Positions 1 to 64,000 of a stretch of DNA of 64,000 nt are shown piece by piece. The first letter of the stretch is position 1; each line of letters begins with the position of its first letter. Source of the stretch: Streptomyces sp. SCUT-3 (lineage in GTDB: Bacteria > Actinomycetota > Actinomycetes > Streptomycetales > Streptomycetaceae); contig NZ_CP046907.1 in assembly GCF_014083985.1 (NCBI RefSeq), positions 2,646,001 through 2,710,000 on the forward strand. Reading direction: 5' to 3'. The notes beneath the pieces were generated by a model. It was not told the DNA's origin and searched no databases. It was given only the letters and a program-made list of their open reading frames with translations. The position numbers and the translations under genes were made by a program.

Positions 1-1533
1 GTGGTCGGCCAGCAGGTCGCGCCCGGTGCGGGGCGGCACCAGCTGGAGGACCGGGACGAAGGCGTCGGGCTGCCCGGTGCGGACGGGGAGCCCGTCGGGG
101 CCGGGCACCGGGCCGGGGGCCGGCCGGTGCGCCTCGGCCTCCTCCCGGGCGGCGTGCTCGGCCAGCCGGGCGGCCAGCTCCTCGCTGCCGCCGGAGGACA
201 GCCGGTCGAGGACGCGCGCCAGGGTGGCGCCGGTGTCCTCGGCCCGCAGGACCGGGGTGCACTCGTCCAGGACGCGGTGCAGCCGGGCCGCGTCGGTGCG
301 CCAGATCCGGTCCACCACCTCCTCGGGGTAGGCGTCCCACTCCACGGGCGACCAGTGCGGTCCGGGGGCGGCGGGGCCGCCGTGGAACAGCCGGGCGGCC
401 AGCAGGGAGACGGCGGCGTCGACGGTCCCGGGCTCCTCCAGCATGTCGCAGGCGGGGCGCTCCCCCAGGCGGCTCTCGAACCCCTCGGCCAGCCGGTCGC
501 GCCGCGACAGTTCGGTCAGCGCGGCCACGACCCCGGAGTCCAGGCGGGCGGGCCAGCGGCCCATCCGCCAGGCGGGCAGGGCGACGCGGGTCAGCAGCCG
601 GTCCCAGCCGGCGTAGGCGAGGCCGACCTGCTCCTGGGCGACGATCCTCAGGCCGTAGTCGACCGACTGGGCCCGCTCGGAGGCGGCGGCGGCCACCGCC
701 CGCTCCATCTCCGCGGCGTGCTCGCGGCAGCTGCGCAGCAGCAGGCGGGACACCGTGCCGAGGAGGCCGAGCGCGGGACGGCGCAGGAGGGACGCCAGCC
801 GGGCTCCGGCGCCGGGTCCGGGCTCCTGCCGCAGTCCCTGGTCCGCCGTGGCGACGGCGGCGTCGAGACCGCGCAGGAACCGGCGCGCGGCGGCGATGTC
901 GGGATCGGCGGAGGCCGCCGTGCCGGCCACGACCGGGGCGAGCAGGGCGCGCAGCTCGGCGACCCGCATCCACCACAGGAACGGCGAGCCGATCACCAGG
1001 GCGGGTGCGTCCGCGCCCGTTCCCCGGCCGGCGGGGCGGGTGCCGTGCCGGCCGGCCCCGCCGCGGGGTCCGGCCGGAGGGGCGGCCGTGCGCAGGCGGG
1101 ACGGGAGGGCCGTTCCGCGGCGCGGCCGCCGCAGCCGGCCGTTCCCGTCCGGGCGGTCCTCCAGCCAGCTGTCGCAGTCCGGGGTCAGGGCGATCGTGGA
1201 GGGGGCCGGGACGCCGAGCCGGTCGGCGAGGTCGCGCACCATCCGGTGGAACTCGGGCGCCTCGGACGGGGGCACCTCCACCACGGGGCTCCGGGCCGGG
1301 CGGGCCCGGGCCAGCACGGCCGCCGTGGCGCCCGCGGCCAGCAGGGCCAGGAGGGCGACGGCGGTGACCGTCCAGCGCACCGCGTCCCAGGCCGTGCCGT
1401 CCGCACCGCCGGCGAAGAGGAGGACCGCCGCCGCGGCGGGGAGCAGGGCGACGGCGAGGGCCGCGCCCCGGATGCGCAGCACGGCGAGGGCGCGCGTTCG
1501 CGCTGCCTGCGCACCGGTCGTGATCACGGTCAT
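1..1533 (-). CDS. M48-like membrane protein, partial (3' end outside window)
   Basis: The frame runs leftward from an ATG at 1533 and is still open at the window edge, so the C-terminus is missing; 511 codons are visible. Residues about 17-40 and 49-73 are hydrophobic and probably form two membrane segments, followed by a soluble, mostly helical domain. Near residue 193 the stretch ELRALLAPVVAGTAA sits where M48 metallopeptidases carry ELxALLAHExxH, so the fold may be M48-like, but the HExxH zinc site is not there. That fold call is inference from a local pattern. A purine-rich GAGCTGAGGACC precedes the ATG. No operon partner is visible on its 5' side. Its function is unknown. Confidence 0.75.
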   Translation of the reverse strand, partial: MTVITTGAQAARTRALAVLRIRGAALAVALLPAAAAVLLFAGGADGTAWDAVRWTVTAVALLALLAAGATAAVLARARPARSPVVEVPPSEAPEFHRMVRDLADRLGVPAPSTIALTPDCDSWLEDRPDGNGRLRRPRRGTALPSRLRTAAPPAGPRGGAGRHGTRPAGRGTGADAPALVIGSPFLWWMRVAELRALLAPVVAGTAASADPDIAAARRFLRGLDAAVATADQGLRQEPGPGAGARLASLLRRPALGLLGTVSRLLLRSCREHAAEMERAVAAAASERAQSVDYGLRIVAQEQVGLAYAGWDRLLTRVALPAWRMGRWPARLDSGVVAALTELSRRDRLAEGFESRLGERPACDMLEEPGTVDAAVSLLAARLFHGGPAAPGPHWSPVEWDAYPEEVVDRIWRTDAARLHRVLDECTPVLRAEDTGATLARVLDRLSSGGSEELAARLAEHAAREEAEAHRPAPGPVPGPDGLPVRTGQPDAFVPVLQLVPPRTGRDLLADH

Positions 1534-1836
1534 GGTCCTCAGCTCACCCCCTGCCTGACGAAAGCGGACGCGCGGCTGCACCGTCCTTCCCACCCCACTG
1601 TGGCACCGGTCCGGGGCACTGCAATGTCCGTACCGCCGGTTGTCGTAGCCAGCATGCCGGGAACCCTAGTTGGGGTGCCGCGCCGCGTCAGCCGTATGGG
1701 GAAGCCGTCACCCGACGGAGTGGGCCATGGCCAAAGGCCGCCCTTGCGCGGGCCTGCACGGGCGCACACGACACCCGAACGAGGGGCGCGGGCGGGGGCG
1801 CGGACGGGACCGTGGCGCGCCGGGTCCGGACGCACC
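1534..1836. other. Gene-free stretch between the M48-like gene and purD
   Basis: Together with the terminator downstream of purD this gives about 370 bases without a convincing gene. Both flanking genes are on the minus strand, so the promoter of the M48-like gene should lie here. I see no clear -10/-35 pair and no repeat apart from the hairpin listed next. Confidence 0.5.
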
Positions 1837-1866
1837 GCGCCCCCTCGGCCGGGGCCGAGGGGGCGC
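1837..1866 (-). terminator. Hairpin downstream of purD
   Basis: A perfect 14-bp inverted repeat (GCGCCCCCTCGGCC and its complement) with almost no loop lies 36 nt past the purD stop. There is no U-tract, which is usual for Streptomyces terminators. Confidence 0.7.
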
Positions 1867-1901
1867 TGCGGGTCCGGGGGGGCGCTGCGGGCCCGGGGGG
1901 C

Positions 1902-3170
1902 TCAGCCCTTTTCCGCCGCGGCCTGTTCCGCCGCGGCCCGGGCGATGTCGGTGCGGTGGTGCGAGCCCTCCAGCCGGACCCGGGCGACGGCCCGGTACGC
2001 GCGCTCGCGGGCCTCGGCCAGGTCGGCCCCGGTCGCGGTGACGGACAGCACGCGGCCGCCGGCGCTGACCACCCGGCCGGAGTCGTCCAGCCTGGTTCCG
2101 GCGTGCAGCACGAAGGCGTGCTCGTCCTTCTCCGCGACCTCCTCGAGCCCCTCGACCGCATCGCCCGTGCGGGGCGTTCCGGGGTAGTTGTGGGAGGCCA
2201 CGACGACGGTCACCGCGGCGCCGTCGCTCCAGCGCAGCGGCGCGACCTCGGCCAGGCTGCCGGTCGCGGCCGCACGGAGCAGCCCGGCCAGCGGGGTCTT
2301 CAGGCGGGCGAGGACCACCTGGGTCTCCGGGTCGCCGAAGCGGGCGTTGAACTCGATGACCCGCACCCCGCGCGAGGTGATCGCCAGGCCCGCGTAGAGC
2401 AGCCCGGAGAACGGGGTGCCGCGGCGGCGCAGTTCGTCGACGGTGGGCTGCAGGACGGTCTGGAGGACCTCGTCGACCAGCTTGGGGTCGGCCCACGGCA
2501 GCGGCGAGTAGGCGCCCATGCCGCCGGTGTTGGGCCCGGTGTCGCCGTCGCCCGCGCGCTTGAAGTCCTGGGCGGGCTGCAGGGGCACGACGGTGGTTCC
2601 GTCGGTGACCGCGAAGAGCGAGACCTCGGGGCCGTCGAGGTACTCCTCGACGACGACCCGCTCGCAGGAGGCAGCGTGCGCCCGGGCGGCCTCGAGGTCG
2701 GAGGTGACCACGACGCCCTTGCCGGCCGCGAGCCCGTCGTCCTTGACGACGTACGGGGCGCCGAAGGCGTCCAGTGCCTCCTCGGCCTCCTCGGGGGTGG
2801 TGCAGACGTAGGAGCGGGCGGTCGGGACGCCCGCCGCGGCCATCACGTCCTTGGCGAACGCCTTGGAGCCCTCCAGCCGCGCGGCCTCGCGGGAGGGGCC
2901 GAAGCAGTCGATGCCGCGGGCGCGGACCGCGTCCGCGACGCCCGCGACCAGCGGGGCCTCGGGGCCGACGACGACCAGGTCCGCCTCCAGCCGGGCCGCG
3001 AGACCGGCCACCGCGTCGCCGTCCAGCTGGTCCACCGGATGCAGTTCGGCGACGTCGGCGATGCCGGCGTTGCCCGGGGCGCAGTACAGCGCGGTGACGT
3101 CGGGGTCGTGCGAGAGAGCTCGGCACAGGGCGTGTTCGCGGGCACCGCCGCCGATAACAAGGACCTTCAC
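1902..3170 (-). CDS. purD: Phosphoribosylamine--glycine ligase
   Basis: PurD makes GAR from phosphoribosylamine, glycine and ATP, the second step of purine synthesis, in the cytosol. The protein begins [17 protein letters not shown], the family's standard N-terminus, and continues through the ATP-grasp core; [10 protein letters not shown] and [12 protein letters not shown] are typical PurD stretches. I chose the GTG at 3170 because the conserved start begins there; an in-frame TTG at 3179 would add three residues. Length (422 aa) fits the family. A TACGCT box ends 8 nt before the GTG, so the message may be almost leaderless. The SLATT gene is divergent. The shared region of about 200 bp probably holds both promoters. 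Confidence 0.96.
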
Positions 3171-3372
3171 GGGGCCCAAGCGTAGTGGCTGCCTCTGGGC
3201 CTCACTCTTTCGAGTGGTTTGCCAAACTTCTTACGTACCTGATCACACGCCCACTTCCGGGCGGAATTACCTGAATCCTGCGGACGCCGTCAGCCGTTCG
3301 GCGGTAAGAAGAGGGCCCGCGGCCGGGACGAACGGGCCGCGGCCGCCATACCGATTGCGAGGGAGCGCGCGG

Positions 3373-4140
3373 GTGAGCCAGCCGGAGACGGACCCCGAGG
3401 ACATCTCCATCTCCCCGGACGAGAACGGGACGGGACGGACCCGGCAGCAGGAACAGGAGGACCTGCGGGGCAGGCACTTCCCCCTGGGCGACTGGGCGGA
3501 ACCCGCCGAACGACTGGAGGAGCTGTACCGCTGGACCGAGGAGGGAGCACTCGCCACGATCGAGTGGTACCTGTCCGACCGGCGCTGGAAACGGCGCGGC
3601 GCACGGGCGCTGCGGCTGTCGGCCGGAGTGCTGGCGGCCGTCGGCGCCGGGCTGCCGCTGCTGGAGGTGTCCGGGGTCATCGGCGGCGGGGCGGCCTGGG
3701 GGCTGCTGGCGCTGCTGCTGGCCGCGGCGTGCCTGGGCATGGACCGCTGCTTCGGGCTCACCTCCGGGTGGATGCGGGACATGGCCACGGCCCAGGCGGT
3801 GCAGCGCAGGCTGGAGACGCTGCAGTTCGACTGGTCGTCGGAGAACGTGCGGGAGGTCCTGGGGCCGACCGAGGGCACGGCGAGCGAGGCCGCCGAGCGC
3901 TGCCTGAACGTGCTGCGGCGGTTCAACGAGGACATGGCGGAGCTGGTGCGGGCCGAGACCTCGGACTGGATGTCGGAGTTCCGCGCGCCGGGCCCCGGCA
4001 CCGGCCACCTGTACGCCCCCGCCGCCCACTGGCCGTCCCGGCCCGCGGAGGGCAGCGGCCTGGCGGCGCAGCGCTTCCCGCTGCCGCCCGGCAGCCGCCC
4101 CAACATGCCCCGGCAGCGGCCGCCCGAGCCGCCGCGCTGA
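3373..4140 (+). CDS. SLATT-like two-TM membrane protein
   Basis: A 255-residue protein with a GTG start at 3373, chosen because GAGGGA lies about 10 nt upstream and the longer frame upstream runs into the purD promoter. It has an acidic, charged N-terminus, then a two-helix membrane hairpin at about residues 82-98 and 105-122, then a cytosolic helical part rich in Arg and Glu and a Pro-rich end. This layout resembles SLATT proteins, which in other bacteria act as pore-type effectors beside nucleotide-sensing SMODS or SLOG proteins. No such sensor is adjacent here; neighbours are purD (divergent) and an unknown convergent gene. The SLATT call is inference from topology; a housekeeping membrane role is equally possible. 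Confidence 0.7.
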
Positions 4141-4234
4141 CCGTCGGCACCGGCCCGCCCGGGTGGGCCGGGTCGCGGGCGGGTCGGGCGGGCGAGGCGG
4201 ACAGGCCGAACAAGGCGGGTCGGCCGGGTCGGCC

Positions 4235-4279
4235 GGGTCAGGCGGGTCAGGCGGGTCAGGCGGGTCAGGCGGGTCAGGC
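4235..4279. repeat. 9-bp tandem repeat, five units
   Basis: Five copies of GGGTCAGGC lie head to tail between two convergent genes. The last copy supplies the stop codon of the gene at 4274-4924, so slippage here would alter the C-terminus of that protein or its 3' UTR. Confidence 0.85.
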
Positions 4280-4924
4280 GAAGACGATCATCGACCCCTG
4301 GGCGAGGCTGCGGACGGCGGCGGCGTGCAGGCCCGTCCACACGTGCCGTTCCACGGCGAACGGGCTGTCGTCCTCGGGCGCCGGGGCGGCCGGCTCTTCC
4401 AGGTCGGTCGGGCGGGACGGGGCCGGGGCGGCCGGCGGCGGGTTGCGCGGGTCGATCCCGATGGCCGGCGCCACGGCCTCCAGTTCGCGCAGCAGCCCGT
4501 GGCTGGAGCCGAGCGGCCCGCCGGACCGCATCAGCTCCTCGCCGTCCAGCGGGCTCGCGAAGTCCACCGGCACGTAGGCGCCCGCGTGGTCGAAGTGCCA
4601 CACCAGGTGCGACTGCTGCGCGGTGGGCTCGAACATCTCCAGCAGCTGCTCGTAGTCCCCGCCCAGGTGGTCGACGGGGGTGACCTCCAGGCCGCAGACC
4701 CCCAGCAGGTAGGCGCGGCGCAGGAAGTGCAGGGCGGTGTGGTCGAACCCGGCAACCGGGGCGACCTCGCCGGCCAGTCCCGGCACGTAGCCGTGGACGG
4801 GGACCGGGGGCAGTCCGGCGCCGGCCAGGGCCCGGTCGTAGACGTCCAGGTCCTCGCGGAATGGGTTGTCGGGGCTCTGGCAGAGGACGTCGACGAGCGG
4901 GACGAGCCACAGGTCGCAGGCCAC
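4274..4924 (-). CDS. Conserved protein of unknown function
   Basis: A 216-residue soluble protein starting with GTG at 4924 (MACDLWLVPLVDVLC). It has no membrane segment or signal peptide. The first 130 residues look like a compact domain with several aromatic and His residues (QQSHLVWHFDHAGAYVPVDF); residues about 150-180 are a Pro/Ala-rich linker, and the C-terminal HVWTGLHAAAVRSLAQGSMIVFA is hydrophobic. I do not recognise the family. It is convergent with the SLATT gene and followed on the same strand by the GntR gene after 62 nt in the upstream direction. The last codons lie inside a 9-bp tandem repeat. Confidence 0.75.
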   Translation of the reverse strand: MACDLWLVPLVDVLCQSPDNPFREDLDVYDRALAGAGLPPVPVHGYVPGLAGEVAPVAGFDHTALHFLRRAYLLGVCGLEVTPVDHLGGDYEQLLEMFEPTAQQSHLVWHFDHAGAYVPVDFASPLDGEELMRSGGPLGSSHGLLRELEAVAPAIGIDPRNPPPAAPAPSRPTDLEEPAAPAPEDDSPFAVERHVWTGLHAAAVRSLAQGSMIVFA

Positions 4925-4986
4925 GGGCGCTCCAGGCGGGGTCGTCGGATCCGGTCGCCCCAGGGTAGTGGCCCGGCGGCGGCCCG

Positions 4987-5808
4987 TCAGTCCCCGGTCC
5001 CGGCAGCGTCCCCGTCCCCGTCACCGGTTTCGCACCCGTCCCCGTCACCGGTTTCGCACCCGTCCCCGTCCCCGGCGTCCGCCCCGTCCCCGGTCTCCGG
5101 CCCGTCACCGGGAGCGGGCCCGGGCCGGCCGCTGTTGCCGGTGATGCGGGCCATGACGGTGATCGCGTGGTCGTTGTAGTCGCCGACCAGGCGCTGGATC
5201 GTCTCCAGGTCGCGTCCGCAGACGGCGTCGGCCAGGGCGGTGTGGTCCTGCCAGCAGACCTCGCCGAGGTCGGGGCGGCGGCGCAGGTGGGGAACGGAGT
5301 ACATCCAGATCTGGGTGCGCAGCCGGTCGAGGAAGTCGCAGATCGGCCGGTTGCGGATGAGGACCGTCAGCTCCCGCCAGAAGCGCAGGTCGCAGCCTAT
5401 GAGCACGTCGAGTTCGCCGCCGCGCGCGGCGGCGGACGCCGCCGCCCCCCGGCGCCGTACCGAGGCGAGCGCGGTGTCGTCGGGCATGCCCTGCATGCCG
5501 CGGGCGACGATGTTGCGGAAGACCCCCTCGGTGACCAGGCTGCGGGCCTCGACCATTCCGCGGTACTCGCCCCAGGTGATCGTGCGGACCTGGAAGCCCC
5601 GGTGGTGTTCCACGTCCAGCAGGCCCTGGGCGGAGAGGTCCACCAGCGCCTCGCGGACCGGGGTGGCGGAGACGCCGTAGTGCTCGGCTATCTCCTTGAC
5701 CGTGAAGCGGCCGCCCGCCGGGAGCCGGCCCGCGAGGATCTCGTCGCGTATCGCGTCGGCCAGTTGCTGGCGCAGGCTGCTGCGGCGCACGGCGCTGCTG
5801 GGCTGCAT
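4987..5808 (-). CDS. GntR-family (FCD) transcriptional regulator
   Basis: A DNA-binding regulator of 273 residues. A winged helix-turn-helix spans about residues 10-72 (FTVKEIAEHYGVSATPVREAL is the recognition part) and an all-helical FCD-type ligand domain follows to about residue 215. FCD regulators bind small organic acids or sugars; the ligand is unknown here. The gene is downstream of the class III aminotransferase on the same strand with a 109-nt gap, so it may control that gene. The last 50 residues are an unusual low-complexity tail of Gly, Asp, Glu and Thr built from a repeated GDGDGCET unit, matching an imperfect DNA repeat at about 5010-5080; it is probably disordered. Confidence 0.92.
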   Translation of the reverse strand: MQPSSAVRRSSLRQQLADAIRDEILAGRLPAGGRFTVKEIAEHYGVSATPVREALVDLSAQGLLDVEHHRGFQVRTITWGEYRGMVEARSLVTEGVFRNIVARGMQGMPDDTALASVRRRGAAASAAARGGELDVLIGCDLRFWRELTVLIRNRPICDFLDRLRTQIWMYSVPHLRRRPDLGEVCWQDHTALADAVCGRDLETIQRLVGDYNDHAITVMARITGNSGRPGPAPGDGPETGDGADAGDGDGCETGDGDGCETGDGDGDAAGTGD

Positions 5809-5917
5809 CCTGGTCTCCGTCGGCGGCGGGCGATTCGGGCGGCCCCAACTCTACGCGCAGGGACCGCCCGTGCCCGTGGCCGTGCGGGCCGACGCCCGGT
5901 GCGGGCGCCGGCCGCGG

Positions 5918-7267
5918 TCACTGCGGGACGGCCTCCGAGAGCGCCTCGTCGAGGATGCGCAGCCCCTCCTTCGCCTCCTCCTCGGTGACGGTGCACGGCG
6001 GCACCACGTGCAGCCTGTTCATGTTGACGAACGGCCACAGGCCGCGCCGCTTGCAGGCCGCCGCCAGGTCGGCCATGGGGCGGTTCGCCTCGCCCGCCGC
6101 GTTGTAGGGGACCAGGGGCTCGCGGGTTTCCCGGTCGCGGACCAGTTCCAGCGCCCAGAAGACGCCCGTTCCGCGAACGTCGCCGATGCAGGCGTGGCGG
6201 TCGGCGAGGGCGCGCAGGCCGGGGCCCAGGACGGTCTCGCCGATGCGCCGGGCGTTCTCCACGACCCCTTCCTCCTCCATCGCGTTGATGGTGGCGACGG
6301 CGGACGCGCAGGCCAGGGGGTGGCCGGAGTAGGTGAGGCCGCCCGGGTAGGGGCGGTGGGCGAAGGTCTCGGCGATCCGCCCTGAGATCGCGACGCCGCC
6401 GAGCGGGACGTAGCCGGAGTTGACGCCCTTGGCGAAGGTCATGAGGTCGGGGACGACGTCCCAGTGGTCGGCGGCGAACCACTCGCCGGTGCGGCCGAAG
6501 CCCGCCATGACCTCGTCCAGGACGAAGACGATGCCGTGGCGGTCGCAGATCTCGCGGACCCCGGCGAGGTAGCCGGGCGGCGGGACGAGGACGCCGGCGG
6601 TGCCGACGATCGTCTCCAGGACGATCGCGGCGACCGTCTGCGGGCCCTCGAAGGCGATCAGCTGCTCGAGGTGGGCCAGGGCCCGCTCGCACTCCTCGGC
6701 CTCGGTCGTGGCGTGGAAGGAGGAGCGGTAGAGGTGGGGTCCCCAGAAGTGCACGACCCCGGCGGAGGCGGTGTCCGAGGGCCAGCGGCGCGGGTCGCCG
6801 GTGAGGTTGATCGCGGCGGCGGTGGCCCCGTGGTACGAGCGGTAGGCGGAGAGCACCTTGGGGCGGCCGGTGTGCAGCCGGGCCATGCGCACGGCGTTCT
6901 CCACGGCCTCGGCGCCGCCGTTGGTGAAGAAGATCTTGTCGAGGTCGCCGGGGGTCCGGCCGGCGATCAGGCGGGCGGCCTCGGAGCGCACGTCGATCGC
7001 GAAGGCGGGGGCGAAGGTGCACAGCTTCCCGGCCTGCTCCTGGATCGCGGCGACGACCTTGGGGTGCTGGTGGCCGACGTTGGTGTTGACCAGCTGGGAG
7101 GAGAAGTCCAGGTAGCGGTTGCCGTCGTAGTCCCAGAACCACGAGCCTTCGGCGCCGGCGACCGCGAGCGGGTCGATCACCGCCTGCGCGGACCAGGAGT
7201 GGAAGACGTGGGCGCGGTCGTCGGCCTTCACGGCCCTTCCCCGTGCGGGGTCTGCGTGGCGGTTCAT
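5918..7267 (-). CDS. Class III aminotransferase (PLP-dependent)
   Basis: A 449-residue fold-type I PLP enzyme of the omega-amino acid:pyruvate / taurine:pyruvate branch. The signature FVLDEVMAGFGRTGEW contains the Asp that contacts the PLP ring nitrogen, and the Schiff-base Lys is K280 in TFAKGVNSGY. The N-terminal WFWDYDGNRYLDFSSQLVNTNVGH is typical of the subgroup. The substrate amine cannot be read from sequence. It starts with ATG at 7267 and lies between purA, separated by a strong terminator, and the GntR gene, which may regulate it. It is cytosolic with no signal peptide. Confidence 0.93.
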   Translation of the reverse strand: MNRHADPARGRAVKADDRAHVFHSWSAQAVIDPLAVAGAEGSWFWDYDGNRYLDFSSQLVNTNVGHQHPKVVAAIQEQAGKLCTFAPAFAIDVRSEAARLIAGRTPGDLDKIFFTNGGAEAVENAVRMARLHTGRPKVLSAYRSYHGATAAAINLTGDPRRWPSDTASAGVVHFWGPHLYRSSFHATTEAEECERALAHLEQLIAFEGPQTVAAIVLETIVGTAGVLVPPPGYLAGVREICDRHGIVFVLDEVMAGFGRTGEWFAADHWDVVPDLMTFAKGVNSGYVPLGGVAISGRIAETFAHRPYPGGLTYSGHPLACASAVATINAMEEEGVVENARRIGETVLGPGLRALADRHACIGDVRGTGVFWALELVRDRETREPLVPYNAAGEANRPMADLAAACKRRGLWPFVNMNRLHVVPPCTVTEEEAKEGLRILDEALSEAVPQ

Positions 7268-7320
7268 GCGCCCAGGCTAGGGAGGGCCGCCCGTCCGCGG
7301 GAGCGTCATGCCGTAAGCCG

Positions 7321-7361
7321 GGGGCCCCGGCGCCCGACACTGTGTCGGGCGCCGGGGCCCC
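7321..7361 (-). terminator. 20-bp perfect hairpin downstream of purA
   Basis: Two 20-nt arms are exact inverse complements around a single central T at 7341. The hairpin lies 87 nt past the purA stop and 54 nt before the aminotransferase start, separating the two transcription units. There is no U-tract. Confidence 0.85.
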
Positions 7362-7447
7362 GGGGGGCCGCGGTGCGGTGGTGGCGCGGCGGGTCCGGCG
7401 GGGGCGGCCGCCCCGGAGCGGGGCGGCCGCCCTCCGGCCTGCGCGGC

Positions 7448-9926
<2,479 letters not shown>

Positions 9927-10005
9927 TCCGGTCCGGGGCGCGCGGCCGCCGCACGCCCGGGCCGTTCCACTGCGTCACCGATGTCGCGAATGTGTCCGAT
10001 CGCAC

Positions 10006-10011
10006 TAGATT
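10006..10011 (+). promoter_or_regulatory. -10 box of the ABC transporter operon (leaderless)
   Basis: TAGATT ends 7 nt before the ATG at 10019, so transcription should begin at or within a base of the start codon. No ribosome binding site is visible. A good -35 is not obvious. Confidence 0.5.
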
Positions 10012-10018
10012 CGACACC

Positions 10019-11032
10019 ATGACGTCCGCCATCTCGGTGTCCGGCCTCCACAAGTCCTTCGGAGGCACCCACGCCCTCGACGGCCTCGACCTGACCGTCC
10101 GCACCGGGGAGGTGCACGGCTTCCTCGGGCCCAACGGCTCGGGCAAGTCCACGACCGTGCGCATCCTGCTCGGCCTGCTCAAGGCCGACCGCGGCACGGT
10201 CCGCCTCCTCGGCGGCGACCCGTGGCGGGACGCGGTGGAGCTGCACCGCCGGCTCGCCTACGTCCCCGGCGACGTCACCCTGTGGCGCAACCTGTCCGGC
10301 GGCGAGGTGATCGACCTGCTCGGCAGGCTGCGCGGCGGGGTCGACGGCGGCCGCCGCGCCGAACTGCTGGAGCGATTCGAGCTCGACCCCACGAAGAAGG
10401 GCGGCGCCTACTCCACGGGGAACCGGCAGAAGGTCGCCCTGGTCGCGGCCTTCGCCTCCGACGTGGAACTGCTGATCCTGGACGAGCCCACCGCGGGGCT
10501 GGACCCGGTGATGGAGGAGGTCTTCCGCGAGTGCGTCGTCGAGGAGCGCTCCCGCGGGCGGACCGTCCTGCTCTCCAGCCACATCCTGTCCGAGGTCGAG
10601 GCGCTGTGCGACCGGGTCAGCATCATCCGCAGGGGCCGCACCGTCGAGGCAGGCACCCTGTCCGAGCTGCGGTACCTGACGCGCACCTCCGTCACCGCCG
10701 AGCTGGCCGCCCCGCCCCGCGGCCTGGAGGACCTGCCCGGCGTGCACGACCTGCGGGTCACCGGCAACCGGGTCCACTGCCAGGTCGAGGGCGAACGGCT
10801 GGACCCCCTCCTGCGGGCGCTCACCCGGGTGGGCGTACTCGGCCTCACCAGTCGCCCGCCCACCCTGGAGGAGCTCTTCCTGCGCCACTACCAGAACGGC
10901 CGGGCCGCCGGAACCGGAACCGGGGCCGAGGCCGAGGAAGGGGCCGGGGCCGAGAACGGTGCTGGGACCGGTGCCGGGACCGGGACCGGAACCGGGGCCG
11001 GGGCCGCCGAGCAGGAGGGGGCGGCGCGGTGA
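10019..11032 (+). CDS. ABC transporter ATP-binding protein
   Basis: This is the cytosolic ATPase of an exporter of the DrrA type. Walker A is GPNGSGKST near residue 38-46, the signature loop is the degenerate YSTGNRQKV, Walker B is [10 protein letters not shown], and the H-loop is SSHIL. The C-terminal 90 residues form the usual accessory domain, followed by about 35 residues of Gly, Thr, Ala and Glu repeats (GTGAGTGTGTG) that look disordered. It overlaps the permease by 4 nt (GTGA), so the two are translationally coupled. Substrate is unknown; related pairs export antibiotics or lipids. No regulator gene is adjacent. Confidence 0.94.
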
Positions 11033-12639
11033 CCGGCCGGCACGGCCTGACCGGGACCGGGGCCCTCCTCCACCTCGCCGTGCGCCGGGACCGGGTGATG
11101 GTCCCGGCCTGGGTCCTGGTCATGACCCTCGTCGTCACCACCTCCGCGGCCTCCATCGGCTCCTACTACGACACCGTGGCCTCCCGCCTCGCACTGGCCG
11201 CGAGCATCGACACCAACACCTCGCTGCGCGCCCTGTACGGCCCGGTCCACGAGGCGAGCACCATCGGCGGCCTCACCGCCTGGCGCATGCTCACCTTCGG
11301 CGCCGCGCTGACCGGCCTGATGGGCCTGCTGCTGGTCGTGCGGCACACCCGGGACGAGGAGGAGACCGGGCGGCTGGAACTGGTCGGCTCCGGGGCGGTC
11401 GGCCGCCGGGCGCCGCTGACCGCCGCCCTGCTGACTGCGTTCGGCGCCTCGCTCGCCGTGGCGCTGTTCCTCGCGCTCGGGCTGGCGGTCCAGGGCGAGG
11501 AGGTGGCCGGCTCCCTCGCCCTGGGGCTGTCCTTCGCGGCCGCGGGGTGCCTGTTCGCCGCCGTCGGCGCGGTCGCCGCACAGCTCGCCACGACGGGGCG
11601 GGAGGCCCGCGGCATCGCCTCCGCGGTGCTGGGCATGAGCTTCCTGCTGCGCGCCGCGGGCGACGCGGCGGGCGAGAAGGGCCCCGGGTGGCTGGTGTGG
11701 CTGTCGCCCCTGGGCTGGGTGGAGAACCTGCGCCCGTTCGCGGACGAGCGGTGGTGGGTGCTGGCCCTGACGGGCGCGGCCGCCGCCGCCCTCGCGGGCA
11801 CCGCGTACGCCCTGGTGGCCCGCCGCGACCTGGACGCCGGGATGCTGCCCGCGCGGCCCGGCCCGGCCCGGGCGGGCGCCGGACTGTCCGGGCCGTTCGG
11901 CCTGGCCCGGCGCCTCCAGCGCGGCACGCTCGCAGGCTGGACCGCCGCCTACGCCGTGGCCGGCCTGGTGCTGGGCGCGACCGCGGAGGGCGCCGCCGAC
12001 CTGGTGGAGGAGAACCCGAAGGTCGCGGACGTGGTCCGCGAGATGGGCGGGCCGCAGAGCCTCACCGACGCCTTCCTCGCCGCCATGCTCGGGCTGCTCG
12101 GCATGGTCGCCGGGGCCTACGCCGTGCAGGCGGTGCTGCGGCTGCACGGCGAGGAGACCGGGGGCCGGGCGGACCCGGTGCTGGCCTGCGCGGTCGGCAG
12201 GCTGCGCTGGGCGGCCGGGCACCTGGTGTTCGCGGCCTTCGGCACGGTGGTGCTGATGCTGGTGGGCGGTGCCGCCATGGGCGCGGGGCACGGTGTCGTG
12301 GCCGGCGACATCACCGGCCGCGCCGTCTCCACGGCGGGTTCTGCGCTCGTCCAGCTGCCCGCGGTCTGGCTGGTCGGCGGGATCGCCCTGATGCTGTTCG
12401 GCCTGTGGCCGAGGATCTCGGCCGTCGGCTGGGGGCTGCTCACCGCGTTCGTGGTGATCGGCCTGTACGGACCGGTCCTGCACCTCGACCAGTGGGCCAT
12501 GGACCTGTCGCCGTTCACGCACCTGCCCAAGGTGCCCGGCGAGGAGGTGACCGCCGTCCCGCTGGCGGCACTGACCGCGCTCGGCACCGTGCTGGGCGCG
12601 GCCGGCCTGACCGGCCTGCGCCGCCGCGACCTCGGCTGA
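11029..12639 (+). CDS. ABC transporter permease (12-TM, fused type)
   Basis: A 536-residue integral membrane protein with about twelve hydrophobic segments arranged as two halves (residues about 20-260 and 300-536), the layout of the Streptomyces polyketide-antibiotic exporter permeases. [21 protein letters not shown] after the second segment is the conserved cytosolic loop of that family. It starts with GTG overlapping the ATPase stop and pairs with that protein to form the exporter. The next gene is convergent; two hairpins at 12715 and 12849 follow. Confidence 0.93.
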
Positions 12640-12714
12640 GGGCGGGGCCGCCCGCGGCAGGCAGGGCGGGCGACAGGCGGGGTGAGGCGGGCGGGCCGGG
12701 CGGCGCGGGCCGTC

Positions 12715-12788
12715 GGCGGCCGTCCGTGCGGGAGACCGGACCGGTGAGGGTTTTTGTCAGGTGGTCGGGTCTTGCACGGACGGCCGCC
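12715..12788. promoter_or_regulatory. Long two-tier stem-loop
   Basis: A perfect 15-bp inverted repeat (12715-12729 with 12774-12788) encloses a second 10-bp stem with one mismatch (12733-12742 with 12763-12772). The 20-nt terminal loop contains GGGTTTTTGTCAGG, which is unusually T-rich for this genome. It sits 75 nt past the permease stop and before a conventional terminator hairpin, so it is not needed merely to end transcription. It may be an RNA 3' structure, a small RNA or a palindromic DNA element. Confidence 0.6.
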
Positions 12789-12848
12789 CGTCTCCGTCCG
12801 GCTGCGTGCCGTGCACAGGGATCACGGGGCTGCCGGACGGGGTCCGTG

Positions 12849-12877
12849 GCACGTCCCACCGGAACGGTGGGACGTGC
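12849..12877. terminator. Bidirectional hairpin between convergent genes
   Basis: GCACGTCCCACC pairs perfectly with GGTGGGACGTGC around the loop GGAAC. It lies between the convergent ABC permease and aminotransferase genes and can serve both. The region 12640-12930 otherwise holds only the stem-loop at 12715. Confidence 0.8.
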
Positions 12878-12930
12878 GGGTACGGGGGCGCGCGGGGTGC
12901 GGGGGGGGCGCGGGGCGCGCGGGGTGCGGA

Positions 12931-14142
12931 TTACTGGCGGTAGCCGGCCAGGAAGCGGCCGATCCGGTGGATCGCCGCCTCCAGGTCGTCGGCGCGGGGC
13001 AGGGTGAGGATGCGGAAGTGGTCCGGCCGGTGCCAGTTGAAGCCGGTGCCCTGCACGACCTGGATCTTCTCCTGGAGGAGCAGGTCCAGCACGAACTTCT
13101 CGTCGTCGTGGATGCGGTGCACCGCCGGGTCCAGGCGCGGGAACGCGTACAGCGCGCCCTTCGGCTTCACGCAGCTCACGCCCGGGATCTCGTTGAGCAG
13201 CTTCCACGCCGTGTCCCGCTGCTCGTGCAGGCGGCCGCCGGGCAGGACCAGGTCCTCGATGCTCTGCCGGCCCCCGAGGGCCGCCTGCACCGCGTACTGC
13301 GCGGGCACGTTGGGGCACAGCCGCATCCCTGCAAGGGTGTTGAAGCCCTCCAGGTAGTTGCGGGCCCGCTCCTTGGGCCCGGAGACCACCATCCAGCCGG
13401 AGCGGTAGCCGGCCACCCGGTAGGACTTCGACAGGCCGCTGAAGGTGAGCACCAGCACGTCGTCCGCCAGCGAGGCCATGGGGTGGTGGACGGCGCCGTC
13501 GTACAGGATCCGGTCGTAGATCTCGTCGGCGAGGACCATCAGGTCGTGGCGGCGCGCCAGGTCGAGGATGCCCTCGAGGATCTCCTTCGGGTAGACGGCG
13601 CCGGTGGGGTTGTTCGGGTTGATCACCACGATCGCCCGGGTGCGGTCGGTGATCTTCCCCGCCATCTCGTCCAGGTCGGGGTACCAGTCGGCGGACTCGT
13701 CGCAGTGGTAGTGCACGGGGGTGCCGCCGGCCAGGGTGGTGGCCGCCGTCCACAGCGGGAAGTCGGGTGCGGGGATCAGCAGTTCGTCGCCGTCGTCGAC
13801 CAGTGCGGTCACCGCCATCGAGATCAGCTCGGAGGCGCCGTTGCCCAGGTACACGTCGTCGACGTCCACCTTGTGCACGCCGCGCCGCTCGTAGCTCTGC
13901 ACCACGGCGCGGCGGGCGGGCAGGATGCCGCGGGACTCGCTGTAGCCGTGGGCGGTCGACAGGTTGCGGATGATGTCCTGGACCAGCTCCTCCGGGGCCT
14001 CGAAGCCGAACAGCGCGGGATTCCCGGTGTTCAGCCGCAGCACGCTGTGCCCGGCCTCCTCGAGCGCGTCGGCGTGCTCGATCACCGGGCCCCGGATCTC
14101 GTAGCAGACCCCGGCGAGCTTGCTCGACTGCTTGAACTCCAT
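12931..14142 (-). CDS. Alanine-type aminotransferase (class I/II)
   Basis: A 403-residue fold-type I PLP enzyme resembling AlaA-type alanine aminotransferases. NPNNPTGAVYP and the PLP Lys in GLSKSYRVAGYRSGW (about residue 236) are the class signatures. The N-terminal MEFKQSSKLAGVCYEIRGP is characteristic of the actinobacterial group. It probably interconverts alanine/pyruvate and glutamate/2-oxoglutarate. The ATG at 14142 follows GGGGAGG. It is divergent from the HxlR regulator with 81 bp between the starts, a region filled with two inverted repeats, so control by that regulator is likely. Confidence 0.9.
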   Translation of the reverse strand: MEFKQSSKLAGVCYEIRGPVIEHADALEEAGHSVLRLNTGNPALFGFEAPEELVQDIIRNLSTAHGYSESRGILPARRAVVQSYERRGVHKVDVDDVYLGNGASELISMAVTALVDDGDELLIPAPDFPLWTAATTLAGGTPVHYHCDESADWYPDLDEMAGKITDRTRAIVVINPNNPTGAVYPKEILEGILDLARRHDLMVLADEIYDRILYDGAVHHPMASLADDVLVLTFSGLSKSYRVAGYRSGWMVVSGPKERARNYLEGFNTLAGMRLCPNVPAQYAVQAALGGRQSIEDLVLPGGRLHEQRDTAWKLLNEIPGVSCVKPKGALYAFPRLDPAVHRIHDDEKFVLDLLLQEKIQVVQGTGFNWHRPDHFRILTLPRADDLEAAIHRIGRFLAGYRQ

Positions 14143-14165
14143 GGACGGCCTCCCCTGGTGGATGC

Positions 14166-14182
14166 ACTTGGTTGTACCAAGT
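14166..14182. promoter_or_regulatory. Inverted repeat 1, candidate HxlR operator
   Basis: ACTTGG-TTGTA-CCAAGT is a perfect palindrome with a GTAC core, lying between the aminotransferase and HxlR starts. A third ACTTGG half-site follows at about 14187. Confidence 0.5.
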
Positions 14183-14193
14183 CTCCACTTGGA

Positions 14194-14218
14194 AAGTCCA
14201 ACCTGATGTGCTGGACTT
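14194..14218. promoter_or_regulatory. Inverted repeat 2, candidate HxlR operator
   Basis: AAGTCCA and TGGACTT are exact inverse complements separated by 11 nt, ending 5 nt before the HxlR start codon. Binding here would block transcription or initiation of the regulator itself, as expected for autoregulation. Confidence 0.45.
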
Positions 14219-14223
14219 ACGGT

Positions 14224-14874
14224 ATGCCGCGCCGAAGCTACGCCCAGTACTGCGCCGTCTCCCGGGCCCTCGACGCCCTCGGGGAGCGCTGGACCCTGCT
14301 GGTGGTCCGGGAACTGCTCACCGGTCCCCGCCGCTACACCGACCTGCACGCCGACCTGCCCGGGGTCAGCACCGACGTGCTCGCCTCCCGGCTGAAGGAG
14401 ATGGAGCGCGACGGCATCGTCGAACGCCGCAGGCTCGCCCCGCCCGGCGCCGCGTACGTCTACGAACTCACCGACCGGGGACGGGAGATCGCCCCCGCCC
14501 TGGCAGCCCTCGCCCGCTGGGGCGCGGCCGCACTCGGCGAACGCCGCCCCACCGACGCACTGCGCGGCCACTGGTTCGCCCTGCCCCTGATGCACCGCCT
14601 GGAGGAGCTGGCCGGCGGCGCGTCGGGGCTGCTCGAAGTCGCCCTGGACGAGGGCGCGTTCCGCATCCGCCTCGGCGCCGCCGGCGACAGCGCCGGCGGG
14701 GGCGCCGTCACCGGCGCCGCCGCCCTCGTCCCCGACGACGGTGCGAAGCCCGACGCCCGGCTGCTCCTGGACACCGCGTCCGCCGTCGCCCTGGCCACCG
14801 GCGACGCGCTCCCGTCCCCCGCCGCCGTCCACGGCGAGGGCCCTCTCGCCGACGCCCTGCGCTCCGCCGTCTGA
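14224..14874 (+). CDS. HxlR-family winged-helix regulator
   Basis: A 216-residue regulator. Residues 1-100 form the DUF24/HxlR winged helix (MPRRSYAQYCAVSRALDALG, GERWTLLVVRELLTGPRRYTDL, STDVLASRLKEMERDG). The C-terminal 110 residues form an extra domain resembling a small SCP2-like ligand pocket. The ATG at 14224 is preferred because the family begins MPRR; an in-frame ATG at 14206 is possible but lies inside the candidate operator. It is divergent from the aminotransferase and probably represses it, itself or both. Confidence 0.9.
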   Translation: MPRRSYAQYCAVSRALDALGERWTLLVVRELLTGPRRYTDLHADLPGVSTDVLASRLKEMERDGIVERRRLAPPGAAYVYELTDRGREIAPALAALARWGAAALGERRPTDALRGHWFALPLMHRLEELAGGASGLLEVALDEGAFRIRLGAAGDSAGGGAVTGAAALVPDDGAKPDARLLLDTASAVALATGDALPSPAAVHGEGPLADALRSAV

Positions 14875-14937
14875 CCCGGCCGGGCGCGCGGCGGGCCCGT
14901 CCGTCCCCCGCTCCCGGCCCGCCGTTCGCCCGTCCCG

Positions 14938-14976
14938 GGGACCGGTGTCAGGGACCGGTGTCAGGGACCGGTGTCA
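14938..14976. repeat. Three 13-bp tandem repeats in a promoter
   Basis: GGGACCGGTGTCA is repeated three times without spacer. The array ends 12 nt before a TAGCGT -10 box (14988-14993), so it covers the expected -35 position of the MmcQ-like gene. Confidence 0.8.
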
Positions 14977-14999
14977 GGGGTCGGGGCTAGCGTGGGCCC

Positions 15000-15356
15000 A
15001 TGATCGGTGCCGACGACGTCCGTCGTATCGCGCTCTCCCTCCCGGAGACGGTGGAGAAGGAGGCGTGGAGCATGCCCACCTTCCGGGTCGCCGGGAGGAT
15101 GTTCGTCACGGTCCCCGACGACGAGACGTCGTTCGCCGTGCGCTGTCCCAGGCACGAGCGGGAGGAGCTGATCGCGGCCGAGCCGGAGAAGTTCTGGGTG
15201 CCCCCGCACGAGGCCTCCTCGGCGTGGGTGCGGGTGCGGCTCGCCGCCCTGGAGGACCTGGACGAGCTCCGCGACATCCTCGTGGACTCCTGGCGCCAGG
15301 CCGCCCCCGACCGCCTCGCCGACACCGTCCCCGCCCCGGGTTCTTCGACGAGCTGA
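15000..15356 (+). CDS. MmcQ/YjbR family protein
   Basis: A 118-residue small alpha/beta protein of the MmcQ/YjbR (double wing) DNA-binding-like family: DDVRRIALSLPETVEKEAWSMPTFRVAGRMFVTV at the start and WVRVRLA with DELRDILVDSWRQAAP near the end are diagnostic. Its biochemical role is not known. The ATG at 15000 is 6 nt after TAGCGT, implying a leaderless message. It stands alone, with a 13-bp triple repeat upstream and the toxin-antitoxin island downstream on the other strand. Confidence 0.88.
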   Translation: MIGADDVRRIALSLPETVEKEAWSMPTFRVAGRMFVTVPDDETSFAVRCPRHEREELIAAEPEKFWVPPHEASSAWVRVRLAALEDLDELRDILVDSWRQAAPDRLADTVPAPGSSTS

Positions 15357-15545
15357 GCACGGGCCGCGCGGACCCTCGGCCCGGGCGGGCCGGCGGGTAC
15401 GGGGCCGTGGAACCGCCGGCATCACCACGACCGGGGACTCCGGGGGCCGGTTCGCTCGTCCGTCCGGCTTCACACCGCGACGGGCCCGCCACAGCTGCAC
15501 CCGTATCCGTGCCCGTCCGACCGAGGAGTCCCCGGGTCCCGGGGC

Positions 15546-15980
15546 CTACAGGTCGTCGGGAAGAAGCCGGAAGCTCTTGTGGGAGGTCAGGGGACGCATC
15601 GCGCGGAAATCCCGGCGGTCGAGGGAGAGCACCGCGTCCGTGCGGTATTCGGCCGCCAACACCACATTCACGCCGTCGGCGAGGTCCAGGTCCAGGCCGG
15701 AGTAACGCTGTTGCACGGAACACGCCGCGGCGAGGATCTCGTCGGTGATCTGCGGGAGGTGAAAGCGCGAGCGGCGGGCCTGGGCCAGGATGAAGGCGAT
15801 GATCGTGCTCCGGGCGGCAGACCCGAACCGGGCCTTCGCCATGTGATCGACCTCTGCGAGCACCAGCGGGGAGACGACGACCGTGCCCGCTTCACCGAGC
15901 AGGGCCCGGCAGGCCGCGCCCTCGGCCGCCCCCCGTTCGGAAGCAGCGATGATGCCCGACGTGTCGGCGATCAGGATCAC
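15546..15980 (-). CDS. vapC: PIN-domain toxin of a VapBC pair
   Basis: A 144-residue PIN-domain protein, predicted ribonuclease toxin. The metal-binding acidic residues are present: D6 in LIADTSG, the Glu in VLAEVDHM, the Asp in LDLADGVNVVLA and the Asp in LSLDRRDF. It overlaps the antitoxin by 4 nt (ATGA), the usual TA arrangement. Target RNA is unknown. The PIN acidic set looks intact, so unlike the neighbouring higB this toxin appears functional. Confidence 0.92.
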   Translation of the reverse strand: MILIADTSGIIAASERGAAEGAACRALLGEAGTVVVSPLVLAEVDHMAKARFGSAARSTIIAFILAQARRSRFHLPQITDEILAAACSVQQRYSGLDLDLADGVNVVLAAEYRTDAVLSLDRRDFRAMRPLTSHKSFRLLPDDL

Positions 15981-16216
15981 CGGACAGCCGCTCCGCGGAC
16001 GACCGCCTCGGTGACCTGCTCGCTGTCCGCCACCTCACCGGTCCCCTCGAACACCGGCCATTCCAGGGGGTCGTCCCAAACCCGGTTCGCCATGGCCGCC
16101 AGGTGGATGCCCTCACGGATTATCTCCGCCTCGGGGACTCCCCGGCGCCGGGCGGCCTCCTTGATGAGAGCGAGGTCCTCGGGGTCGGCGTAGACGTTCG
16201 TCCTCTTCATCGACAT
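15977..16216 (-). CDS. vapB: VapB-type ribbon-helix-helix antitoxin
   Basis: A 79-residue protein whose first 40 residues match a CopG/RHH fold (MKRTNVYADPEDLALIKEAA, then GVPEAEIIREGIH). The C-terminal half (EWPVFEGTGEVADSEQV) would wrap the PIN toxin. It is upstream of vapC and overlaps it by 4 nt. The ATG at 16216 lies 6 nt after TAGCGT, suggesting a leaderless message, and a 10-bp palindrome overlaps this -10 box, fitting autorepression by the VapBC complex. Confidence 0.9.
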   Translation of the reverse strand: MSMKRTNVYADPEDLALIKEAARRRGVPEAEIIREGIHLAAMANRVWDDPLEWPVFEGTGEVADSEQVTEAVVRGAAVR

Positions 16217-16222
16217 GTACCA

Positions 16223-16232
16223 ACGCTAGCGT
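16223..16232. promoter_or_regulatory. vapBC -10 box and candidate operator
   Basis: ACGCTAGCGT is a perfect palindrome containing the minus-strand -10 box TAGCGT. RHH antitoxins bind such short palindromes, so VapB binding would cover the promoter. Confidence 0.55.
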
Positions 16233-16250
16233 ATACACACCTTCGGAGGA

Positions 16251-16323
16251 GGCCCGGCCGGGCGGGGCGGCGGGCGGGTCAGTCCGTGACGAGGACGGCG
16301 TCGAGGGTGCGGGGGCCGTGGAC
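16251..16323. repeat. 73-bp direct repeat, copy A
   Basis: This segment is identical over all 73 bases to 17052-17124. It carries the last 45 nt of the lutC coding sequence plus 28 nt of downstream sequence, although lutC itself is 750 bp away. The offset between copies is 801 bp and the broken higBA module fills the space between. Confidence 0.93.
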
Positions 16324-16341
16324 ACCGTGCCCCCAGGGGCG

Positions 16342-16659
16342 TCAGGCCACGACCACGCGCACGCCGCCGAAATCGGCAACGATCTCCAACGTCCCCCCCA
16401 GCGCGGCGATGTACGCGGCGATCGTCCCGACCTCCGCCGTCGTCGTCCTGCCGCGTTCGATTGCCGACACCCGCTCCTGCCTCACCTGCATGCGCGCGGC
16501 CACGTCACTCTGTGTGAGGCCGAGCTGCTTGCGCATCTCGGCGAGGCGGTGGGCTCTGGCCTCGGCCACCATGCGCCGGGCTCCGGCCCGGATGTCGTCG
16601 AGGTCCTCCGAGTCGAAGATCTCGTGCTTGGCCTCGTCCCAGGAGTGAAAGGTCGTCAT
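16342..16659 (-). CDS. HigA-type XRE antitoxin
   Basis: A 105-residue protein with an N-terminal 35-residue helical part and an XRE helix-turn-helix at about residues 50-100 (RKQLGLTQSDVAARMQVRQERVSAIERG). The end, GTLEIVADFGGVRVVVA, is the usual HigA tail. It overlaps the truncated toxin by 4 nt (ATGA), toxin first, as in higBA operons. It looks intact and may still repress the operon. It ends 18 nt from copy A of the 73-bp repeat. Confidence 0.87.
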   Translation of the reverse strand: MTTFHSWDEAKHEIFDSEDLDDIRAGARRMVAEARAHRLAEMRKQLGLTQSDVAARMQVRQERVSAIERGRTTTAEVGTIAAYIAALGGTLEIVADFGGVRVVVA

Positions 16660-16925
16660 TTCCTCGTTCCCTTCTGCCTCTGCGCCAGATGGTCCAGCCA
16701 TTCGCCGTAGCGCGTCTCCGCCAGGGGAATCGCCCGGCGGTACCACTCCGTCCACTGTCCCGCCTTGTCCCCCGCCACGAGAAGAACCGCGCTGCGCTGA
16801 GGGTCGAAGGCGAAGAGAATCCGGATCTCGCTGTTTCCGCAGGACCCCGGTCTCAGCTCTTTGAGGTTGTGCAGCGCAGCCCCAGATGCCAGGGCACAAC
16901 AAGCCCCCTCGCAGTATGCACACAT
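16656..16925 (-). pseudogene. Truncated HigB/RelE-type toxin
   Basis: From HNLKELRPGS onward the frame matches HigB-like toxins (NSEIRILFAFDP, LLVAGDKAGQWTEWYRRAIPLAETRYGEWLDHL). The first half of the family, roughly 50 residues of N-terminal helices and strands, is missing; only about 20 unrelated, Cys-rich residues (MCAYCEGACCALASG) precede the match. The ATG at 16925 lies inside the operator-like palindrome, so promoter sequence seems to have been joined directly to mid-gene. An ATG-less extension to 16973 adds nothing recognisable. I infer an internal deletion that removed the toxin N-terminus. Confidence 0.75.
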
Positions 16926-16945
16926 ACTAGTACGCTCGCATACTG
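16912..16945. promoter_or_regulatory. Palindromic candidate operator of higBA
   Basis: CAGTATGC and GCATACTG are exact inverse complements 18 nt apart, with an ACTAGT palindrome between them. The region is A/T-rich for this genome. It fits a HigA operator and promoter, now overlapping the new toxin start. Confidence 0.55.
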
Positions 16946-17051
16946 AACTACGAAGGCTGAGCGCCCTGAGCAAAGATCACCCGAATGAGGGGTCCTGTGC
17001 TGTGGATGCCCGGGGACGAGTCCCGCGCCCCGGCACAGCCGGGTCGGACCG

Positions 17052-17124
17052 GGCCCGGCCGGGCGGGGCGGCGGGCGGGTCAGTCCGTGACGAGGACGGC
17101 GTCGAGGGTGCGGGGGCCGTGGAC
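17052..17124. repeat. 73-bp direct repeat, copy B (native lutC end)
   Basis: Identical to 16251-16323. Here the sequence is continuous with the rest of lutC, so this is taken as the native copy. Confidence 0.93.
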
Positions 17125-17829
17125 GCCCTCGACCCGGTTCAGCTCGATGTCGCTGGTGGCCGAGGGGCCGGAGATCCAGGTCAGCGGGCGGCGCGGGTCG
17201 AGCCGGGGCAGTGCCTGCGGGACGGAGGCGACGACCTGGCCGGGCACCCGGACCACGCAGACGTGGTGGTCGGGCACGAGGGTGAGCAGGCGGCGGCCCT
17301 GGCCGGGGCCGGCGTCCAGGACGATGGTGCCGGTCTCGGCGACGGCCAGCGCGCAGCCGGTGACGACGCTGTCGACGGCGTCCAGGCGGGCCGGGGTGAG
17401 GGTGCCGTCGTCCCGCAGCTGTGTGACGTCGGCTGCGGCGAGCCAGCCGTCGGGCAGGCCGGGCGGGACGACGACGGTGCGGGCTCCCCGGTCGGCCAGG
17501 AGGCGGGCGATCAGCGCGGGCAGGCCGGCGGCGGTGGTGCGGTGGACGCGGGCCCGGTAGTCGGCGAGGTTCTCGGCGAGCAGGCCGGCGACGGCCTCCG
17601 GGTCGTCGGGGACGTGGGCGCGCAGGTAGTCGCGGTCAATGGGGGCGGGGTTCTCGCGCTCCTCGGCGGGGACGTCGGAGAGCGCGGCCCGCACCCGGGC
17701 CAGGATGCGGTCGCGGGCGGCGGTGCCGGAGGCGGAGGCGCTGGAGGCGGCGGCACCGGTGGAGCGGCCGGGGGCGCCAGTGCCGGGTGCGGCGGGGCCG
17801 GTCGCGCCTGCGGGGGTGGCGGGGCTCAT
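17080..17829 (-). CDS. lutC: Lactate utilization protein C (LUD domain)
   Basis: A 249-residue LUD-domain protein, the third subunit of the LutABC L-lactate-oxidising complex. The domain starts at about residue 35 (AARDRILARVRAALSDV) and contains the typical DAVDSVVTGCALAVAETGTIVLDAG and LVPDHHVCVVRVPGQVVASV. The first 35 residues are Ala/Ser/Gly low complexity. It starts at 17829 overlapping the lutB stop by 4 nt. Its last 45 nt are duplicated 801 bp downstream. Confidence 0.93.
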   Translation of the reverse strand: MSPATPAGATGPAAPGTGAPGRSTGAAASSASASGTAARDRILARVRAALSDVPAEERENPAPIDRDYLRAHVPDDPEAVAGLLAENLADYRARVHRTTAAGLPALIARLLADRGARTVVVPPGLPDGWLAAADVTQLRDDGTLTPARLDAVDSVVTGCALAVAETGTIVLDAGPGQGRRLLTLVPDHHVCVVRVPGQVVASVPQALPRLDPRRPLTWISGPSATSDIELNRVEGVHGPRTLDAVLVTD

Positions 17830-19346
17830 CGGGGGCCCTCCTCGGGGGAGCCGGGGTTCGCGGACGGAGGGGCGGCGGGGGCCGTGGGGGCGGCGGGAGC
17901 GGCAGGGGCGGCGGGGGCCGCGGTGCCGCCGGGGTTGTTCTTCTTCCACCAGTCGCGGAAGGATTCGGCGGGCACCTCGGGCAGGTCGCGGCTGTCGGTC
18001 CAGGCGCGGCCCGGGCCCGGCAGGCGCTTGGGGTGCAGTTTGCGGGTGAGGGAGGCGGCGCGCAGGGCGGCGGTGAGCGCGGCCGGGTGGTCCAGGACCC
18101 AGCCGGCGGCGTTGATCGCCGCGCGTTCCGCGCGGTGTCCCTTGCCGGTCTCGGCGACGCGTTCGCGCAGGTGGACGAGGACCTCGGGGATGTCGATGGC
18201 GACCGGGCAGACGTCGTAGCAGGCCCCGCAGAGGGAGGAGGCGTAGGGCAGGGAGGCGTCCACCTCGCTGCCGGTGCCGTGCAATTGGGGGTTGAGGATG
18301 GCGCCGATCGGGCCGGGGTAGACGGAGCCGTAGGCGTGGCCGCCGGCGCGCTCGTAGACGGGGCAGACGTTCAGGCAGGCCGAGCAGCGGATGCAGCGCA
18401 GCGCCTGCCTGCCGACGGTGTCGGCCAGGGTGTCGGTGCGGCCGTTGTCGAGCAGGACCAGGTGGAAGGTCTTCGGGCCGTCGGCGTCGGTGGTGCCGGT
18501 CCAGGTGGAGGTGTAGGGGTTCATCCGCTCCGCGGTGGAGGAGCGGGGCAGGGTCTGCAGGAAGACCTCCAGGTCCTGCCAGGTGGGGACGACCTTCTCG
18601 ATGCCGACGACGGAGACGAGGGTCTCGGGCAGGGTCAGGCACATGCGGCCGTTGCCCTCGGACTCGACGACGACCAGGGTGCCGGTCTCGGCGACCATGA
18701 AGTTGGCGCCGGAGATGCCGACCTTCGCCCGCAGGAACTTCTCCCGCAGGTGGAGGCGGGCGGCCTCGGCGAGGTCGGCCGGCTCGTCGGTCAGGCCCTC
18801 GGGGGCGGGGCGGCCCCAGCGGCCCATCTGCCCGGCGAAGATGTCCCGGATCTCGGAGCGGTTGCGGTGGATGGCGGGGACAAGGATGTGCGAGGGGCGG
18901 TCCTGCCCGAGCTGGACGATCAGTTCGGCCAGGTCGGTCTCGTAGGCGGCGATGCCCTCGGCCTCCAGGGCCTCGTTGAGGCCGATCTCCTGGGTGGCCA
19001 TGGACTTGACCTTGACGACCTCGGTCTCCCCGGTGGCCTTGACCAGGCCGGTGACGATGCGGTTGGCCTCGTCGGCGTCCGCCGCCCAGTGGACGGTGCC
19101 GCCGGCGTCGGTGACGGCCTGCTCCAGCTGCACCAGGTAGTGGTCGAGCCGGCGCAGCGTGTGCTCCTTGATCCGCGCCCCGGCCTCGCGCAGCTGCGCC
19201 CAGTCCGCCAGTTCGGCGACGGCCTCGGCGCGGCGGTCGCGGATGGTGTGGGTGGCGTGCCGGAGGTTGGCGCGCAGCGTCCGGTCGTCGACGGACTTCT
19301 TCGCGGCCTCGGGGAAGGCCGGCATGCCCAGGTACGTGCCGCTCAT
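17826..19346 (-). CDS. lutB: Lactate utilization iron-sulfur protein B
   Basis: A 506-residue protein with an N-terminal LUD domain (residues about 60-300) and two 4Fe-4S clusters, CIRCSACLNVCP and CGACYDVCP, around residues 325-385. It transfers electrons in L-lactate oxidation to pyruvate with LutA and LutC. The last 35 residues are a Pro/Ala tail absent from short homologues. ATG overlaps link it to lutA upstream and lutC downstream, so the three are translationally coupled. Confidence 0.95.
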   Translation of the reverse strand: MSGTYLGMPAFPEAAKKSVDDRTLRANLRHATHTIRDRRAEAVAELADWAQLREAGARIKEHTLRRLDHYLVQLEQAVTDAGGTVHWAADADEANRIVTGLVKATGETEVVKVKSMATQEIGLNEALEAEGIAAYETDLAELIVQLGQDRPSHILVPAIHRNRSEIRDIFAGQMGRWGRPAPEGLTDEPADLAEAARLHLREKFLRAKVGISGANFMVAETGTLVVVESEGNGRMCLTLPETLVSVVGIEKVVPTWQDLEVFLQTLPRSSTAERMNPYTSTWTGTTDADGPKTFHLVLLDNGRTDTLADTVGRQALRCIRCSACLNVCPVYERAGGHAYGSVYPGPIGAILNPQLHGTGSEVDASLPYASSLCGACYDVCPVAIDIPEVLVHLRERVAETGKGHRAERAAINAAGWVLDHPAALTAALRAASLTRKLHPKRLPGPGRAWTDSRDLPEVPAESFRDWWKKNNPGGTAAPAAPAAPAAPTAPAAPPSANPGSPEEGPR

Positions 19347-20104
19347 GCGTGGCTCCACGGTTCGTCTTCGGTACTGGCCAGGATCTCGGCGATGTGGACG
19401 GTCCGCAGGGGGCCGCCCTGCCTGCTCAGGGTGGCGCCCAGGTGCATCAGGCAGGAGTTGTCGGCGCCGCACAGGAAGTCGGCGCCGGTGCTGCGCGCGT
19501 TGGCGATCTTGTCGGCACCCATGGCCGCGGAGACGGCGGGGTTCTTCACGGCGAAGGTGCCGCCGAAGCCGCAGCACTCCTCGGCGCCGGGCAGTTCGCG
19601 CAGTTCCAGTCCCCGCACTGCCTCCAGCAGGCGGCGCGGCCGCTCCCCCAGGCCGAGCATCCGCAGCCCGTGGCAGGAGGGGTGGTAGGTGACGGTGTGC
19701 GGGAAGTACGCGCCGACGTCGGTGACGCCGAGGACGTCGACGAGGAACTCGGTGAGCTCGAAGGTGCGCGGCGCGAGGGACCGGGCGGCCTCGGCCAGGG
19801 CGCCGCCGCGCCCCTCGGCCTCGGCCTTCTCCCCGATCCTCGGGTAGTTGTCGCGCACCATGGCGGCGCACGACCCCGAGGGGGTGACGACGTAGTCGTA
19901 CCCCTCGAAGGCGGCGGCCGTGCGGCGCAGCAGCGGTTCGCTCTCGCGGCGGTAGCCGGTGTTGTACTGGGGCTGGCCGCAGCAGGTCTGCGCGGCCGGG
20001 AAGTCCACCTCGACGCCGAGGCGCCGCAGCAGGGACACGGTCGCCCGTCCTGTGCGCGGGTGGAGTGCGTCGTTGACGCAGGTGATGAACAGCGCGGCGC
20101 GCAT
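19343..20104 (-). CDS. lutA: Lactate utilization protein A (CCG-domain)
   Basis: A 253-residue (Fe-S)-binding oxidoreductase subunit with two cysteine-rich CCG motifs, TCCGQPQYNTGY near residue 41 and ECCGFGGTFAVKN near residue 178. These domains hold Fe-S clusters or bind heterodisulfide-like ligands. It is the first lut gene, 43 nt after the permease, and overlaps lutB by 4 nt. There is no signal peptide; it acts in the cytosol. Confidence 0.95.
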   Translation of the reverse strand: MRAALFITCVNDALHPRTGRATVSLLRRLGVEVDFPAAQTCCGQPQYNTGYRRESEPLLRRTAAAFEGYDYVVTPSGSCAAMVRDNYPRIGEKAEAEGRGGALAEAARSLAPRTFELTEFLVDVLGVTDVGAYFPHTVTYHPSCHGLRMLGLGERPRRLLEAVRGLELRELPGAEECCGFGGTFAVKNPAVSAAMGADKIANARSTGADFLCGADNSCLMHLGATLSRQGGPLRTVHIAEILASTEDEPWSHA

Positions 20105-20147
20105 GACCTCTCCGACGGTTGGTGCGGCTGACCGGCGGGTGCGTCCC

Positions 20148-21782
20148 TTACGGGAGCATCCCGCCGAGGACGTTGGACTGCAGGAAGACGAGCAGGCACA
20201 GCGCCAGCAGGAAGAGCAGGCTCCACCTGATGGTGCCCCGCAGCAGCTCCGACTCGCGGCCGTCGAGGCCGACGGCGGTCGCGGCGATGGTGAGGTTCTG
20301 CGGGCTGATCAGCTTGCCGACGACGCCGCCGGAGGTGTTGGCGGCGACGAGCAGGGTCGGGTCGAGGCCGGCCTTGTCGCCGGTGGTCTGCTGGAGGGTG
20401 GCGAACAGGGCGTTGGCCGAGGTGTCCGAGCCGGTGACCGCGGTGCCGAGCCAGCCCAGGACCGGGGAGAAGAACGCGAAGGCGGTGCCGGCCCCGGCGA
20501 TCCAGGTGCCGATGGTGATGGTCTGGCCGGACATGTTCATCACGTAGGCGAGGGCGAGGACCGAGGCGACGGTGAGCAGGGACAGGCGGAGCTTGACGAC
20601 CGTGGAGGCGAACTCCCGCACGACGGTGCCGGGGGCGATGCGGTGGACGGCGGCGACGAGCAGGCCGGACAGCAGGAGCAGGGTGCCGGGGGAGGAGAGC
20701 CACGGGAAGGTGTACACGGTGCTGGTCACGGCCTCGCCCGCGGCGTTGAGCACCTTCCCGTCGAGCCCGGGCCAGCCGGCCTTGACGTCGGTGGAGGCGA
20801 GGAACTCCTTGAGCGGCGTCCACAGCTTCGCGGCGGAGAAGACCGCGATCACCACCAGGTAGGGCAGGAACGCCATCAGGATGCGGGCCGGGCCGACGGA
20901 TCGCGCGGCCCCGTCCGCCGGGGCGGGGACGTCCCCGCGGAGCAGGTCGGCGCGGGCCTGCTCGCCGCCCGCGGGCCGCCACACGCGCAGGAGGAGCACG
21001 ACCGCGAGGAGGCCGGCGAGGGAGGCGATGATGTCGGTCAGTTCCACGGAGACGTAGTTGGAGGCGGCGAACTGGGCGAGGCCGAAGGCGGTGCCGGCCG
21101 TCAGGGCCGCCGGCCAGGTCTGGCGCATCCCGCGCCGGCCGTCGACGAGCGCCACCAGCAGCAGCGGCACGAACACCGCGAGCAGCGAGGTCTGGCGTCC
21201 CACGTAGGCGCCGATCTCCTCGTAGGGGATGCCGGTGAGGCTGCCCGCGGTGATGATCGGGGTGGCGATGGCGCCGAAGGCGACGGGGGCGGTGTTGGCG
21301 ATCAGCACGGTGACCGCCGCCCGCATCGGGGAGAAGCCCAGCGCCACGAGCATGACGCCGGTGATCGCGACCGGGGCGCCGAAGCCGGCGAGCGCCTCCA
21401 GCAGGCCGCCGAAGCAGAACGCGATGATCACCGCCTGGATGCGGGGGTCGTCGCTGATCAGGCCGAAGGCGTGGCGCAGGTCCTCGAACCGGCCGCTGAC
21501 CACCGTGAGCCGGTAGACCCAGATCGCGGTGAGGACGATCCACATGATCGGGAAGAGGCCGAAGACCGCTCCCTGGCTCGCGCTCAGCAGCGCCAGTCCG
21601 GTCGGCATCCCGTAGCCGGCGACGGCCACGACCACTGCCAGGGCGAGGGACGCGAGGCCGGCCCAGTGGGCCTTCAGCCGCAGCCCGCCGAGGAGCACGA
21701 AGAACAGGAGCAGTGGCAGGCACGCGACGAGCGCGGACAGCGCGAGGCTGTCCGCGACGGGCGCGAGAACGGGCTGATACAT
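20148..21782 (-). CDS. lldP: L-lactate permease
   Basis: A 544-residue membrane protein with about 13 hydrophobic segments, of the LctP family (lactate or glycolate:proton symport). GGLLEALAGFGAPVAITGVMLVALGF and TAVTGSDTSANALFATLQ are family signatures. It is the first gene of the lldP-lutABC operon. The promoter contains the LldR operator at 21804-21814, which overlaps a likely -10 (TATGGT on the minus strand), a classic repression geometry. Confidence 0.95.
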   Translation of the reverse strand: MYQPVLAPVADSLALSALVACLPLLLFFVLLGGLRLKAHWAGLASLALAVVVAVAGYGMPTGLALLSASQGAVFGLFPIMWIVLTAIWVYRLTVVSGRFEDLRHAFGLISDDPRIQAVIIAFCFGGLLEALAGFGAPVAITGVMLVALGFSPMRAAVTVLIANTAPVAFGAIATPIITAGSLTGIPYEEIGAYVGRQTSLLAVFVPLLLVALVDGRRGMRQTWPAALTAGTAFGLAQFAASNYVSVELTDIIASLAGLLAVVLLLRVWRPAGGEQARADLLRGDVPAPADGAARSVGPARILMAFLPYLVVIAVFSAAKLWTPLKEFLASTDVKAGWPGLDGKVLNAAGEAVTSTVYTFPWLSSPGTLLLLSGLLVAAVHRIAPGTVVREFASTVVKLRLSLLTVASVLALAYVMNMSGQTITIGTWIAGAGTAFAFFSPVLGWLGTAVTGSDTSANALFATLQQTTGDKAGLDPTLLVAANTSGGVVGKLISPQNLTIAATAVGLDGRESELLRGTIRWSLLFLLALCLLVFLQSNVLGGMLP

Positions 21783-21803
21783 ACGACCCCCACCTTGGGT
21801 ACT

Positions 21804-21814
21804 TGGTCAGACCA
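21804..21814. promoter_or_regulatory. LldR operator 1 (lldP side)
   Basis: TGGTCAGACCA is a perfect palindrome fitting the FadR/LldR-type consensus TnGTnnnACnA. It lies 22 nt before the lldP start and overlaps the minus-strand -10 box. Confidence 0.8.
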
Positions 21815-21883
21815 TAGAACGGGCGAGGCAAAACTAGGGCCGCGAAGCACCCCTGTCCAGGGATTCGACATACAGAATTAATG

Positions 21884-21894
21884 TGGTCCGACCA
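21884..21894. promoter_or_regulatory. LldR operator 2 (lldR side)
   Basis: TGGTCCGACCA has the same two arms as operator 1, exactly 80 bp away. TTGACC follows immediately at 21895 and could be the -35 of lldR. Confidence 0.8.
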
Positions 21895-21987
21895 TTGACC
21901 GGGCGGCCCGGGCTATGCTCAGAGCCGACTGTGCACGGGGATCCGCCCCACGCGGACGGTGCAGCGACCACGGACGAAGGGGTTTCC

Positions 21988-22758
21988 ATGGCTGAGGCGA
22001 CGGCCTGGGAGCCGGTTCCGCGGTCCCGCACGTTCGAACTCGTGCTGGCCCGGATCGAGGAGCAGATCCTCGCCGGCAACCTCCAGGTAGGCGACCGGCT
22101 CCCCCCGGAACGCGAACTCGTCGAGCTGCTCGGCGTGAGCCGGGCCGCCATCCGCGAGGCGCTGCGCGTCCTGGAGGCCCAGGGCGTACTGCGGTCCAAG
22201 GTCGGCACCGGCCCCTCGTCGGGAAGCGTCATCGCGGCCATGCCCAGCGCCGGCCTCACCCAGCTGCTGCGCCTGCACATAGCGCTGGCCAACTTCCCGC
22301 TCGCCGACGTCATCGAGGCTCGGGCCACACTGGAGCGCGCCAGCGCCCGCCTGGCTGCCGAGCGGGCCGGCGAGGAGGACCTGGCCCGGATGCGCGAGCA
22401 CCTCGAGAAGATGGACGCCGCGGGCCTCACCCGCGAGAGCTTCAACGACCACGACACCGACTTCCACGTCGCGCTCGCCGAGGCCGGGGGCAACCGCTTC
22501 ATGGCCGACATGACGATCGCCGTCCGCAACGCGGTGCGCCACACCCTGCTCGGCGCGTTCCACCGGCTGCCGGAGTGGGAGCCGGTCGCCTCCCGGCTGC
22601 GGAGCGAGCACCACGCCATCTACGAGGCCGTCGCCGCCGGGGACGCCGACCTGGCGGGCCACCTCGCCGAGAGCCACGTCCGCGACTTCCACCAGGACAT
22701 CGCCCTGCGGACCCGGGCGGACCGGGACCCGTCGGACCGGGACGTCCCGGAACTGTGA
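21988..22758 (+). CDS. lldR: FadR-type GntR regulator of lactate use
   Basis: A 256-residue regulator with an N-terminal winged helix (about residues 12-80, including LPPERELVELLGVSRAAIREALRVLEAQG) and an FCD domain. The FCD metal ligands are plausible in DVIEARATLE, FHVALAEAGGNRF and SEHHAIYEAVAAGD. The ATG at 21988 follows GAAGGGG; the upstream in-frame codons fall in the promoter and are not used. Divergence from lldP and the two TGGTCnGACCA operators indicate lactate-responsive repression of itself and lldP-lutABC. Confidence 0.92.
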   Translation: MAEATAWEPVPRSRTFELVLARIEEQILAGNLQVGDRLPPERELVELLGVSRAAIREALRVLEAQGVLRSKVGTGPSSGSVIAAMPSAGLTQLLRLHIALANFPLADVIEARATLERASARLAAERAGEEDLARMREHLEKMDAAGLTRESFNDHDTDFHVALAEAGGNRFMADMTIAVRNAVRHTLLGAFHRLPEWEPVASRLRSEHHAIYEAVAAGDADLAGHLAESHVRDFHQDIALRTRADRDPSDRDVPEL

Positions 22759-22849
22759 CCCCGCGGGCCGCCGGGACGCCCGGCCCGCGGCCGGAACGCC
22801 CACGACAGGGGTGCCCGTAGCCGGAGCGCCCGGAGCCGGAACGCCCGTA

Positions 22850-22891
22850 GCCGGAACGCCCGGCCCGCGGCTGCGGGTCGGGCGTTCCGGC
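22850..22891. terminator. Bidirectional terminator
   Basis: A 19-bp stem with one G-T pair and a GGCT loop lies between the convergent lldR and response-regulator genes. The left arm is the last of several near copies of AGCCGGAACGCCC in this spacer. Confidence 0.8.
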
Positions 22892-22919
22892 GGCCGGACG
22901 GCTCCGCCCCCGGGTGCCG

Positions 22920-23579
22920 TCAGCGGCCCGGGGTGACCACGCCCGCCTCGTAGGCGAAGACCGCGGCCTGGGTGCGGTCGCGCAGCCCCAGCTTCACCAG
23001 GATCCGGCTGACGTGCGTCTTCACCGTGGAGTCGGCCACCACCAGGTGCCCGGCGATCTCGGCGTTGGACAGCCCCTGGGCCACCAGCGCCAGCACCTCC
23101 GTCTCCCTCTCGGTCAGGTCGCTCAGCCGCTCCACGGCGGGCGGCCTCGGCGCGCCCATCCGGGAGAACTCGGTGATCAGGCGCTTGGTGACGGTCGGGG
23201 CGAGCAGCGCCTCCCCCGCGGCCACCACGCGGATGCCGTCGGCGAGCTGGCGGGCCGAGCAGTCCTTGAGCAGGAAGCCGCTCGCCCCGGCCCGCAGCGC
23301 CTGGTAGACGTACTCGTCCAGGTCGAAGGTGGTCAGCACCAGGACCTTGGCATCCGCGTCGGCGGCGACGATCTCCCTGGTCGCCTCCAGGCCGTTGAGC
23401 TCGGGCATCCGGATGTCCATCAGGACCACGTCCGGGCGCAGCTCGGCCGTCCGGGCCACGGCCCGGCGCCCGTCCTCCGCCTCGCCCACGACCTCGATGT
23501 CCGGCTGGGCGTTGAGGAGGACGGAGAACCCCTCGCGGACCATCATCTGGTCGTCGACGATCAGCACACGGACCGTCAT
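22920..23579 (-). CDS. NarL/LuxR-type response regulator
   Basis: A 219-residue two-component regulator. The receiver domain (1-120) has the phospho-acceptor Asp in VVLMDIRMPE and the Lys in LLKDC; the C-terminal LuxR HTH is LTERETEVLALVAQGLSNAEIA with STVKTHVSRILVKLGL. It is the partner of the adjacent histidine kinase, whose stop it overlaps by 4 nt. Target genes are unknown; none of the neighbours gives a hint. Confidence 0.96.
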   Translation of the reverse strand: MTVRVLIVDDQMMVREGFSVLLNAQPDIEVVGEAEDGRRAVARTAELRPDVVLMDIRMPELNGLEATREIVAADADAKVLVLTTFDLDEYVYQALRAGASGFLLKDCSARQLADGIRVVAAGEALLAPTVTKRLITEFSRMGAPRPPAVERLSDLTERETEVLALVAQGLSNAEIAGHLVVADSTVKTHVSRILVKLGLRDRTQAAVFAYEAGVVTPGR

Positions 23580-25003
23580 GCCGAACCCTCTTTGAAGAGG
23601 TTGACGCCCCGTCCGTCCGTGACGGCCGGCACGGCCACGGTCGGAGCCTCGGAAGAAGCGGAGGACGCCGACGCCGCCGAGGCCGCGGAGGGCTCCGGTG
23701 CGGCGACGGGCACGAAGACCGCGACCTCGTAGCCGCCGTCGGGGGTCGGCTGCGCGTTCATCTCCCCGCCCAGCATCGCCACCCGCTCCTGCATGCCCAG
23801 CACACCGTGCCCGGCTCCCGGGGACGGCCGGGCCGCCTCCGAGGGCGGGCCGTTGACCACCCGCAGGCCGAGCCCGCCCAGCACGTACGAGACCTCCACG
23901 ACGGCGGTGGCGCCCGGCGCGTGACGCAGGGCGTTGCTCAGCGCCTCCTGCACGATGCGGTAGGCGGACAGCTCCACGCCCTGCGGCAGCGGCCGCACGC
24001 TGCCGGTCACCACCGAGTCGACGTCCAGTCCGGCGGCGCGCACGTTGTCCAGCAGGGAGCCGAGGTTGGCCAGGGTCGGCTGCGGCGCCTCGGGGCCCTC
24101 GTCGGCGAAGGGGTGCGGGGTCTCCGAGCGGACCACGCCGAGCACCCTGCGCAGCTCGGTCAGGGCCGCGACCGCGTTCTCCCGGATGACTGCGAAGCTC
24201 TTCACCAGCTCCGCCGGGGCCTCCTCCACCCGGTACGGGGCGGCCTCGGCCTGGATGGCGATGACCGACATGTGGTGGGCGACCACGTCGTGCAGCTCGC
24301 GGGCTATGGTGGCGCGCTCCTCCAGCACGGTGCGCCGCGACCGCTCCTGCGCCGTGATCGTCTCCTGGACGACGACCCGCTCCCTGGTCCGCCACCAGCC
24401 GCACACCGTCACGGTGGTGAGCAGCGCGACTCCCGAGAAGACGGCCATCGGGGCGGCCGTGGAACCGCCGTAGCCGATCAGGACGTCGACCGCGCTCCCC
24501 ACCACCAGGGTGACCACCCACATCTCGACGGCCACCCGCGGCCGGCTGCGCATCGCGACGAGGACCATCACCGCCAGGTGCGTGACGAACCCGGCCGCCG
24601 ACCACGGCCAGGAACCGATCCCGGCCCCGGCGAACATCCCCGTCAGACCGGCCAGCCCCGAGAGCCACCAGGCGGTGACCGGCCGGAACAGCGTCATCAG
24701 CAGGGCCGCGAACAGCACGAGGGAGTGGCCCAGGAGGTAGAAGAGGCCCGCCACTCCTCCGGGGCCCTCCCGGACGTCGACCAGCAGGACCAGCCCGGCG
24801 AAGGTCACCACGGCGGCGTGCGGCAGCCACTTCAGGCGGTCCCGCAGCGCCCCGGGGAGGCTGCGGGCCATTGGCACGGAGTCCAGCCGCAGCGGCGGCA
24901 GGGGACGGAAGTCGAGGACGGAGGTGAACAGGTCCTGTTTCAGGCCGGCCCACGCCCCCTGTGCGATGCGGAGTTCGGTCCGCCGGTTCGTCGTCTCGGT
25001 CAC
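23576..25003 (-). CDS. HisKA_3-type sensor histidine kinase
   Basis: A 475-residue membrane kinase starting with GTG at 25003. About six hydrophobic segments lie between residues 60 and 205. The dimerisation motif ERATIARELHDVVAHH carries the phospho-His, and the ATPase has EALSNALRHA (N box) and GHGVLGMQERV (G box). The first 60 residues and the last 50 (Ala/Ser-rich) are extensions beyond the family core. It phosphorylates the downstream response regulator. The signal is unknown; there is no large extracytoplasmic domain, so it may sense a membrane state. Confidence 0.95.
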   Translation of the reverse strand: MTETTNRRTELRIAQGAWAGLKQDLFTSVLDFRPLPPLRLDSVPMARSLPGALRDRLKWLPHAAVVTFAGLVLLVDVREGPGGVAGLFYLLGHSLVLFAALLMTLFRPVTAWWLSGLAGLTGMFAGAGIGSWPWSAAGFVTHLAVMVLVAMRSRPRVAVEMWVVTLVVGSAVDVLIGYGGSTAAPMAVFSGVALLTTVTVCGWWRTRERVVVQETITAQERSRRTVLEERATIARELHDVVAHHMSVIAIQAEAAPYRVEEAPAELVKSFAVIRENAVAALTELRRVLGVVRSETPHPFADEGPEAPQPTLANLGSLLDNVRAAGLDVDSVVTGSVRPLPQGVELSAYRIVQEALSNALRHAPGATAVVEVSYVLGGLGLRVVNGPPSEAARPSPGAGHGVLGMQERVAMLGGEMNAQPTPDGGYEVAVFVPVAAPEPSAASAASASSASSEAPTVAVPAVTDGRGVNLFKEGSA

Positions 25004-25137
25004 GGATTCACCCTAGGGAGCGGCCGGGCCCGGCACGTCAGCACGGAAGACGATCCGCACCCGTAGTCCTTGCGGAGTACGTGCGTACCGGCCGCGGCCC
25101 CGGTTCCGGGCCCGGGGGTCCGGCCCCGGTTCCGGGC

Positions 25138-26010
25138 TCAACGGGCGAGGCGGGCGATCTCCTCGGCGACGGTGGCGCAGGCGTCGGCGGACGGATCGAT
25201 CAACGGGAAGTGCCCGGTGTCCTCCAGGACGGTGAGGCGGGGCTCCTCCCCCACCGCCGCGGCGGCCCGGACGTACGCCTCGGAGACGGCCAGGGGCACG
25301 TCGACGTCGTCGCGGCCGTGGACGAGTGTCACCGGGACCCCGGCGGGCAGGACGCGGGCCGGGTCGGTCAGCGGCAGACGTCCTGGCAGGAGGTCCGGGC
25401 CGCCGAGGAACTCGGTCACCGCGTCGTTGCACACCGACAGCGCCACGGCCGAGTCGAAGTGGGCGATCGGGGCGAGGCCGACGACGCCGCGCAGTCCCGG
25501 CGGCGGCGAGGCGCGGTGCCACCGGGAACCGGCCGGCAGCCGGTGCCGGGACGCCGCCCACAGGACGAGCTGACCGCCGGCCGAGTGCCCGGCCAGCACC
25601 GTGCGGCCGGTGTCGGCCGCACCCGGCAGCGCCTTCTCCACGAGGCCCGGGAGCGCGTCCACGGCGGCCGCCACGTCGTCGAGGGTGTGCGGCCAGCCGC
25701 CCTTCGTATCCGCCCCGTCCGTCCTGCGGTACTCGACCGAGGCGACGGCGAGGCCGCGGCCCGCGAGGAAGGCCGCCACCGGGGAGACGTGCAGGCGGTC
25801 GTACGGCTCGCGCCACGCACCGCCGTGCACCAGCACCACCAGGGGCGCGGGGGCGGGCACCGCCCGTCCTCCGGGGGCCCAGAGGTCCACGACCTGGTCC
25901 GGGTGGTCGCCGTAGCGGACGGTGGCGTCCGGCGCCGCGGGCGGGTGGGCGAAGGCGGACGCCTCCTCCTCGGCGGGGGTGCGGGGCACGGTGCGGCTCG
26001 ACTCCTTCAC
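25138..26010 (-). CDS. Alpha/beta hydrolase (esterase/lipase-like)
   Basis: A cytosolic hydrolase with HGGAW (oxyanion loop), the nucleophile in AGHSAGGQ, an acidic residue in HGRDDVDVPL and the catalytic His in DTGHFPLIDPS. This is the layout of the kynurenine-formamidase/esterase branch. I place the start at the GTG 26010 (290 aa); GTG 25989 is an alternative. The open frame continues to 26346, but that part crosses a 16-bp tandem repeat whose unit is not a multiple of three and then the padR promoter, so it is unlikely to be translated. Substrate unknown. Confidence 0.82.
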   Translation of the reverse strand: MKESSRTVPRTPAEEEASAFAHPPAAPDATVRYGDHPDQVVDLWAPGGRAVPAPAPLVVLVHGGAWREPYDRLHVSPVAAFLAGRGLAVASVEYRRTDGADTKGGWPHTLDDVAAAVDALPGLVEKALPGAADTGRTVLAGHSAGGQLVLWAASRHRLPAGSRWHRASPPPGLRGVVGLAPIAHFDSAVALSVCNDAVTEFLGGPDLLPGRLPLTDPARVLPAGVPVTLVHGRDDVDVPLAVSEAYVRAAAAVGEEPRLTVLEDTGHFPLIDPSADACATVAEEIARLAR

Positions 26011-26032
26011 GGCGGACTGCGGACGGCGGACC

Positions 26033-26110
26033 GTACGGGCCGGGGACTGTACGGGTCGGGGACTGTACGGGTCGGGGACTGTACGGGTCGGGGACTGTAC
26101 GGGCCGGGGG
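26033..26110. repeat. 16-bp tandem repeat, nearly five units
   Basis: GTACGGGTCGGGGACT is repeated from 26033 to 26096 with one variant base in the first unit, then partly again. It lies 23 nt upstream of the hydrolase start, in its presumed promoter or 5' UTR. Confidence 0.9.
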
Positions 26111-26324
26111 TTGCGGGCGGGCGGCCCGGCGGGGTGGGCCGCGCCGCGATCATCCGTCACCGGCCGCAGGCACGGCAAGGGCCCCGTGCCGCACCCCCAC
26201 AGGACGCGCCCGACTGGGCGGGCGAGCAGGACAGGGCTCCTCGTTTTCCCGATGTACTTCCCCTCTCGGACTATTCTTGATTCCATACTAGTCAACGTTC
26301 CAGAATCAGGAAGGGGATCCGCGG

Positions 26325-26699
26325 ATGGAGACACCCAGTCCCGCATGGCTCCGTGCGGTCCTGCCGCTGTGCCTTCTGAGCACGCTGGAGCGCGGGGAGA
26401 GCTACGGCTACGCCCTCCTCCAGCAGATCGAGGAATCGGGCCTGGGCGCGGTCAAGGGCGCCGTCCTGTACCCCGCCCTGACCCGGCTCGCCGACGACGG
26501 CGCCGTCGAGGTCCGCTGGGCCCCGGGAGAGGGCGGGCCGGGCCGGAAGTACTACCGGCTGACCGAGGCCGGCCGCGAGCGGCTGCTCCGGGAGCGCCGG
26601 GCCTGGCGCGCATTCAGCGCGGCGGTCGGCACGACGGTGGACGGGCCCCGCGCACCCCACGGAACCGACACGCTCCACGAACGGGAGAACGACCGATGA
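26325..26699 (+). CDS. PadR-family regulator
   Basis: A 124-residue winged-helix protein. ESYGYALLQQIEESGLGAVKGAVLYPALTRLADDGAVEV is the PadR core and YYRLTEAGRERL ends it. AGGAAGGGGATCC precedes the ATG. It overlaps the next gene by 4 nt, the common PadR plus HAAS-membrane-protein arrangement, where PadR represses the pair. The upstream A/T-rich segment contains TGATTC and GAATCA arms 19 nt apart, a weak operator candidate. Confidence 0.93.
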   Translation: METPSPAWLRAVLPLCLLSTLERGESYGYALLQQIEESGLGAVKGAVLYPALTRLADDGAVEVRWAPGEGGPGRKYYRLTEAGRERLLRERRAWRAFSAAVGTTVDGPRAPHGTDTLHERENDR

Positions 26700-27757
26700 A
26701 CGACACCGCCTTCGGCGCCGACACCGGCACCCCCGCCGCGGGCGCCGCGCCCCGCAGGATCGGCGATCCGTGGGCGCAGGCCTTCGCCGCGGAGCTCAAG
26801 CACCGGCACAGTCCGCCGCCGGGACTCGTGGACCGGCTCCTGGAAGAGGTCGCCGAGGCGGTGGCGGAGGCGGGCCGGCCCGCGGAGGAACTCTTCGGCC
26901 CCGCTGCGGAGTATGCAGGCCTGGTCGCCGCCGAGCGGATCGACGAGACCCACCGGAGCGTGCTCGACCTGGAGGGCAGGACCCCGGCCGCGCACTTCCG
27001 GCAGGGCCTGGTGGCCGCCGGCGCGGTCTTCGCGGTCCTGACCGCCGTGCACTCCCTCACCGGACGGGAGGAGGGGCCGGGGGCGGTCCCTCTCGTCCTC
27101 GCCGTACCGCTGTACGTGCTCCTGGCCGTCACCTTCGCCGTGTTCCCGGCGCTGCGGGCCGCCGGCCGGGTGCGGGCCGCGTGGGGCTGGAGCCTCGGCG
27201 TCGCGGTGACGACGCTGGCCGGGGCCGCCGCCCTGGCGCGCCTCCCCGTGGTCCGGGAGGCCGACCCCCTCGGCTTCCCACTGCTCACGACGGTCGGCTG
27301 CGGTGTGCTGCTCGGCGCGCTGGCGCTGCTCCTGCCGGAGGCGGCCCTGGAGCGCCTCCTCGGCGCACCGCGCGGCGGCGACGGAGACGACGAGCAGTGG
27401 CTGCGGCGCCTGGGCGCCCTGCTGCGCGGGCGGCACGGCGTCCCCGTGCAGGCCGCCAAGCAGCACGTGGCCGAGGCCCGCGAGCACCTGGCGGCCTCGG
27501 GCGGCTCCGCCCGGCAGGAGTTCGGCCCGGTGGAGGTCTACGCCATGCACCTGACCGACGGCCCCGGGCGGGCTGTTCGCCGGGCACGCCGCGAGCTGGT
27601 CGGATCGGGGCTGAGTGCGCTCGTCCTGACCGCCATGACCGTGGTGGCCGTGCTGGAGGGCGAGACCGGCCGGCCCGATTTCTGGGTCCGCGTGGCGCTG
27701 TGCGTGCTTTCGGGCGTCTACGCGGCCTCGCTCCTGCCGAAGGTCCGGGCGCGGTGA
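26696..27757 (+). CDS. HAAS-like membrane protein
   Basis: A 353-residue protein coupled to padR by an ATGA overlap. It has two cytosolic helical HAAS-like segments (residues about 22-100 and 235-295, each with a helix-rich, acidic pattern) and two membrane blocks: about residues 105-220 with four segments, and two more at the C-terminus. HAAS domains usually partner PadR proteins and are thought to anchor or modulate them or to act as accessory domains. The duplicated HAAS-TM layout suggests an internal duplication, but identity between halves is low. Exact function unknown. Confidence 0.8.
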   Translation: MNDTAFGADTGTPAAGAAPRRIGDPWAQAFAAELKHRHSPPPGLVDRLLEEVAEAVAEAGRPAEELFGPAAEYAGLVAAERIDETHRSVLDLEGRTPAAHFRQGLVAAGAVFAVLTAVHSLTGREEGPGAVPLVLAVPLYVLLAVTFAVFPALRAAGRVRAAWGWSLGVAVTTLAGAAALARLPVVREADPLGFPLLTTVGCGVLLGALALLLPEAALERLLGAPRGGDGDDEQWLRRLGALLRGRHGVPVQAAKQHVAEAREHLAASGGSARQEFGPVEVYAMHLTDGPGRAVRRARRELVGSGLSALVLTAMTVVAVLEGETGRPDFWVRVALCVLSGVYAASLLPKVRAR

Positions 27758-27834
27758 ACCGCCCCGTCCCGCCCGCTCTCCGCGTCCTCCGCGGCCGCTG
27801 ACCCCTCGCAGGAGCCGGGACGGGCCGGCGGGGG

Positions 27835-27871
27835 TGCCGGGCCGGGCGCGCGGTGCCGCCCCGGCCCGGCA
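27835..27871. terminator. Bidirectional hairpin
   Basis: TGCCGGGCCGGG pairs perfectly with CCCGGCCCGGCA around a 13-nt loop, between the convergent HAAS-like gene and the DUF3151 gene. Confidence 0.7.
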
Positions 27872-27879
27872 GGAGGCCG

Positions 27880-28293
27880 TCAGGAGAGGGTGTCCGCCGC
27901 GGTCTGCGAGCTCTCCCGCAGGAAGGTGCTGCAGCGCTCGTACTCCTCCTGCTCGCCGATCGACTGCGCGGCGCGGGCGAGGGCGTGCAGGGCCCGCAGG
28001 AAGCCGCGGTTGGGCTCGTGCTCGAACGGCACGGGGCCGTGGCCCTTCCAGCCGTTGCGGCGCAGCGCGTCGAGTCCGCGGTGGTAGCCGGTGCGGGCGT
28101 ACGCGTAGGACTCGACGACGCGGCCGGCCTGGAAGGCGTCGTCGGCGAGCTGCGCCCAGGCGAGCGAGGAGGCGGGGTACTTGGCTGCGACCTCGGCCGG
28201 GGCGGCGCCGGAGGCGAGCAGTTCGCGCGGTCCGGGGTCGTCGGGCAGGTGGGTCGGGGGCGGTCCCCCGAGGAGGTTCTCGTGAATGGCCAT
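27880..28293 (-). CDS. DUF3151 family protein
   Basis: A 137-residue helical protein conserved in actinobacteria; HENLLGGPPPTHLPDDP and the repeated helical pairs (SSLAWAQLADDAFQAGRVVESYAYARTGYHRGLDALRRNGWKG) are diagnostic. It resembles a small TPR-like bundle and its role is unknown. I chose ATG 28293 (MAIHENLL); a codon two positions upstream is possible. CAGACT lies 6 nt before this ATG, suggesting a leaderless message separate from fba, whose terminator lies in between. Confidence 0.9.
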   Translation of the reverse strand: MAIHENLLGGPPPTHLPDDPGPRELLASGAAPAEVAAKYPASSLAWAQLADDAFQAGRVVESYAYARTGYHRGLDALRRNGWKGHGPVPFEHEPNRGFLRALHALARAAQSIGEQEEYERCSTFLRESSQTAADTLS

Positions 28294-28314
28294 GCCCACA
28301 GTCTGCCGTCCCGC

Positions 28315-28358
28315 GGGAGGGGGCCGGGAACCGCCCGTGCGGTTCCCGACCCCCTCCC
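28315..28358 (-). terminator. Terminator downstream of fba
   Basis: A 19-bp stem with one mismatch and a CCCGTG loop begins 19 nt after the fba stop. Confidence 0.85.
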
Positions 28359-28377
28359 GTGCGTGCGGCTGCCGTCG

Positions 28378-29400
<1,023 letters not shown>

Positions 29401-29443
29401 CTGACCGCTCCTTGGGTGTGCGGGTTGCGGCTACCGTGTCGAC

Positions 29444-29472
29444 ATCGTCGTCGGCCCCATCTTCCCAGACAA
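29444..29472 (-). promoter_or_regulatory. fba promoter
   Basis: Read on the minus strand, TTGTCT (29467-29472) and GACGAT (29444-29449) are separated by exactly 17 nt, giving a leader of about 40 nt before the fba ATG. Confidence 0.5.
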
Positions 29473-29526
29473 GTGCCGAAGCTCCATACATGGTCCACGG
29501 TGCGGATGCACAGGGCCTACCGGACT

Positions 29527-29540
29527 GTTTCACGTGAAAC
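29527..29540. other. parS: parS site (ParB binding)
   Basis: GTTTCACGTGAAAC is a perfect 14-bp palindrome identical to the published Streptomyces parS consensus. In Streptomyces these sites cluster near oriC and nucleate the ParB complex. It lies between fba and pyrE. The gap 29401-29726 holds only this site and the fba promoter. Confidence 0.88.
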
Positions 29541-29726
29541 GACCGGCCGGGTCCGGGCCGGCCCGGGCGTCATCGCCGAACGGTCTCGCCGGACGTCCTC
29601 GCCGAACGGCCGCGCCCGGCGCCGTGCGGCACCGGGCGGGACGGACGGGAGGGCGGGGAGGGCCGGGAGGGCCCGGCCGGTGGGAGCCTTCGGCCCCCGG
29701 GCGCCCGCGAGGAGCGGGCCCGGGCG

Positions 29727-30266
29727 TCAGCCCAGGTCCAGGTCCTGCAGCGAGTAGGCCTGGTAGTACGGGAGTCCGGCCTCCTCGATCGCCGGCGCCG
29801 CACCGCGCTCCACGATCACGGCCACTCCGACGACCTCGGCGCCCGCCTCGCGCAGCGCCTCGACGGCGGTCAGCACCGAGCCGCCGGTGGTGGAGGTGTC
29901 CTCGACCGCCAGCACCCTGCGGCCCTTCACGTCCGGGCCCTCGATCCGCCGCTGCAGGCCGTGCGCCTTGCCGGCCTTGCGGACCACGAAGGCGTCCAGG
30001 GTGCGGCCGCGGGCGGCGGCGGCGTGCAGCATCGCGGCGGCCACCGGGTCGGCGCCCAGGGTCAGGCCGCCGACGGCGTCGTACTCCAGGTCGGCGGTGA
30101 GGTCCAGCATCACCCGGCCGACCAGCGGGGCCGCCGTGCCGTCCAGGGTGATCCGGCGCAGGTCGACGTAGTAGTCGGCCTCCTGCCCCGAGGACAGGGT
30201 GACCTTGCCGTGCACCACGGCCTTTTCCTTGATCTGCGCCAGCAGGGCGTCACGGACGTCGCTCAT
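29727..30266 (-). CDS. pyrE: Orotate phosphoribosyltransferase
   Basis: PyrE makes OMP from orotate and PRPP in pyrimidine synthesis. The protein is 179 residues; the PRPP loop is VLAVEDTSTTGGSVLTAVEALREAG and the N-terminal LSSGQEADYYVDLRRITLDG is typical of the short actinobacterial form. TAGGGT lies 7 nt before the ATG, so it may be leaderless even though the epimerase gene ends only 10 nt upstream on the same strand; both operon and independent expression are possible. Confidence 0.96.
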   Translation of the reverse strand: MSDVRDALLAQIKEKAVVHGKVTLSSGQEADYYVDLRRITLDGTAAPLVGRVMLDLTADLEYDAVGGLTLGADPVAAAMLHAAAARGRTLDAFVVRKAGKAHGLQRRIEGPDVKGRRVLAVEDTSTTGGSVLTAVEALREAGAEVVGVAVIVERGAAPAIEEAGLPYYQAYSLQDLDLG

Positions 30267-30276
30267 GCCCTCGACC

Positions 30277-31116
30277 CTATCCGAGGGCCCGCCACCGCCA
30301 GGTGGTGGTGACCTCCAGCGGATCGATCGGGGTGACCAGCCGCGGAGCGGTATTCAGGCCGTTCGGCGGGCCGCTCTGGGGCTCCACGCAGACCGCCTCC
30401 TTCTGCTCGTCGTAGACGACGACCCACTCGGCGGCGCTGGTGACCCGCAGCTCCAGGCGTCCGGGCCAGGTCAGCGTCACGTCCACCCCGTCCGGCATGC
30501 CGAAGCAGTCGTCCCACGGCCCCGGGCGCGGCTCGGTGCGGCGGCCGGTGGGGATGTGGTCCTCGCCCCGCTCCTCCTGCCACGCCGGGGCGAAGTCCAG
30601 CTCGACGGGGCCGCCGCCCCCGTACGCCCCGCCGTCCGTCCGGCGCAGGAACCACGGGTGCCAGCCGGCCTGGGCGGGGAAGGAGTCGCCGGTCGTCTCG
30701 ACCGCCAGGGTGAGGGTGAGCGCGTCCTCGCCCAGCTCGAAGACCTGGGTGACCCGGCCCGGGTACGGCCACGGCTCGGCGAGGTCGTGGACGAGGACGG
30801 CGGAGGTGCCGTCGGCGCGCGCGGTGCGCCAGGCGGCGTCGTGCACGGGGCCGTGCATCGCGTGCGGCGGGGAGTTCAGCGGCAGCTGGTGGCGGACGCC
30901 GCCGTTGAGGAAGCGTCCCTGCGCGGTCCGTCCGCACCACGGGGCCATCGGGAACGACCCGTACCCGGCCCCCTGCCGCAGCAGTTCCGTGCCGGCGATC
31001 CGCAGGGAGCCGATCCGGCCCCCCGCTCCCGGAAGGAGTGTCAGTTCGGCGTCGCCGCGGGATAGGCGGATCTCGCGCCGCCCAAGGGCTGCCGTGGACT
31101 CCTCGTGCGTGGACAC
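30277..31116 (-). CDS. Aldose 1-epimerase family protein
   Basis: A 279-residue galactose-mutarotase-fold protein. GSFPMAPWCGRTAQGRFLNGG and HAMHGPVHDAAW contain the substrate-binding Arg and the catalytic His; QAGWHPWFLRR holds a second conserved His. It interconverts anomers of aldoses. The GTG at 31116 is chosen because GGAGGAG lies upstream and the family begins about here; the longer frame to 31203 is Arg/Pro-rich and unlikely. It is followed by pyrE after 10 nt. Confidence 0.9.
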   Translation of the reverse strand: MSTHEESTAALGRREIRLSRGDAELTLLPGAGGRIGSLRIAGTELLRQGAGYGSFPMAPWCGRTAQGRFLNGGVRHQLPLNSPPHAMHGPVHDAAWRTARADGTSAVLVHDLAEPWPYPGRVTQVFELGEDALTLTLAVETTGDSFPAQAGWHPWFLRRTDGGAYGGGGPVELDFAPAWQEERGEDHIPTGRRTEPRPGPWDDCFGMPDGVDVTLTWPGRLELRVTSAAEWVVVYDEQKEAVCVEPQSGPPNGLNTAPRLVTPIDPLEVTTTWRWRALG

Positions 31117-31275
31117 CTGCGCCCGCTCCTCCGTTGGCCTCGTTGCTCGGGGACTTCGGCTTCGCGGCGGCCGCGGGCCCGCGGCTCCGCGGCACCGCCG
31201 CACGACGGTCGTACCGCCCCGGAGAAGCGTATCGGCGCGGCCCCGCCCGCGGAGGACGGACGGGCCCGGCGGCCG

Positions 31276-32409
31276 CTACCGGCGGCGGCGCAGCAGACGG
31301 CCGGCCACGACGGCGGAGGCCACCAGCAGCGCCGCGGCGGGGGCCGCCCACCGCAGGGCGTCCCCGACGGGGGTGGCGGAAGGAACGCCCTCGGGCGCGT
31401 AGCGGCCGCGCGGCGGCGCGTGGTCGACCTCTTCGGCGCTGCGGCCGATCATCGTGCGGCGGGCCGACGCCCCCTCGGCGGCAGCCGCGACGGGGTCGGG
31501 CACCGGGTCCGCGGACGGCTGGTCCGCCGGGGCCCGGTCGGCGGAGCGTGCCGGCTCCGGGACGGCGGGATCCGGACGGACCTGCCCCGCGCCGGGGCCG
31601 GCCCCGGCTGCGGAATCGGCACCGGACCCGGGCGTGCTGCCGAGCTCGGGCCCGCTGCCGGTTTCGGGCTCGGGCTCGGGCTCTGCTTCGGGCTCGGGCT
31701 CTACTTCGGGCTCGGGCTCGGGGGCGGCTTCGGGCTCGGGCTCGGGGACGGCCCCGGGCCTCGTTTCGGCCCCGGCCCCGGCGTCGAGGCCGGGCGCGGG
31801 GCCCGGCTCGCTCTGCTGGGGGAGCACCGGGCCGTCGGTGCCGTTGACCGTGTCCACCTCGTCCAGTACGTCCTCGGCGTCGTCCACCCGCGTCCCGTCC
31901 GCCTCGTCCGCGTCCGTGCCTGCCGCCCCGGGTGGAACGGCGGGCAGCCCCTCGACGAGCCCGGCGACGATCCGGTCCAGCAGGCGGTGTCCGGCCGCCT
32001 CCGCGGCCCGCTCCTCGAACTCTGCGGTGCGCCCGTCCGCCCGGAGGCTCCCGGTGAAGCTGAGCAGCGTCCCCAGGGTGTCGGCCCGCGCCGTCTCGAC
32101 CCCGATCTCCAGGGCGAGGCGGACCTCTCCGGTGCCGCGCGCCTCGGTGCCCTCCGCCTCGACGGCGAACCCGTCCCCCCGGGCGGTGACGCGCAGGGTT
32201 CCGCGGTAGGTGATGGTCGAGCTGCCGACCCGCAGCTTCAGCCGCCCGCTCAGCGCGGCCCCGTCGGCCGGGGGGCTCTCGATTCCTCCGTCGCGTTCGC
32301 CGCCCGCCTCGCGCTGGAAGCCGGGGATCGACCGCGCGAGCCGGTCGGCGTCGGCCAGCGCCCGGCGCACCTCGTCGGCCGCGTGCGGGACGAACACCTC
32401 ATGCTCCAT
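31276..32409 (-). CDS. SRPBCC (CoxG-like) protein with C-terminal membrane anchor
   Basis: A 377-residue protein with an N-terminal SRPBCC/CoxG lipid- or hydrophobic-ligand-binding domain (residues 1-150; MEHEVFVPHAADEVRRALADADRLARSIPGF). A long acidic linker (150-320) is rich in Glu-Pro dipeptides (EPEPEPEAAPEPEPE). One membrane segment near the end (WAAPAAALLVASAVVAGRLL) is followed by Arg residues, so the bulk should be cytosolic and tail-anchored. The (EP)n linker is probably stiff and extended. TAGGCT lies 8 nt before the ATG. Role unknown. Confidence 0.85.
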   Translation of the reverse strand: MEHEVFVPHAADEVRRALADADRLARSIPGFQREAGGERDGGIESPPADGAALSGRLKLRVGSSTITYRGTLRVTARGDGFAVEAEGTEARGTGEVRLALEIGVETARADTLGTLLSFTGSLRADGRTAEFEERAAEAAGHRLLDRIVAGLVEGLPAVPPGAAGTDADEADGTRVDDAEDVLDEVDTVNGTDGPVLPQQSEPGPAPGLDAGAGAETRPGAVPEPEPEAAPEPEPEVEPEPEAEPEPEPETGSGPELGSTPGSGADSAAGAGPGAGQVRPDPAVPEPARSADRAPADQPSADPVPDPVAAAAEGASARRTMIGRSAEEVDHAPPRGRYAPEGVPSATPVGDALRWAAPAAALLVASAVVAGRLLRRRR

Positions 32410-32476
32410 GTCGACGGAGCCTACCCACCGTGCGCCGGAACATCGCCCGCGTTGCGGGGATCGGCGGCCGGCGCCG

Positions 32477-34231
32477 TCAGCCCGGGTAGCGGGGACGCAC
32501 CAGGGTCGACGGCTGCGGCGGCACGGCGGGGCGGTGCCGGGCGGCGGCGCGGGCCGCCCGGTGCAGGGATTCCCGGGTGAGGGACCGCAGCCCGGGGGCA
32601 GTGGGGCCGGGGGCCAGCACGGGCTTCTGCCGCGCGGCCAGGATCAGCCCCCAGTCGGCGGGGCGCCGCCCGCCCGGGCCCGGCGCACGCGCCGCGGTGC
32701 CGTCCGCGGTGCCGTCCGCGGTGCCCGGCCCGGCCCCGGCGTACGCGGCGTCCACGCGGTACGGGACCGTCCGCAGGCCCGCGGAGCGCACGGTGGCGTC
32801 CACCGTCCAGTACGCCTGCGGCTGCCGGGCCGCGGAACCGGCGTGGACCGCCAGTCGGCCGCCCGGGGCCATGGCCCGGCTGGCCAGTCCGAAGAACTCC
32901 CTCGAGTACAGCTTGGCGCTGTCCGCCGCGGGCGGGGCGGGCAGGTCGACGACCACCACGTCGTACTCCGTCCCGGTTCCCCTTCCGCGCAGCCATGCGA
33001 AGACGTCCGCGACCACGTGGCGGACCCTGGGGTCCTCGTGCGCACGGCCGTTGAGCGCGGTGAGGCCCGGGTCGGTCCGGGCCAGCCGGAGGAGTTCGCG
33101 GTCGGCGTCGACGACGGTCACCGACCTCACCGAGGAGTGGCGGAGCACCTCGCGCAGGGCGAGCCCGTCTGCGCCGCCGACCACCAGCACGTTCCGGTGG
33201 GGTCCGGACATGGCCGGGTGCACCAGGGCCTCGTGGTAGCGGTGCCCGTCCGCCGCGTCCGCCCGGAGCCGCCCGTCGAGGAAGAGCCGCAGCGGCTCGG
33301 GGCCGCGCACCGCCCCCGTCCCTTCCTTCCCGTACTCCTCCTCGTCCTCTTTCCCCGTGCCCCTCGCGCCGGCCGTTCCGGGGGACGCCCCGGGCTCCTC
33401 CCGGGAGGACCCGGCGGCCGCGGCACCCCGGGGGGTTCCCCCGGTGACGACGACCTGCTGCACCCCTGTGTCCCGGGACAGGAGTACCCGCGGCTCGTAG
33501 ACGGCCTGCTGTGCGGCCCGTTCGAACGGCTCCGCGCACGCCGCCGCGAGCCCCAGCACCGCCAGGGCGGCGACGAGCCCGCCGGTCAGCGCCCTGCGGG
33601 TCCGGCGGCCGAGGTCGTGCCGGAACAGGCCCACCACCAGGGCCCCTCCGGCCACCGCGTTGACGGCCCCGGTCAGCATGGCCCCGGTCAACTGCCCCAG
33701 CCAGGGCAGCAGCAGGAAGGGGAAGGCCAGCCCGCCGACGAGGGCGCCCACGTAGTCGGCGGCGAACAGGTCCGCCACGGCGCCGCCCGCGTCCTGGTGC
33801 CGGATGCGCTGGATGAGGGTCATCAGCAGCGGGATCTCAGCACCGATGAGCACCCCGATGACCACGCAGAAGACCACCAGCACCGCCCGCGACTGCCCGA
33901 GCCAGGCGAAGGACGCGTACAGGGCCATGACGGAGAGCCCGCCGGCCAGGGACAGCAGCACCTCGACGACGGCGAACCCCGCGGCCGCCCGGCACCGCCA
34001 CCGCTTGGCCAGCAGCGAGCCGACGCCCATGGAGAAGACCATCACCGACAGCACGACGGAGGTCTGGGTGACCGAGTCGCCGGACAGGTAGCCGGCCACC
34101 GCCACCAGTTCGAGTTCGTAGACGAGCCCGCAGGCGGCGCAGACGAAGACGCAGAGCAGCACGAGGGCCCGTCCGACCCCCGGGGAGACGGGGAGCGGTT
34201 GTGCGGCGGCCGGCTTCAACTGGTCGATCAC
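32477..34231 (-). CDS. Membrane polyamine aminopropyltransferase-like protein
   Basis: A 584-residue fusion: about seven membrane segments (residues 20-235) followed by a spermidine-synthase-like Rossmann domain ([44 protein letters not shown]). An Arg/Gly/Glu-rich insert of about 45 residues splits the start of the enzyme domain (after [13 protein letters not shown]), and the usual D(P/S) at the active site is DLPAPP here, so substrate use may differ. The GTG at 34231 is 6 nt after TAACGT, suggesting a leaderless message. Membrane-anchored homologues are common in actinobacteria. Confidence 0.88.
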
Positions 34232-34338
34232 ATTTGCACGTTACGTCACACCATGCACAACTCCCGTCACCTTCACGGGTGGTTTCGGAGCTTTTGGGTC
34301 GCAGGTGTCGGACGGGGTGGCGGGGCAGGGGCCGGATC

Positions 34339-34851
34339 TCAGGGGTGCCGCACGATCCGGGTCCTGGTCATCACCACCTGGCCCTCCTGGGGATAGGCGT
34401 GCCAGGTGCGCCACTGGATCCTGTCGTCCAGGCACCGCACCAGCAGCGCGGTGAAGGCGTGGTCGTCACCGGGGAAGGTTCCGGCGAGCCCGTTGGGGTG
34501 GTCCGCCACGAGGGCGAGGAGTTCCTGGGCCCTCGTCGTGAAGGCGTGCCGGGAGAGCTTGTCGACGTGCGCGGCGAACTCGTAGTCCCAGTCGCCGACC
34601 CGCTCGGCCGCCCCGGCGGGCAGCGGCATGCTCCTCCCCGGCAGGCAGGCGACGGTCTCCGAGCAGCCTCCGTGCTCGTCGTCGAGGATCACCTGGTGGG
34701 AGGCGCCGAGCAGGCGCAGTTGGACCCGGCCGGAAACACCGCCCAGATCCAGGTCCAGGGTGGCCAGGGCGGGTATCGGTTCCCTTCCCAGGGCCCAGGC
34801 CAGGTCTTCCGCCCGCGTGTCGCAGTAGGCGGTCTTCAGGGAAATGAGCAT
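34339..34851 (-). CDS. DUF2617 family protein
   Basis: A 170-residue beta-rich protein of the DUF2617 family (MLISLKTAYCDTRAEDLAWALG; GSVSGRVQLRLLGASHQV-like strand pattern; PNGLAGTFPGDDHAFTALLV). It is commonly found beside the membrane spermidine-synthase-like gene in Streptomyces and lies 107 nt upstream of it here, same strand. Function unknown. A large palindrome lies 99 nt before its start. Confidence 0.85.
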   Translation of the reverse strand: MLISLKTAYCDTRAEDLAWALGREPIPALATLDLDLGGVSGRVQLRLLGASHQVILDDEHGGCSETVACLPGRSMPLPAGAAERVGDWDYEFAAHVDKLSRHAFTTRAQELLALVADHPNGLAGTFPGDDHAFTALLVRCLDDRIQWRTWHAYPQEGQVVMTRTRIVRHP

Positions 34852-34949
34852 GGGTCGGCTCCACAGGCGCGCAGTGGATCGGTGGGCCCGTCGGCCCCGG
34901 GAGGAGCGGGGTGACGCCCCGTCGGCCCGTGCCCACGCGGGGTCCGGAA

Positions 34950-34972
34950 GTACGCAATCATGATGTGCGTAC
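34950..34972. promoter_or_regulatory. Large palindrome upstream of DUF2617 gene
   Basis: GTACGCA and TGCGTAC flank ATCATGATG, which itself contains the palindrome ATCATGAT. It lies in the spacer between the Cys-tail protein gene and DUF2617 and is A/T-richer than its surroundings. It looks like a protein-binding site. Confidence 0.5.
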
Positions 34973-35135
34973 CGCTCCCACCGGTTTTACCCAATCGGAG
35001 CAGTTTTCCCTCTTCGGAGGGGCTACCTGTTCAGGTGTTCCCCTCGCCCGGAGAGTTCGACCGGGAGCGGGCCGGGCGCCCACGGCCCCGGCCCCGCCCC
35101 CGTCGGCCGGCTTCCGACGGATGACGGACGGGGTG

Positions 35136-35492
35136 TCAGCTCCCGCCGCCGCACGAGGAGCCCCCGCCGCACGAGGAGCCGCCCGAGGAGCTCCCGCCGC
35201 ACGAGGAGCCGCCCGAGGAGCTCCCCCCGCACGAGGAGCCGCCCGAGGAGCCGCTGTCCGACGAGGCACCGCCGCAGGACGAGCCTCCGCCCGAGCCGCC
35301 GCACGAGGAGCCCGAGCTGCTCGTGGTGTCACCGGCCCACCAACTGCCGCCGCTGCCACCGCCGCTGCCACCACTGCGGTGACCCGCCGTCCGGCGTGAC
35401 CGGCCCGCGGCGACCGCCGCGACGAAGGCCGCGACGATCACCCCCACCACGAGCACCATGAACAACGCGAACACCACGAGAATGACGCTCAT
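35136..35492 (-). CDS. Small membrane protein with Ser/Gly/Cys tail (paralogue 1)
   Basis: A 118-residue protein: one N-terminal membrane segment (residues 1-29, very hydrophobic), a short basic patch (RSRRTAGHR), the motif SWWAG at 50-54, then 60 residues made only of Ser, Gly, Cys and a few Ala, Asp and Thr, repeating SSCGGSSSGG. Seven Cys are evenly spaced. The tail could bind metal or form disulfides; the topology (outside or inside) is not fixed by the sequence. It shares its layout and an upstream 32-bp motif with the gene at 35654. The reading frame seen as an Ala/Arg-rich ORF on the plus strand is a shadow of this repeat. Family not recognised. Confidence 0.75.
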   Translation of the reverse strand: MSVILVVFALFMVLVVGVIVAAFVAAVAAGRSRRTAGHRSGGSGGGSGGSWWAGDTTSSSGSSCGGSGGGSSCGGASSDSGSSGGSSCGGSSSGGSSCGGSSSGGSSCGGGSSCGGGS

Positions 35493-35590
35493 CCCGCTTC
35501 CCCCTCTCCCCCTCGGCCCCCGAGGTCCCCCGGGGCGGGCCCCCGCCCGCCCGCTGTCGTGCGCAGGTGATGCCCTCGACCGTCCTCGGC

Positions 35591-35622
35591 GAAAGCACAG
35601 TTGAGGAATACCAGAGGTTCGG
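35591..35622. repeat. Shared 32-bp upstream motif, copy 1
   Basis: 29 of 32 bases match 35942-35973; the core is GTTGAGGAATACCAGAGG. It lies about 100 nt upstream of paralogue 1. Confidence 0.85.
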
Positions 35623-35653
35623 CAGGGGCATCGCCCCGCGCGGCGGGCGCCTG

Positions 35654-35857
35654 TCAGTCCCCGCCGCCGCAGCCACCACCGCAGCTGCTGCCGCAACTGC
35701 TGCCGCCGCTGCCGCAGCCGCCGCCACCGCCGCCCGTCCACCAGCTGCCTTTGCGGTCCCGGCGCCGCTTCGACCTCCCGGACCGGTCGCCGGACGTGCT
35801 CCTCGCCACCGCGATCACCACGGCCACGCTCACGAGAATCAGGATGAAGGTCCCCAT
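35654..35857 (-). CDS. Small membrane protein with Gly/Cys tail (paralogue 2)
   Basis: A 67-residue protein with one N-terminal membrane segment (FILILVSVAVVIAVA), a strongly basic patch (RSGRSKRRRDRKG), SWWTG at 38-42, and a Gly/Ser/Cys tail (CGSGGSSCGSSCGGGCGGGD). It is a shorter version of the gene at 35136 in the same orientation. The ATG at 35857 was chosen because the membrane segment starts there; the frame to 36001 is not protein-like. It is too small for most gene finders. Confidence 0.7.
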   Translation of the reverse strand: MGTFILILVSVAVVIAVARSTSGDRSGRSKRRRDRKGSWWTGGGGGGCGSGGSSCGSSCGGGCGGGD

Positions 35858-35941
35858 CCTGTACTCCTTTCCCCCGAAGGAATCCGGGACGGGCCTCCCC
35901 GTCCCCTCCTTGTCCGGGGGATACCCCCCGCCCGCACCCCG

Positions 35942-35973
35942 GAAAGCGCGGTTGAGGAATTCCAGAGGTTCGG
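35942..35973. repeat. Shared 32-bp upstream motif, copy 2
   Basis: Near copy of 35591-35622, about 85 nt upstream of paralogue 2 and immediately before the divergent GH114-like gene. A shorter match, GGTTGAGGAA, recurs about 40 nt before the aminotransferase start at 36984. Confidence 0.85.
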
Positions 35974-35987
35974 TGGACGATGCCTGC

Positions 35988-36857
35988 GTGCAGACAGCCA
36001 CCGCGGCCCGGACTCCCCGCGCACGCCTCCCCCGCGCACGCCTTCCCCGCGGCGTCCCGTCCGCGGCCGGCGCAGCGGTGCTGGCCGCGGTCGTCCTCGC
36101 TCCGGCCGCCTGCGCGCCCCCTTCCGCCCCCGCCCCCGCCGTCGTCCCGCCGCCCGCGGGCGCCGTGTTCGACTACCAGCTCGGCGGCGCCTACCCGCCC
36201 CCCGCCGGGACCGAGGTCGTCGCCCGGGACCGGGCCGCCGAACCCGCCGAGGGCCTCTACAACATCTGCTACGTCAACGCCTTCCAGGCCCAGCCGGGCA
36301 AGGAGGACGACTGGGACCACGACCTCGTCCTCCGGGACGGGGACGGCCGGCCCGTCGTCGACGAGGACTGGGACGAGGCCCTCCTCGACATCTCGACGCC
36401 CGGCCGGCGCGCCAGGATCGCCGAGCGGGTCGACCGCTGGACCGCGCAGTGCGCGGACAAGGGCTACGACGCGGTGGAACCCGACAACTACGACTCCTAC
36501 ACGCGCAGCGGGGGCCGGCTCACCGCCGCCCACGCCAGGGCAATGATCACCCTGATCTCCCGGTACGCCCACGAGCGGGGCCTGGCGGTGGCCCAGAAGA
36601 ACACCCCCGAACTGGCCGCCCACCGGGCCGACTCGGGCCTGGACTTCGCAGTGGCGGAGGAGTGCGCCCGCTACGACGAGTGCGACGTCTACACCGAGGA
36701 GTTCGGGGACGACGTGATCGTCGTCGAGTACACCGACGCCGCGCTCGCCGACGCGTGCCGGCGGTGGGGCGGCACCCTGAGCATCGTCCGGCGGGACCTG
36801 GGCGTCACCGCCCCCGGCAGCGGCGACCACGTCCGCCGGACCTGCCCCGGCGACTGA
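35988..36857 (+). CDS. GH114-like secreted protein (endo-alpha-1,4-polygalactosaminidase family)
   Basis: A 289-residue exported protein. The Arg-rich N-terminus is followed by a hydrophobic stretch ending LAPAACAPPSAPAP, a possible lipobox with Cys near residue 40. The mature part resembles the GH114 TIM barrel: FDYQLGGAYPPPAGTEVVARDR, YNICYVNAFQAQPG, KGYDAVEPDNYDSYTR (probable active-site Asp/Glu) and LAVAQKNTPEL. It should act on galactosaminogalactan-like sugars outside the cell. GTG 35988 is chosen; GTG 35973 is also in frame. Confidence 0.82.
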   Translation: MQTATAARTPRARLPRARLPRGVPSAAGAAVLAAVVLAPAACAPPSAPAPAVVPPPAGAVFDYQLGGAYPPPAGTEVVARDRAAEPAEGLYNICYVNAFQAQPGKEDDWDHDLVLRDGDGRPVVDEDWDEALLDISTPGRRARIAERVDRWTAQCADKGYDAVEPDNYDSYTRSGGRLTAAHARAMITLISRYAHERGLAVAQKNTPELAAHRADSGLDFAVAEECARYDECDVYTEEFGDDVIVVEYTDAALADACRRWGGTLSIVRRDLGVTAPGSGDHVRRTCPGD

Positions 36858-36983
36858 CCCCCGGCCCGGGGCGGGGGGCCTTCTCGGGGGGCGGTCCTCC
36901 GCGGAACGCGCACCCCGGGTGCGCGGGAACCGTGCCGGAGGAGAGGTTGAGGAAGCGCCCGCATCCGGCGGAGGATGTCCGGC

Positions 36984-38147
36984 ATGGAACGGCCACCGCT
37001 CAACCGCAACCTCGCCGGCTTCGGGACCACGGTCTTCGCCGAGATGTCGGCACTCGCCCAGCGCACGGGCGCCATCAACCTCGGCCAGGGGTTCCCCGAC
37101 ACGGACGGCCCCGAGGCCGTGCGCGAAGCGGCCGTACGGGCGCTGCGGGACGGCCGCGGCAACCAGTACCCGCCGGGCCCCGGCGTGCCGGAGCTGCGCC
37201 GGGCCGTCGCCGACCACCAGCACCGCTGGTACGGCACCGAGTACGACCCGGACTCCGAGGTGCTGGTGACCGCGGGCGCCACGGAGGCGATCGCCGCCGC
37301 CCTGCTGGCCCTGGTGGAGCCGGGCGACGAGGTGATCGCCCTGGAGCCGTACTACGACTCGTACGCGGCGTGCATCGCCATGGCCGGCGGCACCCGGGTG
37401 CCGGTGACCCTGCGGCCGTCGGACGGGGCGTTCGTCCTGGACCCGGACGAGCTGCGCGCGGCCGTCACGCCCCGCACCCGGCTGATCCTGCTCAACACCC
37501 CGCACAACCCCACCGGCACGGTCCTCACCCGCGAGGAGCTGGCCGCGGTCGCCGCGATCGCGCAGGAGCACGACCTGCTGGTGGTCACCGACGAGGTGTA
37601 CGAGCACCTGGTCTTCGAGGGCGAGCACGTCCCCCTGGCCTCCCTGCCGGGGATGCGGGAACGCACGGTCACCATCTCCTCCGCCGGCAAGACGTTCTCC
37701 TTCACCGGCTGGAAGATCGGCTGGATCACCGGCCCGCCGGAGCTGGTGACGGCGGTGCGCACGGCCAAGCAGTTCCTGACCTACGTCTCCGGCGGCCCGT
37801 TCCAGTACGCGGTCGCCGAGGCGCTGCGGCTGCCCGGCAGCTACTTCCGCGGCTTCCTGGAGGACCTGCGGGGCAAGCGGGACCTGCTGGCCACCGGGCT
37901 GGCCGAGGCCGGGTTCGGGGTCTTCCGCCCGCAGGGCACCTACTTCGTCACCGCCGACATCCGCCCCCTGGGCCGCACGAACGGCGTGGCCTTCTGCCGT
38001 GCGCTGCCGGAGCGGGTGGGGGTGGTCGCCATCCCCAACGCGGTCTTCTACGACCACGCCGACGCCGGTGCGCCCTTCGTCCGGTTCGCCTTCTGCAAGA
38101 GGCCGGAGGTGCTGGCCGAGGCCGTCGCCCGCCTCAAGGCCCTGTGA
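36984..38147 (+). CDS. Class I/II aminotransferase (DapC-like)
   Basis: A 387-residue PLP enzyme: TPHNPTGTVLT and the PLP Lys K236 in SSAGKTFSFTGWKIGW. The N-terminal FGTTVFAEMSALAQRTGAINLGQGFPD and NQYPPGPG closely match the mycobacterial N-succinyldiaminopimelate aminotransferase as I recall it, so lysine/cell-wall synthesis is plausible; methionine or kynurenine aminotransferase is an alternative. The ATG at 36984 is preferred to 36975 because GGCGGAGG is then correctly spaced. Confidence 0.88.
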   Translation: MERPPLNRNLAGFGTTVFAEMSALAQRTGAINLGQGFPDTDGPEAVREAAVRALRDGRGNQYPPGPGVPELRRAVADHQHRWYGTEYDPDSEVLVTAGATEAIAAALLALVEPGDEVIALEPYYDSYAACIAMAGGTRVPVTLRPSDGAFVLDPDELRAAVTPRTRLILLNTPHNPTGTVLTREELAAVAAIAQEHDLLVVTDEVYEHLVFEGEHVPLASLPGMRERTVTISSAGKTFSFTGWKIGWITGPPELVTAVRTAKQFLTYVSGGPFQYAVAEALRLPGSYFRGFLEDLRGKRDLLATGLAEAGFGVFRPQGTYFVTADIRPLGRTNGVAFCRALPERVGVVAIPNAVFYDHADAGAPFVRFAFCKRPEVLAEAVARLKAL

Positions 38148-38251
38148 ACGGCGCCCCGTGAAGGGCGCCCGGTGAACGGCGTCCGGGAACGGCGGCGGCG
38201 GGCGGCACCGGTGGGTACAGGTGCCGCCCGCCGCCGGGCGTCTCGCGGGGC

Positions 38252-38881
38252 TCAGGCCTTGTCGCCGGCCTCGCCGTCGACCGTGCCGGTGACCTCGCCG
38301 TCGGGGCTCTCCCCGGCGGCCTCGGCCTGCGCGGCCGCGGCGGCGGCCTCGCGGGCCTCCTTCTCCTTGGCGGTGTCGATGCCGAGCTGCTCGACGATCC
38401 AGCGCTCGAACTCGACGGCCGCCTGCACCCAGCCGACCGTGCTGGAGACGAAGTGCTCCAGCGCGACCCCGTGGCCGATGACCGTCTGCGCCTCGCCGAC
38501 GAGGCGGACGACGGAGGCGTCGCCCTCCTGGTGGGTCATCGTGTAGACCTTCGGCCACAGGGTGCGGCGGTTCCACTCGTCGACGACCTCCAGCAGGCTG
38601 GGCTTGCTGTCGGCGTCGTACGCGCGGTCGTAGAACGTGCGCACCGCGAACAGCTGGTTCTTGCTGTCCTCGTCGCTGCGGAACATGAAGTAGACGCGGA
38701 AGCCCTCCCAGGGGGCGACCAGGTCTCCGTCGTCGTCGATCGTGTGCTTGAGTTCCATCTGGTCCAGGAGCTCCTGGACCAGCTTCTGGTCGGGCACGAC
38801 GGCCCCGCCGGGGCCGCCCTGCTGCGGATTCGGCTGCGAGGAGCCGCCGAAGTTCGGAATCGCGGACGGGTCGATGCTCAC
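38252..38881 (-). CDS. YbjN domain-containing protein
   Basis: A 209-residue protein with a YbjN/T3SS-chaperone-like domain at about residues 40-165 (LLDQMELKHTIDDDGDLVAPWEGFRVYFMFRS and EVVDEWNRRTLWPKVYT). The C-terminal 40 residues are Ala/Glu-rich and disordered. The GTG at 38881 follows GAAGGGAAA. It lies 72 nt after clpB on the same strand, so it may be cotranscribed with that heat-shock gene, and in Streptomyces it is regularly its neighbour. Confidence 0.87.
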   Translation of the reverse strand: MSIDPSAIPNFGGSSQPNPQQGGPGGAVVPDQKLVQELLDQMELKHTIDDDGDLVAPWEGFRVYFMFRSDEDSKNQLFAVRTFYDRAYDADSKPSLLEVVDEWNRRTLWPKVYTMTHQEGDASVVRLVGEAQTVIGHGVALEHFVSSTVGWVQAAVEFERWIVEQLGIDTAKEKEAREAAAAAAQAEAAGESPDGEVTGTVDGEAGDKA

Positions 38882-38953
38882 GGTGGGGTTTCCCTTCGTA
38901 CGGATCAAGGTCCATCCTCCCCCATCAGCTCCCGGTCGTGGCAACCCCGCCGA

Positions 38954-41563
38954 TCAGCTTTCCGCCTTCTCGACGACCCCGACGGTCAGTTTCCCGCCGT
39001 CGACGGAGTCGTCGACGTCGACCCTCACCGTGTCGCCGTCGCGCACCTCGCCGGACAGGATCTCCCGGGCCAGGCTGTCGCCGATCGCGGTCTGCACCAG
39101 GCGGCGCAGCGGGCGGGCGCCGTAGGCGGGGTCGTTGCCCTCCACGGACAGCCAGTCCAGGGCGGCGTCGGTGACGTCCAGGGTCAGGCGGCGGTCCTTG
39201 AGCCGCTCGGCGAGGCGGTCGGTCTGCAGCCGGGCGATGCGCCGCAGCTCCTCCCTGCCGAGGGCGGTGAACACCACGGTGGCGTCGAGCCGGTTGAGGA
39301 ACTCCGGCTTGAAGGAGGTGCGGACGACCTCCAGCACCGCCTCCCGCTTCTCCTCCTCGCCCAGCGTCGGGTCGATCAGGAACTGCGAGCCGAGGTTGGA
39401 GGTGAGGACGAGGATGGTGTTGCGGAAGTCCACGGTGCGGCCCTGGCCGTCGGTGAGCCGGCCGTCGTCGAGGACCTGCAGCAGGATGTCGAAGACCTCG
39501 GGGTGGGCCTTCTCCACCTCGTCCAGCAGGATCACGCTGTACGGGCGGCGCCGCACGGCCTCGGTGAGCTGGCCGCCCTCCTCGTAGCCGACGTACCCGG
39601 GAGGGGCGCCGACGAGCCGGGCGACGCTGTGCTTCTCGCCGTACTCGCTCATGTCGATGCGGACCATGGCCCGCTCGTCGTCGAAGAGGAACTCGGCGAG
39701 CGCCTTGGCCAGCTCGGTCTTGCCGACACCGGTGGGGCCGAGGAAGAGGAAGGAACCGGTGGGCCGGTCGGGGTCGGCGAGCCCGGCGCGGGAGCGGCGC
39801 ACCGCGTCGGAGACGGCGCGCACGGCCTCGCGCTGGCCGATCAGCCGGCGGCCGATCTCGTCCTCCATGCGCAGCAGCTTCTGCGTCTCTCCCTCCAGCA
39901 GGCGGCCGGCGGGGATGCCGGTCCAGGCGGAGACCACGTCGGCGACGTCGTCCGGGCCGACCTCCTCCTTGACCATGGTGGAGCGCTGCTGCTCGGCCTC
40001 GGCCTCGGTGGCCTCGGCCAGCTCCCGCTCCAGGGCGGGGATGTCGGCGTACATCAGGCGGGAGGCCGTCTCGAAGTCGCCGTCGCGCTCGGCCCGCTCG
40101 GCCTGGCCGCGCAGGTCGTCCAGGCGCTCCTTGAGGGCGCCGACCTTGTTCAGGCCCTCCTTCTCCTTCTCCCAGCGGGCGGTCAGGCCGCGCAGCTCCT
40201 CCTCCTTGTCGGCGAGGGTCTTGCGCAGCGTCTCCAGCCGCTGGACGGAGGCCGGGTCGGCCTCGTTGGCCAGCGCCATCTCCTCCATCCGCAGCCGGTC
40301 GACGGAGCGCTGGAGCTCGTCGATCTCGACGGGGGAGGAGTCGATCTCCATGCGCAGCCGGGAGGCGGCCTCGTCGACGAGGTCGATGGCCTTGTCGGGG
40401 AGGAAGCGGGAGGTGATGTAGCGGTTGGACAGGGTGGCGGCGGCGACGAGGGCGGAGTCCGCGATCTGCACCTTGTGGTGCGCCTCGTAGCGGCCCTTCA
40501 GGCCGCGCAGGATCGCGATGGTGTCCTCGACGCTGGGCTCGGCGACCAGCACCTGCTGGAAGCGGCGCTCCAGCGCCGGGTCCTTCTCGATGCGCTCGCG
40601 GTACTCGTCCAGGGTGGTGGCGCCGACCATGCGCAGCTCGCCGCGGGCCAGCATGGGCTTGAGCATGTTGCCCGCGTCCATCGCCGAGTCGCCGCCGGCG
40701 CCCGCGCCGACGACGGTGTGCAGCTCGTCGATGAAGGTGATGATCTGCCCGTCGCTGTCCTTGATCTCGCCGAGGACGGCCTTGAGCCGCTCCTCGAACT
40801 CGCCGCGGTACTTGGCGCCGGCGACCATCGCGCCGAGGTCGAGGGCGACCAGGCGCTTGTTGCGCAGCGACTCGGGCACGTCGCCCTTGACGATGCGCTG
40901 GGCCAGCCCCTCGACGACGGCGGTCTTGCCGACGCCGGGCTCGCCGATGAGCACCGGGTTGTTCTTGGTGCGGCGGGAGAGGACCTGCACGACGCGGCGG
41001 ATCTCGTTGTCGCGGCCGATGACCGGGTCGAGCTTGCCCTCGCGGGCGGCCCGGGTGAAGTCGGTGCCGTACTTCTCCAGCGCCTTGTAGGTGGCCTCGG
41101 GGTCGGGGTCGGTGACGCGCCGGCCGCCGCGGGCGGCCTCGAACGCCTCCAGCAGCCTGTCGGCGGTCGCGCCCTGCCGGTTGAGCAGCTCGCCCGCCTG
41201 CCCGCCCTTGGCCGCCAGGCCGATCAGCAGGTGCTCGGTGGAGATGTACTGGTCGCCCAGGTCGCGGGCCAGCCTGTCGGCCTCGGCGAGGACCGCGAGC
41301 AGGTCGCGGGAGGCCTGCGGGGGCGCGACGGTGGAGCCCTGCACGCTCGGCAGGGCGGCCAGCAGCCGCTCGGTGGCGGACCGCAGCTCGGCGGTGTCGG
41401 CGCCGACGGCGGCCAGCATGTCCTGGATGCTCTCGTTGTCCTCGCTGCCCAGAAGCGCGAGCAGCAGGTGCGCGGGGGTCAGGTCGGGGTGTCCTGCGGA
41501 AACGGCGCCGGACGTCGCGGCGTTCAGCGCTGCCCGGCTCTTGTTGGTCAGCTCGGCGTCCAC
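38954..41563 (-). CDS. clpB: Chaperone ClpB (disaggregase)
   Basis: An 869-residue AAA+ disaggregase that works with DnaK. The N-domain spans residues 1-150, the first AAA module has [13 protein letters not shown] (Walker A) and [10 protein letters not shown] (Walker B), a coiled-coil middle domain follows (about 400-530), and the second module has [13 protein letters not shown] and [12 protein letters not shown]. The GTG at 41563 follows AGGAGGA. A HAIR element 105 nt upstream shows HspR control, linking it to the dnaK operon of this window. Confidence 0.98.
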
Positions 41564-41667
41564 CTGCGGTGTCTCCTCCTGCTCGTGGCTGCTGCCCGGC
41601 CCGCGGTCCCCGGTCCCGGGGCAGCTCGTGCCCTGCCTCTTGCCTTGCCAGGTTCAACCTGAAGCAA

Positions 41668-41688
41668 GTTGAGTCTATTCCACTCAAC
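41668..41688. promoter_or_regulatory. HAIR element of clpB
   Basis: GTTGAGT-N7-ACTCAAC matches the HspR operator CTTGAGT-N7-ACTCAAG with perfect arm symmetry. It contains a TAGACT on the minus strand that may be the clpB -10. Confidence 0.9.
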
Positions 41689-41711
41689 CCGGTGAGCGGT
41701 AGCGTCTTCGC

Positions 41712-42140
41712 ATGGCGCTCGATCCACGTTCTCCCGATCCGGCATACTCCGCCTTCTGGGCGGAACGCCACCTGTGCACGCTCACCACGCCCCGCCCGGA
41801 CGGCACCCCGCACGTCGTCCCCGTCGGGGTGACGTACGACCCGGACGCCGGACTGGCCCGGGTGATCGCCCGCCGGAGCAGCCGGAAGGTGCGCAACGTC
41901 CTGGCCGCCGGGCCCGAGGGGGCCCGAGTGGCCGTCTGCCAGGTCGACCGGGCCCGCTGGGCCACCCTGGAGGGCGTCGCCCGGGTCAGCGACGACCGCG
42001 AGGCGGTCGCCGAGGCGGAGCACCGCTACGCACAGCGCTACGGCCGCACGCCTACCCCGAATCCGGAGCGCGTCGTCATCGAGATCGCCCTCACCCGCGC
42101 CATGGGCAGCGTCCGGCCCCCGCAGCCGGCCGCCGACTGA
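41712..42140 (+). CDS. PPOX-class F420-dependent oxidoreductase-like protein
   Basis: A 142-residue split-barrel flavin/deazaflavin-binding protein (LCTLTTPRPDGTPHVVPVGVTYD, KVRNVLAAGPEGARVAVCQVDRARWATLEGVARV). Members reduce substrates with F420H2 or FMN. TAGCGT (41700-41705) lies 6 nt before the ATG, so the message is probably leaderless. It is divergent from clpB and shares the short region containing the HAIR element, which is 24 nt from its start; HspR could affect both. Confidence 0.88.
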   Translation: MALDPRSPDPAYSAFWAERHLCTLTTPRPDGTPHVVPVGVTYDPDAGLARVIARRSSRKVRNVLAAGPEGARVAVCQVDRARWATLEGVARVSDDREAVAEAEHRYAQRYGRTPTPNPERVVIEIALTRAMGSVRPPQPAAD

Positions 42141-42162
42141 CCCGCCGGGCCCGGCAGGGCGG

Positions 42163-43020
42163 TCAGGCGGGCCCGCGTCCGGATCCGGACGCGGACTCCA
42201 AGCCATGCCCGGGCCCGCCCCCGGCGCCGTTCCCCTCTCGGAGGACGAGCGGCACGCCGACCGCCGCGCGGCCCGGCCAGGGGCGGTCCATCACCTGGAC
42301 GTGCAGCCGCGGCTCCCCGCGCACGCCCACGCTCCCGGAAGTCCCGCACCCGGCCAGCGGCCGGCCCGCGCGGACCTCCTCCCCGACCGTCACCCGGATG
42401 CTGCCGCGGCGCAGGTGGGCGAGGAGCACGTGCGTCCCGTCGTGCAGGTCCAGCACGATGTGGTTGCCGAACACCGCGCGCGCCCCGAACGCCTCCCGCA
42501 GCAGCCGCCCCGCCGTGCGGCCCGCCGCCGCCCGTACGGCTCCCGCGACCCCCGTGCCGGTCCGGTGGTCGCGGGCCGTCCCGTGCACGGCGACGACCGT
42601 CCCGTCCGCCGGGGCGAGAACCACCGCGCCCGCCCCGGACGGCCCGCCCCGTGCGGGCGGCTCCCCCGGCCCGGGCACGGGCGCCAGCTCCACCGCGAAG
42701 CTGCGGGCCAGCGTGTGCGGACGGGGTCCGTGACGGGAGGCCCGTACCCAGGGTCCCGCCAGCGGCGGCCGGAGCACGGCCGCCTCGCGCCGGGGTGCCC
42801 GGGGGGCGAAGACGAAGCAGCACGCGGCCAACACCGCGGCCGCCCCCAGGGCCACCGCCCCGGCCCCGGCCACGGCCCGCACCGCACCGGCCTCCCCGCC
42901 CACCGACAGCAGCAGCGCACCGCCCGCCGCCAGCACCGCGCCGCCCGCCGCCAGGCGCGGGCGCGCCCACATCAGCGAGCGGAACACGGCGAGGGAGACC
43001 GTTCCGGCCCCACCAGCCAT
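42163..43020 (-). CDS. M23/LytM-like membrane protein, degenerate
   Basis: A 285-residue protein with two membrane segments (about residues 22-42 and 47-70) and a C-terminal LytM-like beta domain (ADGTVVAVHG, GNHIVLDLHDGTHVLLAHLRRGSIRV, GEEVRAGRPLAGCGTSGSV, PRLHVQVMD). The second zinc motif survives as LHVQV, but the first (HxxxD) is missing, so it is probably not an active peptidase; it may bind peptidoglycan. It starts at ATG 43020. Convergent with the PPOX gene. Confidence 0.75.
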   Translation of the reverse strand: MAGGAGTVSLAVFRSLMWARPRLAAGGAVLAAGGALLLSVGGEAGAVRAVAGAGAVALGAAAVLAACCFVFAPRAPRREAAVLRPPLAGPWVRASRHGPRPHTLARSFAVELAPVPGPGEPPARGGPSGAGAVVLAPADGTVVAVHGTARDHRTGTGVAGAVRAAAGRTAGRLLREAFGARAVFGNHIVLDLHDGTHVLLAHLRRGSIRVTVGEEVRAGRPLAGCGTSGSVGVRGEPRLHVQVMDRPWPGRAAVGVPLVLREGNGAGGGPGHGLESASGSGRGPA

Positions 43021-43120
43021 CCGGTCTCCCCTCCCCCGTTTCCCGTTGTCGTCGTCCGTCGTTGTCGTCGTCCGTCGTCGACGCCGCCGCGGTCGTCCGG
43101 TGCGGCGCCGCGGTGGGGCG

Positions 43121-43483
43121 TCAGGCCTGTGCCGGCTTGGCGTACTCCTTGGCCATCGTTCCGGCGAAGTCGTGCATCACGCACGGTTCGTCGCCGACGG
43201 TCCAGGCGTCGTGCCCCGGCGGGCACACGAAGACGTCGCCGGGTCCGACCTCGGCCTCCGCCCCGTCGTCCATGCGGATGCGCATCCGCCCCGAGACGAC
43301 GTACCCGTTGTGGTGGACCCGGCAGCTGTCGGTTCCGGCGAGCGGACCCACCGACTCCGACCAGCGCCATCCGGGCTCGAAGGTGGCGACGGCGAAGTCC
43401 AGCCCCGTCAGGTGGAGGGCTTCGAGGTGTCCCTTGGGGAAGTCCCGGCGCTCGTCCGGCTTGTCGGTCGTCTTGACCTCCAT
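43121..43483 (-). CDS. Cupin domain protein
   Basis: A 120-residue single-domain cupin. The beta-barrel pattern is clear (GLDFAVATFEPGWRWSESVG, then HHNGYVVSGRMRIRMDDGAEAEVGPGDVFVCPPGHDAWTVGDEPCVMHDF), with two His of the metal site in HHNGY and one in PPGHDAW. Ligand and activity cannot be read. The ATG at 43483 follows GAAGGAGG. The downstream spacer (43021-43120) carries two copies of CGTTGTCGTCGTCCGT. Confidence 0.9.
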   Translation of the reverse strand: MEVKTTDKPDERRDFPKGHLEALHLTGLDFAVATFEPGWRWSESVGPLAGTDSCRVHHNGYVVSGRMRIRMDDGAEAEVGPGDVFVCPPGHDAWTVGDEPCVMHDFAGTMAKEYAKPAQA

Positions 43484-43686
43484 CACGGCGGCCTCCTTCC
43501 ATCGGGCCGTTCCTGGCCCGCGGGGCCCGTTCGCCGCCCTCGGCAGGTCCGGCGGGCCCGCTCCGACGACGGCGGAGCCCCTCGTGACCCTTCCATCGTG
43601 CGCCCGCCGCGCGGGTCCCGTCACCCCCCCTTGCCGCCACGAATCCGCCGGCGGCCGGTGCGGCCCGGCGGGGCCCGGACGCGACG

Positions 43687-43718
43687 GCGCCGGGCCGCTG
43701 CACTCAGCGGCCCGGCGC
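43687..43718 (-). terminator. Terminator of the secreted protein gene
   Basis: GCGCCGGGCCGCTG pairs perfectly with CAGCGGCCCGGCGC around CACT, 36 nt after the stop at 43755. The rest of 43484-43754 holds nothing I can identify. Confidence 0.85.
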
Positions 43719-43754
43719 ACGCGTCGTCGGGTCGGGGCGGTTGTCCGGTCGGGG

Positions 43755-44525
43755 TTACTGGACGTCGACGTAGTCGCCGGTGGCCTTGGCCGCCGGGGTG
43801 GTGGAGGTGCCGGCGAAGTTCCAGCGCCAGTAGCCGTCCGCGGACGCCGTGACCGTGGTCCTCAGCGCACCGCCGGAGCCGGTGTACACCGTCTTGACGG
43901 TGCTGTACGTGTCGGTGCCCGCCTTGCGGAACTGCAGCTTGACCGGCTGGTTGGTGTAGCCCGCGTACACCTGGGTGTCCCAGTTGGCGCGGGTCAGGTT
44001 CCCGCTGACGGTCAGGGTCGCACCCTTCTTCACCGGCTCGGGCGAGGCGTTGGCCGTCAGCTTGGAGTACCGCTGGAGCCGGGTGGTCCTGAACGCGTCC
44101 ACGTTGGCGTAGTCGCCGTCCGCGCCCCAGGCCCAGACGCCGACCTTCCAGGTGCCGGCGTCGGTGTTGAAGAGCCACGCCGGGTCGACGGTGAGGGTGA
44201 CCGAGCAGGTGGACGTGGTGGCGCTGGAGGCGACGCAGTTCGCCGCGTCCTCGTTGGAGACGATGAAGCCGTCGGGGTTCTCGGGGTCGGCGCCGCGCCA
44301 CAGGTAGACGTCGCCGTCCTCGATCCCCGAGGCGTCGGTGGCGGTCACGGTGGCGGTGACCGTCTTGGCCTTGGTGGTGCCGACCACGATGTCCTTGCCG
44401 CCGTTGACGACGACGTTCGTGATCCGGGTCTCGCCCTGGACGTCGTCGGCCTGCGCGGCCGGGGCGGCGAGGCCGCCCAGCACGGTGGCGGCGGCGAGTA
44501 CGGCGAAGGTGGCGCGCTTGCGCAT
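43755..44525 (-). CDS. Secreted beta-rich protein
   Basis: A 256-residue exported protein. The signal peptide MRKRATFAVLAAATVLGGLAAPAAQA ends at about residue 26 (AQA-DD). The mature part is Thr/Val/Asp-rich with two Ig-like halves, resembling surface or calcium-binding Streptomyces proteins: first about residues 27-140 (with a Cys pair), second about 150-256 (PEPVKKGATLTVSGNLTRANW). Function unknown. It has the best -35/-10 promoter in the window, so expression may be strong, and a terminator after it. Confidence 0.85.
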   Translation of the reverse strand: MRKRATFAVLAAATVLGGLAAPAAQADDVQGETRITNVVVNGGKDIVVGTTKAKTVTATVTATDASGIEDGDVYLWRGADPENPDGFIVSNEDAANCVASSATTSTCSVTLTVDPAWLFNTDAGTWKVGVWAWGADGDYANVDAFRTTRLQRYSKLTANASPEPVKKGATLTVSGNLTRANWDTQVYAGYTNQPVKLQFRKAGTDTYSTVKTVYTGSGGALRTTVTASADGYWRWNFAGTSTTPAAKATGDYVDVQ

Positions 44526-44593
44526 GGTTTTCCCCCACAGGAATCCGGAAGGCAATCACCGGTTCGACAACACGGTGGTTGCGCGTGGCTTCG

Positions 44594-44622
44594 AATATAA
44601 ACCCTGTGAAGTCGGTTCACAA
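44594..44622 (-). promoter_or_regulatory. Promoter of the secreted protein gene
   Basis: On the minus strand TTGTGA (44617-44622) and TATATT (44594-44599) are separated by 17 nt, very close to the sigma-70/HrdB consensus. The leader before the ATG is about 60 nt. Confidence 0.75.
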
Positions 44623-44682
44623 CCGATTCGTGGTTCCGGTCTGCCGCCCACCCGTCGCAGAAACGCGGGAGCGCGGGAACGC

Positions 44683-44720
44683 ACCGGCCCCGCCGCCCGG
44701 GAAGGGGCGGCGGGGCCGGT
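44683..44720 (-). terminator. Terminator of the dnaK operon
   Basis: A perfect 16-bp stem with the loop GGGAAG lies 22 nt after the hspR stop. Confidence 0.88.
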
Positions 44721-44741
44721 ACGGGGGGCCGTTCGGACGGG

Positions 44742-45239
44742 TCAGTCGGCCGAGCGCTGCTGCTGCCTCTTGGGGCGCTTGGGGCGCCAGACCACCAGGG
44801 CGCTGGACTGCTGCACCTGCTGGTAGGGCACGAGGTCGCGCCGGTAGGAGGCGTGGACGGCGGCCTCGCGCTGCCGCGCGGACGCCGCGGTGGCCTCCAG
44901 GGCGGCCTGGAGTTCGGCCGCGCGCGCCTGGAGCGCGGCGACCTGGTTCTCCAGTTCGATGATCCGCTTGATGCCGGCGAGGTTGATCCCCTCGTCCTGG
45001 CTGAGCCGCTGCACCTCGCGCAGCTGCTCGATGTCGCGCGCGGAGTAGCGGCGGCCCCGTCCGGCCGTGCGGTCCGGGGAGACCAGGCCGAGGCGGTCGT
45101 ACTGGCGGAGGGTCTGCGGGTGCAGGCCCGAGAGCTGCGCGGCCACCGAGATCACGTAGACCGGGGTCTCCTCGGTCAGCTGGTAGGCCCTGGGTGGTTG
45201 GTACTGCTGCTGCCTGCCACGGTCCGCTCGGCCTTCCAT
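44742..45239 (-). CDS. hspR: MerR-family heat-shock repressor HspR
   Basis: A 165-residue repressor with a MerR-type helix-turn-helix (VYVISVAAQLSGLHPQTLRQYDRLGLVSP; then RRYSARDIEQLREVQRLSQDEGINLAGIKRIIELE) followed by a coiled coil (residues 95-130). It binds HAIR sequences with DnaK as co-repressor. It starts 1 nt after the dnaJ stop and is the last gene of the operon, giving autoregulation. A basic, Gln-rich tail (RPKRPKRQQQR) ends it. Confidence 0.97.
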   Translation of the reverse strand: MEGRADRGRQQQYQPPRAYQLTEETPVYVISVAAQLSGLHPQTLRQYDRLGLVSPDRTAGRGRRYSARDIEQLREVQRLSQDEGINLAGIKRIIELENQVAALQARAAELQAALEATAASARQREAAVHASYRRDLVPYQQVQQSSALVVWRPKRPKRQQQRSAD

Positions 45240-45240
45240 G

Positions 45241-46416
45241 TCATGCTCCCTTCGCGGCCTTGAACAGCTCCGCCCGCGGGTCCTCCCCCGCGGTGGCGTC
45301 CCGGTAGGACTCCAGTGCCTCGAGCGCCTTGCCGCTCACGTCCCGGGGGACGGCGACCTCGATCGTCACCAGCAGGTCTCCGCGGGTGCCGTCCTTGCGC
45401 ACGGCCCCCTTGCCGCGGGCCCGCATGGTCCGGCCGTTGGGCGTGCCGGCCGGGATCCGCAGCGTCACCGGAGGACCGCCGAGGGTGGGGACCCGCACCT
45501 CGCCGCCGAGGGCCGCCTCCGGGAAGGTGACGGGGACGGTGACGGTGAGGTTGTCGCCCTTGCGGCCGAAGACCGGGTGCGACTCGACGTGCACGACGAC
45601 GTACAGGTCGCCCGCCGGGCCGTTGCGCTCGCCCGGTGCGCCCTTGCCGCGCAGCCGGATGCGCTGCCCGTCCGAGACGCCCGCCGGGATGCGCACCTGC
45701 ATGGTGCGCGAGCTGGTGGCGCGGCCGCTGCCCCGGCACACCTCGCACGGGTCCTGCGCGATGAGGCCGCGGCCCTTGCAGTCCTTGCAGGGGTCGGACA
45801 GGGCGAATCCGCCGCCCTGGGACCGGGAGACCTGCCCGGTGCCCACGCAGGTCGGGCAGACCCGCGGGGTGCCGTTCTTGTCCCCGGTGCCGGCGCACGC
45901 CTTGCACGGCGCCTGGCTGGACATCCGCAGGGGGACGGTGGCGCCCTCCACGGCCTCGGTGAAGCTGAGCGTCACCTCGGTCTCGATGTCCTGGCCGCGG
46001 CGCGGCTGGGCGCGGGTGCCGGCGGTGCCGCGGTTGAACAGCCCGCCGAAGACGTCGCCCAGGCCGCCGCCGAAGCCGCCGGCCTGGCCGCCCGCGGCGC
46101 CCCCGAAGAGGTCGCCCAGGTCGAAGTTGAAGCCGGCGGGCCCGCCGGCGCCCCCGCCGCCGGCCCGGAAGCCCCCCGCCCCGAACAGGGAGCGCGCCTC
46201 GTCGTACTCCTTGCGCCGCTTGGGGTCGCCGAGCACGTCGTTGGCCTCGGAGATCTCCTTGAAGCGCTCCTCGGCCTTGGCGTCGCCCTTGTTGGCGTCG
46301 GGGTGGTACTCCCGGGCCAGCTTGCGGTACGCCTTCTTGATCTCTGCTTCCGTGGCGTCCTTGGGGACGCCGAGGACCTTGTAGTAGTCCTTCTCCACGA
46401 AGTCCCTGGTACTCAC
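45241..46416 (-). CDS. dnaJ: Chaperone DnaJ
   Basis: A 391-residue type I DnaJ: J domain with HPD in REYHPDANKG, Gly/Phe-rich linker with many GG (residues about 78-130), four CxxCxGxG-type zinc repeats (CKACAGTG, CPTCVGTG, CKDCKGRG, CEVCRGSG) and the C-terminal substrate domain. It stimulates DnaK ATPase. GTG start at 46416. It lies in the operon between grpE and hspR; 42 nt separate it from grpE. Confidence 0.97.
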   Translation of the reverse strand: MSTRDFVEKDYYKVLGVPKDATEAEIKKAYRKLAREYHPDANKGDAKAEERFKEISEANDVLGDPKRRKEYDEARSLFGAGGFRAGGGGAGGPAGFNFDLGDLFGGAAGGQAGGFGGGLGDVFGGLFNRGTAGTRAQPRRGQDIETEVTLSFTEAVEGATVPLRMSSQAPCKACAGTGDKNGTPRVCPTCVGTGQVSRSQGGGFALSDPCKDCKGRGLIAQDPCEVCRGSGRATSSRTMQVRIPAGVSDGQRIRLRGKGAPGERNGPAGDLYVVVHVESHPVFGRKGDNLTVTVPVTFPEAALGGEVRVPTLGGPPVTLRIPAGTPNGRTMRARGKGAVRKDGTRGDLLVTIEVAVPRDVSGKALEALESYRDATAGEDPRAELFKAAKGA

Positions 46417-46458
46417 CCTCGACGTCCCTCCTTCCCGGCGTACGCCACGAATGCTTCG

Positions 46459-47124
46459 TCAGCCCTTCTCGGGGCCACCGTTCTCCTCGTCCGACGACTT
46501 CTCCGCCCCGTCGGCCTCCGTGCCCTGCGCCGGCGTGACACCGGGCTGGGGCTCGGCCACCGCGACCCGGGCGGGGCGGATGGTCCGCTCACCGACGCGA
46601 TACCCCGGCTGCAGGATCTGCACGCACGTGGTCTCGGTGACGTCGGGCGCATAGCTGTGCATCAGCGCCTCGTGCACCAGCGGGTCGAAGGGCTCGCCCT
46701 CCTTGCCGAACTGCTGCAGCCCCATCTTGGCGAGGACCGTCTCCACGGACTCGGCGACGGCCTTGAAGCCGCCCACCAGCTCGCCGTGCTCACGGGCCCT
46801 GCCGATGTCGTCGAGCACCGGGAGCAGCTCGGAGAGCAGGTTCGCGGCCGCGATCTCCTTGACCGCGACCCGGTCCCGCTCCACGCGCCGCCGGTAGTTC
46901 TGGTACTCGGCCTGGAGCCTCTGCAGGTCCGCAGTGCGCTCGGACAGCTGGTCGCGGACCTGCCGCAGCTGGTCCTCGGACGGCGCTGTCGCGTCCCCGG
47001 CCGGGGCCGGGCCCGCCTCCTCGGCGGACCCGGCGGCCTCCGCCGCTTCGTTCTTCGCGGCCTCGGCCTGTTCGGGGGGGACGTCGGAGGGCTCCTGGCC
47101 GAAGCCCTGAGTCTCCTCCGTCAC
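46459..47124 (-). CDS. grpE: Nucleotide exchange factor GrpE
   Basis: A 221-residue GrpE: acidic Ala/Glu-rich N-terminus, long dimerisation helix ([38 protein letters not shown]) and the beta domain ([36 protein letters not shown]). It exchanges ADP for ATP on DnaK. It begins with GTG overlapping the dnaK stop by 4 nt. Confidence 0.97.
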
Positions 47125-48971
47125 GCCGCACCGCCCTGACGCTTGTCGTCGTCGACGATCTCGGCGTCGACGACGTCCTCGTCGGCCTTGGCCTGGCCGG
47201 CGTCACCGGCCGGACCGCCCTCCGCCCCGGCCTCGCCCTGGGCGTTGGCGTAGAGCGCCGAGCCCAGCTTCTGGCTGGTGGCGGCGACCTTCTCGGTGGC
47301 CTCGCGGATCGCCGCGGTGTCCTCGCCCTTGAGCTTCTCCTTGAGGTCGGAGACGGCGGCCTCGACCTCGGTCTTCAGCTCGGCCGGGACCTTCTCGGCG
47401 TTGTCGGCCAGGAACTTCTCGGTCGTGTAGACGAGCTGCTCGGCCTGGTTGCGGATCTCGGCGGCCTCGCGGCGCTTGTGGTCCTCCTCCGCGTACTGCT
47501 CGGCGTCGCGCATCATGCGCTCGATGTCTTCCTTCGGGAGCGCGGAGCCGCCGGTGACGGTCATCCTCTGCTCCTTGCCGGTGCCGAGGTCCTTGGCGCC
47601 GACGTGCATGATGCCGTTGGCGTCGATGTCGAAGGAGACCTCGATCTGCGGCACGCCGCGCGGGGCCGGCGGCAGGCCCGTCAGCTCGAACATGCCGAGC
47701 TTCTTGTTGTACGCCGCGATCTCGCGCTCGCCCTGGTAGACCTGGATCTGCACCGACGGCTGGTTGTCCTCGGCCGTGGTGAAGATCTCCGAGCGCTTGG
47801 TGGGGATCGTGGTGTTGCGCTCGATCAGCTTGGTCATGATGCCGCCCTTGGTCTCGATGCCCAGGGACAGCGGGGTGACGTCGAGCAGCAGGACGTCCTT
47901 GACCTCGCCGCGCAGCACGCCGGCCTGCAGGGCGGCGCCGATGGCGACGACCTCGTCCGGGTTGACGCCCTTGTTGGCGTCGCGGCCGCCGGTCAGCTCC
48001 TTGACGAGCTCGGCGACGGCCGGCATGCGGGTGGAGCCGCCGACCAGGACCACGTGGTCGATCTCGGACAGCTGGATGCCGGCGTCCTTGATGACGTTGT
48101 GGAACGGGATCTTGCAGCGCTCGAGCAGGTCCGCGGTGAGCTGCTGGAACTGCGAGCGGGTGAGCTTCTCGTCCAGGTGGAGCGGGCCCTCGGCGGAGGC
48201 CGTGATGTAGGGCAGGTTGATCGTGGTCTCGGTGGACGAGGACAGCTCGATCTTCGCCTTCTCGGCGGCCTCGCGCAGGCGCTGCAGCGCCATCTTGTCC
48301 TTGGACAGGTCCACGCCGTGGCCTGCCTGGAACTGCTTGACCAGGTGGTCGACGACGCGCTGGTCCCAGTCGTCGCCGCCGAGGTTGTTGTCGCCGTTGG
48401 TGGCCTTGACCTCGACCACACCGTCGCCGATCTCCAGCAGGGAGACGTCGAAGGTGCCGCCGCCGAGGTCGAAGACGAGGATCGTCTGGTCGTCCTTCTC
48501 CAGGCCGTAGGCGAGGGCGGCCGCGGTGGGCTCGTTGACGATGCGCAGGACGTTCAGGCCCGCGATCTCGCCGGCCTCCTTGGTGGCCTGGCGCTCGGCG
48601 TCGTTGAAGTAGGCCGGGACGGTGATGACCGCGTCCGTGACCTTCTCGCCGAGGTAGGCCTCCGCGTCGCGCTTCAGCTTCTGCAGGATGAAGGCGCTGA
48701 TCTGCTGCGGGTTGAAGTCCTTCTCGTCGATCCCGACCTTCCAGCCGGTGCCCATGTGGCGCTTGACCGAGCGGATGGTCCTGTCGACGTTGGTGACCGC
48801 CTGGCGCTTCGCGACCTCGCCGACCAGCACCTCGCCGTTCTTGGCGAAGGCGACGACGGACGGCGTGGTCCGGGCACCCTCGGCGTTGGTGATGACGGTG
48901 GGCTCACCGCCCTCGAGAACACTGACGACGGAGTTGGTTGTGCCCAGGTCGATGCCGACCGCACGTGCCAT
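47121..48971 (-). CDS. dnaK: Chaperone DnaK (Hsp70)
   Basis: A 616-residue Hsp70: [19 protein letters not shown] at the N-terminus, [24 protein letters not shown], then the substrate domain from about residue 365 and a C-terminal lid ending in an acidic DAEIVDDDK tail. It is the first gene of dnaK-grpE-dnaJ-hspR. Two HAIR elements flank its promoter, so it is repressed by HspR until heat or misfolded protein titrates DnaK away. Confidence 0.99.
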
Positions 48972-48989
48972 TTCGGATCCTCCAGCTGA

Positions 48990-49010
48990 CTTGAGTGGAA
49001 CAGGCTCAAG
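48990..49010. promoter_or_regulatory. HAIR element 1 of dnaK
   Basis: CTTGAGT-N7-GCTCAAG differs from the HspR consensus at one base. It is placed at the predicted transcription start. Confidence 0.9.
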
Positions 49011-49037
49011 AGTGCCTCACGGACCGGAATGCGTCAA
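49009..49037 (-). promoter_or_regulatory. dnaK promoter
   Basis: Minus-strand TTGACG (49032-49037) and CACTCT (49009-49014) are 17 nt apart and lie between the two HAIR elements. Confidence 0.65.
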
Positions 49038-49041
49038 GAGA

Positions 49042-49062
49042 CCTGAGTGGAGCCGACTCAAC
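49042..49062. promoter_or_regulatory. HAIR element 2 of dnaK
   Basis: CCTGAGT-N7-ACTCAAC sits just upstream of the -35. The gap 48972-49317 thus holds both HAIRs, the dnaK promoter and, at its right end, the promoter of the Fe-S gene. Confidence 0.85.
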
Positions 49063-49261
49063 TTACTTGCCGGTACCCTTTTCCGGCCCCCTGCGCCGAC
49101 GGATGCGGCCCGAAGCTGGGAGCATGGGGACGACAACGGTGCATTCCGGACCCCTCCCGGCTTCCCGCAGGCGGGCAAGGCAACCCTGCGCGACGCAGAT
49201 CACCGGCCGGTCGACTTCTGGTCGTCCGGGATCCTGGGTAACCTCGGATGGATCAGTTAAG

Positions 49262-49286
49262 TTACTGCTTAGTAATCTCATAGATT
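49262..49286 (+). promoter_or_regulatory. Promoter and palindromic operator candidate of the Fe-S gene
   Basis: TTACT-GCTT-AGTAA is a perfect 5+5 palindrome located in the spacer just before a -10 box TAGATT (49281-49286), 31 nt from the ATG. Its position is that of a repressor site. Confidence 0.55.
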
Positions 49287-49317
49287 TTTCCCGCTCTCGC
49301 AGGTTCGAGGAGCCTCC

Positions 49318-51585
49318 ATGCAACTCGCCGCGATCATCGTGTCGCTGGTCCTCACGGCGGTCGGCGTTGCGCTCATCGCTCGCGCCGTCGCGCAGATCTA
49401 CCGCTTCGTCAAGCTCGGCCAGCCGGTCCCGGCGGGTACGCGCACGGACGCTCCGAAGCAGCGCACCATCACCCTGGTCAAGGAGTTCCTCGGCCACACC
49501 CGCATGAACAAGTGGGGCCTGGTCGGTGTCGCGCACTGGTTCGTGGCGGTCGGCTTCCTCACCCTGCCGCCGACGCTGGCCACCGCGTACGGGCAGCTCT
49601 TCCAGGCCGACTGGGTGCTGCCGGTCATCGGCACCTGGCTGCCGTTCGAGATGTACGTCGAGTTCATCGGCCTGATGACGGTCCTCGGCATCGTGGTGCT
49701 CATCGCCATCCGGCTGCTGAACCTGCCCGTGCGGGCCGGCCGCAAGTCCCGCTTCGCCGGGTCGATCGCCTGGCAGGCCTACTTCGTCGAGTACGTCATC
49801 CTCACCATCGGCGTCGCGATCCTGGTCCTGCGCGGCCTCGAGGGCGCACTGCACGGCGTCGAGGGCTACGAGGCGGCGTACTTCGTCTCGTACCCGCTGG
49901 TCGCCGCCTTCAGCGGCCTGGACGCCGGCACGCTGCAGACCCTGGTCTACCTCTTCGCCGGCATCAAGATCAGCACCTCGTTCATCTGGATGATCACGGT
50001 CAGCCTGAACACCAACATGGGCGTGGCCTGGCACCGCTTCCTGGCCTTCCCGAACATCTGGTTCAAGCGCGAGTCCAGCGGCGACGTGGCGCTGGGCGCC
50101 CTGCAGCCGATGACCTCGGCCGGCAAGCCGATCGACTTCGAGGACCCGGGCGAGGACGACCAGTTCGGCGTCTCCCAGGTCGAGCACTTCTCCTGGAAGG
50201 GCATCCTCGACTTCTCCACCTGCACCGAGTGCGGCCGCTGCCAGTCGCAGTGCCCCGCCTGGAACACCGGCAAGCCGCTCTCGCCGAAGCTGCTGATCAT
50301 GTCGCTGCGCGAGCACGCCTACGCCAAGGCCCCCTACCTGCTGGCCGGCGGCGGCAAGGACGCCGAGGGCGAGGAGAAGGCCACCGCCGAGCAGCTCGCG
50401 GACGTCCCCGCGGCCGCCCTGGCCGAGGCCGAGCGCCCGCTGGTCGGCACGCTCGAGGAGAACGGCGTCATCGACCCGGACGTGCTGTGGTCCTGCACCA
50501 CCTGCGGCGCCTGCGTCGAGCAGTGCCCCGTCGACATCGAGCACATCGACCACATCGTCGACATGCGCCGCTACCAGGTCATGATCGAGTCCTCGTTCCC
50601 GTCCGAGGCGGGCACGATGCTCAAGAACCTGGAGAAGAAGGGCAACCCCTGGGGCCTGGCCAAGAAGCAGCGCCTGGAGTGGACCAAGGAGGTCGACTTC
50701 GAGGTCCCGGTCGTCGGACGGGACGTCGAGGACCTCACCGAGGTCGACTACCTGTACTGGGTCGGCTGCGCCGGCGCCCTGGAGGACCGGGCGAAGAAGA
50801 CCACCAAGGCCTTCGCCGAGCTGCTGCACATCGCGGGCGTCAAGTTCGCGATCATGGGCGGCGAGGAGAACTGCACCGGTGACTCCGCCCGCCGCCTGGG
50901 CAACGAGTTCCTCTTCCAGCAGCTCGGCCAGGAGAACGTCGCGGCCCTGAACATGGCCTTCGGCGAGGACGACGAGGACGAGAGCACCAAGCTCCCCAAG
51001 TCCAAGAAGAAGATCGTCGCGACCTGCCCGCACTGCTTCAACACCATCGCCAACGAGTACCCGCAGCTCGGCGGCGAGTACGAGGTCATCCACCACACCC
51101 AGCTGCTCCAGCACCTGATCGACGAGGGCCGCCTGATCCCGGTCACCCCGGTCGAGGGTCTGATCACCTACCACGACCCGTGCTACCTGGGCCGCCACAA
51201 CAAGGTCTACACGCCGCCGCGCGAGATCATCGCCAAGGTGCCCGGCCTGCGCAACGAGGAGATGCACCGCCACAAGGAGCGGGGCTTCTGCTGCGGCGCC
51301 GGCGGCGCGCGGATGTGGATGGAGGAGCGGATCGGCAAGCGCATCAACGAGGAGCGCGTGGACGAGGCGCTGTCGCTCAACCCCGACATCGTCTCCACCG
51401 CCTGCCCGTTCTGCCTCGTCATGCTCTCCGACTCCGTCAACGGCAAGAAGAACGACGGCAAGGCCAAGGAGAACCTCCAGGTCGTCGACGTCTCCCAGCT
51501 GCTGCTGGACTCGGTGAAGACCCCGGCCGACCCGGCCGGCGCCGCCGACGCCACCACCGCGCCGGAGCCCGAGCCCGCGAAGTAG
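49318..51585 (+). CDS. Membrane (Fe-S)-binding oxidoreductase (HdrD/GlpC-like)
   Basis: A 755-residue respiratory-type protein. Residues 1-255 contain about six membrane segments with several His (AHWFVAVGF, VAWHRFLAFP) that could bind haem. Two 4Fe-4S motifs follow, CTECGRCQSQCP and CTTCGACVEQCP, then two CCG-type domains (CPHCFN, CCGAGGARMW, CPFCLVM). This is the fused HdrD-like architecture of actinobacterial putative menaquinone-linked oxidoreductases; the electron donor is unknown. GAGGAGCC precedes the ATG. Divergent from dnaK; a hairpin terminator follows. Confidence 0.93.
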   Translation: MQLAAIIVSLVLTAVGVALIARAVAQIYRFVKLGQPVPAGTRTDAPKQRTITLVKEFLGHTRMNKWGLVGVAHWFVAVGFLTLPPTLATAYGQLFQADWVLPVIGTWLPFEMYVEFIGLMTVLGIVVLIAIRLLNLPVRAGRKSRFAGSIAWQAYFVEYVILTIGVAILVLRGLEGALHGVEGYEAAYFVSYPLVAAFSGLDAGTLQTLVYLFAGIKISTSFIWMITVSLNTNMGVAWHRFLAFPNIWFKRESSGDVALGALQPMTSAGKPIDFEDPGEDDQFGVSQVEHFSWKGILDFSTCTECGRCQSQCPAWNTGKPLSPKLLIMSLREHAYAKAPYLLAGGGKDAEGEEKATAEQLADVPAAALAEAERPLVGTLEENGVIDPDVLWSCTTCGACVEQCPVDIEHIDHIVDMRRYQVMIESSFPSEAGTMLKNLEKKGNPWGLAKKQRLEWTKEVDFEVPVVGRDVEDLTEVDYLYWVGCAGALEDRAKKTTKAFAELLHIAGVKFAIMGGEENCTGDSARRLGNEFLFQQLGQENVAALNMAFGEDDEDESTKLPKSKKKIVATCPHCFNTIANEYPQLGGEYEVIHHTQLLQHLIDEGRLIPVTPVEGLITYHDPCYLGRHNKVYTPPREIIAKVPGLRNEEMHRHKERGFCCGAGGARMWMEERIGKRINEERVDEALSLNPDIVSTACPFCLVMLSDSVNGKKNDGKAKENLQVVDVSQLLLDSVKTPADPAGAADATTAPEPEPAK

Positions 51586-51628
51586 CACCGCGACGCGGGG
51601 CGCCCTCCCGGGCGCACCGCACGCACAG

Positions 51629-51670
51629 CGGCCGGTGCCGCCGCCCCGTCGGGGGCGGCGGCACCGGCCG
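51629..51670 (+). terminator. Terminator of the Fe-S gene
   Basis: A perfect 19-bp stem with a GTCG loop begins 44 nt past the stop. Confidence 0.88.
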
Positions 51671-51682
51671 TTCCGCGTCCCC

Positions 51683-51736
51683 GCCGGTCCTGCCGGTCCC
51701 GCCGGTCCTGCCGGTCCTGCCGGTCCTGCCGGCCCT
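51683..51736. repeat. 9-bp tandem repeat, six units
   Basis: GCCGGTCCT is repeated six times with two variant bases, just after the terminator. The gap 51586-51902 contains this array, the terminator and the leader of the next gene. Confidence 0.85.
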
Positions 51737-51902
51737 GTCCGCGGGCCCCTCCCCCGGCCTCCTCACCCGGCCTCCTCACCCGGCGCCCTCCCCCGGCGTC
51801 CTCCCCCGCGGGGTCTTCCGGTCCCTCGCGGCCCGGGTGCAACCGAAGGTCCTGCCGAGGAGTCCGAACAAGCGGATCAACCGCCCACCGGAAGGGGCCA
51901 CC

Positions 51903-53411
51903 GTGCCCGTACGCACGTCCGTCCGCCCGGCGGCCGGCGCCGTCGGCGCCGCGCTCTGCGCGTCGCTCCTGCTCTCCGGTTGCAGCAGCAGCGGCGACGG
52001 GCCCGGGACCGGCCGGGCCCAGGACTCCCCGGCCGCCGAGGACCTCAACGGCGACGGCTACGACGACCTCGTCACCGTCGTCCGGCCGGGGAGCAGGTCC
52101 GGCAAGGCCTTCCCGCCCGAGCGCCTCGTCGTCGTCCTCGGCTCGGCCGGCGGCCTGCACGTGCCCGGCGCCACCGTCCACGAGGCCGGCTTCTTCGGGG
52201 CCCCGCTGCGCGCCGACCTCGACGGGGACGGCTTCACCGACCTGGCTGTGCAGCGCGGCGACGGTGGCGTCGGCGACGGCGGCGCCGGGAAGCCCGTGCG
52301 GACCGTCGTGCTGCGCGGCGGGCCGCACGGCCCGGCCGACCCCCGCCCCGTCGGCGAGGAGGGCTTCGCGGCGGGCGCTGTCGGCGACTTCGACTGCGAC
52401 GGGAACCCCGACCTGCTCGACGACGGCCACGGCGGCCGCGGCGACCCCGCCGAAACGGTGCGGGAGCCCGTGCCCGGCGCCGTGCTGTACGGGCCGTTCG
52501 ACGAGGACGGCACCCCGGCCCGCACCGCCCCGTTCACCGCCGACCTCGACGGGTACGCCAGTCCGCGGCACACCACCACCGGCGACTTCGACGGCGACGG
52601 CTGCACCGACGCCGTCCTGCAGTACTACTTCGACGCCGAGCAGGACGACTCCGCCCCCGAGGGCCTGCGCGGCTTCGCCGTCCGCTCGGGCGGCAAGGGC
52701 GGCCTCGTCCCGGACGAGGAGGCCGGGGGCCGCCTCGACTCGGCGCTGGCGGGCACGCTCGGCGAGGATCCCGCAGCGGCCTTCTCGGCCGGGGACGCCG
52801 ACGGCGACGGCATCGACGACCTGTTCGCGGGCGTCCCCGCCCCCGTGGACCGGCAGCCGCAGGGCGGCCCGGAGGATCCCGGCAGCCTGCGGATCGTCCA
52901 CGGCTCCCGCGCCGGCCTCGGCGGCGGCCGGCCGGTGACCGCCCTGGACCAGGCCGCCCCCGGCGTCCCCGGCGACCCGCAGGGCGGCGACGGCTTCGGG
53001 GCGGCCGCCCTCGCCGGGGACGTCACCGGCGACGGCCGCCCGGACCTGGTGGTCGCCACCCCCTACAAGGACCGCGGCAGCGGCCGGCTGACCCTCCTGC
53101 CCGGCAGCGCCGACGGCATCCCCGACCGCTACGGCCCCGACGCCCCGCAGCAGCCGCAGGCCGTCGACCTGGACACCCCCGGCGTCCCCGGCACCCACAA
53201 CCCGTACGGCTCGGACAGGTTCGCCCCGCTCGGCCCGCTGCTGGACGTGGACGGCGACGGCCACGCCGACGTCGTCGCCTCCGCCCCCGGCCACGGCCGC
53301 GGGAGGACCGGCGGCTTCTGGGTCCTCCGCGGCACCGACGACGGCCTGTCCACCGACGACGTCCGGCACTTCACCCCGGCAGACCTCGGCATCGACCTCC
53401 AGGTCCCCTGA
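51903..53411 (+). CDS. FG-GAP/VCBS-repeat lipoprotein
   Basis: A 502-residue exported lipoprotein: the signal peptide ends in LLLSGC (lipobox), Cys near residue 25. The mature part is a beta-propeller of FG-GAP blades, each with an Asp-rich Ca-binding loop: DLNGDGYDDL, DLDGDGFTDL, DFDCDGNPDL, DFDGDGCTDA, DADGDGIDDL, DVTGDGRPDL and DVDGDGHADV (seven blades). GGAAGGGG precedes the GTG. It may be a surface binding protein; partner unknown. Confidence 0.92.
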   Translation: MPVRTSVRPAAGAVGAALCASLLLSGCSSSGDGPGTGRAQDSPAAEDLNGDGYDDLVTVVRPGSRSGKAFPPERLVVVLGSAGGLHVPGATVHEAGFFGAPLRADLDGDGFTDLAVQRGDGGVGDGGAGKPVRTVVLRGGPHGPADPRPVGEEGFAAGAVGDFDCDGNPDLLDDGHGGRGDPAETVREPVPGAVLYGPFDEDGTPARTAPFTADLDGYASPRHTTTGDFDGDGCTDAVLQYYFDAEQDDSAPEGLRGFAVRSGGKGGLVPDEEAGGRLDSALAGTLGEDPAAAFSAGDADGDGIDDLFAGVPAPVDRQPQGGPEDPGSLRIVHGSRAGLGGGRPVTALDQAAPGVPGDPQGGDGFGAAALAGDVTGDGRPDLVVATPYKDRGSGRLTLLPGSADGIPDRYGPDAPQQPQAVDLDTPGVPGTHNPYGSDRFAPLGPLLDVDGDGHADVVASAPGHGRGRTGGFWVLRGTDDGLSTDDVRHFTPADLGIDLQVP

Positions 53412-53477
53412 CCGCGCGGCCAGGATCGGTGCACGGCAGGGCAACCCCTCGCCGCTGGAAGCAGCCGCGGTCGGCCG

Positions 53478-54365
53478 TCAGGCGATCGCGAGAGGAGTAC
53501 CGGAAGCGACCCGCCCTCCGGCGAGGAGCAGCACGAGGTCCCCGACGGTTGCCTCGGCCGTCAGCCCCAGGTCCGCGATCGGTACGGTTCCCGGCAGCTG
53601 CTGCGCCGCAACGCCGATCAGGTGCAGTTCACCGGCACCTCCCTGAACCGCCAGGAGGGCGGACAGGTCGTCCGGGGCCACCTGCTCCAGCACGGTCGAG
53701 AGACGGTCGAGCACGACCGCGCACACGACGGTGAGGCGGTGCGGCTCGCTGCGCGGCAATGCCGCGATCGTCTTCACAGCGTCCGCGTCACGCAACGCGT
53801 CGTCGAGCAGGCGCATGACGGCCGTACGGTCCGCGGCCCGGTCGTCCTGGGCACTGAGCACCTTCAGGACGGGCAGTCCCTGGTCCAGGGCCTGCTGCCA
53901 GTGGGGCAGCATGAAGTCGATCATCAGGACGTCCTCGCGCAGCGGCGCGCGAGTGCCGTCGTCCGCGCCGATCCCGGCCAGCCAGGCGTTCACCTCCGCC
54001 CACCGCCACACCGGGGAGTGCCCTGCCGTCCCCTCGGGGTCGGGGAACGGCTCGGCACTCCGGCGGGTTCCGTTCGCCCACTGCAGCACGTTCTGGCGCG
54101 TCCGGCCCGTGCGCTCGGCGATGTCGGAGACGCCGACCAGGTCGGGGTCGAGCCGCAGGACGCGCAGTCGGGGGATCTCCCGCCGCAGACGCGCCACGAG
54201 GTTGTGCGCGGCGTCCACGGGGGTCGCGCCGGACGCGGACACCGAGAGCAGGTGCAGGTTGCGGTGCCGGGAAAGAAGTCCGTCGAAGGATTCACAGATG
54301 ACGGAAACGGCGACCTCATCGTCCAGCGACACTCCGTCGACCACAAGAACGAACTCGTACTCCAT
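53478..54365 (-). CDS. Helix-turn-helix protein, partner of HicA-like gene
   Basis: A 295-residue protein. Residues 1-75 form a small alpha/beta domain (EYEFVLVVDGVSLDDEVAVSVICE, then LHLLSVSASGATPVDAAHNLVARLRREIPRL); residues 85-145 are a helix-turn-helix of the AlpA/MerR-like kind (DLVGVSDIAERTGRTRQNVLQWANG, with FPDPEG). The remaining 150 residues are helical and novel to me. Actinobacterial pairs of a HicA-like protein and a short protein with this N-terminal arrangement exist, where it would act as a HicB-like antitoxin and DNA binder. The C-terminal extension is unusual. Promoter and operator at 54447-54485. Confidence 0.7.
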   Translation of the reverse strand: MEYEFVLVVDGVSLDDEVAVSVICESFDGLLSRHRNLHLLSVSASGATPVDAAHNLVARLRREIPRLRVLRLDPDLVGVSDIAERTGRTRQNVLQWANGTRRSAEPFPDPEGTAGHSPVWRWAEVNAWLAGIGADDGTRAPLREDVLMIDFMLPHWQQALDQGLPVLKVLSAQDDRAADRTAVMRLLDDALRDADAVKTIAALPRSEPHRLTVVCAVVLDRLSTVLEQVAPDDLSALLAVQGGAGELHLIGVAAQQLPGTVPIADLGLTAEATVGDLVLLLAGGRVASGTPLAIA

Positions 54366-54446
54366 GGCTCCGACTCCCCCTGTCGACGATTCGCCGATGG
54401 CTCGCTGCTCGAACGCAGCCCGCGAAACTGTCCGGCGTCCGGTCCC

Positions 54447-54485
54447 AGATTCACCGACGGGCAAGGTGTTGTCAATCGACAACAC
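54447..54485 (-). promoter_or_regulatory. Promoter and palindromic operator of the HTH gene
   Basis: GTGTTGTCAATCGACAACAC (54466-54485) is a perfect 8+8 palindrome. On the minus strand it contains TTGACA, followed after 17 nt by GAATCT, a good -35/-10 pair reading toward the HTH gene. The palindrome overlaps the last codons of the HicA-like gene. Confidence 0.7.
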
Positions 54486-54744
54486 GACGCCCGGCGGGGC
54501 GGCGTGGGTCGTCCTGCGGCAGCGGGCAGCGCCTGGCGATCCGGGCGATCCTGTTCGCGGCGGAGGACGGGTTCTCCGGAGTCCCACCGACCGCGATCTC
54601 CGTGCACGTATCACTGCACGAGCAGTACAGACGCCCCCAATGGCCGGCCTTGCGCAAGCTCCACCCCTGTGCGACAAGGCGCTCCAGCACCACGCGGACT
54701 TCCTTCTTCGAATGATCCGCCGGAGACAGCTCACGCCCGACCAT
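54472..54744 (-). CDS. HicA-like small protein (putative toxin)
   Basis: A 90-residue protein starting at ATG 54744. KKEVRVVLERLVAQGWSLRKAGHWGRLYCSC and the following IAVGGTPENPSSAANRIARIARRC resemble the HicA double-stranded-RNA-binding fold (basic helix, GW and a conserved GHWG carrying the presumed catalytic His). It lies 106 nt upstream of the HTH gene on the same strand. Several Cys residues are extra to the classical family. The toxin role is inference. An in-frame TTG at 54813 would add 23 residues. Confidence 0.65.
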   Translation of the reverse strand: MVGRELSPADHSKKEVRVVLERLVAQGWSLRKAGHWGRLYCSCSDTCTEIAVGGTPENPSSAANRIARIARRCPLPQDDPRRPAGRRVVD

Positions 54745-54978
54745 GCACACCCCCGCACACCACCGCACCCGCCCCGGGGCCGTCGGCTCCGGGTCGCCGA
54801 ACACTATCCGCAAGGTCGGACATTCGCCGAAGCCGTCGTCGTGTCCCGACGGATGACCTATGATCCGCGTCCCGCACCTGTTGGAGCCGCACCACCGCTC
54901 AAGTCCTGATGCCCGACGGCGGGCGGGACGGCGCCCGGGGCGGGCGCATGCGCCGGGGCGCCCGGTCCGAAGCGGTGC

Positions 54979-55473
54979 TCAGCCCTTCCGCGCCGCTCCG
55001 TGCGGCCACACGACCTCGACCGGCAGTCCGGCGGCGCGCGCGGCGGCCACGGTGTCGGCCGTGCCGCCCCGGCCGTTGCCCGGCCGTCCGTCCCACACGG
55101 CGACCAGCCGGTCCGCGCGGCGGAGGAGTTCGTCGTTGGCCGCCTCGTACGCGTCGCGGCCCGCCTCGGCGAAGGGCATCACGACGACCTCGGCGGCGGC
55201 CCGGTGGAGCCGGTCGAACCGCTCGGCGAAGTCGGGCTTGACCTTGGCCTCGCGGTAGTCCGCGGACGGCAGGACGACGACGAGCCTGCCGCCGAGGTCG
55301 AGGACCGCCTCGGCGAACAGGGAGTCCGCCCCCGCGGCGATGCAGGACACCCCGGTCAGCCGCCCGTCCGCCTCCCGGCCCAGCAGGCCCAGCAGGTCCA
55401 GCAGCGCGTGACGGACGAGGGGAACGCTCCCCTCCGTGAGGTCCATGTGCCCGGTCACTGCGACGACGGCCAT
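54979..55473 (-). CDS. SLOG-like (DprA/YpsA-fold) protein
   Basis: A 164-residue Rossmann-like protein: VAVTGHMDLTEGS, GVSCIAAGADSLFAEAVLDLGGRLVVVLP, NDELLRRADRLVAVWDGRPGNGRGGTADTVAAARAAG. The GAGAD and DGxxGxGxGGTAD patterns are those of SLOG/DprA-type nucleotide-binding domains. It would bind a nucleotide or nucleotide-derived signal. It follows the HTH-TPR regulator after 83 nt on the same strand, which makes a sensor-regulator unit plausible. Specific ligand unknown. Confidence 0.75.
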   Translation of the reverse strand: MAVVAVTGHMDLTEGSVPLVRHALLDLLGLLGREADGRLTGVSCIAAGADSLFAEAVLDLGGRLVVVLPSADYREAKVKPDFAERFDRLHRAAAEVVVMPFAEAGRDAYEAANDELLRRADRLVAVWDGRPGNGRGGTADTVAAARAAGLPVEVVWPHGAARKG

Positions 55474-55556
55474 GCCGTTCCTCTCCGATCGGTCCTTCAG
55501 CGGCCTGCGGGCTGCACACGGACGCCCCTGCGGCATCCCGCCCGGTCCCGGTGCCG

Positions 55557-56909
55557 TCATTTCGCCACCTGCGCGGGGGCCGTCGTGCGGGCGCGTTCGT
55601 ACAGCGCCCGGGCGTGCCGGTTCTTCAGGTGGGGGCGGATCGCCGCGAGCATCGCGCGGAACCGGTCGTCGCAGCGGCCCGACTGGACGTGCGGATAGTC
55701 GTCCAGGGCACGGTTCCAGTCCGAGCACGCCTCTTCGAGGAGGCCGGTCTCCAGTTTGCGCTCGGCGAGCATTCCCAGGTGGCGGACGCGGCCGCGCCGG
55801 TAGGCCGACTCCCGTTGCCGGTCGGAGTCCTCCAGCGCGGCGATGGCGGCCTTCTTGTCGCCGAGCGCGTACCGCACCTGGGCCGTGTGGTAGCTCAGCG
55901 AGGAGGGGTCGTAGGAGCCGAACGCCTTCGCCCTGGCCTCGGCCTTCTCCATCGCCCGCTCGGCCTCGGCGAGTTTGGCCAGGGCGAGGGACCGGTCCCC
56001 GGTCACCGCGGCCGCGTGGGCCTGCTGGCCCGCGAGGAAGGACCGCATCCGCGGACCGGCCTCGGGGGAGGCCGCGGAAGCCGCGTCGGCGAGGCGCAGT
56101 GCGTGGGGGCCGTGCCCCAGGTCGACGGCCTGCACGCTCATGCCACGCAATGTCGTGCAGTAGGCGAGGTGGTCCTCGGCACCGCCGGCCAGTTCTAGAG
56201 CCTTGAGGTAGTACTGCTGGGCGAGGCCGTCCGCGCGCTCGTCCATGGCCATGTAGCCGGTGAGGTAGCAGTGGTCCGCAGCGGCCGACAGCATGGCTCT
56301 GCGGACCTTCTCGGACGCGTCGGCCCGCAGGTACGGGGCGATGGTGTTGACGAGGAAGGCGGCGGCCATCGGCCTGGCGTGCCGACCGCCGAACATGTCG
56401 TCGATCGCACTGATCCGCTCCGTCACTGCGACGACGGTGTCGACCTCGCCCTGACCGATCCGTGCACGGGGATTGCGCCGTAACGCGTCGAAACGTTCGG
56501 CGGCATCCGGATAGCCGGGCACGGCCAGGGCCACGGAGTACAGCCCCGCGGCCCCGAGCACACTGCGTCGAGAAGGGTCCATGTCCGCTGCTCCCAGTTC
56601 GGCGAGTCCGTCCACGGTATCCACAGCCGTGGATGAACCGGCGGGAGTTCTCCGAAAGCCGGCCGCGGCCGGATACACCGGCCGGTTGAGCCTGCGGGAG
56701 AGCACTTCGAGGACGACCGGGAGAACCCGTGCCCGCGGCACGGTGCCGTTCAGCCAGTGCCAGACCGAGGATTCGTCGTACTTCAAGGCCAAGCCTGCCT
56801 CGGTTCCCGCCCGGTTGACCGCACGGGCGAACTGCGCATACGTCCAACCGGTTTCCTCGACCAGCGAGGCGAGACGGTCGTTGCCTCCGTGAACGGCCAC
56901 CTTCCCCAT
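55557..56909 (-). CDS. XRE-type HTH-TPR regulator
   Basis: A 450-residue protein. Residues 8-80 are an HTH (NDRLASLVEETGWTYAQFARAVNRAG with SSVWHWLNGTVPRARVLP), then a linker with a hydrophobic RRSVLGAAGLYSVALAVPG stretch, then about nine helical TPR-like repeats to the end. Streptomyces carries several such regulators of development and antibiotic production (NsdA-like layout). ATG 56909 is chosen; GTG 56900 has a better spaced GGAAGGA. Divergent from the ATPase gene at 57039, with A/T-rich direct repeats of GAATTCAAG at the start region. Confidence 0.82.
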   Translation of the reverse strand: MGKVAVHGGNDRLASLVEETGWTYAQFARAVNRAGTEAGLALKYDESSVWHWLNGTVPRARVLPVVLEVLSRRLNRPVYPAAAGFRRTPAGSSTAVDTVDGLAELGAADMDPSRRSVLGAAGLYSVALAVPGYPDAAERFDALRRNPRARIGQGEVDTVVAVTERISAIDDMFGGRHARPMAAAFLVNTIAPYLRADASEKVRRAMLSAAADHCYLTGYMAMDERADGLAQQYYLKALELAGGAEDHLAYCTTLRGMSVQAVDLGHGPHALRLADAASAASPEAGPRMRSFLAGQQAHAAAVTGDRSLALAKLAEAERAMEKAEARAKAFGSYDPSSLSYHTAQVRYALGDKKAAIAALEDSDRQRESAYRRGRVRHLGMLAERKLETGLLEEACSDWNRALDDYPHVQSGRCDDRFRAMLAAIRPHLKNRHARALYERARTTAPAQVAK

Positions 56910-57038
56910 TCCTTCCTGAAATTCAAGGAATTCAAGTTGCTCCTCGCCGCCGACTGTATCCACTCTGCGTGAAAGGACGTTGACTTTGCGTCAGCCGCTC
57001 GGTCCGGGCGGACGGAAGAGCACTGCCTGAGGAGCGAG

Positions 57039-57515
57039 ATGACGGCCGCCTTGAACATGGCCGGAACCAAAACCGTTGGGGCCGGCAGTCACCGGGACCT
57101 GTTGCGAACCGGTGGCGGAGGCTTCCTGCTGTCGTTCACCGCAACCCCGGAGAACATCCGCCCCGTTCGGGAGACTGTTCGCGCCGTCGTGGAGACGTGG
57201 GGCCTGGGAGGCCCGGGTGGCCTGGGCGACACTGCCTGTCTCGCCGTGACCGAACTCGTGGTGAACGTGGCCAGACATGCGACGGCACCTGATTGCTCCC
57301 TCCTGCTCCAGCGCACGCGGAACGGGCTCTACGCCGCAGTGACCGACACCGACCCGCGTCCGCCGGTGGTGCGTGAGCCCGACTGGGACAGCGAGTGCGG
57401 ACGAGGACTGTTCCTCCTCACCCGCACTGTGGACGGGTGGGGAGTCGTGCCGCGTCGGCCGGTGGGCAAGTCCGTCTGGTTCGTCCTGCGGGCGCCTTCC
57501 ACGGAACCGCAGTGA
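57039..57515 (+). CDS. Histidine-kinase-like ATPase (anti-sigma/SpoIIAB-type)
   Basis: A 158-residue single HATPase domain: LAVTELVVNVARHATAPDC (N box), GRGLFLLTRTVDGWGV (G box). Such proteins act as anti-sigma or switch kinases. It is divergent from the HTH-TPR gene and overlaps the Cys-rich gene by 4 nt (GTGA). GAGGAGC precedes ATG 57039. Its partner protein is unknown; the usual DUF397 gene is not present here. Confidence 0.88.
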   Translation: MTAALNMAGTKTVGAGSHRDLLRTGGGGFLLSFTATPENIRPVRETVRAVVETWGLGGPGGLGDTACLAVTELVVNVARHATAPDCSLLLQRTRNGLYAAVTDTDPRPPVVREPDWDSECGRGLFLLTRTVDGWGVVPRRPVGKSVWFVLRAPSTEPQ

Positions 57516-57790
57516 GCGCCCCGCTTTCGAACGGCCCGGAGAGGCAGTCGTTCACCTGTGGGCCGGGCAACCACTGCGACCGGGCCATCGGCTCCTGCAT
57601 GTGGCGCTGCGGTCGCCGAGGCGTCCCGGTCCTGTGGATCGGTGACATCGCCTCGTCCGGGATGCACGCACCGCTCTACGCCTGCGACGACTGCACGGCC
57701 GGGCTCGACGCACTGGTGTGGGCGTGGGCCCGCCACCGTGACGGCCTTGCTCCCCCCGATACGGCCGTCGACGGCTGCGGTTGCGGCTGA
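57512..57790 (+). CDS. Cys-rich mini-protein coupled to the ATPase
   Basis: A 92-residue protein starting with GTG in overlap with the ATPase stop. Nine Cys residues in CGPGNHCDRAIGSCMWRCG, YACDDC and a terminal CGCG suggest a zinc- or disulfide-bearing fold; WIGDIASSGMHAPLYACDDC looks like a small zinc-ribbon half. No signal peptide. Translational coupling suggests it works with the ATPase. Family not recognised. Confidence 0.75.
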   Translation: MSAPLSNGPERQSFTCGPGNHCDRAIGSCMWRCGRRGVPVLWIGDIASSGMHAPLYACDDCTAGLDALVWAWARHRDGLAPPDTAVDGCGCG

Positions 57791-57862
57791 CAGAGTCCGT
57801 GCGACCGGGAGGCGTGGCCGGTCGTTGTTCCGCACGACGGCGGCAGGAGGAGAACAACGGAC

Positions 57863-58405
57863 GTGGCAGCGGTGACGGAGTTCGAGGCGAAGGTGCTGGA
57901 GGTCGACCCGGAGGAGACGGCCGGGCGGATCCTCCGTGCGGGCGGCGAGTCGGTGGCGGAGCGGCTGATGCGGCGGTACGTCTACGACATCGCCCCGGGC
58001 GGGGCGGGGCGGTGGGTCCGGCTGCGGGACACCGGCTCGGAGGTGACCCTGTGCGTCAAGGAGATCGTCTCCGACGCCGTCGACGGCACCCGGGAGACGG
58101 AAGTGGCCGTCTCCGACTTCGCCACCGCGCACGCGCTGCTGGAACAGCTGGGGTTCCGGGCGAAGGCGTACCAGGAGAACCGCCGGACCTCCTTCGTCCT
58201 GGACGGGGTGCGGCTGGAGATCGACTCCTGGCCGCTGATCCCGCCCTACCTGGAGATCGAGGCCGACGAGGCCGAACAGGTGTGGAGGACCGCCGACCGG
58301 CTCGGCATCGACCGAAACGCGCTGACGTCGGAGAACACCACCGCGGTCTACGCCCGTCACGGAATCGACCTGGAGTCGATCATCGACCTGCGCTTCCCGT
58401 CCTGA
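57863..58405 (+). CDS. CYTH-domain protein
   Basis: A 180-residue CYTH (CyaB/thiamine triphosphatase) fold protein: EFEAKVLEVD (the ExExK-type motif), YVYDIAPGGAGRWVRLRDTG, TLCVKEIV, ETEVAVSDF, FVLDGVRLEIDSWPLIPPYLEIEAD. Such enzymes act on triphosphates or make cAMP; the activity cannot be assigned. GTG 57863 is preferred after GGAGGAGAA; GTG 57872 is in frame. Neighbours are unrelated by sequence. Confidence 0.88.
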   Translation: MAAVTEFEAKVLEVDPEETAGRILRAGGESVAERLMRRYVYDIAPGGAGRWVRLRDTGSEVTLCVKEIVSDAVDGTRETEVAVSDFATAHALLEQLGFRAKAYQENRRTSFVLDGVRLEIDSWPLIPPYLEIEADEAEQVWRTADRLGIDRNALTSENTTAVYARHGIDLESIIDLRFPS

Positions 58406-58532
58406 CCTGCCGCCGCCCGGGTACGGGAGTCGGCCGGCCTGCCGGGGTGCGTGGCCCGCACCCAGCAGTACCGGCGGAAGTATGGGCTGCGGCCACATCG
58501 GTGCGGGGGCGGTTGCTGCCTAGCCTGCGGTC

Positions 58533-59348
58533 ATGACCACGCCCACCCCACAGGGGCCCGTCCCGAACTCCGCCGCCCTCGGTCTCGACCTCGGCGGCCG
58601 CACCGCACTCGTCACCGGCGCCGCGAGCGGCATCGGCCGCGCCTGCGCGCTGCGGCTGGCCGCGGCCGGCGCGAAGGTGCGTGCCGTCGACCGGGACGCC
58701 GACGGCCTCGACGGCCTCGCCGACCACGCCCGGGGCCTGGACCTGTCCGGGACCGTCGAGCCGCACGTCCTGGACCTGACCGACCTGGACGCCGCCGAGC
58801 AGGCCGCGGCCGGCACCGACGTCCTCGTCAACAACGCCGGGATCCAGCTCGTCCGGCCCATCGAGGAGTTCCCGCCCGAGGTCTTCTCCACCGTGCTGAA
58901 GGTGATGCTGGAGGCGCCGTTCCGGCTGGTGCGCGGCGCCCTGCCGCACATGTACGGGCAGGGGTGGGGCCGGATCGTCAACGTCTCCTCGGTGCACGGG
59001 CTGCGCGCGTCCGCCTTCAAGTCGGCGTACGTGGCCGCCAAGCACGGCCTGGAGGGGTTCTCCAAGGTCGCCGCGCTGGAGGGCGCCCGGCACGGCGTCA
59101 CGTCCAACTGCGTCAACCCCGGCTACGTGCGGACGCCGCTGGTGGAGCGTCAGATCGGGGACCAGGCCGCGGCGCACGGCATCCCCGCCGAGCGGGTCGT
59201 CACGGAGATCATGCTCGGCGACTCGGCGTTGAAGCGGCTGATCGAGCCGGAGGAGGTCGCCGAGGCCGTGGCCTACCTGTGCACCCCGCAGGCGTCCTTC
59301 GTCACGGGCGTCTCGCTGCCCATGGACGGCGGCTGGACCGCGCACTGA
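58533..59348 (+). CDS. 3-hydroxybutyrate dehydrogenase-like SDR
   Basis: A 271-residue short-chain dehydrogenase: TGAASGIGR (NAD loop), NNAGIQLV, catalytic Ser in NVSSVHG and SAYVAAK (Tyr/Lys). The C-terminal PLVERQIGDQAAAHGIPAE with KRLIEPEEVAEAV is typical of D-3-hydroxybutyrate dehydrogenases, which make acetoacetate. TAGCCT (58521-58526) ends 6 nt before the ATG, so it is probably leaderless. An inverted repeat, GGGTGCG-N5-CGCACCC, lies at 58445-58463 in its promoter. The regulator gene follows after 37 nt. Confidence 0.9.
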   Translation: MTTPTPQGPVPNSAALGLDLGGRTALVTGAASGIGRACALRLAAAGAKVRAVDRDADGLDGLADHARGLDLSGTVEPHVLDLTDLDAAEQAAAGTDVLVNNAGIQLVRPIEEFPPEVFSTVLKVMLEAPFRLVRGALPHMYGQGWGRIVNVSSVHGLRASAFKSAYVAAKHGLEGFSKVAALEGARHGVTSNCVNPGYVRTPLVERQIGDQAAAHGIPAERVVTEIMLGDSALKRLIEPEEVAEAVAYLCTPQASFVTGVSLPMDGGWTAH

Positions 59349-59385
59349 CTGGCGCCCCGGCACGTCCCGGAGGTATCCCTGACCC

Positions 59386-61368
59386 GTGTCCGACGACCGG
59401 CGGGACGCCCGCCCCGAAACCAGCACCGGCACCCGCGCCGCCCCCCGCGCCGGCGCCCGCGGTGAGCCCCGCGACGGCGCCCGCGCGGGGGCCCGCGCCG
59501 AGGCGCCGTTCCTGGAGCTGCTCTCCCGGGGGGCGCCCGCCGAGGAGTACGAGCGGCCGGTGCTGCTCGCCCGCGCGGACGGGGCCGGAGGCGAGGAGCT
59601 GGCCGCGCTGGAGCGCGGCAAGCTCCTCGCCCTGCGGGTACGGGCCGAGCTGGAGGGCCGCCGGCGCCGCGAGGCGGAGCTGTCCGCGCTCTTCGAGACG
59701 GCGAACGACCTGGCCGGGCTGCGCGACCTGGACGCCGTGCTGCACGCCATCGTGCAGCGCGCCCGGTCCCTGCTGGGCACCGAGGTCGCCTACCTGACGC
59801 TCACCGACCGCAAGGCCGGCGACACCTACATGCGGGTCACCGAGGGGTCGGTCTCCGCGCGTTTCCAGCAGCTGCGGCTCGGCATGGGCGAGGGGCTGGG
59901 CGGCCTCGTCACCCAGACCGCCATGCCGTACGTGACCGACAACTACTTCGAGGACGCGCGCTTCCTGCACACCCGCACCATCGACGCGGGCGTGCAGGAG
60001 GAGGGGCTGGTGGCGATCCTCGGCGTGCCGCTGGTGCTCGGCACGGAGGTGATCGGCGTGCTCTTCGCCGCCGACCGCCGCGCCCGGGTCTTCGAACGCG
60101 GCCAGATCGCCCTGCTCGGCTCCTTCGCCGCGCACGCCGCCGTCGCCATCGACACCGCGAACCTCCTCGCCGAGACCCGGGCCGCGTTCGCCGAGCTGGA
60201 GGCGGCCAAGGAGAGCATCGAGCGCTCCTCCGAGGTGCACGACCGGCTCACCGAGCTGGTGCTGCACGGCGGGGGCGTGCACGAGGTGGCGTCCGCCCTG
60301 TCCCAGGTGCTGAACGGCCGCGTGGAGTTCCTCGAGGCCGGGGACGCGCCGGCGGGCGCGGCGGCGCAGTCCCGCGCCGACGGCCGCGCGGTGCGGCACG
60401 GCGACGACTGGGTGGCAGCAGTCTCGGCGGGCGGCGAACCCCTCGGCGCCCTCGTGCTGCGCGACGGCCCCGGGCTGGACCCGGTGGACCGGCGGACCCT
60501 GGAGCGGGCCGCCATGGTCACCTCGCTGCTGCTGCTCGCCCGCCGCTTCGCGGGCGAGGCCGAGCAGCGGGTCCGCGGCGAGCTGCTGGACGACCTCCTC
60601 GACGCCCCCGACCGGGAGCCGCGGCTGCTGCGCGAACGCGCCGCGCGGCTGCGGGCCGACCTCGACGCCCCGCACGTGGTGCTGGCAGCCCGGATCGACG
60701 CCTCGGCAGGCGCCGCCGGGGCCGGCACCGAGCCCGAGCGGGCCGCCGACCGGCAGCGGCTGTGGTCCGCCGCCTCCCACCTGGCGGCGACCCGCCAGGG
60801 CCTGGCCGCCGCCCGGGACGGCGGCACCGTCCTGCTGCTGCCCCTGGGCCCCTCGGACACCGCGACCGGCACCGCCCGGCAGGTCGCCGGGCAGCTCGGC
60901 GCGGCCGTGTGCGCCCCGGTCACCGTCGGCGCCTCCGCGCCGGTGGACGCGCCGGCCGCCCGGCCCGGCGCGGTCGTCGCCGCCTACACCGAGGCCCGCC
61001 GCTGCCTGGACGCCCTGCGGGCCTTCGGCCGCTCCGGGGAGGGCGCGGCGGCCGACGACTTCGGCTTCCTGGGGCTGCTGCTGGGCGACGCCCGCGACAT
61101 CGACGGCTTCGTGCAGCGCACCGTCGGCCCGGTCGTCGACTACGACGCGCGGCGCGGCACCGACCTGGTGCGCACCCTCGACGCCTACTTCGCCTGCGGC
61201 ATGAGCCCGGCCCGCACCAAGGACGAGCTGCACGTGCACGTCAACACGGTGGCGCAGCGGCTGGAGCGGGTCGGCCGCCTCCTCGGCCCGGACTGGCAGT
61301 CGCCCGCCAGGGCGCTGGAGGTGCAGCTCGCGCTGCGCCTGCACCGCCTCTCCGCGGGCGGCGGCTGA
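59386..61368 (+). CDS. GAF/PucR-type helix-turn-helix regulator
   Basis: A 660-residue regulator. The N-terminal 40 residues are Ala/Arg-rich. A coiled coil (about 70-105) leads into a GAF domain (about 110-265; LRLGMGEGLGGLVTQTAMPYVTDNY). A second signalling coil, a PucR-like middle domain and a C-terminal HTH (LVRTLDAYFACGMSPARTKDELHVHVNTVAQRLERV) follow. It is likely the activator or repressor of the 3-hydroxybutyrate genes: the dehydrogenase is immediately upstream and the transporter convergent. GTG start. Confidence 0.9.
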   Translation: MSDDRRDARPETSTGTRAAPRAGARGEPRDGARAGARAEAPFLELLSRGAPAEEYERPVLLARADGAGGEELAALERGKLLALRVRAELEGRRRREAELSALFETANDLAGLRDLDAVLHAIVQRARSLLGTEVAYLTLTDRKAGDTYMRVTEGSVSARFQQLRLGMGEGLGGLVTQTAMPYVTDNYFEDARFLHTRTIDAGVQEEGLVAILGVPLVLGTEVIGVLFAADRRARVFERGQIALLGSFAAHAAVAIDTANLLAETRAAFAELEAAKESIERSSEVHDRLTELVLHGGGVHEVASALSQVLNGRVEFLEAGDAPAGAAAQSRADGRAVRHGDDWVAAVSAGGEPLGALVLRDGPGLDPVDRRTLERAAMVTSLLLLARRFAGEAEQRVRGELLDDLLDAPDREPRLLRERAARLRADLDAPHVVLAARIDASAGAAGAGTEPERAADRQRLWSAASHLAATRQGLAAARDGGTVLLLPLGPSDTATGTARQVAGQLGAAVCAPVTVGASAPVDAPAARPGAVVAAYTEARRCLDALRAFGRSGEGAAADDFGFLGLLLGDARDIDGFVQRTVGPVVDYDARRGTDLVRTLDAYFACGMSPARTKDELHVHVNTVAQRLERVGRLLGPDWQSPARALEVQLALRLHRLSAGGG

Positions 61369-61455
61369 CGGCCCACCGGGCGCTCCCGGGCCCGGGTCCC
61401 GGGAGCGGGTCCCGGGTGCGGGTCCAGGTCCGGATCCCGCGCCCCGCAACGCGTT

Positions 61456-61488
61456 CCGCCGCGCAGACCGGTGTGGTCTGCGCGGCGG
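61456..61488. terminator. Bidirectional terminator
   Basis: CCGCCGCGCAGACC pairs perfectly with GGTCTGCGCGGCGG around GGTGT, between the convergent regulator and transporter genes. A second hairpin (GGCGGGCCCGG, 61504-61530) follows. Confidence 0.88.
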
Positions 61489-61545
61489 CTGCGGTGGTGG
61501 GCGGGCGGGCCCGGGCTGTCCGGGCCCGCCGGGACGGCGGTGCGG

Positions 61546-62967
61546 TCACACGCTCCGGGCGGGGGCGGTGTCCTCGGCGGCCGGGCGGCCGGCGGCGGCG
61601 CCCGCGTCCGAGCCGATCTCGTCCAGGTCGCGGTGCCTGGTCTCCTTGGCGCAGGCGATCGCGACCACGGTGATCAGCGCGGCGGCGATCACGTAGAGGG
61701 CGATCGGGGTGGCGCTGTGGTACTCGTTCAGCAGGGCGGTGGCGATCAGCGGCGCCGGGGCGCCGGCCGCGACCGAGGAGAACTGGGCGCCGATCGAGGC
61801 GCCGGAGTAGCGCATGCGGGTCGCGAACATCTCGGAGAAGAACGCGGCCTGCGGCGCGTACATCGCCCCGTGCAGGACCAGGCCGACGGTGACCGCGAGC
61901 AGCAGGGTGCCGAAGGTCGCGGTGTCGATGAGCCAGAAGAACGGGAAGGCCCACGCGCCCACGCCGATCGCGCCGATCAGGTAGACGGGGCGGCGGCCCA
62001 GCCGGTCCGACAGGGCGCCCCAGGCCGGGATGGCCGCGAAGTGGACCGCGGAGGCGATGAGCACGGCGTTGAGGGCGGTCTGCTTGTCGAGGTCCACCTG
62101 CTCGGTGGCGTAGACGAGGATGAACGCGGTGATCACGTAGAAGCTGATGTTCTCGGCCATCCGGGCGCCCATGGCGACCAGGACGTCCTTCCAGTGGTGC
62201 CGCAGCACGGCGACCAGCGGCATCTGCTCGACCTTGTCCTCCGCCTTCTTGGCGGCCTGGGCGCGGGCCAGGGCGGCCTTGAAGACCGGGGACTCGTCGA
62301 CCGACAGCCGGATCCACATGCCGACGAGCACCAGCACGCCGGAGAGCAGGAACGGGATCCGCCAGCCCCAGGAGACGAACGCCTCCTCGGTGAGCACCGC
62401 GGTCAGGATCGCGAGGACGGCGGTGGCCAGCAGCTGGCCGGCGGGGGCGCCGGTCTGCGGCCACGAGGCCCAGAACCCGCGGCGCTTCGCGTCGCCGTGC
62501 TCGGAGACCAGCAGCACCGCGCCGCCCCACTCGCCGCCGAGCGCGAAGCCCTGGACGAGCCGCAGCACGGTCAGCAGGATCGCCGCCGAGGACCCGATCG
62601 TGGCGTGAGTGGGCAGCAGGCCGATGAGGAACGTCGCACCGCCCATCATCAGCAGGCTGATGACCAACAGCTTCTTGCGTCCGAGCCGGTCGCCGTAGTG
62701 GCCGAAGACGAGCGCGCCGATGGGCCGGGCGGCGAAGCCCACCGCGTAGGTGAGGAAGGCCAGCAGAGTGCCGACCAGCGGGTCGGACTCGGGGAAGAAC
62801 AGCTTGTTGAAGACGAGGGCCGCCGCGGAGCCGTAGAGGAAGAAGTCGTACCACTCGATGGTGGTGCCGATGAGGCTCGCGGCGACGATGCGGCGGAGCG
62901 AGCCGGGGGCGGCGTCGGGGGCGGGGGCGGGTTCTGGGGCGCTGGGCGCCGGGGGCGGCACTGCCAT
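61546..62967 (-). CDS. MHS-family MFS transporter
   Basis: A 473-residue 12-TM secondary transporter of the metabolite:H+ symporter family: ASLIGTTIEWYDFFLYGSAAALVF, GHYGDRLGRKKLL and ALSDRLGRRPVYLIG are signatures. Substrates of the family are small organic acids or betaine; next to the hydroxybutyrate dehydrogenase, 3-hydroxybutyrate is a reasonable guess. An N-terminal Pro/Ala stretch precedes the first helix. The upstream region holds the palindrome at 63068. Confidence 0.93.
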   Translation of the reverse strand: MAVPPPAPSAPEPAPAPDAAPGSLRRIVAASLIGTTIEWYDFFLYGSAAALVFNKLFFPESDPLVGTLLAFLTYAVGFAARPIGALVFGHYGDRLGRKKLLVISLLMMGGATFLIGLLPTHATIGSSAAILLTVLRLVQGFALGGEWGGAVLLVSEHGDAKRRGFWASWPQTGAPAGQLLATAVLAILTAVLTEEAFVSWGWRIPFLLSGVLVLVGMWIRLSVDESPVFKAALARAQAAKKAEDKVEQMPLVAVLRHHWKDVLVAMGARMAENISFYVITAFILVYATEQVDLDKQTALNAVLIASAVHFAAIPAWGALSDRLGRRPVYLIGAIGVGAWAFPFFWLIDTATFGTLLLAVTVGLVLHGAMYAPQAAFFSEMFATRMRYSGASIGAQFSSVAAGAPAPLIATALLNEYHSATPIALYVIAAALITVVAIACAKETRHRDLDEIGSDAGAAAGRPAAEDTAPARSV

Positions 62968-63067
62968 GGGTCACCACTTCCGAGCGGGACGGGGCGCGGC
63001 GGGCGCCCCTGTGGAACGATGTTTGTTCGTGTCGCCACACCGTAGGAACAGTGCGGCCGTCCCCCCA

Positions 63068-63084
63068 TGTGGTGGGACACCACA
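63068..63084. promoter_or_regulatory. Palindrome upstream of the MHS transporter
   Basis: TGTGGTG-GGA-CACCACA is a perfect 7+7 palindrome about 100 nt before the transporter start. GTGT-GGCG-ACAC also occurs nearer the start. Both are candidate operators for the GAF/PucR regulator. Confidence 0.5.
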
Positions 63085-63200
63085 GTCCGGGCGCTCCCTG
63101 TGCACCCCGCACCCATGACGTGCGGCCGCCCCCGCCCCGGCGGGAGCCGGAACGGGGGCGGGGGGTCGTACGCGGGACCGTGCGCGGGGAGTCGGCCCAT

Positions 63201-63248
63201 CGGGGAGTCAACCCGGCGGGGAGTCAACCCGGCGGGGAGTCGGTCCGG
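63201..63248. repeat. 16-bp tandem repeat, three units
   Basis: CGGGGAGTCAACCCGG is repeated three times (the third with changes), ending just past the stop of the partial hydrolase gene. Confidence 0.8.
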
Positions 63249-63255
63249 CCGGGAG

Positions 63256-64000
63256 TCAGTCCAGCGGGCAGGTGGCGAGCAGGTCGGCCGGGCCGGCCCC
63301 GGCGGGACGGGGGAGGGTGCGGCTCGCGGGCGGCTGCTCGCCCTTGCCCAGCCAGTCCTCCAGCGCGGTGAACGCGGAGCGGTGGCACGGCGTCAGGGGG
63401 CGCAGCCGGTCCGGGAAGACGTCGCTGAGGGAGTCGGTGTGGGTGCCGTCCTCGACCCGGTAGTAGCGGAACAGGTGGCCGCGGCCCGCGTCGCGGACCA
63501 TTCGGGCGTAGACGTCGGAGGACTCGCTGATCGGCAGCAGGACGTCCTTGGTGCCGTGCAGAGTGATCAGTGGCTTGCCGATCCGGCCGGTGAGGGCGAC
63601 CTTCTCCACCGCGTCCTTCACCGCCTCCGGGCGCTGCGCGTAGTCGTAGTCGGCGTCGCACGCGGGGGTGCCCGGGGTGCAGAACGGGGTTCCGGTCTCG
63701 GTGTCACCGTCGAAGCCGGGGTCGAACTCCTCGCGGTAGACCCGCTGCGTCAGGTCCCAGTAGTACTGGTGGTGGAACGGCCACAGGAACTCCGTTCCGG
63801 TGGGGAACCCGGCCGCGGTCATCTCCTCGTGGGCCTCCTGCGCACCCGGGCCCCCGGCGGCGTAGCGCGGGTAGGCGCGCAGAGCGGGCGGCAGGAAGGT
63901 CAGCAGGTTGGGGCCCTCGGTCCGCCACAGGGTGCCCTCCCAGTCCACCCCTCCGTCGTAGAGCTCCGGGTGGTTCTCCAGCTGCCAGCGGACCAGGTAG
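63256..64000 (-). CDS. Hydrolase like 3-hydroxybutyrate-oligomer hydrolase / tannase, partial (5' end outside window)
   Basis: The frame is open at the right edge; about 248 C-terminal residues are visible, beginning LVRWQLENHPELYDGGVDWEG. ITLHGTKDVLLPISES holds the probable catalytic Asp and VEDGTHTDSLSDV the catalytic His; the nucleophile Ser must lie outside the window. Two Cys pairs (FCTPGTPACDAD and CHRSAF with a late Cys) suggest an exported protein with disulfides. The feruloyl-esterase/tannase and 3-hydroxybutyrate-oligomer hydrolase families share this layout; the adjacent hydroxybutyrate genes favour the latter. Confidence 0.78.
   Translation of the reverse strand, partial: YLVRWQLENHPELYDGGVDWEGTLWRTEGPNLLTFLPPALRAYPRYAAGGPGAQEAHEEMTAAGFPTGTEFLWPFHHQYYWDLTQRVYREEFDPGFDGDTETGTPFCTPGTPACDADYDYAQRPEAVKDAVEKVALTGRIGKPLITLHGTKDVLLPISESSDVYARMVRDAGRGHLFRYYRVEDGTHTDSLSDVFPDRLRPLTPCHRSAFTALEDWLGKGEQPPASRTLPRPAGAGPADLLATCPLD

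Follow-up and report, generated by a model that had tools for sequence, protein, structure and literature searches.

Tail cysteines in a family of small, predicted membrane proteins of Streptomycetaceae track an MNIO enzyme encoded elsewhere

Two neighboring small genes lie in the window, the whole 64,000-nucleotide stretch of Streptomyces DNA that was analyzed, and the cysteines found in the C-terminal tails of their family track the presence of an MNIO enzyme (multinuclear non-haem iron oxidative, DUF692) that is encoded elsewhere in the genome. As judged from sequence conservation, these twins are real genes of an unnamed Streptomycetaceae family located beside DUF2617, and this family is found in most of the Streptomyces genomes examined. 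The explanation that we tentatively favor, short of calling it probable, is that the twins are single-pass membrane substrates of MNIO that would be modified in trans, probably to 5-thiooxazole-like rings, and that may act as a membrane-tethered, copper(I)-type metal buffer.

The twin genes and their family

Both genes are on the minus strand (Table 1), and the layout that the first-pass annotation had proposed for 35136-35857 was confirmed: an N-terminal membrane helix, a basic patch, an SWW(A/T)G motif and a Gly/Ser/Cys tail. In protein A, SWWAG corresponds to residues 50-54 and the Cys are at positions 64, 73, 88, 98, 108 and 114; in protein B, they are at positions 48, 55, 59 and 63, after SWWTG. 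A Shine-Dalgarno-like purine-rich stretch is located 5' of both ATGs.

Table 1. Features of the twin locus in the window
Feature	Position	Strand	Basis
Membrane-fused polyamine aminopropyltransferase (spermidine-synthase-like), next gene of the neighborhood	32477..34231	-	domain match
DUF2617 protein, downstream neighbor, syntenic anchor	34339..34851	-	domain match
Small membrane protein A, 118 aa: N-terminal helix, basic stretch, SWWAG, 6-Cys tail	35136..35492	-	ORF and family comparison
GGGCATC, second conserved box of the gene A element, possible -10	35569..35575	-	motif; promoter role inferred
Upstream element of gene A, CTCTGGNNTTSCTCAANTNNGCTTT, 0 mismatches	35592..35616	-	motif match
Small membrane protein B, 67 aa: N-terminal helix, strongly basic stretch, SWWTG, 4-Cys tail	35654..35857	-	ORF and family comparison
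GGGTATC, second conserved box of the gene B element, possible -10	35920..35926	-	motif; promoter role inferred
Upstream element of gene B, 1 mismatch	35943..35967	-	motif match
PLP-dependent aminotransferase, usual divergent upstream neighbor in relatives	36975..38147	+	domain match, synteny

A direct search with protein A alone was weak owing to its composition (matches in 4 of 41 genomes), so 80 named loci were fetched with DUF2617 as the syntenic anchor. In 60 of them, a homolog occupies the syntenic position, corresponding to 62 genes according to our filter; six of the 20 loci without the small gene are contigs that end less than 600 bases upstream. Family counts given below for 64 members combine these 62 locus genes with the two window genes. 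A profile search, in which few candidates were scored per genome, recovered the family in at least 62 of 200 genomes. The small gene and DUF2617 are separated by 178-1103 nt, and DUF2617 is retained at loci that lack the small gene. That the twins arose by local duplication, as had been supposed, agrees with the two genes in the window compared with 62 genes in 60 loci (one locus, L064, has three tandem copies) and with each twin having its own copy of an upstream element; since the helices of proteins A and B are unlike each other, we judged this duplication not to be recent.

Over the 64 members, the tail that follows the Trp pair is composed of 51% Gly, 25% Ser, 9% Cys and 5% His, and the number and positions of the Cys vary freely. 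Tail Cys directly precede a Gly in 249 of 267 cases, compared with 42% for the other tail residues. The regular Cys spacing expected from the first-pass annotation was found over the family, in which steps of 6 (113 counts) and 7 (39 counts) are the commonest, but only partly within the window, where the steps are 9, 15, 10, 10 and 6 in protein A and 7, 4 and 4 in protein B. As many as 73 codon spellings account for the 103 occurrences of the hexapeptide SSCGGG, therefore selection acts at the protein level; with this and the homologs at 60 of the 80 loci, the reading frame turned out to be conserved in relatives. Tail frameshifts, which had been named as a sign against coding, were seen in few relatives (the tails of L065 and L078 look frame-shifted in our reading) and not in the rest. 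Codon-position differences between six close pairs (42, 32 and 59 at positions 1, 2 and 3) are too few to decide.

When compared with Pfam and NCBIfam, proteins A and B gave chance-level matches alone, none of them near the cut-off, in line with the earlier statement that no described family has this layout; there was no TIGR04222 match above 43 bits (NCBIfam model) and no match to DUF1190 or to a curated metallothionein family in either collection. Rfam over 34800-37000 gave two matches, both far below gathering scores. Our literature searches found no description of this small-protein family, and those with SCO3654 to SCO3658, the presumed locus numbers in S. coelicolor, returned an unrelated table only.

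In 63 of the 64 members, the segment that follows the helix has a more positive net charge than the segment that precedes it. As to whether the helix might be a signal peptide, judged from the charge pattern alone, there is no charge before it and positive charge behind it. By the positive-inside rule, the positively charged side of a membrane helix is cytoplasmic, so the tail should face the cytoplasm, with the N-terminus predicted to be out. This prediction places the tail in a reducing compartment and speaks against the disulfide mesh or surface anchor that had been suggested for its cysteines.

Upstream of the twins, domain matches in the window correspond to GH114, PLP aminotransferase, YbjN and ClpB genes. 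The GH114 domain (36168-36782, inside an ORF at 35601-36857 on the plus strand) is located between the twins and the aminotransferase; because none of the 80 named loci has a GH114 match, this gene looks like a lineage-specific insertion at the twin locus. On the other side, the gap between gene A and DUF2617 contains a perfect inverted repeat (34951-34973, 7-base arms and 9-base spacer) that was absent from the other loci examined, and inverted repeats in this gap had no motif common to the loci compared. A region at 31276-32409 on the minus strand encodes a product with a long Glu/Pro-rich stretch, a C-terminal hydrophobic segment and an N-terminal lipid-binding (CoxG/polyketide-cyclase-like) match, which was weak, as were all its Pfam matches.

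A conserved element upstream of the small gene

An element of ~50 bp, made of GAACCTCTGGANTTSCTCAASTSTGCTTTGG, 14 weakly conserved bases and GGGCATC, is located 5' of the start codon at a near-constant spacing in 57 of the 64 genes. When the 80 loci were searched by the element core, element and gene were both present in 59, both missing in 20, and the gene was alone in one. Ten matches with up to two mismatches were detected in nine of 41 whole genomes, two of them in the window genome, and all ten are followed by a small gene of the family. In a larger draw, the element was found in 253 of 394 Streptomycetaceae genomes, and in 233 of the 250 genomes of group g10, which includes Streptomyces, with up to two mismatches; element-like matches with no small gene after them in the fetched stretch were seen in G392 and G322. 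The two copies in the window, one per twin, show that the element accompanies the small gene.

No base-pair covariation stood out among the element columns, so that a DNA element seems likelier than an RNA element. Its boxes and their spacing resemble those of a stress-sigma promoter (sigma-B-type consensus), a putative role. Three other readings were dropped: an RNA structure, as there were no compensating changes among columns; a hidden peptide, as the spacing to the start codon varies modulo 3 and no variation is seen at several positions that would be synonymous; and a promoter of the divergent aminotransferase, as this gene is in place at L097 and L098, where both element and small gene are absent.

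A second, shortened element-like site, with the same first 17-18 bases and a different end, was found ~0.9 to 17 kb from the main element in L250, L251, L263 and L272, and also in G338, G339 and G340; no evident small gene follows it in the four loci that were read (L250, L251, L263 and L272).

Tail cysteines and the MNIO enzyme

The window genome contains a single MNIO gene (PF05114/DUF692; G000:C1:1336763-1337578), ~1.34 Mb from the twins, and for its product matches were obtained to 3bww, a DUF692 structure, and to 8hci, 8hi7 and 8hi8 of the DUF692 family, presumably TglH. No physical linkage between the small gene and MNIO was seen, and in the window genome no Cys-tail ORF of at least 50 aa was seen in the 16 kb around the MNIO gene and no TIGR04222 match was found. 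Among the 12 MNIO neighborhoods that were read, a Cys-tail protein adjoins MNIO in G006, G011, G013, G022, G023 and G024. Of the stretches fetched around MNIO genes, L278 and L287 were analyzed and L277, L279-L286 and L288-L292 were left out. The arrangement of MNIO and its partner varies: in the window genome (L196:7758-9116), MNIO is followed, in frame past a stop codon, by a partner-domain ORF, the two are fused in G009, G023, G067 and G156, and in G005, G011, G020 and G022 the frame of MNIO stops short of a partner domain.

Among 200 Streptomycetaceae genomes, PF05114 gave a strong match in 151, a weak match in seven (E above 1e-50, not counted as MNIO-positive) and none in 42. In a first set of 78 genomes whose tails were read, at least two tail Cys were found in 69 of the 70 strong-MNIO genomes and in 0 of the 8 without MNIO (Fisher p 4e-10, descent not corrected for), the two-Cys threshold having been set after this set had been seen. 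A further 194 genomes, of which nine are MNIO-negative, came from a second draw: all 27 MNIO-positive genomes with a tail read had at least two Cys, and the two MNIO-negative tails that were read had two (G368) and, in its close relative G375, one. Over both draws, 96 of 97 MNIO-positive but 1 of 10 MNIO-negative genomes with tails read have at least two tail Cys, the total of ten leaving out G221, G284, G307 and G312, in which the element is present. A strict rule is contradicted by G368, which has two tail Cys and no MNIO, and the reverse exception is G043, in which MNIO is present with a Cys-less His tail.

These counts are per genome, using the copy with the most tail Cys (G095 also has a one-Cys copy). 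G392 and G322, with an element-like match and no small gene, were left out of the second set; G007, G016 and G021 were entered by reading, though they have no element within three mismatches; and the MNIO-negative G093, with a His-rich tail, was not counted. G140 and G375, with one Cys each, were counted below two, as was G015, whose one Cys is in the basic stretch.

The MNIO-negative members differ in what has become of their tails, which are lost in G007, G012, G021 and G050, made of Gly/His in G015 and G016, acidic and Gly-containing in G059, and left with one or two residual Cys in G140, G375 and G368. Both states are found within genus g13, whose MNIO-positive member G041 has a Cys tail and whose MNIO-negative members G012 and G050 do not. 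The Cys-tail gene was found in 69 of the 151 strong-MNIO genomes; MNIO is thus also present where the small gene is not, and must act on further substrates.

Common descent may lie behind this co-occurrence, given that a tree-corrected test offers three pairs only, with a median p of 0.25. A DUF2617 tree of 92 genomes requires seven changes for MNIO and six for the Cys state; the three well-supported independent pairs went in the predicted direction in 2.5 cases on average over random pairings and never in the opposite one, and three pairs cannot reach significance. This quick tree has long branches for G000, G022, G059, G116 and G011.

A 2025 survey (PMC12452194) proposes that a subset of TIGR04222 membrane proteins with Gly/Ser/Cys tails are MNIO substrates. 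The presence of TIGR04222 does not track the tail state of the small gene: of the eight first-set genomes that lack MNIO, G012, G015, G050 and G140 gave a match and none was obtained in G007, G016, G021 and G059. Nine of the ten strong-MNIO genomes without a TIGR04222 match, the window genome included, carry the small Cys-tail gene (TIGR04222 detection being a lower bound). A TIGR04222 match is present in 21 MNIO-negative genomes, some with two, and none of the nine proteins that were read, from nine genomes, has a Gly/Ser/Cys tail, compared with at least two tail Cys in 6 of the 12 proteins read from MNIO-positive genomes. In genus g13, the single TIGR04222 protein of G041, G012 and G050 has no Gly/Ser/Cys tail in any of the three. 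Cys tails of TIGR04222 proteins were thus seen only in MNIO-positive genomes among those read, which points to the same MNIO dependence in a family already proposed as substrates.

The twins resemble TIGR04222 proteins in this respect and in combining a membrane anchor with a Gly/Ser/Cys C-terminal tail, and some TIGR04222 genes adjoin an MNIO gene. They differ in having no match to the model, one helix, no MNIO linkage and a predicted cytoplasmic tail, whereas TIGR04222 corresponds to a 229-position model with several membrane segments, large outer domains and tails placed in the periplasm, according to the same survey (PMC12452194).

Possible roles of the tail

According to PMC13097082, MNIO enzymes oxidize peptides, often at Cys, and their EGKCG-type substrates, which contain Cys-Gly, are converted to copper-binding 5-thiooxazoles. 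In the explanation that we favor, the helix would hold the tail at the inner membrane face, within reach of cytosolic MNIO and its partner, and MNIO would oxidize in trans the Cys of the repeated [S/G]-Cys-Gly units. The products would probably be 5-thiooxazoles or a related ring bearing a thiol; together with any His, the modified Cys would bind a soft metal, most likely copper(I), and the protein would be a membrane-tethered metal buffer. Extended to the family, this proposal becomes a shade more tentative: there would be a near-universal Streptomyces family of membrane-anchored, cytoplasm-facing MNIO substrates, modified from a distant locus, with captophorin-like rings kept at the membrane and with a dedicated promoter element, in which MNIO loss would lead to tail decay or to His.

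We infer the enzyme-substrate relation from co-occurrence and carry the putative tail chemistry and metal over from known MNIO products; the physiological role is likewise a suggestion. That the tail binds metal is a good guess, strengthened by the replacements of Cys by His and by the MNIO link. Loss of Cys, or a turn to His, where MNIO is missing fits a metal-binding tail whose sulfur ligands would depend on this enzyme. Beside the twins, neither a copper gene nor a regulator was recognized.

A close comparison is also with captophorins, bufferins and oxazolins, MNIO-made copper peptides with 5-thiooxazoles that have Cys repeats, with Cys-Gly in the EGKCG type, as do the twins. They are MNIO targets and bind copper (PMC13097082, PMC12452194), two properties that are putative in the twins. 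All three kinds carry Sec signal peptides and are encoded in clusters that include MNIO and a DUF2063-type partner, the captophorin clusters having been described from Pseudomonadota (PMC13097082, PMC12452194), whereas the twins would be orphan and membrane-retained. The twins also lack the flanking E-G-K of the EGKCG type, although repeated Cys-Gly is present. MNIO chemistry is known already, and so is the idea of membrane substrates with Cys tails (PMC12452194, PMC13097082); a single-helix, membrane-retained, orphan substrate located far from its enzyme and having its own upstream element would be new. If the twins are MNIO substrates, a widespread, unnamed Streptomyces family would gain a function, precursors of MNIO chemistry would not need to cluster with their enzyme and would be missed by gene-neighborhood mining, and the twins would be an example of enzyme-made metal ligands held at the membrane. 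The family also offers a system that can be tested directly in laboratory strains that are easy to handle.

Among the alternatives, a membrane-tethered, metallothionein-like protein fares best, though we consider it unlikely: free Cys and His would bind zinc, copper or nickel with no enzyme involved, and the MNIO link would reflect shared habitat or ancestry. The His-rich tails that replace Cys tails in G015, G016 and G043, and also in G093, would fit a kept ligand capacity, as would the 32 of 64 members whose tails have Cys plus at least two His, but neither the disappearance of Cys along with MNIO nor the strong preference for Cys-Gly would be explained. Metallothioneins, with their CXC and CXXC motifs, and histidine-rich stores such as Hpn are small and Cys- or His-rich with Gly, like the twins; unlike them, they are soluble and have no membrane helix, and the family spacing of 6-7 is unlike CXC/CXXC.

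A structural or scaffolding role, which we find improbable, would have the low-complexity tail cluster at the membrane and serve the polyamine genes encoding DUF2617 and the membrane-fused aminopropyltransferase. The small gene is indeed 5' of DUF2617 at the loci examined, and polyamine operons with relatives of DUF350 and DUF2617 hold small envelope proteins, among them the metal-chelating DUF1190, according to PMC11237479. Against such a role, DUF2617 is kept where the small gene is missing, the two genes are up to 1103 nt apart, and a few small-gene copies (G095, G165) are located elsewhere in the chromosome. DUF1190 is also a small envelope protein encoded near polyamine-synthase-like genes, but it is a lipoprotein (PMC11237479), and the twins do not match it.

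Still less probable is a thiol-redox sensor or mycothiol-dependent switch at the inner membrane face. Such a switch could be accommodated by a predicted cytoplasmic tail with several thiols and by the presumed stress-sigma-like spacing in the upstream element, but the free variation in Cys number and positions would be unusual for it, and it does not predict the MNIO link.

A RiPP precursor modified by a YcaO cyclodehydratase, as for microcin B17, which is similarly rich in Gly, Ser and Cys, appears very improbable. The window genome does have one YcaO match, at 5.83 Mb, but the twins are at 2.68 Mb, so that no YcaO gene was found beside them (the only genome match being ~3.15 Mb off), and a membrane helix occupies the place where a leader peptide is expected. 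Moreover, YcaO, used as a control enzyme, was found in all 7 Cys-tail genomes and all 5 Cys-less ones among the first 41, and therefore does not track the tail.

That the twins are not genes, the G+C-rich noncoding repeat being read as protein, is scarcely credible, for although a tandem repeat is present in the DNA and two tails show apparent frame changes (L065 and L078), one hexapeptide is spelled in so many ways, synteny is conserved, ribosome-binding-like sequences are present and the upstream element comes and goes with the gene.

Extra copies of the element with a small Cys-tail gene were also seen, in L247 and L248 (G095), L249 (G165), L313 (G271) and L314 (G367). Those of G095 are at other chromosomal places, some of them near the chromosome ends, and those of G165, G271 and G367 are in pairs; in one copy of G165 and one of G367, the tail consists almost purely of Ser and Cys.
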